64,000 bases of DNA from Leuctra nigra. Taxonomy: Eukaryota; Arthropoda; Insecta; Plecoptera; Leuctridae. Positions 1 through 64,000 of the stretch are shown here, piece by piece (position 1 is the first letter of the stretch; the number at the start of each line of letters is the position of its first letter). The stretch spans positions 29,872,964 through 29,936,963 of the forward strand of contig OW203761.1 in NCBI GenBank assembly GCA_934045905.1. The letters are read 5' to 3'. A program made the position numbers and the translations under genes. The notes beneath the pieces were generated by a model. That model ran no database searches. It was not told the origin of the DNA and worked only from the letters and a program-made list of their open reading frames with translations.

Positions 1-1171
1 CTAAGTTACTCAGCACAGTGAAGAACCAAGTTGGTCAGCCAAAAATTTCTAGTCTAAATTGGCCATAAGAAAGTCGTTGGGTTCGGGGACTTTTCTCAAC
101 AATATGCTTCGAATCATAAAAATTTTAAGCGTCGAAAGAACATATATATCTGTTGAGTGCAGAGGCGGACTGAGTGGTTGCGTGGGAAGAACTAAAAATT
201 ACATTTAGAAATCTTTATACTGAAGCTTCCCTTTCTTAGGTATATAATAACACGTTTTATTACCTTTTTTATTATTTGTATTGATATTACGTTTCACGTA
301 ATATACCTACTCCAGAAATAAGGAGATTTCCTCCTTTGAACATAGAATTTTAAAAGTGAATACTTTATACCTATCTCAGACCTTTTTTAAAAGCATTTTT
401 ATCTCTTTTTTGGTCTTATGGGAAAGCACTTGAACCCGCAATACCTACTTGCTCATGAAGTTCAAGCTAGAACACGAAGTTTATGCATGGCCATTGGGAC
501 CAAACTGTTATGCGTTTTTTTGACAATTTCATGCATTTTCCAGTCTCAGTACTAGACGAAAAACTAAATATCTATATGAAAATCGACATTCCGATTAACA
601 TCCTTTCCGTTAGCTTTACACGTACGCGCAAAAGTTAACTTAGTTCCAGGGTGTGTTCCTGACATCTCATTCCGGTAGAGATATAAATGGGTAATGTTGA
701 ACTTAATTCAGAGAAAAGTGTTCGCGACAAGAATATTTTCGCTTTATAAAAGCGTGTGTCAATGGTTGGCGACGCTAGAAATGCATAATAAGTACCTATA
801 CAATCTCATTACACACCTGTATACAAACACGGTGCAACAGGCTCTGGTACAATCTTGTGAGACAGAACTTAATACTTGTATATGACTGTTATCCTCGACT
901 TGCAGTGCTCGCAGTGATGATTATTCAGACATTTTCGTGAGGAGAGGTGAACCAAAACTTAGGCTGGGCCCAGCAATTGAGAGGCTTAGGATCAAAACGC
1001 AAGTAATGCACTTTTGTATATTCTGAGATAATCGCGAAAAACGGTTGTGCTTTTAAGCAGTCCTTATGGCGAAATTTAAAATGTTTTGTTCAAATGACAA
1101 TTTTTTGAACGATAGAGCTTGATTTGATGCATACAGTGCCATCTTCATCTCAAATTTTATTTTCATGCAAA
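1..1171. other. CDase intron 5 sequence with no gene seen
   Basis: AT-rich DNA without a convincing exon. I looked on the minus strand for the next ceramidase block (GPFVAAF...GDVSPN) and did not find it. A 63-residue plus-strand ORF at 694-885 has no recognisable features. Confidence 0.5.
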
Positions 1172-3279
1172 AGTCGTCTCTTTGTCGACGGAAACGCACG
1201 ACGTTGCACGAAGACTCACCTTGCCTGGCACGGAAACGCACGACGTTGCACGAAGACTCACCTTGCCTGACACGGAAACGCACGACGTTGCACGAAGACT
1301 CACTCACCTTGCCTGGCACGGAAACGCACGACGTTGCACGAAGACTCACCTTGCCTGGCATGTCGTCTCTTTGTCGACGGAAACGCACGACGTTGCACGA
1401 AGACTCACCTTGCCTGGCACGGAAACGCACGAGGTTGCACAAAGACTCACCTCGCCTGGCACGGAAACGCACGACGTTGCACGAAGACTCACCTTGCCTG
1501 GCACGGAAACGCACGACGTTGCACGAAGACTCACCTTGCCTGGCACGGAAACGCACGACGTTGCACGAAGACTCACCTTGCCTGACAGGAAACGCACGAG
1601 GTTGCACGAAGACTCACCTTGCCTGGCACGGAAACGCACGAGGTTGCACGAAGACTCACCTTGCCTGGCACGGAAACGCACGAGGTTGCACGAAGACTCA
1701 CCTTGCCTGGCACGGAAACGCACGACGTTGCACGAAGACTCACCTTGCCTGGCACGGAAACGCACGACGTTGCACGAAGACTCACCTTGCCTGGCACGGA
1801 AACGCACGACGTTGCACGAAGACTCACCTTGCCTGGCATGTCGTCTCTTTGTCGACGGAAACGCACGACGTTGCACGAAGACTCACCTTACCTGGCACGG
1901 AAACGCACGAGGTTGCACGAAGACTCACATTGCCTGGCACGGAAACGCACGACGTTGCACGAAGACTCACCTTGCCTGGCACGGAAACGCACGACGTTGC
2001 ACGAAGACTCACCTTGCCTGGCATGTCGTCTCTTTGTCGACGGAAACGCACGACGTTGCACGAAGACTCACCTTGCCTGGCACGGAAACGCACGACGTTG
2101 CACGAAGACTCACCTCACCTGGCACGGAAACGCACGACGTTGCACGAAGACTCACCTCGCCTGGCACGGAAACGCACGACGTTGCACGAAGACTCACTCA
2201 CCTTGCCTGGCACGGAAACGCACGACGTTGCACGAAGACTCACCTTGCCTGGCACGGAAACGCACGACGTTGCACGAAGACTCACTCACCTTGCCTGGCA
2301 TGTCGTCTCTTTGTCGACGGAAACGCACGACGTTGCACGAAGACTCACCTCGCCTGGCACGGAAACGCACGAGGTTGCACGAAGACTCACCTCGCCTGGC
2401 ACGGAAACGCACGACGTTGCACGAAGACTCACTCACCTCGCCTGGCACGGAAACGCACGACGTTGCACGAAGACTCACTCACCTTGCCTGGCACGGAAAC
2501 GCACGACGTTGCACGAAGACTCACCTTGCCTGGCACGGAAACGCACGACGTTGCACGAAGACTCACTCACCTTGCCTGGCATGTCGTCTCTTTGTCGACG
2601 GAAACGCACGACGTTGCACGAAGACTCACCTTGCCTGGCACGGAAACGCACGACGTTGCACGAAGACTCACCTCACCTGGCACGGAAACGCACGACGTTG
2701 CACGAAGACTCACCTCGCCTGGCACGGAAACGCACGACGTTGCACGAAGACTCACTCACCTTGCCTGGCACGGAAACGCACGACGTTGCACGAAGACTCA
2801 CCTTGCCTGGCACGGAAACGCACGACGTTGCACGAAGACTCACCTTGCCTGGCACGGAAACGCACGACGTTGCACGAAGACTCACTCACCTTGCCTGGCA
2901 TGTCGTCTCTTTGTCGACGGAAACGCACGACGTTGCACGAAGACTCACCTTGCCTGGCACGGAAACGCACGACGTTGCACGAAGACTCACTCACCTTGCC
3001 TGGCACGGAAACGCACGACGTTGCACGAAGACTCACTCACCTTGCCTGGCACGGAAACGCACGACGTTGCACGAAGACTCACCTTGCCTGGCACGGAAAC
3101 GCACGACGTTGCACGAAGACTCCGTCACCTTGCCTGACACGGAAACGCACGACGTTGCACGAAGACTCACCTCGCCTGGCACGGAAACGCACGACGTTGC
3201 ACGAAGACTCACCTTGCCTGGCACGGAAACGCACGAGGTTGCACGAAGACAGACTCACCTTGCCTGGCATGTCGTCTGG
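1172..3279 (-). repeat. 42-bp minisatellite made of exon-5 donor copies (about 49 units)
   Basis: A tandem array reaching from inside exon 5 through the first 2.1 kb of intron 5. Read in gene sense each unit begins GTGAGTCTTCGTGCAACG and ends TTTCCGTGCCAGGCAAG, so every boundary is AAG|GTGAGT, a full consensus 5' splice site copied from exon 5. The base unit is 42 bp (14 codons, VSLRATSCVSVPGK, no stop in the exon frame). Variants include 46-bp units with an extra 4 bases (CTCA) and units holding a GTCGACAAAGAGACGACATG cassette whose AGACGACATG part matches exon 5 further upstream. The cassette occurs near 1172, 1359, 1838, 2022, 2299, 2580 and 2899. Long open frames on both strands here are a by-product of the repeat. 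Confidence 0.95.
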
Positions 3280-3457
3280 ATTCATCCTGGACTCGAACAA
3301 GATGGAGGCGTAGCCCATGTTGTCGCTACTGATCAGAGTGTTCGTGTTGTTCATGCTGGTGGGATGCACGGCGAACCAGCTGATCACACCGAGAGGTCGG
3401 TTGTCAGTTGACACGAAGCGTAGTTGCGTCATGGTCTTGTCTACGTTGTGGCGGTAT
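3259..3457 (-). CDS. CDase: CDase exon 5 (WFAVH motif; its end seeds the 2.1-kb array)
   Basis: Acceptor TTTTGTTGCAG|ATACCG, donor CCAGGCAAG|GTGAGTCTG, 199 nt. It encodes YRHNVDKTMTQLRFVSTDN through WFAVHPTSMNNTN and SSDNMGYAS to NPDDMPGK. His221 in WFAVH is the expected second zinc-site histidine. It ends in phase 0, where the family continues with a GPFVAAF-like block that is not found before position 1. The last bases (ATGCCAGGCAAG) and the GTGAGTCT donor are the seed of the 1172-3279 array. Confidence 0.93.
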
Positions 3458-6400
3458 CTGCAACAAAACAGCACGTCATAGATACGTACCTACTAGATAC
3501 TTCCAAGTTAATCAAGGGTCATTACATGAAGATTAAATTAGGTATTTTTGGCACCTCTCAGATATCAATCAAGGTGTCATTCTTCCAAGACATTTATTCT
3601 TTCTCCTCCATGTCATCTATATTTTATTGTTGTCATACTATATTTCATGGATCAAATAAGGAACCGGCAGCATGAAAGACACAAATCGATATCTCCTGTT
3701 TATGCCACTCCGCAACCCGCTACACTTAGCTATAATATTCCAATGCATTCAAATATTGATTTTGCATTTCAAGTGTGGTTTTAAATGTAAACAACTTGAA
3801 CCCGGGATATCTCAGAACCAGTTTCTGGTAATTGTACTCTTCATGCCCCAAGGACCTCAAACATATGAATTTCCTAAATAATGCATAATAAAGAGAGCCC
3901 CCCCCCCCCCCCCCCCACAACTAATGAACCCCCAGGCACTTGTTGGATGCGAGATGTGTATTAGGAAATGTCTATAAATATTATTGTTCGTGCATGCTCT
4001 GTTATCTCATTTCGAATTCAATTTCAATTTCATAATATCGGTAAAAGACGTTCCCAGCAGAACATCATTACCATTGAAAAATTAAATTTCTGATCCATGT
4101 TGTATTCCTTTCCTTTCCTTGATTTGCCAATGTCGTCAATGCTCCTTTTAGACAAATCTCGTTAAGTTGTTGGCAAAAACTCCTTCGAGTTTCTCTTCTC
4201 AAGACACGGCTTACTAAACTCTTAGAGTTAGAACTCTTATCTCTCGTGGAACATCTTGTCACTCTGTCTTCGAGCGAGCGAAGGAATGACGCTGGACTCC
4301 TGCAATACTTTCACAGTGCTTTACGTGCCAATGAGTAGCTGGAAGACACCTTTGAAATTATATCGAAGAAACTTTTCAAGCATTCAACATTAGTTCAGTT
4401 GAAAAGACAAGTTTATGGCGGAGAATATAATAAGAAAGCTCTTGCTGCAAAACTTGTGCTTGTGCTTGACTTTAAACGTCTAAATAATTACGGTTTCTAG
4501 ATGCTTTGGAAACTTAAATGGAAACGTAAAATATTTCCCCATCTAACGTAATCAGTAAACTGAATTTCTATTCTGGTAGAATGTATTGAGATTTGATTAT
4601 AATGAATAAAAAAATTCAGATGTTTCAACAAATTGTATAGCTAATGTAGCTCCGTTTGATAGGGAGAGGGTTTTATGTTCCACCGATCAAATCATATCAA
4701 TTTCAAATCAAGTAATATCAAATCAAATCAGGGGTTGTGCCAGAGAGAAAGATTCATAAAATCCACTTCCATTTTTTATACTCGGCGCTTCGTACACGAC
4801 GACTCGCAGGGGACGTATATGATGTTCGATATATTTACGTGTCGGTAAATAATAGCTACTTTATTATTTAGTTCGAGATTAACTCAAACTGTATGAAAGA
4901 ACTTCCTGCTCAGGTTGAAAACGAAAGTTCTGATATTCATAACTGAATCGAATTCAGCGCTGGAAGTTCCTAAACGTGTAGATTTCGTTACTCTAGTATT
5001 TAATATCTTAAATATTGGTGAGACATTCTTTAAAAAGCAATTTATTTAAAATTTGTTTTTCACTGGTCTGAAGTCGTTCGCTCGCCTTGGCTCGAATTAT
5101 TAGTACTTGTTTGAAGGTTGAAGAGAGAGCTGTTAGTTGTGGCAAATTCTAGTATAATGAATCTCTGTTTATAACCGAAATATATTAAAAGAGATGTTGG
5201 AAAAAGCAAACAATGGGGAATTAATGTTAGTAAGGGTAAGAAGTAGAATACGAAGACGACGTTGAGGACAAAGTTAAATTGTGTATTTCTTTCAATGTCT
5301 TGGCTTGAAGTTGACAGGTTTTTTTGCTTGCAGGTTGACGGGAAATTATTGACCCTTTGTAATGGTCCATAAGTGTTTAATTTATACAAATGAATCGCTG
5401 TTATTATATTCTGTCGTGAATTTATTATAGGGTATTTATTTTTTAATTTTTTTTATTGACATTAATATTGTACACATTGTATTACTTCCTTATGTATTAC
5501 TATTATTATTGTAGCAATATTATAATTTGTTTTTGTGTTTTGCTTCTCCGGTTAATCGCAACACGCGCATTTGCTTCATATAAACATGTTATATTATAAT
5601 ATAGAATTCAATATAATTCAACTGCACAATATGTTTCGAGGGTGTTTCTGTCTTCGTTGGCATAGTTTGCATAGTTTTTAGTGCTATACTTTAATATACT
5701 TTATAGTGTACTTCCCAAGAGATCGGTTTTACTTAAATGTATAATGTGTATTATATTACAATCAAGTGAAGTGTTTAAAAGGAATAACAGTATCGTCAAG
5801 ATCATATTGAATTCGAATTGCACTAAATAACACGTGTCAAAAATTTGACACACAACTAAACTGATTTTAAAATAGGGAAGTTTCCTGTAACTTAGATGTC
5901 AGAATAATAGTTATTTTATTATAGTTGAGATGTTGCTGAACACAGATATAGTGTTATTTTTGTTGTGCGACGAATAGTTTTCGAGAAATTCAGTTACAAA
6001 GTTTGATACATTTCTTCTAAATTTAAAACAGAATAAATTGACATGACATCACAATCCTTCAATTGCCATGGTAACAAAGTGTATCACCATGGTGACACAT
6101 TGTTGTGGACTTGGAAATGACATCACTATCCCGATTTTAGTAACATGCCGTTTTTCCCGCCAAAATATTTCGTGCCATTTCAAATTGATTTTTATGAATG
6201 AAAATTGTACATTTCTCGAGGGTAATGTGTGTTCATCATTATAACTTATGATGATATTTACAAATTTACTGCAATAAAATTTCACGAAACTTCCCTATTT
6301 GATCAGCCCTGCTATCGTGGTTGAAAGTCTGCAGCCAGAAGCATGCGCACCACGAGTTGAATATCGTTAAATCGCTCATTAATTAACCATAGAGATTCAT

Positions 6401-9400
6401 ATACTTACAGAGAGGGGCAAGTAGATAGCCAGCCTTGGTATGATGCGATGTACATTGTCAGGGTAGATCAGAGCATGCTCAGCCACCATCTTGGAGATTA
6501 TTTCAAAAATTACTTTAAAAATGGCACCCCCCTCGATTGTAATGTTGTTGGCAAGAGACTTGAATGATACTTTGTACTAACCTTCAGTGCATACTTCACA
6601 GTAACAAACAACACAGAACAAATAAATGTACAGTAAAAACAAGATATAATATTGAAATAGTCTTCTGATTCAAGTTAAAAACGTGTTTCTAGTAAGTTTA
6701 AAATTTGACAGCTCAAAGTAATTTTTTCACTGCCTTCCGAATTAATTTTCCATTTCAGTGGCAGTGAATTATTAAATATCTCCAATATGGAGAAAAAGGA
6801 TCTTTCAAAATTAGTCAAGCATTAACCAGTAGTTACCCCTCTCTGTAATATATCTCTATGAATTAACAAACAAATTAATTAATTCGCCAGGGAAATCTAA
6901 AAAATATTATGTTTAACTTATATTTCATTGCTGAATTATGTACCTACACTTTCAATCCTTCCTCCCTCGAGGGATAATTATACTGAAACAATTACATTTT
7001 GTGTAAATAAACGCGCAGGTTTTATATTGAATGCAACAGTTGGAAAAATGAAAAGTCTCTCGGCAAAATGTCGAGAAGAGATATGAAAGAGATAGAATTC
7101 GCATGGAATGATAAAGGAGGATGAGTAGGGGGGGGGGGGAGGGGTGTCAGTTTGATTTGTTCCGATTGACGCGCTCGAGGCGATGTCAAACATCGGAGCT
7201 AACAAAGCGTTCATGCAGATTCAATAAAGCGCTCGGAAACTGAGATTGAACGGTGACGACAGGACGCAGGACAGGTGCCGGGGAGGTCGCGAGACACGTG
7301 GCATCGTCCACCCTCTGCGTGCAGGACGCAGGACAGGTGCCGGGGAGGTCACAAGACAAGTGGCATCGTCCACCCTCTGCGTGCAGGACGCAGGACAGGT
7401 GCCGGGGAGTTGTGATAATGTTGTGCAGGAACAACGTAATAAATAACGTAACGTTATTACGTATTTAACGTAATAAATTACGTTATTAGCGGTTTATAGG
7501 CCACCAGATAAAAGTAGAACTAGTTATGTCGTTGAGTTGGATGATTATTTCCAGGAAAATGAGGGCAATGATATCTTGTATGTTGGAGATGTAAATATGA
7601 ATATACTAAATGAGGATGATGGTAGTATTCAATCATATGAAAATGTTATGTCAACAAGGGGATTGCGTAAATGCATCATTGGGGTTACAAGGGAAGAATT
7701 TGTTTTGGATAAACTGTGTGTTAGTTGTATTGATCATGTGTATGCTAGGATAAAGAATCAACAAGTAAAGTCAGCTATTTTTACTACAAAAATTACTGAT
7801 CATTACATGGTGTTGGTTGATATTTATATGGAAGTAATTGTTAATGTAGACAAAAATCAAGATGCAATCAGAGAATTCATTTGCGAAGATAAATTGAAAC
7901 AATTGTTTAAGGAAGTAAATTGGTCAACATTGTTGGAGAGTAATGATTGTGTTGAACTCTATGCTAAAATAGTAGACACTTTTAAGCACTGTTATGATAA
8001 GGCTACTTACACAAAAAAATTGAATTGTAAAAATATGTTGCGTAAAAATTGGATGACTAAAGATTTGTTGATGGATGTAAACAAAAGGGATAAATTATTC
8101 AAAAAATGGAAAAATTGTGAGAATTCTATGAGATGCATAAACATGAATGAGTACAAAAAATTTAGAAATGAAGTTACAAAGAAAATAAAGTCTGCAAAGA
8201 TTGCTTATTATAAGAAAGAGATAGAGGGTGCAAAAATGAATATGAGAGATATGTGGAAAACAATTAATATTATTTCTGGGAAAAGTAAGAAGAGTTCTGT
8301 GGATGATGTTATCACTAGATATTTAGGTAAGGGACATACAGTTGATAAAATTGCCAATTTATTTGTTGATTCATTTATAAGTGATATTGAGAATATAAGC
8401 CACAAGTGTAATATTGTCTCTAGTAAAAGTGTATATTGTGATGAGGCAACACAGTCATTGTATATTCCAGCAATTCACAGATTTGAAATTGAAAAGATAA
8501 TAAGAGAAATGAATGTAAATAAGCAACCTGGGATTCATAGTATTCGAGCAATTGATATTAAATATTTGTGTACTGAAATTAGTCCTGTGTTAACTCATCT
8601 CATAAACTTATCATTAAAGACCGGTGTAGTGCCTGATGCAATGAAATTGTCAGTAGTTAGACCAATATTTAAGAAAGGAGATCATTTATTGTTAACAAAT
8701 TACAGGCCAATATCATTGTTGCCAACAGTTGAGAAAATAATGGAGAAAATTTTAGTCCAAAAGCTAACGGATTACCTTAAAAAGTTTGATATAATTGATA
8801 ATATGCAATTTGGTTTTCAAAAAGGAAAAAGTACAACTGACCTATTGATATTATTTTCCGAATATATTAATTTGAATCTTGACAAAAATTTCAATATAAT
8901 TGCGTTGTTCATTGATTTTTCGAAGGCATTTGATACCATTAATCACAAAAAGTTAATACAAATTTTGGAGAATATTGGGATAAGGGGACCATTATTGAAT
9001 TGGTTTAAGAATTATTTAAATAATCGAAAGATTGTAGTCAAGGTGTCAAATTCTTTTAGTTATTATAAAGACGTGTTACTGGGAGTCCCTCAAGGGTCTA
9101 ACCTTGGCCCTATTTTGTATATAATCTATGTAAATTATGTATTTAAATTACTACATGACACAAAGATATTTATGTTTGCAGATGATACCGTTCTTTTAGT
9201 AGCTAATAAAAGTTTAGAAATTGCAGAAATGGAACTTCAGATCAACTTCAATAAATTAATTTGTTGGACTCATGATAGTGGTCTGGTGATTAATTCTAGC
9301 AAAACAAAAATATTACATATATGTTCTCCTTTTAATACAGAAAAGAATTCTATGATTGACATTACTTTTCATTCCAATAGTTGTATACATAATAATACGT

Positions 9401-10048
9401 TGGAAGGTAGTTGTCTTTGTGTGACTAAAATTGAGACCGCTGAAACTCATGTTTATTTGGGTTTGACTATTGATAGACATTTTACTTGGCGCCCTCATAT
9501 TAATGTTCTTTGTAATAAATTGCGTATATGTGCATATAGATTATATAATTTAAACGATATTTTGTCATTGCGATTAATAAAAATAGTGTATTATGCGCTG
9601 GTTGAGTCAATTATGACGTATGGGGTATTGGCATGGGGTAATGCTTCTGATGTGCATTTACAGAGGATTTTTATGGTTCAGAAAAGAATTATTAATATTA
9701 TAACGCCAAATTATGTGAAGATTAAATTTAATTATAAAAATGATAGTTTTTTTGCATATTTGAATTTCCTTAACATTTTTGATATTTTCTTGTATAAATT
9801 AATTATACGGTATTACTTTGACGATGAATATAAAATATTATACGATCATGAAGTAAATACGAGAGCAAAGGAAAAGGGAACACTGAAGGTGCCAGGTTAC
9901 ACAAATAAACATGGCAAAAGGCGGCTTCAATATACAATCCCTACTATTTTTAATATCATTCCCCCTGTTTTGAAACAGTTAGATAAATATGTTATTATTA
10001 AAAAGGAAATCAAAGATTGGTTGATAAATAGAGATCATTAATTGAATA

Positions 10049-10087
<39 letters not shown>

Positions 10088-13000
10088 GATTCAGATGAGT
10101 ATTATTATTAATGTTATTTTTCCTATACAACTCAATTACGTTTGGTAAATACTTTGTAATATAATCCTGTATTTCTTATGAATTTGTATTGTTTATTGAA
10201 TTAATTAATTATGTCTGCAATATTGATATTGTATTTCTTTATGATTTATTATGGTTTATTGAATTATGTATTGCCACAGGCTAGCCAGTCATGGCTATGT
10301 GGCCTAGTCTGACTATATGTATTAACCTGTTTATAATAAATAAAATGTTAAAACAAAACAAACAAAACACGACGATGAGGGGGTGGTAGGGAATGGGGGT
10401 CATGTTCTCGCTGCAAGGGATGGGATGGGGGGGGGGGTACTTACTTCGCTCGCTCACTGGCAGGGTTGCTGTCATACGACGACGGACTTCGGTTGATGTT
10501 GGCGTCTAAGAGCTCGCCTTCTGACATGAAGATGCGAGCCGGCTCGAGGTTCTCGTGCGCCAACTTCATACTCTGCAACGCAACAAGCAAGTATTCGTGA
10601 TCAACCCCTCATAGCCAGCTACATTTTAGTACGGATATAATATTCAATGAGTTTAGTGCTAACATAAGTCTCTACCAGTGTATGCCGGGACAGAACCAAT
10701 AATCGAACCCGGAGTCGACACGGAAAATAATGTAGTTGCAAGGATCAAGCCACTGATCAAATTCTTGTATCAATATCAAAATGTTTGATTCATTTATCTA
10801 CCCATTTGTTTTTGTGCGAGTCATAATCTGCAAGTCAGCAATTATAGTTTACCTATTTGTGTTTGATGAACATACATGACGGATTGAGTGACTATTCTGT
10901 TTCAGTTTTACAAAACCAGAGATGAGGTTTTTCAAGTCTAGATTTAAAAGAATGATCCTTCATTAAGGCATCTCCGATAGATATCTTTGAAAATCATTTT
11001 TGAGCGAGCGAAGCGAGCGTCTCCTTTTGGCTCTTTTGGCACCGACCTCTGTTTTTTTTTTGTTTTTTTTTGTTTTTTTTTGTTGTTTTTTTGTCTGTCG
11101 TCTGCTCGTTTACAGATCGCACCGTTTATTCGATCGAACTGAAATTTTGCACACATGTCCAGACCAAATATGAGATTTTCTGACCCTAATTTTTTTTGAA
11201 ATCCCCTGATTGGTTCAAATTTAAAAAAAAAAAATCTTTAGATTGGTAGATCCCATCAATTTGAAATTTAGCATAGTCATTTCAACCAACATTGTACCCA
11301 ATCATAAAAAGTTTCAGCCAAATCCTCCCATTGGTTAAAATTTAAACTCATCTTTTCTGTGTTTTTTGAAATTTAAACTAGAACCGATTGAACGATCAAC
11401 TTATAACTTCGCATGATGGTTGGGACCAACATTATCTGCATTTTTGACAATTTTCATACTAATCTGTGTTTAAATCCAAACGTTATTGACATTTTACGGA
11501 CTATTTGCGTGTTGGCTGTCAAATTCACGGCGACTTCGACTCTTCAGTTCAAGGCAAGGTAGTTAGAGCAGAAACTTTCAAACGCATAATGAATCTGATA
11601 ATGACCGTTCAACAGTCGATCTGATATTGTGTAGACACACTTATATCATATGAGTGGCCCCAGGTATATTTTTTGAAGGAGATCCTGGGATTTTTGAAAA
11701 TTCACACGGAACCGTTCAATCATGAAGGTTCAATCTATCAACTTAAAGCTTTGCATGGTTATTTGAACCAATATTTTAGGAATTTTTTGAGATTTTTATA
11801 CAAGTCTGTGACGAAATTCTAGAATGATTGGCTTTTAATGACATTTTCGATAGACAGAATTTCGGTTCGAGGTGTTGCGCGTATTCGTGCTCGCTCATCA
11901 ACGCGAGCACGCGTTGATTCAAGTCTATAGTTTTATATACTATATATACTATATACTATAGTATACTATACAGCCACAGCCTAAACGGCTGAACCGATCG
12001 ACCTGAAATTTTTACCACATGTGCACTTTTGGCGTCTGAGGTGCTATTTTATAAAACCAACCGGAAGCCGCCATTTTGAAACCGGAAGTGACGTCATAAC
12101 TCAAAAACGTCTGGACCGATTAGAACGAAATTAGCGCCATTCGATTTAGATGGTCATCTATATGAAGTATCAATAAAAAAAATATTATTTTCTTATTTTC
12201 TAAACCGGAAGTGACGTCATAAATACGCAATATTTAACTTATTTCAACAAATTATACTTAAAATACGTACATAATTAACTTACATTGTAACATAGACAAT
12301 ACAATTTATATATTCAAGGTAGCAGTGTTCTCGGCCGCCATTCCTGAAACCGGAAGTGACGTCATATATCTAAAACGCCTGTACCGATTGCAACTGAACT
12401 AGCTCCTGCGTATTCATTCTGCTATTTATTTGAAAAATCAATTGTGAAAAATGAATAAATAAATTAATGGTACCGGAAATGGCGGCAGGAACCACTAAAT
12501 GAAACCGGAAGTGACGTCATATATTACAAACGGCATGACCGATTTTACGGAAATATAGGGATTAGGAATTCAGATGGTCGTTCATGAAGGTATCAACTAG
12601 ATAAAACTAGATTGTTTTCTTATTACCTATACCGGAATTCGGCCGCTATTTCAAAACCGGAAGTGACGTCATGTATCGAAAACGGCTGGATCGATTATAA
12701 CGAAACTTAAGCTATTCTTCTTGGATAATCATTTTCATCTTATACCAAACGCAACTTTTCATAGTAACCAAATCGGTTGAGGCGTATTTTTTTAAAGAAA
12801 TTAGTCCCTGCTCGGACATGTGCTACAAGCTGTATGAATAAACTAACAAAAGAAGTGATATCCCAGAAAAAACACTCCGTGTAAAAATACCAGCCAAGTC
12901 TCTTTAACTATAAAAAAAATAGAAGAAATCTAAAAATTCAGCACTGAAAAGGAGTGATATCAAAAAAGGAGCCAAGTCAACGAATTTTCCAAATTTTAAT

Positions 13001-16000
13001 CGTACCATTGAAATAAAAATATCAACCCCCGAGAAATACTTAAAAAAAGGACTTGGCGCATCGTTTTTTTAAAGACATTTTTCTATTCTTAAGCTTATGC
13101 CACTCACATACTACGTAGTTCAGAAATGCCTAGAAAAATTGGGACAAAACTTTCAAATTAAATATTGAACATTCTGTAAAATATTTTAAATTTAAATATA
13201 AGTACGCAAAGAAACATAGCATTGTCTTACAAGCAATAAATACAGAACAGTTGTGTTTGTGATTGGTAGGTACCTATAGTTTTGTGGGTACAACAACATA
13301 CCTACTACAGCATTATACTTTGAACCTTCTCGCCGTGTAATTAATTGCTATTAATTAACATTTTATACCAAAAAAATTCATAAATTACATAACGTATTAC
13401 TTTAGATAAAAATCTAGTCAGTAATTATTTGAGCAGCATGGCTCAGTGCACTAGTCACTTATACAAATCTCATTGACGGCCTTCTTGTAATGAGCGCTTT
13501 CGCTATTTCCCTCAGTCACGATATTGAGAAGTATGATTGATTAATATGACCCTAGAAATAGTGGCAATAACGAATAGACTAGGCCGCTTCCGTTTATTCG
13601 TTATTCGTTTATCCGTTTATTTCCTCTGAATATTGACAAAATACCAAAACTGCCAGTAGGTAAGAGTACTAGTTATATTAAAACGTAGTATGATTCGTCG
13701 ATAATGAATGTGATATACTCAGGAAAATATACTTGTAGAGTTCTTCCTATACTTTTAGGATAGAAAAGTGTCTTTAAAAAAACGATGCGCCAAGTCCTTT
13801 TTTTAAGTATTTCTCGGGGGTTGATATTTTTATTTCAATGGTACGATTAAAATTTGGAAAATTCGTTGACTTGGCTCCTTTTTTGATATCACTCCTTTTC
13901 AGTGCTGAATTTTTAGATTTATTCTATTTTTTTTATAGTTAAAGAGACTTGGCTGGTATTTTTACACGGAGTGTTTTTTCTGGGATATTGTCTACGACAT
14001 AAATTTTAAATTAAATGTGTTTGAAGTTGGAGATTTTAACATAAGGTCTGTTCGTTTTGCTTACTGCACTTTACTGCTCACTGCAAATCCGTTCGTTTTG
14101 CATCCAACTTGCTGTTCCGTCACTGCGATTGTGTTCGATTTGACACTGACAGTAGCTGCGCAGTGACTGCTCTTACAGCTGGGTAGGGAGGTGATGTAAA
14201 TGCAGTAAGTTTGCAGTAGGCGGCAAAATGGCCCATGTTTGAAATGTAAAATGTGTTTCTTATGGATGGATAGTGAAAAAACGCCTAAGGAGGAGGGAAA
14301 TGAGTATTTGTTTCAGAGTTTAGTTTAGTTATATGTTATGAAATGATACATATTTATATAAAAATGCTTTGGGATTAGACAAGAATTCTATAAATGCAGA
14401 ACATAACCTCACTTATTTTTACATTCTTCCCGCCAAATTCACAAACCTCCCAACCAATAGGAAAAGGCCAGCCTGCCATCCTGCTGCAAATGCGTTCGTT
14501 TTGTGTTGGTACAGCAAGCTACTGCAAAAGTTACCAGGGCCTACTGTAAGCTGCTGCTACTGCAACTGCAGTAAGCAAAACGAACAGACCTATAGGCTCA
14601 GATGGGAAACGCGGGAAAACTTACACATTTTGATATTTTTCTTGTCTAACTTGCTTTCATATAAACTAGACGTTATTCTGTCTCCTAATAATATCGAGTT
14701 TTCGTTATCTAATAGCATTGCTCCAGCCAGTTGAATCACACGACAAGACAAAAGCACACGATGATCGAGAGGGATCCTGGCCATCGGAGCGTAAGTAACA
14801 TTGCCACTTTACCCTAGAATAATTGACACATACCGTTCTAAGAAGGCCTCGAAAAATTAAAAAACAAAAACATAATGATGCATACGTAAATATGAAATCG
14901 TAGGTACTTAATAAGTATGATACTATTGCTCGTTAGGAATGTATAATAGCAGCTGCAAATCAATGCAAATCAAACATTATATTCCAAATGTTTTATTTCG
15001 GAATTTTCGTCTCTTCTTATGAATATTGGCAAGAAATAAACTTACGTAGGTATAGCTTGCCTTATGAAAAGAGTAAATTTTATTTTTATTTTAACATATG
15101 AAGTTATGGATTTTCTTTTATGACGTCAGTTAAAGTATGCATGTGAAAAAGTTTACAACATACAATAAGAAGACTGTCTGCAAGATCTAATCTTTGGTTT
15201 GAGTTGGCCAGCATAATATCAATGAAGGGTGGTACCTTGACAATGCCCTGCACTAGCATATGAATGAAGGTATCTTGACAATGCCCTGCACTAGCATATG
15301 AATAAAGGGTGGTACCTTGACAATGCCATGCACTAGCATATGAATGAAGGGTGGTACCTTGACAATGCCCTGCACTAGCATATGAATGAAGGGTGGTACC
15401 TTGACAATGCCCTGCACTAGCATATGAATGAAGGGTGGTACCTTGACAATGCCCTGCACTAGCATATGAATGAAGGGTGGTACCTGGACAATGCCCTGCA
15501 CTAGCATATGAATGAAGGGTGGTACCTTGACAATACCATGCACTAGCATATGAATGAAGGGTGGTACCTTGACAATGCCCTGCACTAGCATATGAATGAA
15601 GGTACCTTGACAATGCCCTGCACTAGCAACTGAATGAAGGGTGGTACCTTGACAATGCCCTGCACTAGCATATGAATGAAGGGTGGTACCTTGACAATGC
15701 CCTGCACTAGCATATGAATGAAGGGTGGTACCTTGACAATGCCCTGCACTAGCATATGAATGAAGGGTGGTACCTTGACAATGCCCTGCACTAGCATATG
15801 AATGAAGGGTGGTACCCTGACAATGCCATGCACTAGCATATGAATGAAGGGTGGTACCTTGACAATGCCCTGCACTAGCATATGAATGAAGGGTGGTACC
15901 CTGACAATGCCCTGCACTAGCAACTGAATGAAGGGTGGTACCTTGACAATGCCCTGCACTGCACCAGCATGTGAATGAAGGGTGGTACCCTGACAATGCC

Positions 16001-19000
16001 CTGCACTAGCAACTGAATGAAGGGTGGTACCTTGACAATGCCATGCACTAGCATATGAATGAAGGTATCTTGGCAATGCCCTGCACTAGCATATGAATGA
16101 AGGGTGGTACCTTGACAATGCCCTGCACTAGCATATGAATGAAGGGTGGTACCTTGACAATGCCCTGCACTAGCATATGAATGAAGGGTGGTACCTTGAC
16201 AATGCCCTGCACTAGCATATGAATGAAGGGTGGTACCTTGACAATGCCCTGCACTAGCATATGAATGAAGGGTGGTACCTTGACAATGCCCTGCACTAGC
16301 ATATGAATGAAGGGTGGTACCTTGACAATGCCCTGCACTAGCATGTGAATGAAGGGTGGTACCTTGACAATGCCCTGCACTAGCATATGAATGAAGGGTG
16401 GTACCTTGACAATGCCCTGCACTAGCATATGAATGAATGACGGTACCTTGACAATGCCCTGCACTAGCATATGAATGAAGGGTGGTACCTTGACAATGCC
16501 CTGCACTAGCATATGAATGAAGGGTGGTACCTTGACAATGCCCTGCACCAGCATATGAATGAAGGGTGGTACCTTGACAATGCCCTGCACTAGCATATGA
16601 ATGAAGGGTGGTACCTTGACAATGCCCTGCACTAGCATATGAATGAAGGTATCTTGACAATGCCCTGCACTAGCATATGAATGAAGGGTGGTACCTTAAC
16701 AATGCCCTGCACTAGCATATGAATGAAGGGTGGTACCTTGACAATGCCCTGCACTAGCATATGAATGAAGGGTGGTACCTTGACAATGCCCTGCACTAGC
16801 ATATGAATGAAGGGTGGTACCTTGACAATGCCCTGCACTAGCATATGAATGAAGGGTGGAACCTTGACAATGCCCTGCACTAGCATATGAATGAAGGGTG
16901 GTACCTTGACAATGCCATGCACTAGCATATAAATGAAGGGTGGTACCTTGACAATGCCCTGCACTAGCATATGAATGAAGGGTGGTACCTTGACAATGCC
17001 CTGCACTAGCATATGAATGAAGGGTGGTACCTTGACAATGCCCTGCACTAGCATATGAAAGAAGGGTGGTACCTTGACAATGCCTTGCACTAGCATATGA
17101 ATGAAGGTACCTTGACAATGCCCTGCACTAGCATATGAATGAAGGGTGGTACCTTGACAATGCCCTGCACTAGCATATGAATGAAGGGTGGTACCTTGAC
17201 AATGCCCTGCACTAGCATATGAATGAAGGTACCTTGACAATGCCCTGCACTAGCATATTAATGAATGACGGTACCTTGACAATGCCCTGCACTAGCATAT
17301 GAATGAAGGGTGGTACCTTGACAATGCCCTGCACTAGCATATGAATGAAGGGTGGTACCTTGACAATACCCTGCACTAGCATATGAATGAAGGGTGGTAC
17401 CTTGACAATGCCCTGCACTAGCATATGAATAAAGGTACCTTGACAATGCCCTGCACTAGCATATGAATGAAGGGTGGTACCTTGACAATGCCCTGCACTA
17501 GCATATGAATGAAGGGTGGTACCTTGACAATGCCCTGCACCAGCATATGAATGAAGGGTGGTACCTTGACAATGCCCTGCACTAGCATATGAATGAAGGG
17601 TGGTACCTTGACAATGCCCTGCACTAGCATATGAATGAAGGGTGGTACCTTGACAATGCCCTGCACTAGCATATGAATGAAGGGTGGTACCTTGACAATG
17701 CCCTGCACTAGCATATGAATGAAGGTACCTTGACAATGCCCTGCACTAGCATATGAATGAAGGGTGGTACCTTGACAATGCCCTGCACTAGCATATGAAT
17801 GAAGGGTAGTACCTTGACAATGCCCTGCACTAGCATATTAATGAATGACGGTACCTTGACAATGCCCTGCACTAGCATATGAATGAAGGGTGGTACCTTG
17901 ACAATACCCTGCACTAGCATATTAATGAATGACGGTACCTTGACAATGCCCTGCACTAGCATATGAATGAAGGGTGGTACCTTGACAATGCCCTGCACTA
18001 GCATATGAATGAAGGGTGGTACCTTGACAATGCCCTGCACTAGCATATGAATGAAGGGTGGTACCTTGACAATGCCCTGCACCAGCATATGAATGAAGGG
18101 TGGTACCTTGACAATGCCCTGCACTAGCATATGAATGAAGGGTGGTACCTGGACAATGCCCTGCACTAGCATATGAATGAAGGGTGGTACCTTGACAATA
18201 CCATGCACTAGCATATGAATGAAGGGTGGTACCTTGACAATGCCCTGCACTAGCATATGAATGAAGGTACCTTGACAATGCCCTGCACTAGCAACTGAAT
18301 GAAGGGTGGTACCTTGACAATGCCCTGCACTAGCATATGAATGAAGGGTGGTACCCTGACAATGCCCTGCACTAGCATATGAATGAAGGGTGGTACCTTG
18401 ACAATGCCCTGCACTAGCATATGAATGAAGGTACCTTGACAATGCCCTGCACTAGCATATGAATGAAGGGTGGTACCTTGACAATGCCCTGCACTAGCAT
18501 ATGAATGAAGGGTGGTACCTTGACAATGCCCTGCACTAGCATATGAATGAAGGGTGGTACCTTGACAATGCCCTGCACCAGCATATGAATGAAGGGTGGT
18601 ACCTTGACAATGCCCTGCACTAGCATATGAATGAAGGGTGGTACCTTGACAATGCCCTGCACTAGCATATAAATGAAGGGTGGTACCTTGACAATGCCCT
18701 GCACTAGCATATGAATGAAGGTATCTTGACAATGCCCTGCACTAGCATATGAATGAAGGGTGGTACCTTGACAATGCCCTGCACTAGCATATGAATGAAG
18801 GTACCTTGACAATGCCCTGCACTAGCATATGAATGAAGGGTGGTACCTTGACAATGCCCTGCACCAGCATATGAATGAAGGGTGGTACCTTGACAATGCC
18901 CTGCACTAGCATATGAATGAAGGGTGGTACCTTGACAATGCCCTGCACTAGCATATGAATGAAGGGTGGTACCTTGACAATGCCCTGCACTAGCATATAA

Positions 19001-22000
19001 ATGAAGGGTGGTACCTTGACAATGCCCTGCACTAGCATATGAATGAAGGGTGGTACCTTGACAATGCCCTGCACCAGCATATGAATGAAGGGTGGTTCCT
19101 TGACAATGCCCTGCACTAGCATATGAATGAAGGGTGGTACCTTGACAATGCCCTGCACTAGCATATGAATGAAGGGTGGAACCTTGACTATGCCCTGCAC
19201 TAGCATATGAATGAAGGGTGGTACCTTGACAATGCCCTGCACTAGCATATGAATGAAGGGTGGTACCTTGACAATGCCCTGCACTAGCATATGAATGAAG
19301 GGTGGTACCTTGACAATGCCCTGCACTAGCATATGAATGAAGGGTGGTACCTTGACAATGCCATGCACTAGCATATGAATGAAGGGTGGTACCTTGACAA
19401 TGCCCTGCACTAGCATATGAATGAAGGGTGGTACCTTGACAATGCCCTGCACTAGCATATGAATGAAGGGTGGTACCTTGACAATGCCCTGCACTAGCAT
19501 ATGAATGAAGGGTGGTACCTTGACTATGCCCTGCACTAGCATATGAATGAAGGGTGGTACCTTGACAATGCCCTGCACTAGCATATGAATGAAGGTACCT
19601 TGACAATGCCCTGCACTAGCATATGAATGAAGGGTGGTACCTTGACAATGCCCTGCACTAGCATATGAATGAAGGGTGGTACCTTGACAATGCCCTGCAC
19701 TAGCATATGAATGAAGGTACCTTGACAATGCCCTGCACTAGCATATTAATAAATGACGGTACCTTGACAATGCCCTGCACTAGCATATGAATGAAGGGTG
19801 GTACCTTGACAATGCCCTGCACTAGCATATGAATGAAGAATGGTACCTTGACAATGCCCTGCACTAGCATATGAATGAAGGGTGGTACCTTGACAATGCC
19901 CTGCACTAGCATATGAATGAAGGTACCTTGACAATGCCCTGCACTAGCATATGAATGAAGGGTGGTACCTTGACAATGCCCTGCACTAGCATATGAATGA
20001 AGGGTGGTACCTTGACAATGCCCTGCACCAGCATATGAATAAAGGGTGGTACCTTGACAATGCCCTGCACTAGCATATGAATGAAGGGTGGTACCTTGAC
20101 AATGCCCTGCACTAGCATATGAATGAAGGTATCTTGACAATGCCCTGCACTAGCATATGAATGAAGGGTGGTACCTTGACAATGCCCTGCACTAGCATAT
20201 GAATGAAGGTACCTTGACAATGCCCTGCACTAGCATATGAATGAAGGGTGGTACCTTGACAATGCCCTGCACTAGCATATGAATGAAGGGTAGTACCTTG
20301 ACAATGCCCTGCACTAGCATATTAATGAATGATGGTACCTTGACAATGCCCTGCACTAGCATTTGAATGAAGGGTGGTACCTTGACAATGCCCTGCACTA
20401 GCATATTAATGAATGACGGTACCTTGACAATGCCCTGCACTAGCATATGAATGAAGGGTGGTACCTTGACAATGCCCTGCACTAGCATATGAATGAAGGG
20501 TGGTACCTTGACAATGCCCTGCACTAGCATATGAATGAAGGGTGGTACCTTGACAATGCCCTGCACCAGCATATGAATGAAGGGTGGTACCTTGACAATG
20601 CCCTGCACTAGCATATGAATGAAGGGTGGTACCTTGACAATGCCCTGCACTAGCATATGAATGAAGGGTGGTACCTTGACAATGCCCTGCACTAGCATAT
20701 GAATGAAGGTATCTTGACAATGCCCTGCACTAGCATATGAATGAAGGGTGGTTACTTGACAATGCCCTGCACTAGCATATGAATGAAGGTACCTTGACAA
20801 TGCCCTGCACTAGCATATGAATGAAGGGTGGTACCTTGACAATGCCCTGCACTAGCATATAAATGAAGGGTGGTACCTTGACAATGCCCTGCACCAGCAT
20901 ATGAATGAAGGGTGGTACCTTGACAATGCCCTGCACTAGCATATGAATGAAGGGTGGTACCTTGACAATGCCCTGCACTAGCATATGAATGAAGGGTGGT
21001 ACCTTGACAATGCCCTGCACTAGCATATGAATGAAGGGTGGTACCTTGACAATGCCCTGCACTAGCATATGAATGAAGGGTGGTACCTTGACAATGCCCT
21101 GCACTAGCATATGAATGAAGGGTGGTACCTTGACATTGCCCTGCACTAGCATATGAATGAAGGGTGGTACCTTGACAATGCCCTGCACTAGCATATGAAT
21201 GAAGGTACCTTGACAATGCCCTGCAATAGCATATGAATGAAGGGTGGTACCTTGACAATGCCCTGCACTAGCATATGAATGAAGGGTGGTACCTTGACAA
21301 TGCCCTGCACTAGCATATGAATGAAGGGTGGTACCTTGACAATGCCCTGCACTAGCATATGAATGAAGGGTGGTACCTTGACAATGCCCTGCACTAGCAT
21401 ATGAATGAAGGGTGGTACCTTGACAATGCACTGCACCAGCATATGAATGAAGGGTGGTACCTTGACAATGCCCTGCACTAGCATATGAATGAAGGGTGGT
21501 ACCTTGACAATGCCCTGCACTAGCATATGAATGAAGGGTGGTACCTTGACAATGCCCTGCACTAGCATATGAATGAAGGGTGGTACCTTGACAATGCCCT
21601 GCACTAGCATATGAATGAAGGGTGGTACCTTGACAATGCCCTGCACTAGCATATGAATGAAGGGTGGTACCTTGACAATGCCCTGCACTAGCATATGAAT
21701 GAAGGTACCTTGACAATGCACTGCACTAGCATATGAATGAAGGGTGGTACCTTGACAATGCCATGCACTAGCATATGAATGAAGGGTGGTACCTTGACAA
21801 TGCCCTGCACTAGCATATGAATGAAGGGTGGTACCTTGACAATGCCCTGCACTAGCATATGAATGAAGGTACCTTGACAATGCCCTGCACTAGCATATGA
21901 ATGAAGGGTGGTACCTTGACAATGCCCTGCACTAGCATATGAATGAAGGGTGGTACCTTGACAATGCCCTGCACTAGCATATGAATGAAGGGTGGTACCT

Positions 22001-25000
22001 TGACAATGCCCTGCACTAGCATATGAATGAAGGGTGGTACCTTGACAATGCCCTGCACTAGCATATGAATGAAGGGTGGTACCTTGACAATGCCCTGCAC
22101 TAGCATATGAATGAAGGGTGGTACCTTGACAATGCCCTGCACCAGCATGTGAATGAAGGGTGGTACCTTGACAATGCCCTGCACTAGCATATGAATGAAG
22201 GGTGGTACCTTGACAATGCCCTGCACTAGCATATGAATGAAGGGTGGTACCTTGACAATGCCCTGCACTGCACTAGCATATGAATGAAGGGTGGTACCTT
22301 GACAATGCCCTGCACTAGCATATGAATGAAGGGTGGTACCTTGACAATGCCCTGCACTAGCATATGAATGAAGGGTGGTACCTTGACAATGCCCTGCACT
22401 AGCATATGAATGAAGGTACCTTGACAATGCCATGCACTAGCATATGAATGAAGGGTGGTACCTTGACAATGCCCTGCACTGCACTAGCATATGAATGAAG
22501 GGTGGTACCTTGACAATGCCCTGCACTAGCATATGAATGAAGGGTGGTACCTTGACAATGCCCTGCACTAGCATATGAATGAAGGGTGGTACCTTGACAA
22601 TGCCCTGCACTAGCATATGAATGAAGGTATCTTGACAATGCCCTGCACTAGCATATGAATGAAGGGTGGTACCTTGACAATGCACTGCACTAGCATATGA
22701 ATGAAGGGTGGTACCTTGACCTTGCCCTGCACTAGCATATGAATGAAGGGTGGTACCTTGACAATGCCCTGCACTAGCATATGAATGAAGGGTGGTACCT
22801 TGACAATGCCCTGCACCAGCATATGAATGAAGGGTGGTACCTTGACAATGCCCTGCACTAGCATATGAATGAAGGGTGGTACCTTGACAATGCCCTACAC
22901 TAGCATATGAATGAAGGGTGGTACCTTGACAATGCCCTGCACTAGCATATGAATGAAGGGTGGTACCTTGACAATGCCCTGCACTAGCATATGAATGAAG
23001 GGTGGTACCTTGACAATGCCCTGCACCAGCATGTGAATGAAGGGTGGTACCTTGACAATGCCCTTCACCAGCATATGAATGAAGGGTGGTACCTTGACAA
23101 TGCCCTGCACTAGCATATGAATGAAGGGTGGTACCTTGACAATGCCCTGCACTGCACTAGCATATGAATGAAGGTACCTTGACAATGCCCTGCACTAGCA
23201 TATGAATGAAGGGTGGTACCTTGACAATGCCCTGCACTAGCATATGAATGAAGGGTGGTACCTTGACAATGCCCTGCACTAGCATATGAATGAAGGGTGG
23301 TACCTTGACAATACCCTGCACTAGCATATGAATGAAGGGTGGTACCTTGACAATGCCATGCACTAGCATATGAATGAAGGTACCTTGACAATGCCCTGCA
23401 CTAGCATATGAATGAAGGGTGGTACCTTGACAATGCCCTGCACTAGCATATGAATGAAGGGTGGTACCTTGACAATGCCCTGCACTAGCATATGAATGAA
23501 GGGTGGTACCTTGACAATGCCCTGCACTAGCATATGAATGAAGGGTGGTACCTTGACAATGCCCTGCACTAGCATATGAATGAATGACGGTACCTTGACA
23601 ATGCCCTGCACTAGCATATGAATGAAGGTATCTTGACAATGCCCTGCACTAGCATATGAATGAAGGGTGGTACCTTGACAATGCCCTGCACTAGCATATG
23701 AATGAAGGGTGGTACCTTGACAATGCCCTGTACTAGCATATGAATGAAGGGTGGTACCTTGACAATGCCCTGCACTAGCATATGAATGAAGGGTGGTACC
23801 TGGACAATGCCCTGCACTAGCATATGAATGTAGGGTGGTACCTTGACAATGCCCTGCACTAGCATATGAATGAAGGGTGGTACCTTGACAATGCCCTGCA
23901 CTAGCATATGAATGAAGGGTGGTACCTTGACAATGCCCTGCACTAGCATATGAATGAAGGGTGGTACCTTGACAATGCCCTGCACTAGCATATGAATGAA
24001 GGGTGGTACCTTGACAATGCCATGCACTAGCATATGAATGAAGGGTGGTACCTTGACAATGCCCTGCACTAGCATATGAATGAAGGGTGGTACCTTGACA
24101 ATGCCCTGCACTAGCATATGAATGAAGGGTGGTACCTTGACAATGCCCTGCACTAGCATATGAATGAAGGGTGGTACCTTGACAATGCCCTGCACTAGCA
24201 TATGAATGAAGGGTGGTACCTTGACAATGCCCTGCACTAGCATATGAATGAAGGGTGGTACCTTGACAATGCCCTGCACTAGCATATGAATGAAGGGTGG
24301 TACCTTGACAATGCCCTGCACTAGCATATGAATGAAGGTACCTTGACAATGCACTGCACTAGCATATGAATGAAGGGTGGTACCTTGACAATGCCATGCA
24401 CTAGCATATGAATGAAGGGTGGTACCTTGACAATGCCCTGCACTAGCATATGAATGAAGGGTGGTACCTTGACAATGCCCTGCACTAGCATATGAATGAA
24501 GGTACCTTGACAATGCCCTGCACTAGCATATGAATGAAGGGTGGTACCTTGACAATGCCCTGCACTAGCATATGAATGAAGGGTGGTACCTTGACAATGC
24601 CCTGCACTAGCATATGAATGAAGGGTGGTACCTTGACAATGCCCTGCACTAGCATATGAATGAAGGGTGGTACCTTGACAATGCCCTGCACTAGCATATG
24701 AATGAAGGGTGGTACCTTGACAATGCCCTGCACTAGCATATGAATGAAGGGTGGTACCTTGACAATGCCCTGCACCAGCATGTGAATGAAGGGTGGTACC
24801 TTGACAATGCCCTGCACTAGCATATGAATGAAGGGTGGTACCTTGACAATGCCCTGCACTAGCATATGAATGAAGGGTGTTACCTTGACAATGCCCTGCA
24901 CTGCACTAGCATATGAATGAAGGGTGGTACCTTGACAATGCCCTGCACTAGCATATGAATGAAGGGTGGTACCTTGACAATGCCCTGCACTAGCATATGA

Positions 25001-28000
25001 ATGAAGGGTGGTACCTTGACAATGCCCTGCACTAGCATATGAATGAAGGTACCTTGACAATGCCATGCACTAGCATATGAATGAAGGGTGGTACCTTGAC
25101 AATGCCCTGCACTGCACTAGCATATGAATGAAGGGTGGTACCTTGACAATGCCCTGCACTAGCATATGAATGAAGGGTGGTACCTTGACAATGCCCTGCA
25201 CTAGCATATGAATGAAGGGTGGTACCTTGACAATGCCCTGCACTAGCATATGAATGAAGGTATCTTGACAATGCCCTGCACTAGCATATGAATGAAGGGT
25301 GGTACCTTGACAATGCACTGCACTAGCATATGAATGAAGGGTGGTACCTTGACCTTGCCCTGCACTAGCATATGAATGAAGGGTGGTACCTTGACAATGC
25401 CCTGCACTAGCATATGAATGAAGGGTGGTACCTTGACAATGCCCTGCACCAGCATATGAATGAAGGGTGGTACCTTGACAATGCCCTGCACTAGCATATG
25501 AATGAAGGGTGGTACCTTGACAATGCCCTACACTAGCATATGAATGAAGGGTGGTACCTTGACAATGCCCTGCACTAGCATATGAATGAAGGGTGGTACC
25601 TTGACAATGCCCTGCACTAGCATATGAATGAAGGGTGGTACCTTGACAATGCCCTGCACCAGCATGTGAATGAAGGGTGGTACCTTGACAATGCCCTGCA
25701 CCAGCATATGAATGAAGGGTGGTACCTTGACAATGCCCTGCACTAGCATATGAATGAAGGGTGGTACCTTGACAATGCCCTGCACTGCACTAGCATATGA
25801 ATGAAGGTACCTTGACAATGCCCTGCACTAGCATATGAATGAAGGGTGGTACCTTGACAATGCCCTGCACTAGCATATGAATGAAGGGTGGTACCTTGAC
25901 AATGCCCTGCACTAGCATATGAATGAAGGGTGGTACCTTGACAATACCCTGCACTAGCATATGAATGAAGGGTGGTACCTTGACAATGCCATGCACTAGC
26001 ATATGAATGAAGGTACCTTGACAATGCCCTGCACTAGCATATGAATGAAGGGTGGTACCTTGACAATGCCCTGCACTAGCATATGAATGAAGGGTGGTAC
26101 CTTGACAATGCCCTGCACTAGCATATGAATGAAGGGTGGTACCTTGACAATGCCCTGCACTAGCATATGAATGAAGGGTGGTACCTTGACAATGCCCTGC
26201 ACTAGCATATGAATGAATGACGGTACCTTGACAATGCCCTGCACTAGCATATGAATGAAGGTATCTTGACAATGCCCTGCACTAGCATATGAATGAAGGG
26301 TGGTACCTTGACAATGCCCTGCACTAGCATATGAATGAAGGGTGGTACCTTGACAATGCCCTGTACTAGCATATGAATGAAGGGTGGTACCTTGACAATG
26401 CCCTGCACTAGCATATGAATGAAGGGTGGTACCTGGACAATGCCCTGCACTAGCATATGAATGTAGGGTGGTACCTTGACAATGCCCTGCACTAGCATAT
26501 GAATGAAGGGTGGTACCTTGACAATGCCCTGCACTAGCATATGAATGAAGGGTGGTACCTTGACAATGCCCTGCACTAGCATATGAATGAAGGTACCTTG
26601 ACAATGCCCTGCACTAGCATATGAATGAAGGGTGGTACCTTGACAATGCCATGCACTAGCATATGAATGAAGGGTGGTACCTTGACAATGCCCTGCACTA
26701 GCATATGAATGAAGGGTGGTACCTTGACAATGCCCTGCACTAGCATATGAATGAAGGGTGGTACCTTGACAATGCCCTGCACTAGCATATGAATGAAGGG
26801 TGGTACCTTGACAATGCCCTGCACTAGCATATGAATGAAGGGTGGTACCTTGACAATGCCCTGCACCAGCGCCTCGAACGTCTGCTGCACGAAGCCTAGC
26901 GTGGACAGGTCGAAGAGCAAGTGTTGCATGAATCCACCTGGCGCTGAGTGCGTGTGAGTGGCCGTGATGATCACGTTCTGTACGGTGTACTTGTCACTGT
27001 ACGTCTTCGACAGCCGTGCCAACACCTGCAAAATATCGCAAGGAACAAGTTTTAATTGCCTACCATAACAAACATATCAATGTAAATACTGGCTCTTATA
27101 TCCTTATTGTATGTCATCCTGGCAAAATTGTCGAGTGGTCATGTCAACGGTTTGGAAGTTGTGCAGTATAATGTAAATAAAGGTATTGGTTTTTACATAA
27201 TATTTTACATCCGGAAGTTCTGAACAGATTTGTTTCGAAATTCTCAAAAATACCTAAAATGTTGTTCCCAATGACCATGCAAAGTTTTAAGTTGAACCGC
27301 TCTTATGACCTTAGTGTGAAACATTAGTGAAATTTCAGATCGATTGGTTGGACGGTGTAACCCAAGGTGTCTATAGAAGTTGGTAGCAACCAACTTCTAT
27401 AGACACCTTGGGTGTAACCTGAGCATTTCGTACAAAATCATGAACAAACATCAACAAAAAAGAGAGAATGTGTCAAGAGTCCCGTACAATCGAATTAGCA
27501 ACAACAGCTTCCCCCTACTCTCGAGTCACGAGCGCTCAAATGAATTCCATGTGTTCATTGAACACTCCAATAACTTCAATCATCGATGCCCGTGCCCTCT
27601 GACACGTGACATTCTCTGCATTGCCTGCCGCTCGAATAATCAGTCTGATAAATAGAGACAGATAAATGCCAGTTTACGAATTATCACACTTAAACAAGGA
27701 GAACGTTTAACACAGACAAAATTTAAACGAAATCGGAGACAAAGAGTCAAAATGAGTCGCTCGCTTTGCTTACTCAAATGTACAAGAACCATTTTATTTA
27801 ATTGAATTAATCGTTAAAATTTTATAGTGTTGGATACAAATGATATTCATTAAATTACACTCAGAAGATTGCTTGTGTACTGTTAGCAAGACAAAGCTAC
27901 GTGATTGTGAACACAAACAGTGTCAGTGCAAAAGGTCAGAGTTTCATTAAAATCTCATTGTATTAAATAAGTAGGTACCTATTCTAAATTTTTAATGATT

Positions 28001-31000
28001 CAATTAATAAAAATTTACTTAATTTTCCCATCAATATGTTACTTTTACATCGTATTAGAGACTTTATGGTAAACATCATTTGAGTAGGTGAGACGGAAGA
28101 AATGTTCAGCGCCAAAACCAGTCTTCTGAGATACAAGCAATCTCCATTATCATTGATTCAGTGATAGTTTAGAAGCAGACGATGTTGAATGTATACTATA
28201 GCCGACAGGTCGCTGCATAAAATCGTAATTTTTCTAACATTAAGCACTTACCAAGTTTTCCTCCCACTCATTAATTAATATTCAAAGTGTGCTTAATTAT
28301 ACATCTAACTTGAACGACTCTAGCGCACTCTAGATGAATTGATCTAGAAGTGACTAGCTTTACAAGTCAATGGTTACCTCCTTCCGCACTCCGTGGGATA
28401 TCATAGCGATGTCCACGCTGATGAACGCCAAACTCTGCCCGCCATCTTGGATGATAAAAGCGCGGGAAAACTGGCGTAGATGAATTCCGCTGCCTTTTTG
28501 TTCGATATTTGCGTAGCCCAACTGAAAAAGATTAAATACGTCAATATTTGCATACATTTAAATGTAAGCAACAAATACATTTGTTAATTTCACACTGATA
28601 TTATAATAGAGTACATAGGACAATTTCATACATATGAAGTAAATACCTACCAGAAAAATACACCGGATGGCCCCAAAAAAACTTCCAATGGGCGAGACCC
28701 CGCTGTGAAGAAACTACTACAGATATTAGTCCGAAATTTCACATGTTAACACAAACATAGGACTAATGTTTGACATGTGAAAGTTTCATAGACATTTCTT
28801 TTGTAGGAAAAAAGTTACAGCTGTTCGAATTTGGTTGTCGAAAAATCGATTATACGGTGCTGCAAGAGCGCACATTCAGAAAAAGTCCAATGGCATGGAC
28901 ACATTTATTTTCAACACTACTTACGATATCGGGCTGAAAATTTTAAATGTTATTCAAAACATATTGTATTCTATTGTATACAAATTTCAATACATTTGAA
29001 TAATGAGAACAAAAGTTATGGTGTCTTGAAGTTGAGCTTAAAAACAGATAATACGGAAGATAGTTTCACTTATAAAATTAACATGTGAAATAACACTGGA
29101 GAAATTATCTCTTTTCTATTTATAACATAACATTCGTTAAACTTATTCAAATTAATTAAAATTTTACACAATCAATAGTAATATATTTTGAATAACATTA
29201 TATGTAATTTTCAGCTTGATATCGTCAGCAGTTTTGAGTAAACAGCGTCCCGGCTATTTGGACATTTTCTCGACGCTTGATTTTGAGCTCCGTTCGACGA
29301 CGAAATTCGAACAGCTGTTACTTTTTTTCTATAAAGTTATGGTGTTAAATCTTTCACAAATTAGACCTTAGTATGTTTTTTTTAAAATTGTTGTAGTTAT
29401 CAGCCCGATCTGTTCAGTAGTTTCTCGTCACAGTGATGTCTCGCCCGTTGGACCTGAACCTGGCCAATAAAGCGAGCTTTACCATTAAGCACTTTTGGCT
29501 TTGGTAAATGTCTTGGGCTAAGGCTCATGACGAAATAATAACCGTTAAAGCCAACGGCTATTATTCGTCAAAGACTTAGGTACATATATATCTGTACCTC
29601 AGAGGTAGAAGGGCTGAAGTCAATTGATCAATTTTGCGTTGCAAACTTTTGGAATGATCAAGCTCTATCAATTTCAATCAAATATTGAAGTATTGTGGTG
29701 ACACAGTGGTGACTCATGTCATGTATATCAAATAAGATTGGATGAACACACAACTACTGGTTATGAGCTCACCTCAAGAATTATTGATAGACATCTGCCC
29801 TTCCACCTTTGAGGTACCTACAGAATAAAACACAGATAATATTATCTGTGTTTTATGGAATGTTTGTTCGAATGATATTGCATATACCGGCGCACGCTTA
29901 TCGTTGCGATACATAAAGTTTTCATATTGTAAGTATTCAATCTAATAACAAACATCGCTGTCGCTTCGATGCATGTGTTGTATTGATGGTTGCGTGCCAC
30001 AAATGGTGGCAGATGTTGGTACTGCACAAGTCTGAATGACCTTGACAAACTGCTGATGTCAGTGTATTGAAATATTGAATAAAAAATTATAAAATATATA
30101 ATATATATAATATATATATAATATATTGAATTATAAATATATTTATATAACATAGCAGTTGTTAGATAGAGACTCAATCACGTAAAATAACTTGTGCGAT
30201 CGTGTTGAGTAAGTTGAATTGGAGATGCCCACCGATAACAACACCAAACAATTGGTACTACAAGCTCTTGGCAAAGCTTAGGGTCATTTTAAACGTGGTC
30301 TTCAGGACCTAAATCATCATACCCTGGAAAAATACAGTACCTGACAGATTTGAACGAATGTTTTACCACATGTAAAGTGTTGACGTATATGTGCCTATTT
30401 GTGGAACAAACCCAATGTCGTCATTTTGAAATTGGGAACCTAACATAATATCGATTCAGATAGTCATCTATATGAAAATCTATCAACAATTATCAAACTA
30501 GAATTTTATCAACATTTAAAATATTTTAAATCTATAACTAAATTGACCAATGAAAACGTATGTTTCCTATGAAAATCTGCAAGAATATCGACCCAAAGAA
30601 TCTTTTGAAAATAACAATTTAACATTGACAACAAAGTTTATAAATAGTCAAATAATTAGCTCACAAGTGTTTTATATCACTTTAAGCAGCAATCTATTTT
30701 TAATCACAAACTTGTATAAATTAAATTTGATGATGAAGGACAATTATCATTACAGTGGTAGAACAAAACAAAGTTTCATTTGACGTTGCCAAAAGCGTTT
30801 TACCTGGCAATACCATCTTGTTAGTGAAGAGTTGGTCAACATAAATAAGGACGTATCTCTACAAGTGGTATGATTACTCTGCTTATTTTAAAATGGTAAA
30901 ACTGGCACATTCTGTAAGATTCACCAATACTTTTTGGTCGTAAGTAGATGTCGTGGGGGAGGAGACAGGAAATAAAATTAATAAACACAAAAATGCAAGG

Positions 31001-33967
31001 TGGTTGTGATTTTTCAACAGCCATATTTTAAAAAAGAATGCGTTTTTTCAAAAATTTTACCTATTGTTACTAATCTAGGTACCTAGTGGTATTTTTTCAT
31101 TATTGCGATTTCTTCTTTCAAATATGTTACTTTGTCTTATTGAATTTATAATCAGAATGTCATTTGTTTTCTATTGTTATTATCTCAATTTCATTATTAT
31201 TATTATCTTCTTATGTTCGTACTAAAGAGATTACATTTTTTCAATATTATTTTTTATTACTTTTTCACTTCCTGGTAGAAGTTTCTTTGGTAGTTCATTA
31301 GTTAGTTTTTTTTCAATCTAGTTAAATTGTCTTTTTATTCGTTCTCTCAATTGTCGGTAGCAGTCGTAATGTAGAGCACATGGCATGCTGTAATTTGTTT
31401 TATTTACTCTATTTAATTCATTCATTCATTGCATCGAATTTTCTATAGTTCCATTTTATTTCCCTTTGTTTCGAAGAGAAAAAACGAAAGGGGAAGAACG
31501 GAGAAAATATGAAGAGATTTCTGGCGAACAGGTGATGAGCAGTGTGCCGTTGAAAATTGTTTTCACATTGTAATTTTCAATAAGTTATTGTGTATTTTGT
31601 ACTGAAACTACGTCTTACAACTAGAGGACTTTTTTTACACATATATGACGAAACTCTTTGCAACTTTCTTTCCCAGAATAATTTTGGAAAAGATTGAACG
31701 AATAAATAAAATGGTAGTAAGCAAACAATGGTTATTTATTGCGCTAGCTTAGGCTCAGGTATACTTAGACCCTAGCAATGCGTTTTTGTTTTGCATTCTT
31801 CTTGAGAGAGATTCACTAAATTGTTCATCATTATAAACAATTGTCGTTACGGCAACAACCAATGAAATGCTTGAAGGACCACTTGAACATCCGGTCCGAT
31901 CAATATTTCACCAAGGTGTACATATGTATTTAGGTTCTAGTCTCTAGAGGAACGATTGACAATGTTCCACGCTATTTGAAAAGTATTTTCGAGGTCTCCT
32001 CCATCTCCACTTAAGTAGGTCTGATAGTACTTTATGGAAAATATTGGCTTAAGAATAATGACAGAAGAGAATATCGTATTTACCTCAAACGTTCAGAATG
32101 AGTTTTTATCAAAGATTGAAGTAAGTTATCTGATGAGAACAAGCTGGGTAAAAACAACAGACGTGGCTTTTTCTCAAAGAAACTAACATTGCAAATTTCC
32201 TCTACACTCAGTTGCTGGAGCTTTTCTTTACAAATGCCTCCAAACGGATGGTTTCGTGTTATTTGAAGAAACGTTCATCTTCCATCAAAACAGAATTCTA
32301 TCACCCAGAAACAGGATGAAAGATAATTAGAACTCAATGGAAAAAAGAAATATCGAACAAGGGACGAACTAAATTTGCGCATCATGTAGAGTGAGAATTT
32401 ATTGGTCGGCCAACCAAATAGTTGTTGTGAGTTGTACTCAAATTAGTTTATTTTTTTATTGATGTACGTGTTGAATTGACATTGACTCGTTCCTTTTTTA
32501 AGTAACATCATTTTGGTAACGAAGTGTCTCTAGCACGTATTTTCTTGTAAAATAAGTTTTTGTATATCATTCATCCTTTTCAATAGGTAACATGCAATTT
32601 TATTTACTTATTAGTAGAAAAGCATCGTGTTAATATTTTTGTATTTAAATATTGCTGTTTCCATTGGTATTTAACGAGTTGGACTCCATGGGGGCTGTGG
32701 AGATCAGTGTTGGAAATGTCAAGTGTCCAATTATATTGACAAAATGTGCACAAAAAAGAGCAAGAGTTCCTTCGCTCAAAATTCAAGTATCAATTATATG
32801 CCGTTTTACGAATAGTTTTTTATATTGAACCCATTGCAGCAAATCACCTTCTCCAGAAACAGTACCATAGAGACATTTTGTATTTCTCGACTAACAACTT
32901 ATGAATGTTTATTATATTATTCTCTACTTAAATTTACTTTCGATCGGATGAGTTACCGATGTCATCAAATCATGTCTGCTAAAAATAACATTTCTTCGAT
33001 ATCGGGTATTAAATGATACGATCATGCCTACAATAAAAAAAACTCTGACACTTATCCACTTTTTTACGTCGTCTTTAAAGGAAAGTTATTGATGTTGAAA
33101 TCTTCAATGTGCCGACAGCTCATTAGTTGAATAAGTTTTTACTTTACTTACTTCCGTCCTGCAGCCAGTCCTGAACATGTAAACTTCCACATGGAGTTAT
33201 AAAATAGAGTCTTTGACAAAGTCACATGATAAAGAATATTCTCGGATTTTGGTAAAGGTTTATAAAGAATTTAATCCGTAATCCGGATATTATAAATTGT
33301 CTTCACTATGCTTATGTGAAACACAGACTTAAACCTTGTTAGGGGCGCATGAAAATAGAAACTTGAAAAGTTTTTAATTGCGTCCTAAAGCGGCTCAACG
33401 CTCACGGACTGACTGACAAGTACAGAGTCAGAAACTGTATTGTATTGTATTGTATTGTATTGTATTGTATTGTATTGTATTGTATTTTATTTTATGTATT
33501 GTGTCTATGTTCGTCTGAATGGGAATGGTGTGTTATATGTATTTGTAGCCTACACGAACTTTTTATGTTTACATCAATTGTGCAAAAGATGGTATTTTAT
33601 TTCCTGTGTGCTACACGTGGCCATGTAGGTAGCCACATTTTGGCAGGTCAGGTTTAACTAATAACTGAAGTTTAATTGATGGACTTTGTACAAGAAGTGA
33701 TTTCTAAGCATATTAAATGAACCTACAATAGCACAGGATTCATTTTGCAAATGATTGTTTACTTAGGTATATGGAGTAATCAAGTCTTCTTCCCTCAGAC
33801 TCTTCTTGGCTTGCAAAACATAATGTAAAAGCGAAGATTTGACTCACAAATGTGACTTCAACCGGTGGTCCAGTGACGTCAGCAATGCCGATGCCGACCG
33901 AATAGGAGTCTGCATTGCCGGCCGTCCAAGCTGACAAGGCGAATAACAGAACTGTCAGCCTCTTCAT
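3259..33967 (-). CDS. CDase: Neutral ceramidase, 5' part of gene (exons 1-5, partial)
   Basis: Neutral ceramidases hydrolyse ceramide to sphingosine and fatty acid at the cell surface, in secretions or in the endolysosomal lumen. Five minus-strand exons (33848-33967, 28378-28521, 26849-27025, 10445-10572, 3259-3457) join in phase into 256 residues. Residues 1-19 look like a signal peptide. Family blocks follow in the expected order: GIGIADVTGP, GSGIHLRQFSRAF, ATHTHSAPGGF (His112/His114), GELLDANINRSPSSY, and WFAVHPTSMNNTN with ISSDNMGYAS (His221). By analogy with the Pseudomonas enzyme, the histidines in the THTHS and AVH motifs are zinc ligands. The next family block, GDVSPN with the catalytic serine, is not found before position 1, so roughly two thirds of a ~700-residue protein lies outside. 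Introns are about 5.3, 1.35, 16.3 and 7.0 kb. Introns 3 and 5 open with large 42-bp donor-site arrays. The family call is secure; protein length and expression are not seen. Confidence 0.93.
5870..6300. mobile_element. MITE-like element with 15-bp terminal inverted repeats
   Basis: The ends AAATAGGGAAGTTTC (5870-5884) and its exact reverse complement GAAACTTCCCTATTT (6286-6300) bracket 430 bp of non-coding AT-rich DNA. No clear target duplication was found, so the exact ends are uncertain. Confidence 0.5.
6388..6860. mobile_element. MITE-like element with AATTAAC flanks
   Basis: The ends are near-inverse copies: CATAGAGATTCATATACTTA then CAGAGAGGGG at the left, matched by CCCCTCTCTGTAATATATCT then CTATG at the right. 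The flanks are AATTAAC at 6381-6387 and 6861-6867, a possible 7-bp target duplication, though A+T-rich words match by chance more easily. No coding capacity in 473 bp. Confidence 0.55.
7257..7410. repeat. GC-rich 62-bp minisatellite, about 2.4 copies
   Basis: The segment with GCAGGACAGGTGCCGGGGAG recurs with a 62-bp period (near 7261, 7323 and 7385). It is much richer in G and C than the surrounding intron and lies just upstream of the LINE 5' truncation point. Short ORFs on both strands are due to the repeat. No family match is recognised. Confidence 0.85.
7434..7480. repeat. Palindromic ACGTTATT/AATAACGT cluster at LINE 5' junction
   Basis: A run of AATAACGT, ACGTTATT and ACGTAAT words including a perfect 17-base palindrome at 7442-7458, joining the GC-rich minisatellite to the first LINE codons. 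Confidence 0.6.
7477..10044 (+). CDS. LINE ORF2 fragment: endonuclease C-terminal part plus reverse transcriptase
   Basis: The frame is open from about 7477 with no clear own start; the nearest in-frame TTG is 7537 and the stop is at 10042-10044. At the start, AVYRPPD and GDVNMNIL are motifs of the APE-type endonuclease, followed by TDHYMV near residue 88 (numbering from 7537), the usual SDH-like endonuclease end motif. The RT domain follows: NYRPISLLP fingers, LFIDFSKAFD with catalytic Asp460, GVPQGSNLGP, and FADDT with Asp549/Asp550. A C-terminal YGVLAWGNA/QKRIINI block is typical of Jockey/CR1-type elements. No RNase H domain is seen. The catalytic residues are present, but the 5' part of the endonuclease and any ORF1 are missing, so this copy cannot be self-sufficient. 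Confidence 0.88.
10051..10087 (+). repeat. (TTA)n microsatellite in LINE 3' UTR
   Basis: About 12 TTA repeats directly after the LINE stop codon, followed by a further imperfect TTA-rich stretch. Confidence 0.9.
10445..10572 (-). CDS. CDase: CDase exon 4
   Basis: This exon is too short to appear as a simple ORF. Acceptor TTGCGTTGCAG|AGTATG, donor GCGAA|GTAAGTACC, 128 nt. It encodes SMKLAHENLEPARIFMSEGE and on to NINRSPSSYDSNPASERA, matching the ceramidase block with GELLDANINRSPSSY. It ends in phase 2, and the split lysine codon is completed by exon 5 (AA|A). The donor is followed on the minus strand by a C-rich tract, and a LINE 3' end lies 75 bp further into intron 4. Confidence 0.93.
10640..10790 (-). 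mobile_element. tRNA-derived SINE-like fragment
   Basis: On the minus strand TGGCTTGATCC resembles a pol III A box, and CCGGGTTCGATTATTGG, about 40 bases further, resembles a B box. This is the arrangement of tRNA-derived SINEs. It sits just upstream of CDase exon 4 in intron 3. Confidence 0.45.
11002..11915 (+). repeat. Dispersed repeat family, copy A
   Basis: Starts GAGCGAGCGAAGCGAGCG, followed by T/G-rich sequence, then blocks shared with 40339-41154: GAACTGAAATTTTGCACACA-like, CATTGTACCCAATCATAAAA, and TAGAACCGATTGAACGATCA. It ends near GCTCGCTCATCAACGCG. Non-coding; the element type is unknown. Confidence 0.6.
11960..12720. repeat. Degenerate ~150-bp tandem element with five ETS/CRE motifs
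   Basis: The 15-base word CCGGAAGTGACGTCA occurs identically at 12082, 12205, 12350, 12505 and 12657. Around it, diverged copies of an ACGTCTGGACCGATTAGAACGA-like stretch recur, showing an old tandem repeat of about 123-155 bp. No coding sequence. Confidence 0.8.
12859..13988. mobile_element. Fold-back element with ~228-bp inverted arms
   Basis: The left arm 12859-13085 starts ATATCCCAGAAAAAACACTC. The right arm 13761-13988 is its near-exact reverse complement, ending GGGATAT. The ~675-bp centre is AT-rich with no ORF of note. There is no obvious target duplication. Looks like a non-autonomous DNA transposon with long terminal inverted repeats. Confidence 0.8.
14044..14591. mobile_element. 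MITE with 25-bp perfect inverted repeats
   Basis: The terminal 25 bases (14044-14068, starting AGGTCTGTTCGTTTTGCTTA) are exactly inverted at 14567-14591. The flanks are ATA at both sides (14041-14043, 14592-14594). Subterminal GCAGTA/TACTGC words recur inside. A 3-bp duplication would suit a PIF/Harbinger-like MITE, and a TA reading is also possible. A 121-residue ORF at 14369-14734 runs out of the element and is not a gene. Confidence 0.7.
15221..26870 (-). repeat. 42-bp minisatellite made of exon-3 donor copies (about 280 units, 11.6 kb)
   Basis: A tandem array starting inside CDase exon 3 and filling the 5' 11.6 kb of intron 3. In gene sense a unit runs GTACCACCCTTCATTCATAT then GCTAGTGCAGGGCATTGTCAAG-like sequence; exon 3 ends GGTGCAGGGCATTGTCAAG. 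Each unit therefore repeats 22 bases of exon end plus 20 bases of intron start, with AAG|GTACC at every junction. In the exon frame the unit reads VPPFIHMLVQGIVK without a stop. Recurrent variants: 37-bp units lacking 5 bases after GTACC, 47-bp units with a doubled TGCAC, and units with a TTAATGAATGAC segment. Each standard unit has a GGTACC site. The long ORFs in two minus frames are repeat artefacts. Confidence 0.96.
26849..27025 (-). CDS. CDase: CDase exon 3 (zinc-site HTH motif; its end seeds the 11.6-kb array)
   Basis: Residues 89-147. The exon contains ATHTHSAPGG with the histidines expected to bind the catalytic zinc, then LLFDLSTLGFVQQTFEALVQGIVK. Acceptor ATTTTGCAG|GTGTTG. The donor is AAG|GTACCA, a weak match to consensus after the GT. 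The exon is 177 nt and phase 0. Its last 22 bases are repeated with small changes in every unit of the adjoining tandem array, so the exact donor used cannot be told from sequence; the boundary given is the one that joins GIVK to SMKLAH in the family frame. Confidence 0.9.
27026..28377. other. CDase intron 2 with repeat fragment and perfect hairpin
   Basis: Holds an inverted fragment of the dispersed family (about 27195-27350) and a perfect 25-bp-arm hairpin at 27360-27413. No other exon seen. Confidence 0.6.
27360..27413. repeat. Perfect inverted repeat, 25-bp arms, 4-base loop
   Basis: The arm beginning ACCCAAGGTGTCTATAGAAG (27360-27384) is exactly inverted at 27389-27413, separated by AGCA. 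It lies at the edge of a dispersed-repeat fragment. Confidence 0.9.
28378..28521 (-). CDS. CDase: CDase exon 2
   Basis: This exon encodes residues 41-88, LGYANIEQKGSGIHLRQFSR and onward to GVRKE, the conserved N-terminal part of the ceramidase catalytic domain. Acceptor TTTTTCAG|TTGGGC and donor GAG|GTAACC. It is 144 nt, phase 0 at both ends, so VEVTF joins LGYAN exactly as the family requires. Confidence 0.92.
28683..29457. mobile_element. Old diverged palindromic element in CDase intron 1
   Basis: Outer ends with TCCAATGGGCGAGACCCCGC and the inverse of TGTCTCGCCCGTTGGA are followed inward by several further inverse matches: AAACTACT/AGTAGTTT, GTTACAGCTGTTCGAATTT and its inverse near 29300, and CTGAAAATT with its inverse near 29210. 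The whole 775 bp is thus a diverged fold-back. No coding content. Confidence 0.6.
29825..29856. repeat. Perfect 32-bp palindrome
   Basis: ATAAAACACAGATAAT is followed directly by its exact reverse complement. Confidence 0.9.
30080..30145. repeat. AT-rich (TATA)n simple repeat
   Basis: Irregular run of AATATATA words in CDase intron 1; short ORFs across it are meaningless. Confidence 0.8.
30200..33436. other. CDase intron 1, AT-rich, nothing recognised
   Basis: No exon, RNA gene or clear element was found. Short ORFs (60-77 residues) lack any recognisable feature. The segment around 30330-30470 resembles the Ets/CRE-type element weakly (ACCTAACATAATATCGATTC, ATGTCGTCATTTT). Confidence 0.4.
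33436..33486. repeat. (TGTAT)n pentanucleotide microsatellite
   Basis: About ten TGTAT units; produces spurious ORFs such as MYCIVLYCIVLY. Confidence 0.95.
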
Positions 33968-33976
33968 TATGCAAAT
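33848..33976 (-). CDS. CDase: CDase exon 1: start codon, signal peptide and first conserved block
   Basis: The ATG is at 33965-33967 and starts MKRLTVLLFALSAWTAGNA, a basic start followed by a hydrophobic core typical of a signal peptide. The mature N-terminus begins near SYSVGIGIADVTGP, the standard neutral-ceramidase opening. The exon ends at TTT|GTGAGTC (donor at 33847) in phase 0. Nine bases upstream of the ATG there is CCTCCAG|ATTTGC, a good acceptor at 33977-33979, so the leader is probably interrupted by an intron and the coding exon carries only a few bases of 5' UTR. Coding part 33848-33967; the UTR acceptor is inferred. Confidence 0.9.
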
Positions 33977-36900
33977 CTGGAGGGAAGAACAGACGATGTA
34001 AATTAATTACGTATTCTTTGGTGCTAGAAATCAACACGGTATGTTTACGACTGAAATATGCAAAGTAGGCATAATGTACCAACGCACAACGCACAAGCCT
34101 GGGAATATGCGTCCTAAACATGCACACGCATCAATCTGGATTGATCTGAATAAATCTGAATAAATCAATCTGAATTGAAATTTAAACCAGTTACCTGTGC
34201 AATTCAAAGAACCTAAATTGATTTTATTTGCTAAAAGCAATACAGGGGTGATCAGGAGAGTCGATGAGGCTTCTTTACTTGAACAAAACAGTACGAGAAG
34301 TGAAGTTGAAATTGACAGAGATGAAAAATGGTGAAGACCCAGAGGGTCAATTCTTGAGATTCACGTTTTCATTGATTGAAGGCTAACCAATTGCCAACTG
34401 TTTCAAGTTTCATACAATGCAAACGTAAAACGGTTTGAAAACGTGAATCTGGAGAATTGGCCTCCAGGGCCATGAAACATTCCATGAACATTCCATGAAC
34501 ATTCCATGAAGCTCAGGATGACTCGACGAGTGCAACGCAGAAGATAAAAAAATATGTACACATTAAATTATCGTGGGCAGCCTCAAGGGAGGTTGTACGG
34601 CAGAATTATTAAAACGAGACTGGAGTCTAGAGTACGAGATGGACGATGCTCGAGGAGCAGAACAGGGTGACTTCCGTACAATTAGGGAGGATTGGGAGGG
34701 TAGGGAGATATTGGGGTTGTGATGCGAGAAACGGCAGGGGGGGTAAATCCTCGTTAAAAATATATAGTGTGTAAAATTGTGCGTAACTATATACTATTAT
34801 AATTTGTATAAGCGGATCACAAATAAAGACTTCACGTAACACAAGAAACAGATCTTACTCTTATTATTATCCAGAAGATCGTTTTTTTTAAATTTAACGA
34901 TGAAAGAAAACTACTCCAAAAGTAATATTTGCATATCAGAAGAGGAGAATCTACATGAATGGGCACCATTTCTTGAGGACAAAATCAAAAGTCCACTTTG
35001 AAGTCTAGTGGTATCCTGTTTTCGCTCCTTTGCTGCTAAATGGACTTTTGACAATTCAAAAATTAATCACCTCAAGAAATTGTGCATTTTATGTAGATTC
35101 TATTAAGGTGACAGGCAGTAACTTAGTAATGATACGGAGGCTTATAGATTAACTGACACCACACTTATGTTTATTCTGTGACGCCATTTCTATCACTGAG
35201 ATGAATCAACTAATCCTCTCTAAACAGGTGATTTTAGGAGGATATGTGTTATAAAAACAAAGCTATTGAAATAGTGTACATATTGACACAAGAATGATAT
35301 GGACGTTGTTGACTTTAAAAAGTAAGCACACTTGTGGTTGGGAAAGCGCAGACCCGCGCTGACGCTTTGGCAAAAACGCATCGGCATTTTTTATTTTTAT
35401 TTAATTTTAAGCTTTCATTCACAACAGAATTCGCATTCCACAAGTGTACCTATAGTAAAACACATATGACACACAATTAATTTAAAAAAAACATTCAGTT
35501 CACACTAACTAAAATTGTTTTGAACGTCGTCAAGTTATTAACGTTTAAATCCTACTCAGGTATTGCAAAAATATGAACTTAAAAAAAGGGCTTGAACAAA
35601 TTAACACAACTCTTCTTTGTCATAATGTACCCTCTATAAATTACGTCACTGTCATGCCGGTCTAGTAACCTAAAAAATTCTCTAATGTGTGAAGATCTAC
35701 CTTCAGTTACGCCTCTGCATTGAATCATTCATGGAAATGGCAAATCACACATTCATAATGCAGATCGAGTGAGTTCATGCATCGAAGATTCCTCACCAAT
35801 CGACAAGATGCGAACTCACTTCACCCGGACGGGATTGCAATCTCCTCGATATAATCGCTAAGTATAATCGGCTAAGTAGCCGAATGGAAGTAAAACAAAA
35901 GTGGCAGAGCATAGTTGTTACAGAGCAGACATCGATCTGGGAATCGCTTCGTTGAATGATGTTATAGGATGTTATATCAATAATGCAGGCAGGAAACTTG
36001 CAAGGTCGACTGTTTCAGAGTTGTGGAAATATGAAGTGCGTAATATGTTCCATTTTGACCATACAAATTGTATTCATAAGTTCATAAGTTCTTAGATCGA
36101 CAAAAAAATGCATAATAAAATATTTTGTATTGTAAATAATTTTATTTTATCATAAGTTCTAACGAATTAGGCGCCTCCTGGTTCAAGACCAACTATCTGC
36201 AAAACTTCATTGTCAAGAAACGGCGTTTTAATATTCAAAATCGCCTAAAAAATCAGAATAAAAGTTAAATTGTATCATTATTTGAATGTAATTAGTCTCA
36301 ACAGCATTACGTACTTTTCAAAAATATTGATCGGATTATTATAATTATAATTAATAAATATAGATAATAACGTTGATCAATACAGCGTTATTTGCAGATA
36401 GTGCAGTATTGAACTCATTCTTCACGAGTTTTATTTCTAAAGACAGATTTAACTTGGTAAAATCTAGAGATTTAGTTTTGACGCCAGGTTTACATATAAT
36501 TATGGTGCAAGACTGCACTATCTGTAAACAGCATAAAATTTGCATAGGAAATTTGCAGATAACGCAGTCTTGAACAAATTAAAAGTTGAAAATGACCTAT
36601 GGGCAATAGAATGTTATGTGGTCTAGGATGACCAAATTATGAAATATAAGAATTTGCATCGTTGGACATAATAGGAGAGGTCCTAATAAGGAATTTTATG
36701 TTAAAAAAATATATGTTTTTTTAGATACCTAGTGTAGTCTTGCATTGGGGGGCGGGGGGTGGACGATATAAGTCAATTTTCTTAGAAGATTTAGATTAGA
36801 ATTATAATAACTGAAATTTTTAAGTCTAATTTCAGTATTTTTAATATTATCTTGCTTATATGACGTCGGCAAGAAAATCTCTGCAAGTGATTTGCGTTTC

Positions 36901-37204
36901 TCGTACATTCTCATGAAGATAAATGCAAGTAAGGCTATAAAACAAGTAATTATAATTGCATTCATAAACCAGTGATTAAACTTAACAATCTAATAGTGTT
37001 GATGCACCATCAAGGACAGCTACTTCAAACATGTATTACTAATTAAGCGAGCTAATAGCAGCGTATAACTACGGGACTCTTAGGCCCGGATGGAGCAATA
37101 TCCCGATAAATAAGAAGTTTATCATTCATTGATTGAGTTTTTCATTGACTGTTGCCAAGGTGTCCAGCGATAAATCCTACCGCTAATTTTATCGGGACAT
37201 TGTA
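33977..37204. other. Region upstream of CDase coding start, no gene seen
   Basis: Contains a short tandem of AACATTCCATG (about 34486-34510) and, at 36389 and 36550, two similar copies of ATTTGCAGATAGTGCAGTAT with an inverted copy between them. No convincing exon. The leader exon of CDase should lie somewhere beyond 33979. Confidence 0.4.
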
Positions 37205-37505
37205 CAACGGGTTCAAATTTTCAAATTTTGCATGGTTATTGCGACCAACATCTAACCCCAGCTGCACATCTAAAACATCAGCAGCTGTTTTCGACAATTT
37301 CAGACAAATTGGACAAGAAAGTTAACAGTAGTTGACATTATATTCATGCTTGATTTGAAAGATGTTTCTCCTTTTAACGCATTTAATTTGATTATCCTCA
37401 AATGGGTTTTCAAGGCCTTGAGAAAAGCAACAACATTCACGCATATCAATTTGGTTGCAGCAAAGGCTCGTTTATCAACTCGTTACACGGAGTGTTTTCC
37501 TAGTA
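37205..37505 (+). repeat. Dispersed repeat family, partial copy D
   Basis: Shares ATTTTGCATGGTTATTGCGA-like sequence and the end GTTACACGGAGTGTTTTCCT with copies A-C. An inverted end fragment lies at 37930-38010 (AAAACGCTCAGTGTAACGCG). Confidence 0.5.
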
Positions 37506-38925
37506 GTGTATTTTCAGAGCTTTTTTGTGATCCTTGGAGCCGGGGGTTATTGGGTGGTTTTAACATATTTTTCCTGAAAGGAAAATAGCAACTTTTCGTT
37601 GTGACGACAGACAAAAGTGGGGTAATTTAGTCAAGAAAATGGGACACAAAAAGGAAAGTAATTGAAACATTTCCTCTTCCTCTGTTTTCTTGTGTTTTTG
37701 GAGCAAGCAATGAAGAGGTATTTTTATTACTTTTCTCTCTAACCGAATACTATGCATTACCTCACGGCCGGTTTTACTATGAATCAAAATAGTTGAATAA
37801 CCCGCATTGCGAGCTCTTTCGTACCCTGGATTCATCTCATTGAAGTCAATCAAATTCTCATTCATTCATTCAATTGGAATTGTTCGTGCCATTGCCACTA
37901 GTTTCAGTGGTACCTTAGAGAAATTAGTGTTATTAGAAAACGCTCAGTGTAACGCGTTTATCAACGAGCACTGATACTTGCAACATCTCCAACAAAACAC
38001 GATCCAATCAGTAAAATAAAGAGAACTACAACATTATTTCTGATTTTATTTGAAAGTTTCTTTGGTAAATAAACAATAACACATTGTTGGCGCTGTTTGG
38101 TGAAATGTAGTGCTCAATCTCAATCAATCAGCTATGTTTTCACGCAATCTGTTCAAACACTGTCAAATCACTGTTTCCAATATTCACTCACTTAATCAAT
38201 GTTTCGCCAGACAATTACTGGCTTGATTAGATTGTAAGCCCGATATGCACAATTCAATAACACCATAGGTAGTAACTCATTTACCTGTGGTTATTAAATG
38301 CGAAGCGCGAATATTCAAAATACAGGATTCAATTTCATGACAATATTGTTAGTGTTATTGTTGAGTATTTCAAGACATCAAGGCGAATGTGACCTCAGAT
38401 GATTGGAATCAAGTGACAAAAATAGACTTAATACACATGATTGTCAATAAATTAAGTGTCAGTCAATGAATTTTACTGTGTGTCTGAAAGAGATGTGTTG
38501 TTTTCGATGTGCTTTAGACTGAAGGTGAAGGACATTGAGGAACAGAAGTATACTACAATCGTTATAGATTGGACTAGCGTCCGTTTTTCTGTTGTTCTGA
38601 AGTGTATTCATTCACTTATAAGATTTAAGTTGTAGATTGCTCACGTAGTTTGTTGATCACTCTGATCGTTCGATATCTTGATCGTTTGATCGTTTTCCTT
38701 GTGCCTAATATCATCACGGCTCTGCCTGATCAACATTATTGTGCAAATAAGATAAGTCATCCGCTGGAAGTAGAAGACCCTGATTGTTATTAGTAGTCTA
38801 AATATGACAAATCTTTCATTCTCAGTACCTACTAACTACTTATAAACCATTTTGAAATGTGTAAATAAAGAGAATATAAAAAAGTGCGCGCACAGTTCTA
38901 GTGCAGGTCAAGTTGATCGAGCAGA

Positions 38926-39010
38926 TGGCTCGCCTCCTGAGGGATTCGAACCCAGGTAGGTACGATCTACTGCAGCATGAGGTAATCGAGAGATTTTATC
39001 CCCTGAGGCA
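38926..39010 (-). mobile_element. Possible SINE fragment with pol III B-box
   Basis: On the minus strand CCTGGGTTCGAATCCC is a good tRNA T-arm/B-box match, but no matching A box or cloverleaf could be drawn, so this is a tRNA-derived relic rather than a tRNA gene. Confidence 0.35.
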
Positions 39011-39844
39011 TGATTGGTCAATGAATAGGAACGCAAAGAAAGCTACATGACGGAAGACAAAGCTGACGCAATGGTTGGAATGCAACTGACTTGAATGATA
39101 TCCAAGATGAAAACGCAGCGAGTCGACCAGTCTGTAGCTCTGTAGCTCTCTGGACTTGCTTTCCGAAGGCCCGGGCTATTTCCTGCGGCCGAGATATGCG
39201 TGGTTCTCTCAGTTCAGAGGCAAAGTTGGGTAAGTGTCCGACTAATGGACTACGACCAACTCCCTTTTAGTCTTATCCAAACTTTCCTTCGTCATCATAA
39301 TTTCCCATTCAATATTCAATCGCCATTAGTCTAGTTGCAGAGCAGTGAGATATCAATCAACAATACAAATAATAAGAAGTAAATAAGACATTGCACTTGT
39401 AAACACAATGGAACAGTACTGGCTGGGATCATAAGTTGCAGGTTGTCGCAGTGACAAGCTTCTCATCTTACCAAGAAGACCAGCAATAACATTGAGACAA
39501 GAAAGTTGTCATTTTACTCCAGCCTCAGTTATCGGGACCCAGAGATCCGGTACTTGATTCGTGTTTTACAATCAATTTATTGGAGTTTGTGATGACAGGT
39601 GTAATCAGTTTAGAAGTGTCATGTATGATTAGGCCATTTTTGAGGCATCTGTCCAAACTACACATTGTATTAGCCAATCACTGCACAGTCACATGGAACG
39701 TTTAGCAGTACGAATATTTAATTAAATATTCTCTGGAATTAGTTTTTTTTTAGATTATTAATATGCTAACAGATCTGTATCCGAGATTTCGCGATCTGGC
39801 GCTTGATTAACTGCAAGACTCCACAGGTGCGAAGTGTCACTCAC

Positions 39845-40010
39845 CTGTCTTTGTTCACCTCGTGAGCGACGTATGTCAGCTGTCTTTGTTTACCTCCTCT
39901 AAGGTCAGCTGATCAGACTTGCAGTCGTGAAGATCGGAACACAACTGACGTGACATGTGTAGCTACTCTATTCTCGCTTCACTCCGACCGCGGCCTTCAG
40001 TGAGAGAGAG
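39845..40010 (-). other. Candidate 5' UTR exon or promoter of CDase
   Basis: A locally GC-richer block ends on the minus strand in AAAGACAG|GTGAGTGAC, a strong donor, and carries CGTCAGTT and TGACGTGA-type words. CDase needs an upstream leader exon to pair with the acceptor at 33977-33979, and this block is on the right strand about 5.9 kb away. There is no direct evidence of transcription; another GC-richer block with a donor (CTGTCGAG|GTGAGC) lies near 49640. Confidence 0.25.
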
Positions 40011-40263
40011 ATATCACTATCTACTTCCTATACTACCATTGTGTGACGTGATTGATATAATATGTCACACTTCCATGCGAGTCATGTTGGTGGTGTCATC
40101 GGTTGATAACAGGTGGACTCGTACTTTACACGTTAAACTACTTGTTTAGTACTACCATTACAAATCCATTCAATATTTCAATATTATGTTAGTGATCTGT
40201 CAGTTTTAGTGCATACAGTGTTCACAATGAGAATTGTATTGGAATCTGGAAGGGTACCTAGCT

Positions 40264-40284
40264 CCCCCCCCCCCCCCCCCCCCC
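40264..40284. repeat. Poly-C tract (21 C)
   Basis: Uninterrupted C run. Similar runs lie at 3898-3916 and 44325-44342. Confidence 0.95.
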
Positions 40285-40338
40285 AACCCAACAACCCTAA
40301 TAATCTTGTGGTTGAGCTGGATTCTAAGTATTATAATT

Positions 40339-42242
40339 GAGCGAGCGTAGCGAGCGTCACCACGGTACTCTTATGGCACTTTCTCTGTGTGTTTTTTTTT
40401 AAAACCGCTCAAGCAATCGATCTGAAATTTTGTACACATACTAACGTACTCTATGCGGTCCCTGGGATCGTTTTTGAACGGGCTCCCGTGATTGGTTCAA
40501 ATTTTAAAAAAATTATCTTTCGATTGGTTGCATCAATCAATTTGAAATTTGGCAAAAACATTGCAACCAACATTGTACCCAATCATAAAAAGTTTCAGCT
40601 AAATTCTCCTATTGGCTCAAATTTAAAACCATTTTTCATGTGATTTTTGACATTTAAACTAGAACCGATTGAACGATCAACTTAAAACTTCGCGTGGTCA
40701 TTGGTACCAACATTTTAGGTATTTTAGCCAATTTTCAGTATAATCTGTCGTCATTTTCAAAAGTTTTGTAATTTTAAGGTCATTTTATTCCATAATCTTG
40801 AAAAATGTATACTAAATTGTCATCCCTGCCTTCTTTAAGCTTCTGTTCCAAGGCAAGGCCTGTAGAGCAGCCATGCTATCCACAATGTACAGTAAAATGA
40901 AAGCATTTTTGAGCTAGCGCATAAAATCGGATGCAGTACGAAGGCCAAATCCTCTAATTGGTTTAAGTTTAAATAATGTCTTCTGATTGGTCGACAATAA
41001 AAATGTTCACATTAAGTTCAAATTTTGCATGGTGATCAAGACCAACTTAATATTAAATTTTACATATTGTAAGCCCAATCAGTCAAGTATTAATTGTAAT
41101 TTTACGAGTTTAGTATGGGATGTCACAAGAGATTTCGAAGGTATGTAGGTAAGACTTCACGACAGGCGCGTAGGAACTTCATTTTGAGTGGGGGGGTCAA
41201 AATTATGGGGATCAATGAATGTGAGGAAAAGTAGTCGTCGTTACAATGGGGTCTGGGAAGCCCGCAACCCAAATTGCCCCGCAGGGCCTTTTTTGAATTT
41301 TTGATACAAAAGAATCGAATTTGAAGCTATTTTTGTATATTTTTCAAAGAAATTTACAATGTGTGAAATGCAATATTCTGTGGAAACTTTAAGAAATGTA
41401 ATATAATTTGTAGCTATTTGTTTTTAATACCCATTATTGGCCCCGCAGGGAATTTTTTGGGTTATTGATACAAAATAATCGAGCTTAAAGCTATTTTAGC
41501 ATACTTTTCAAAGAAATTTAAAATGTATGAAATGAAATATTCTATGGAAACTTTATACAAATGTAATATAACTGTAACTATTTGTTTTTTAGAATCCCCA
41601 TTGGCCCCGCAGGGAATTTTTTGAGTTTTTGATGCAAAAGAATCGAATTTGAAGCTATTTTGGCAACGTTTTCAAAGAAATTTAAAATTTGTGATATGCA
41701 ATATTCTTGGGAAACTTTGACAAAATGCATTATAATCTGTAAATTTTGTTATTCGATAAAATCCCTAAAGATAATCGATTATGAATAGATTTTGGAATTG
41801 CTTTGAAAACGGTGCTTATTCGGTATCATAGTTTAACGTGTAATTCATGAGGATGATCATGTTGGACAAATGAGTTATTGTCTAATTGGATAATACCTCT
41901 GTTCAATTAGCTTTGCAAAACTTGGGAAAATTTTGAGAATTCAACCTCATAATGGAGCAAATTTGTGCATTTTTGGATCTCTTTATCAAAATTTGTGTGT
42001 ATCTGGGGGTTATATCTGGGGGTGTCAAGATGAAAAGTGGGGGGGTCATTGACCCCCACTCCCCCTTCCTTCCTACGCGCCTGCTTCACGACACAATGGA
42101 TCTGTTATTCATCCAGTGTATTATGGAGATTGAAAAATTGCAGAGTAAATCGTCTTCTGCCCTGTCGTGCATCGTTTCTATGGGGATGTTGCATGTTCTG
42201 TGCTCGCTCATCAACGCGTTACACTGAGCGTTTTCCTAGTAT
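40339..42242 (+). repeat. Dispersed repeat family, copy B, split by a hAT-like insertion
   Basis: Starts GAGCGAGCGTAGCGAGCG and parallels copy A, including CATTGTACCCAATCATAAAA and AGAACCGATTGAACGATCAA. It is interrupted at 41163-42083, then resumes and ends near GCTCATCAACGCGTTACACT and TTTTCCTAGTATG. Confidence 0.65.
41163..42083. mobile_element. Non-autonomous hAT-like DNA transposon
   Basis: 14-bp terminal inverted repeats CAGGCGCGTAGGAA/TTCCTACGCGCCTG are flanked by the 8-bp direct repeat CTTCACGA (41155-41162 and 42084-42091). An 8-bp target duplication with CAGG-type ends is the hAT pattern. There is no transposase ORF. The interior has three copies of a ~160-bp unit beginning GGCCCCGCAGGG (41272, 41440 and 41602 approximately). 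Confidence 0.85.
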
Positions 42243-45200
42243 GTAATGCCAATGGTACGTACGTTATGGCAAATGCGTTTTGTATTTTGCATTATCTTTC
42301 ACATGGGGTTAATATGATGTCTTTTTTAGGAGATATTACTTTTTTAATCAAGCCGCTGGTGCAAAATTTATCGGTACTATATAATAAGCCTAGGTATTCT
42401 GTACTGTGTCAACCTGCTTGATTATTTTTGTATTTTTCGGAGAAGATTAGGAAATACCTACAGTTTGTCTTTCTTTCCTTTTTATTATTTTTCTTCAGTT
42501 TGAATTGTAATTTAATTCATTATTACTTCTGATATTCCAATAATGATGCTTCATTTGCGATCAAATTATTGTACTTTTGCAGGTTTCTTTCAAAACGTAA
42601 TTCCAATGTATTTTATTTTTATAATGCAATATTTAATTTTTTCATTCATAAAGGCTATAACAACATAATCATTTTTTTAAATTATTTTATTGATAGTATT
42701 AAACATAAAACACAAATACCATCCATATCAATGTTACTTGCCTGTCACATTCATCTTGAATTTGATCGAAAATATGTTGTCAAAGAAAAGAAAGTGACTC
42801 CATCGTCGGTCACATGAAGAACTAGAAGCTAGAAGTAGTTTGGTTTCGGTGAGGTTATTGCCAAGTCAAGCAACTTGAACTTGTTTCTCACTAGTCGAAC
42901 TTGAGCATGTTGCATAATGACAATCAAGGCAGCATTTGTACTTAGGTTGCAGCTGGCTTTCCGTGACCGAAATTACTTTAAATTTATGACGAGACGAGTT
43001 TTTTTACTTATGACAAATTCAAAGTAAATCTTCAAGGAATGTCATTGGTTGTTGCATGTCAATATAGTATAGTATGATTATTATTATCCTCCTATTTAGT
43101 TCGTTTTATAACAACGTCATTTATATACACTTTCTCATCTAATCTAGTCGGGCGCTAGCTCGACGCTGCCAAGCACCGCTCTCATACAACGTGCGAGCTA
43201 CTACCAGATGGTTATCGGGTATATTTAGCCACCTGACAACACCTAACCAAATATCAAAGTGCTGCGTTCATCCCTTTGGGGTGAATTTTGGGCCTCAAAC
43301 ATGCAAGGATTGACTTTCATGTTGGCTGGCTGGCTAGCTAGCTAGCTAGGCACGTCGTTTTGCTTGCCCTTTTCTACAGATTGCACGGTTTGGTCTAGAG
43401 AGTTGAAATTTGGTAGACACATAGAGTCCCCCTTCTCACGCGTACTTCTGAAAGAAAATCTGAAATATTTTGACCGGAAGTGAATTTATCCAATTTTAAA
43501 TTTTAATTTTTTTCAAAAGTCAAACGGGTCCATCGACAGTTTTGAAATTTGGCAACATTAAAGACAATGTATTGCTAGACACTCCACTTCAAGAAAAAAC
43601 AAAAATTTCAAACCGGAAGTGGAAAATTTATCAATATTAAGCGTTCCGCTCTTCCCCTTCATCTACTAACTTACTGCATGTTGAAATCTTCGCCCATTTG
43701 CTTGTTATAGAAATCGGCAGCAGACTGCGTCTCGATAGATATTTGTCGACTAATTGTGCTGTTCATAGAAGAATTCATTATGCACTTCATAATTTTGTCA
43801 CATTGAAAGATTCAAACCTCAAAAATAGGTACCTCAATATGACGACAGAATATGACGTAGTATCAACCATTTGAGAAAACTAGTTTGGATAGTATTTATG
43901 GATATTCAAGTATTGGGACAATAATACAAACGAATAACAGACATCGATTCCGTTCCATAATGACATCTTTATTTCTACTACTTCACGTATGAATATTATA
44001 ATACCTAAGTTTATTTCAGTTTCGAGAGTATGGAAACTTCGTTTTGTGTAGAATAAAGAATAATAGATTAACTACGCACAATGAACAATGGTATTCTGAC
44101 GCCAATCGAATGCCTTGTGCGAAAGGTGTTTACAAACATGGTCAATTATGCAATGGCATTTTTAAAAGAATACCTAATGCACGAAATAATTCACACTGTC
44201 TAAAATATCAAAACAAACAATAAATCAATTAGATGCATCAACAATATGCCATCACTATCAGGAATAAAGACCGGTAGACTAATTGATTGTATGATCTATG
44301 CGTAATAAACACATACACCCCCTACCCCCCCCCCCCCCCCCCACACACACACACCATAATCAATAAACAACAACAATAAAAGGTCATTTAATATCGTGAA
44401 TCGTCATTGCTTGGAGAATAAACAATTCACATTCAGATCTATTCAGTGGCTGGTGGATTAGGGGTGGGGGTTGTGTTGTGAGCGTATCAGAGGTTTGGTT
44501 TCCTATGTTGTCTTGACACTTTTAAACGAATACAAATGTACGTAGATGACACTTGTTTTGGAATATAACATAATAGATTCTGCTGCAGTAGGAGGCTGTC
44601 TTCTAGCACAATTGTATTTTCAAATAACTTATTTTCACACTATTTATTGTAAAATTGTATACTTCAAGACAATGAGTAAGCACACGACTCGTTCGAAGAC
44701 GTCCCCAGGGTAAAATTAGTAATCGTAAAGGACTTTTATTTAAAGCCATTTCATTCAAAATGAAATAAAAAAATCTTATTCATAAATTACATTCATAACT
44801 ATATTTGGTACTTTTTAAAAGAATTTGAACATTAGCTTGTATATTACATGACGTGTTGGATAAAGTCATATTTTAAACAATGTTTTTTTCACTTGAGTCT
44901 TGACGAGCAACAGTTTTTTTTAAATGTATAGGTACGCACTGAATGGGACCGAGGAGATAAAATACGCTCCGTGTTACCATTTTTTCTCATTGTTATCATA
45001 TATATATATATATTTTTTTTTTTTTAATCATTTGAGATTTTTTATGTTAATTATCATTTAGTGAGATTTAAACAAAATATGGGTAGGTACATTGATTTTT
45101 AATTGATTGTCCCTCGTACATACCGATGTAAGCGGTAGACACCTTAGGGAATTTATAAGCGTGTGATCAAGGATTATGCGTCTGTTCTCCGGCAAAAATA

Positions 45201-46352
45201 GTGCTTTAGCTTCTCGGGTATCTTGGCAATCAGTCAGGTACAATCAGGTTGACCGTTCTTTGTTGGTTTGTTCGTGTGTTGGTGTGTTTTGTGACTGTTA
45301 ATGATATACGTCCTACTCCTTCCCAACCAGCACTATAAACACCAGGTGGCTCAGCTAGTTAATCTTAAAGGAACTCTAGGTTGACATCTTCAAAATCAAT
45401 TTTCACAACAAGGCAATATCAAATGGCCACATCCTTTGCCGTAATTCCTTTAACTTTCAGTAGTGTCTCTCTGCGCATGAACAAAGGAAAAGGCTTCTTG
45501 GTATGAACGTTCTTATTTTCTCCTACACCCTTTGACCGATCTCAACCAAATTTGGTGTACTCATTCTATATGAAATAACCCATACCGTATGATATTTGAT
45601 CCCTTCCAACATCCCCTAATTTAAAAAATCACCCGTAGGTAATAATAGAAAATTATATATGCATATTCTGCATAACCCCACTCGTGATCTTTGGTACGTT
45701 TTTAAGCTGTTGGCGGAAAAATTTGCGGCATAATCCATGTTATGGAACTATCACTAAACAGCAGTGTTGGATTAGTTCCTCAAAAAAAGGAACTAGTTCC
45801 AGTTCAAATAAAGAACTGGTTAGTTACCTACCTGGAAAGTTTCCAGAAACTGGAAAGTTAACTTATGAAATAAGTTCCTTTTAAGTTATATTGCCTTCCA
45901 AAACACATCCGGATTTTATTTAAAATGTGCTGTAAGCATCTGTAAGCCTTAACGCTTTACCAATAGAGTTTAAATTACACAAAAAAGTGAACTTAGAAGA
46001 ATTTAAAATTAAGGAAACGCATTTACAATCATCTACATTTCGTGTACCTTTCAGTTTACCAACTGGCAACTAATATGCGTAGTACGAGATGACGCACAAA
46101 TTCCGGTCTACACCGGAACAATACACCTACAATTTACGTTATTCACAAGTTGTGAACTTTTAGCAATTTTAAAGTTGAGATAACTCATATTCAACCAAAA
46201 GAAATTGACCCTTTCGTTATACTAACTTGGGAACTATTGGAAGAAAAACAGAAATTTTTATACAAGAAGTGACGTTGTTGGCGTTAACAATGTAATGATA
46301 GGTAACACTCAATGATCAATGAAAGCTGCTGTAAACTACCACCTCATGTGAC
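42243..46352. other. Intergenic, AT-rich, nothing gene-like
   Basis: Includes (GCTA)n near 43325-43350, repeat-family relics with CCGGAAGTG words near 43470-43625, a poly-C/CA tract (44325-44355) and an AT/T run (about 44998-45025). No exon or RNA gene recognised. Confidence 0.4.
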
Positions 46353-47297
46353 ATGTTGTACAAAAACAAAAACTTGTATATAGACTGCCAAGCACCTTTC
46401 CCCCTAAAAAGATTGAGATCTAAAAGAAGGTCGCAGCAATAATATATTGTTGAAACATTTTCGCACTTAAAATTCGTGAAATCATTTCGCCCAGTTACTG
46501 CCGCCAAGCACAACATTATAAACCAAACATTGTACCCAAATTTGAGATTGAAAAAATCTCTATGTGAACCATCATAGTATAAACTTTAAAACAATTATAC
46601 TCATTTAAAACTAAAAATAGAAAGTATTCAAATTTTAAAAACGTAAACAAAATCAATTTAAAAACATTTTTTTTTACATAACTTAAAATACAAATTAAAA
46701 AAAATTATTTAAAATTAAATAAAACAAAATAAAAGTAAAAAAAATAAAAATAAAGCTTGGCGCATTGAATTTGCACCGTCATGTTGACTTCTTCCTTCTT
46801 TCCTTCATCACCTTCTTCTTCCTCTTTCTTTCGTCGTCTCCTTGGTCGACATTTTCTTTTTATGTTGCCCCCTCCTTGACACAATGCGCCAAGCTTTATT
46901 TTGATTTTTTTTACTTTTATTTTGTTTTATTTAATTTTAAATAATTTTTTTTAATTTGTATTTTAAGTTATGTAAAAAAAAAATGTTTTTAAATTGATTT
47001 TGTTTACGTTTTTAAAATTTGAATACTTTCTATTTTTAGTTTTAAATGAGTATAATTGTTTTAAAGTTTATACTATGATGGTTCACATAGAGATTTTTTC
47101 AATCTCAAATTTGGGTACAATGTTTGGTTTATAATGTTGTGCTTGGCGGCAGTAACTGGGCGAAATGATTTCACGAATTTTAAGTGCGAAAATGTTTCAA
47201 CAATATATTATTGCTGCGACCTTCTTTTAGATCTCAATCTTTTTAGGGGGAAAGGTGCTTGGCAGTCTATATACAAGTTTTTGTTTTTGTACAACAT
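46353..47297. repeat. Near-perfect palindrome, 415-bp arms, 114-bp loop
   Basis: The left arm 46353-46767 and right arm 46882-47297 are reverse complements, from ATGTTGTACAAAAACAAAAA at the outer edge to CTTGGCGCATTG at the inner edge. Both encode the same 53-residue opening of an ORF on opposite strands, which shows how little the arms differ. The 114-bp centre is C/T-rich. No transposase or clear target duplication. RNA from either strand would fold into a long double-stranded hairpin. Confidence 0.9.
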
Positions 47298-48280
47298 ATT
47301 ATATTCATATTCTTGGAATTATTTTTCTTATCATTGTAAATGTAAGCACGTGTATCATTGTGTAATTATGTGTATGAGCACGTGCATCATTGTGTAATTA
47401 TGAATTTTGTGTTCTTCCGACGAGATTCCCAGACTTTGTGGGGTCTTCATTGTTATTTTTTGTTTTCCTATATTTTTATTTGCCAGTAAAAAATGAAAAA
47501 TCTAAAATTTTACAAGTAACAACTATGTAACTATCATTCACTGTAGAAGTTCCACGATACCAATAACTCAATAATTTCAAATGGTTTGGTAAGTTATGGT
47601 TTGTATGGTAATATTATCGGCATGGAAGGGACGGCGGACTAACTTCTCTAACTCAAGATCGGCCGCTCTTGCCGGTCCCAGCCCTGGCTCGATATTCCAT
47701 CTGGAGTTGAGCCCGGGGGTAATTTAATTAACAATCCATGCCAGTAATTGTCCACTTATCGACAACTTAGATTGTCGATACGCTTCTTTTTCAAGTTGAT
47801 GATTAAATACACGGGATTTGAGATTGTAGCGTCCGCTTTTTGTTTTTATTTCTAAAGCAAGGAACGGTTTATTTTCTTTGTTTTTCAAACGAGTATTCAT
47901 TGCATCGTCTGTGTGCAATAACATCTTAAAATTAGTCTGGTAAAAAAATCTGTCGACAGAATTTTACGTCCAAATGTTTTTTTCCTTACACCTATTATTC
48001 GTGCAATGGATTATATTGTCAGTTTTCATAAATAAATAAAAACATATGTGGATTACTAATTAATTATGCCAGTTATATGAAGCGATTATTTCATAACGAC
48101 GCTGAGATAACAGTCTCTATATTCATATTAATTATCTCTGACCTTGATAATGCATGGGAAAGTGAACACAGTGTCGGAATGTTTAGAAACGCCCTCACAA
48201 CTTCCGATAAGAGGTTTGCATCTTTCTAACAAATAATATCAAGAAGCTGTTACCTATATATGTTGGGTATTTTCTTAACT

Positions 48281-48960
48281 ATAGGAAACTCTCAGTGTAA
48301 CGCGTTGATGAGCGAGCACCGATACGCGCGACATCTCCAACCAAACACGGACCACCCAATCAAAGATAACTAACTGGGCACATTATCACTGATTTTTATT
48401 GCAATTTTCCATACAATCTAATTCAAGTTGGACAATTTCAATCATAATCATAAGCCGATCGGATTTCAGAGTTACACTTAAAATTCTATTTCATTGGTTA
48501 GAAATTAAATCGGCCAATTTGAATTGAAGAGTGTGAAATATGTGAGATAATGGTGGTCTTGATAGCCATGTAAAATTTGAACTTAATAGAATTAGGAACT
48601 TTTTGATTTTCGACCAATCAGAAAATATTATTTAAATTTTAACAAATTGGAGGATTTGGATGAAATTTTGTAAACATGATATTTATCGGAACAGCCACCA
48701 GGAAATAATGTTTTATACATTTAAACCAATCAACGTATTTCGGTTAAAATTCTGTCTGGAAACCGCTGAGTTGACCCTCATGTGTGCAAAATTTCAGCTC
48801 GATCGGAGAAGCAGTTCGCCGTGTAGATATACCGGCAGTAACAAACAAACAAATATTCAAACAAACAAACAAACAAACAAACAAACAAACATATAAACAA
48901 ACAAACAAAAACACTGCGGTCTGTGCCAAAAGTGGAAAGGAGACGCTCTCTTCGCTCCTT
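48281..48960 (-). repeat. Dispersed repeat family, copy C (inverted)
   Basis: Reads in reverse to copies A and B: it begins AGGAAACTCTCAGTGTAACG, contains AAAATTTCAGCTCGATCGGA, and ends with GGAGACGCTCTCTTCGCTCC. It includes the (AACA)n tract at about 48839-48910, which matches the T/G-rich part of copy A. Confidence 0.6.
48839..48910. repeat. (AACA)n simple repeat
   Basis: Mostly uninterrupted AAAC units with two small breaks; makes spurious KQTN-type ORFs. Confidence 0.9.
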
Positions 48961-49942
48961 TATAATATGGATACTTACCAATTTAAAACTGGAAAGGTTC
49001 TTATGTCACTCCTAGCGGTAGGTGGTAGGTAGAGAACAATAACGATTCACGAGTTTGACTGTAGAAGCGGAAATAATAATATATTAATTACTTAGTTACG
49101 ACGTCATCGCGATATGCTGCCCATCAAATCATTGCTTCTATTCCCAAGCAATAAGAGGAGTATCAAACGCTAAAGCTCTCGTCAACAGTCACGCACAATT
49201 CTCGTGTATTAGGAACTGGATGCTCCGTCTGATTGCATCGAAGTGGGCATGTATCTATTAGATGTCAGCAGTACACTATACTTAATAACGTTTGAGGGTT
49301 GTACAAAAAGGATAATATGCTAGTTGTGTATTTTTTCGATGTCATATCGAAATATGCTTGCATTTCAAATATGATGTTGAATACATTTTATAATTTTTTA
49401 CAGCTAAATAATTGAAATAGATTAACGCCTCGGATTTTACTTACTGATACGACGAATTATTTTCTTGATTATCGATTAGGATATTCTTGCTATCAACAAG
49501 TCACTGACTCTGCCTACGTCGATCAATCTGAGGGGGAGTTACCTACTGACTCAAGGTCATCATATGATCCTCTCAGATGAATCCTATCTGCTGCAGCATC
49601 ACACCACACGAATAGTCGGGTTCATGATTGATGTGCTCACCTCGACAGAGGACAAGCGCTCATTGTTCTGTGACCGTCACATGTAGCAATGACAGTCACG
49701 AGTCCTCAATGATGATTCCAGTGGACGTGCAAGTACATTGCCATTACAAACGAACCACCGTGGGAGGCCTCTGTTTTTGCAGCAAATCAATCTATAGAGG
49801 ATTCAATATTGAAATGCACTGCAATGCATTTTATGAAAGTTTAAAATAACATAAGTATATTCTACAATCATGAGTATATCAAGTCAAACCTATGACCATA
49901 AATACCACTTATTATACTTCAGTAGAGATAGATAGGTAGGTA

Positions 49943-50151
49943 CACTCGACAATTCATAAAACGGTATTTGAACGAAACAGATTGGCAGCTGGTCAGGTTA
50001 ATTGACAATCAATCCTTGTTATTATCAATGAAATCAGAGCTCACCTACTAGAGGTAGATGACGAGTACGCATAGACTTCATCAGATGATGCCATCACATT
50101 TTTTTCAGACAATCCATTTCTTTCAAATACCGTTTTATGAATTGTCGAGTG
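49943..50151. mobile_element. 209-bp Tc1/mariner-type MITE
   Basis: The ends CACTCGACAATTCATAAAAC at the left and its exact inverse at the right extend as perfect inverted repeats for about 30 bases, flanked by TA on both sides (49941-49942, 50152-50153). TA target duplication and small size suit a Tc1/mariner-derived MITE. Confidence 0.7.
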
Positions 50152-50530
50152 TACACTTGGCAAAATAATTATCAATGTTTAAGTGGTTCTTATATTGTTC
50201 AGTCATTCAGATTATTTGAGCGATCATTTTTTGTGTAGGTTCATACTTTTTATTTATTGCAAGAAGTACAATACAAAGCACTGTAAATATGCTTGGCCGT
50301 GGGATAATGCAATAATAATAATTATTATTATTGGTAGATCATAGCACATAGAAATTAAGCAGAGAAAATGTCAAAAAAATAGACAGTGGATACTTTGTAC
50401 TAAATTGAACCTAAATATAGATTTCAATGAATTCTATTTCTCTGCATGAATATAATGTGAGACAAAACGAAAATCAAGGAGGAGGAGGAAAGGAAAGTAA
50501 AAAGCAAGTCGTATAAAAAAGTAAAATTAA

Positions 50531-50536
50531 TTTATT
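50531..50536 (-). terminator. Likely uif polyadenylation signal
   Basis: AATAAA on the minus strand, about 134 bases after the uif stop codon (50670-50672). Position and hexamer fit; the cleavage site is not known. Confidence 0.5.
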
Positions 50537-50669
50537 TAAATATATTATTTTGATACGTCTTATCAAATTCTGAGACTTATACATTAATGGTGCATTAACT
50601 TAAATGTCTTGTAGTACATGTCCTAATGACACGTATTGGCCGTCTTGTCTTGTAAAAAATGTGTCTGCA

Positions 50670-64000
<13,331 letters not shown>

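Follow-up and report, generated by a model that had tools for sequence, protein, structure and literature searches.

Two introns of a single gene in Leuctra nigra each begin with a tandem array whose repeat unit carries the end of the preceding exon together with its 5' splice site. Both lie in the window analyzed here, the whole stretch of 64,000 nucleotides taken from contig OW203761.1: array 1 opens intron 3 and array 2 opens intron 5. We consider it probable that these donor-spanning arrays were founded by repeat-flanked duplication, that unequal exchange likely enlarged them, and that they are passively spliced out via the outermost donor. The features that bear on this reading are collected in Table 1.

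Table 1. Exons, arrays and flanking direct repeats of the ceramidase (CDase) gene in the window
Feature	Position	Strand	Basis
CDase exon 3 (predicted, 59 codons)	26849..27025	-	tblastn with flea, termite, damselfly and mayfly ceramidases; splice sites read
CDase exon 4, predicted splice partner of exon 3	10445..10572	-	tblastn; boundaries read
CDase exon 5	3259..3457	-	tblastn; boundaries read
Array 1, ~280 copies of 42-bp unit	15216..26848	-	TRF; unit decomposition
Higher-order duplication in array 1	21250..26848	-	units 1-71 recur as units 64-134
Exon-side direct repeat GCTGG, inferred founder breakpoint of array 1	26866..26870	-	sequence
Intron-side direct repeat GCTGG, just past far end of array 1	15208..15212	-	sequence
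Array 2, at start of intron 5	1173..3258	-	TRF rows within 1188-3269; direct unit listing
Exon-side direct repeat AGACGAC, inferred founder breakpoint of array 2	3271..3277	-	sequence
Intron-side direct repeat AGACGAC, far end of array 2	1173..1179	-	sequence

The host gene

By homology, the gene that carries both arrays is a neutral ceramidase. When exons 3, 4 and 5 were spliced in silico at their outermost donors, the product aligned with the solved human neutral ceramidase (4wgk) over 169 residues with no gaps (E 2.2e-50), and in the 120 homologues listed, of 837 in all, no gap falls within 30 residues of the point where exons 3 and 4 meet. A gap-free protein requires the outermost donor, selection for which was one of the outcomes that the first-pass annotation of this DNA had put forward; the start of exon 4 that it gave, position 10572, was confirmed by reading the boundary. 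In a tree of 43 rows, the window plus 42 homologues hand-picked from the 120 listed so as to span orders, the window grouped with a damselfly (support 93/77) and fell outside the nine Lepidoptera rows.

Anatomy of array 1

TRF reported array 1 at 15216-26870, with a period of 42, 280.0 copies, 94% matches and 2% indels, in agreement with the initial description of about 280 copies of a 42-bp unit starting inside exon 3. Unit decomposition agreed in turn with the proposed composition of the unit, which on the minus strand consists of 22 exon-like bases followed by 20 intron bases and spans the 5' splice site of exon 3 (donor AAG|GTACC). The exon-like part corresponds to the final 22 bases of the exon (26870-26849) and matches them at 21 of 22 positions; no other site on the minus strand does better than 15 of 22. 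The array occupies about 71% of intron 3, and a further 4.6 kb separates it from an ordinary acceptor at exon 4, the one that the gap-free protein would use.

Wrap-around alignment divided the array into 281 pieces; the unit statistics exclude two short ones, of 1 and 20 nt. The remaining 279 units, all longer than 30 nt, belong to 51 distinct types; 229 are 42 nt long, 23 are 38 nt and 10 are 41 nt, with rarer lengths of 39 nt (10 units), 47 nt (5) and 43 nt (2). The two copies of the higher-order duplication are offset by 63 units, or about 2.63 kb, and 66 of 71 units are identical between them. Head-to-tail tandem units in both arrays, along with this internal block duplication in array 1, are features of a minisatellite.

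GT is retained at 268 of the 280 array-1 junctions, a count that includes exon 3's own junction and the 20-nt piece and excludes the 1-nt piece, which is the last base of exon 3. AGGT is present at 264 of these junctions, AAGGT at 260 and AAGGTACC at 255. Hundreds of near-equal donors thus do follow exon 3, as had been claimed; with these counts, the further claim that AAG|GTACC occurs at every junction was too strong. Ten of the 12 junctions that have lost GT read AAGATACC, in units not 42 nt long. Two more copies of AGGT and two of AAGGT sit outside the unit junctions, for totals of 266 and 262. The first six units are in frame with exon 3, as the first-pass annotation had it, although the frame is broken by a unit of 38 nt rather than 37. 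Read-through from exon 3 reaches a stop after 90 amino acids, past six further AAGGTACC donors, and across the array the 255 AAGGTACC donors are divided among the three phases as 90, 91 and 74.

A second, unrelated array

The original inventory overlooked the second donor array in the same gene. Array 2 repeats the end of exon 5, AGACGACATGCCAGGCAAG, with its donor, giving 46 donors when exon 5's own is counted, of which 45 read GTGAGT and one GTGACG. Its units are mostly 42, 46 and 59 bp long, and the very first, at 46 nt, shifts the frame immediately. The 59-bp units contain 18-19 exon bases, matching the exon end at 18 of 18 positions, and all six have the length and sequence expected from one AGACGAC-to-AGACGAC duplication; the final unit of the array runs into the intron-side AGACGAC. 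A common origin of the two arrays was rejected, since their units align with a local score of 7.0, whereas shuffles average 6.6 and 41% of 500 reach 7.0. The units are unrelated, which makes separate origins likely.

Donor strength, variation and RNA folding

By duplex calculation with U1, the array-1 donor is weak (-5.6 kcal/mol) and the array-2 donor is strong (-10.4), relative to -14.5 for a perfect site. Substitutions in array 1 are not significantly scarcer at the nine donor positions (22/2061) than in the rest of the unit (104/7557; p = 0.33), and three core donor positions, chosen post hoc, carry 1/687 compared with 125/8931 elsewhere (p = 0.0015); both tests are confined to the 229 units of 42 nt among the 279, and the copies are not independent. 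The lower variation at the three core positions could hint at selection, although GT is gone from the 10 AAGATACC junctions.

Masking of the inner donors by RNA structure was also considered and rejected. Donors were largely paired in a first model of the fold, but six-unit arrays showed no more folding than arrays rebuilt from shuffled units (z = 0.0 and 0.5; 200 shuffles for each). Exon 3's own donor, moreover, is among the most hidden in the fold.

Founding and growth of the arrays

Each array opens inside an exon and sits between short direct repeats (Table 1), which suggests tandem duplication across the donor. With breakpoints drawn at random in this window, repeats of at least 5 bp arise in 0.9-1.0% of cases and repeats of at least 7 bp in 0.07-0.13%. 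The probability that both arrays lie at donors by chance (24-base margin, 64 kb) is about 2e-4 with 40 donors and about 6e-5 with 20, figures from a post hoc test on assumed donor numbers that serve as a hint only. For array 1 the founder model requires additional changes: the far flank reads TTCATTGATATTATGCTGG where most units read TTCATTCATATGCTAG, and the exon-like G is kept in only 18 of 279 units.

In each array, the founding event would have been a tandem duplication between the short direct repeats on either side of the donor, with growth of both arrays likely by unequal exchange. A duplication running from exon into intron would keep the original exon with its donor in place and lengthen only the intron downstream of them, and for that reason would be nearly invisible to selection. 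Exon definition is predicted to join exon 3's acceptor to the closest donor, which would favour the outermost one; splicing from a farther donor would soon meet a stop. Both arrays would then be removed passively with their introns through the outermost donor. Since neither clear selection on the donors nor special RNA structure nor a long open frame emerged, each array is most likely a passive minisatellite that is spliced out.

Two donor arrays in one gene nevertheless look like more than bad luck, which counts against the passive model, and the second array is the strongest hint that the donor-spanning arrays of this gene are no single accident. A broader proposal would be that 5' splice sites of this lineage seed minisatellites: with duplications between the repeats that flank a donor shielded from selection, introns would lengthen from their first base by stacking copies of their own donor, and the stacked donors would become a U1-rich platform shaping splicing of the long intron. 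We regard it as doubtful.

Alternative explanations

A functional reading would make the arrays U1 landing platforms or decoys that slow or regulate the removal of a long intron, or suppress early polyadenylation. The strength of the array-2 donors, with GTGAGT at 45 of 46, suits such a role, as does the reduced variation at core donor positions in the 42-nt units of array 1. Neither AATAAA nor ATTAAA occurs in the 11.6 kb of array 1, compared with 11 such signals in the remaining 4.6 kb of intron 3, but this absence is due to the unit's own sequence. With array-1 donors that are weak, a nine-position test that shows no difference, and GT lost at 12 of the 280 junctions, a U1 platform appears rather improbable. 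Alternatively, several of the near donors might be used, and the protein would grow in 14-residue steps (VPPFIHMLVQGIVK). The six in-frame units, which place six more AAGGTACC donors ahead of the first stop, would permit this; however, array 2 leaves the frame at once, the 120 listed homologues show no gaps near the junction, and among 7,997 candidates scored, drawn from a set of 5.8 billion and of similar length only, no repeat-bearing protein was found at E 0.001. A coding array was rejected on the same absence of a protein with the repeat and on its mixed frames, and use of the near donors is quite unlikely. For the functional roles raised in the first-pass annotation, variable exon length and U1 crowding, the 90-residue stop, the p value of 0.33 and the weak donor leave no clear positive evidence.

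That annotation had also pointed to intron birth by tandem duplication of AGGT-containing segments, in which case the arrays would be young introns, or nested introns between AG|GT copies. Such duplication has support as a way in which introns are gained (PMC3443670), and GT...AG does lie between successive donors in most array-1 units. The source segment in that route is exonic, whereas the segment duplicated here is half intronic, its 22 exon-like and 20 intron bases spanning the exon-intron boundary; the intron continues to an ordinary acceptor 4.6 kb beyond array 1, and the CAAG acceptor of a copy, as read from the sequence, lacks a pyrimidine run. We regard intron birth as very unlikely. 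As for the assembly, the near-identical, overlapping 2.63-kb duplication is the kind of place where assemblers err, and the length of the array, or much of it, could be an artefact. The 51 unit types among 279 units argue against this, as does a second, different array with unit variants of its own; an error could alter copy number and would hardly generate an exon-donor unit. An artefact on that scale is accordingly improbable, to about the same degree as use of the near donors.

Significance and relation to known systems

Work on how a spliceosome picks among near-identical donors has mostly used engineered genes that offer two or a few sites. In this native gene, 268 junctions that carry GT follow exon 3 and 46 follow exon 5, which makes it an unusual natural test of that choice; by duplex energy, it combines the weak donors of array 1 with the strong donors of array 2. 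The arrays also suggest a simple route by which introns lengthen at their 5' end, in which donor-spanning duplications would cost little.

In a literature search with subscription journals mostly outside its scope, and with papers that print "5 splice site" with a prime probably missed, no paper could be recognized by its title and abstract as one that describes a donor-spanning array. Searches of prokaryotic genome contigs with the array unit and of plasmids with exon 3 gave no match, neither collection being expected to contain animal genes.

The third intron of the Drosophila P element has a pseudo-5' splice site that traps U1. The same is reported for HMGA1a and the estrogen receptor (PMC6002489). 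Like such sites, surplus donors near the real one could hold U1 and alter splicing; the known cases involve one or a few decoys with a reported function, whereas here hundreds of candidate decoys lie downstream of the exon's donor. The antifreeze glycoprotein gene arose from an element at an intron-exon boundary of trypsinogen. There, too, a short element over an exon-intron boundary was amplified in tandem, but that array became coding, while those described here are out of frame and predicted to be intronic.

The fission yeast genes SPOG_01682/SOCG_00815 (PMC3629103; reviewed in PMC3443670) have tandem 24-nt units that are not fully identical; the motif is given as AGGT in PeerJ 2016 and as AGGC in the original paper. 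The two systems share a short proto-splice-site segment in tandem and spliced sequence across copies, and differ in that the fission yeast source is exonic, with a new intron across few copies, whereas here the source spans the 5' splice site and is present in about 280 and 46 copies. In potato RdRp, a tandem duplication over an intron-exon boundary gave a new intron (PMC4974935); it likewise crosses the boundary and brings splice signals along, yet it is described there as a single event on the acceptor side, in contrast to the massive repetition on the donor side, at the start of an intron, seen here. With intronic minisatellites and VNTRs the arrays share 42-bp tandem units, unit variants and higher-order duplication; unlike such loci in general, their unit is an exon end plus its donor, and two unrelated arrays of this kind occur in one gene.

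Two arrays at exon ends of a putative ceramidase gene

Five coding exons found on the minus strand of the window are assigned by homology to a neutral ceramidase gene (CDase), with splice sites assigned by eye from the sequence. When exons 3, 4 and 5 are joined, 169 residues match human neutral ceramidase (4wgk) without a gap. Among the best 120 of 837 related proteins the alignment is gap-free in 99; a gap lying 30 residues or less from the exon 3/4 junction occurs in none of these 120. Similarity at the protein level suggests that the gene belongs to an insect.

Coding exons of CDase and the direct repeats that bound its two arrays
Feature	Position	Strand	Remarks
CDase exon 1	33967-33848	-	matches to termite, damselfly, mayfly proteins; none from flea protein
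CDase exon 2	28521-28378	-	matches to flea, termite, damselfly, mayfly proteins
CDase exon 3	27025-26849	-	matches to flea, termite, damselfly, mayfly proteins
CDase exon 4	10572-10445	-	matches to flea, termite, damselfly, mayfly proteins
CDase exon 5	3457-3259	-	matches to flea, termite, damselfly, mayfly proteins
Array 1 direct repeat GCTGG	26870-26866 and 15212-15208	-	exon side; intron side
Array 2 direct repeat AGACGAC	3277-3271 and 1179-1173	-	exon side; intron side

The end of exon 3 is the first copy of array 1 (15216-26870; 280.0 copies of a 42-bp unit by TRF), which spans the donor (5' splice site) and occupies ~71% of the 16.3-kb intron 3. The exon-like 22 bases of the unit match exon 3 at 21 of 22 positions; the best other minus-strand site matches at 15 of 22. 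Unit statistics cover 279 units, two partial pieces being excluded: 229 are 42 nt long, 23 are 38, ten each are 41 and 39, five are 47 and two are 43, and there are 51 distinct unit types. At the junctions between exon-like and intron-like sequence (n = 280, exon 3's own included), GT is kept in 268, AGGT is found in 264, AAGGT in 260 and AAGGTACC in 255. GT is lost at 12 junctions, ten of which read AAGATACC, all in units of lengths other than 42 nt.

In array 2 (3258-1173), absent from the first-pass annotation, the repeated segment comprises exon 5's end plus the donor. Its 46 donors, exon 5's own included, are GTGAGT in 45 cases and GTGACG in one. The units are mostly 42, 46 or 59 bp; all of the last 18 bases of exon 5 are present in six 59-bp units (18/18), and the 42-bp unit appears to be a shorter version. 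These six 59-bp units are spaced 4-11 units apart (2948-1219), and ten array 2 units carry GTGAGTGAGT, in which the donor is doubled at 4 nt. Units of the two arrays resemble each other no more than shuffled units do.

Origin and growth of the arrays

Both arrays are bounded by a short direct repeat, with one copy exonic and the other intronic, at or just past the far array end. For random breakpoints of similar spacing within the window, a match of at least 5 bases has a chance of ~1%, and one of at least 7 bases ~0.1%. We infer that each array was founded by a tandem duplication between the direct repeats, spanning the donor. The fit is looser for array 1 because its far flank departs from the usual unit by a 3-base difference and two substitutions, and because the exon-like G is retained in only 18 of 279 units. 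Later growth is visible in array 1, where units 1-71 are repeated 63 units downstream with 66 of the 71 units identical.

There is support for intron gain through tandemly duplicated AGGT segments (PMC3443670), introns spanning 24-nt tandem repeats are described in fission yeast (PMC3629103), and in potato a single duplication covers an acceptor boundary (PMC4974935). The CDase arrays differ in involving the donor boundary, in scale and in occurring twice in one gene. We do not class the arrays as intron gain because an exonic duplicated segment defines that class, and the segment here is not purely exonic. No donor-spanning minisatellite was recognizable by title or abstract in the literature searched, with partial coverage and narrow wording.

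Donor sequences and splicing

Among the 229 array 1 units of 42 nt, the donor shows no clear extra conservation (22/2061 substitutions at its nine positions versus 104/7557 elsewhere, p = 0.33). Three core positions do vary less (1/687 versus 125/8931, p = 0.0015), a comparison of positions picked post hoc in non-independent copies, and the ten AAGATACC junctions fall in units of lengths other than the 42 nt compared. By calculated duplex energy with the U1 5' end, array 1 donors are weak (-5.6 kcal/mol, compared with -5.3 for the donor of exon 4) and those of array 2 are strong (-10.4; perfect site, -14.5). AATAAA and ATTAAA are absent from array 1 and occur 11 times in the remainder of intron 3; this absence follows from the unit sequence and is no evidence of function.

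A duplication running from exon into intron would leave the exon and its donor on the exon side, so that only the intron would gain sequence. Exon definition would predict use of the donor nearest exon 3's acceptor. If that donor is used, the array would be removed with the intron, leaving the protein unaltered. With read-through instead, a stop is reached after 90 residues for array 1 and after 59 for array 2.

Other features of the window

At 7477-10041 on the plus strand, an open frame of 854 residues encodes a reverse transcriptase domain (RVT_1, E 2.8e-35) and marks a LINE-type element, antisense to CDase within intron 4. Intron 3 holds a ~550-bp element (14044-14591) whose 28-nt terminal inverted repeats are 96% complementary and which resembles a MITE or a small DNA transposon, as well as a 235-nt inverted repeat (12858-13988; 98% complementary, arms 661 nt apart). 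A 25-bp perfect inverted repeat with a 4-nt loop lies in intron 2 (27360-27413). A second gene, on the minus strand at 51673-63998, has F5/8C, HYR, ephrin-receptor-like and EGF domains and only two tandem arrays, both short (3.0 and 2.5 copies, periods 10 and 13; TRF). At 41276-41750, TRF reports 2.9 copies of a tandem repeat with a 164-bp period.
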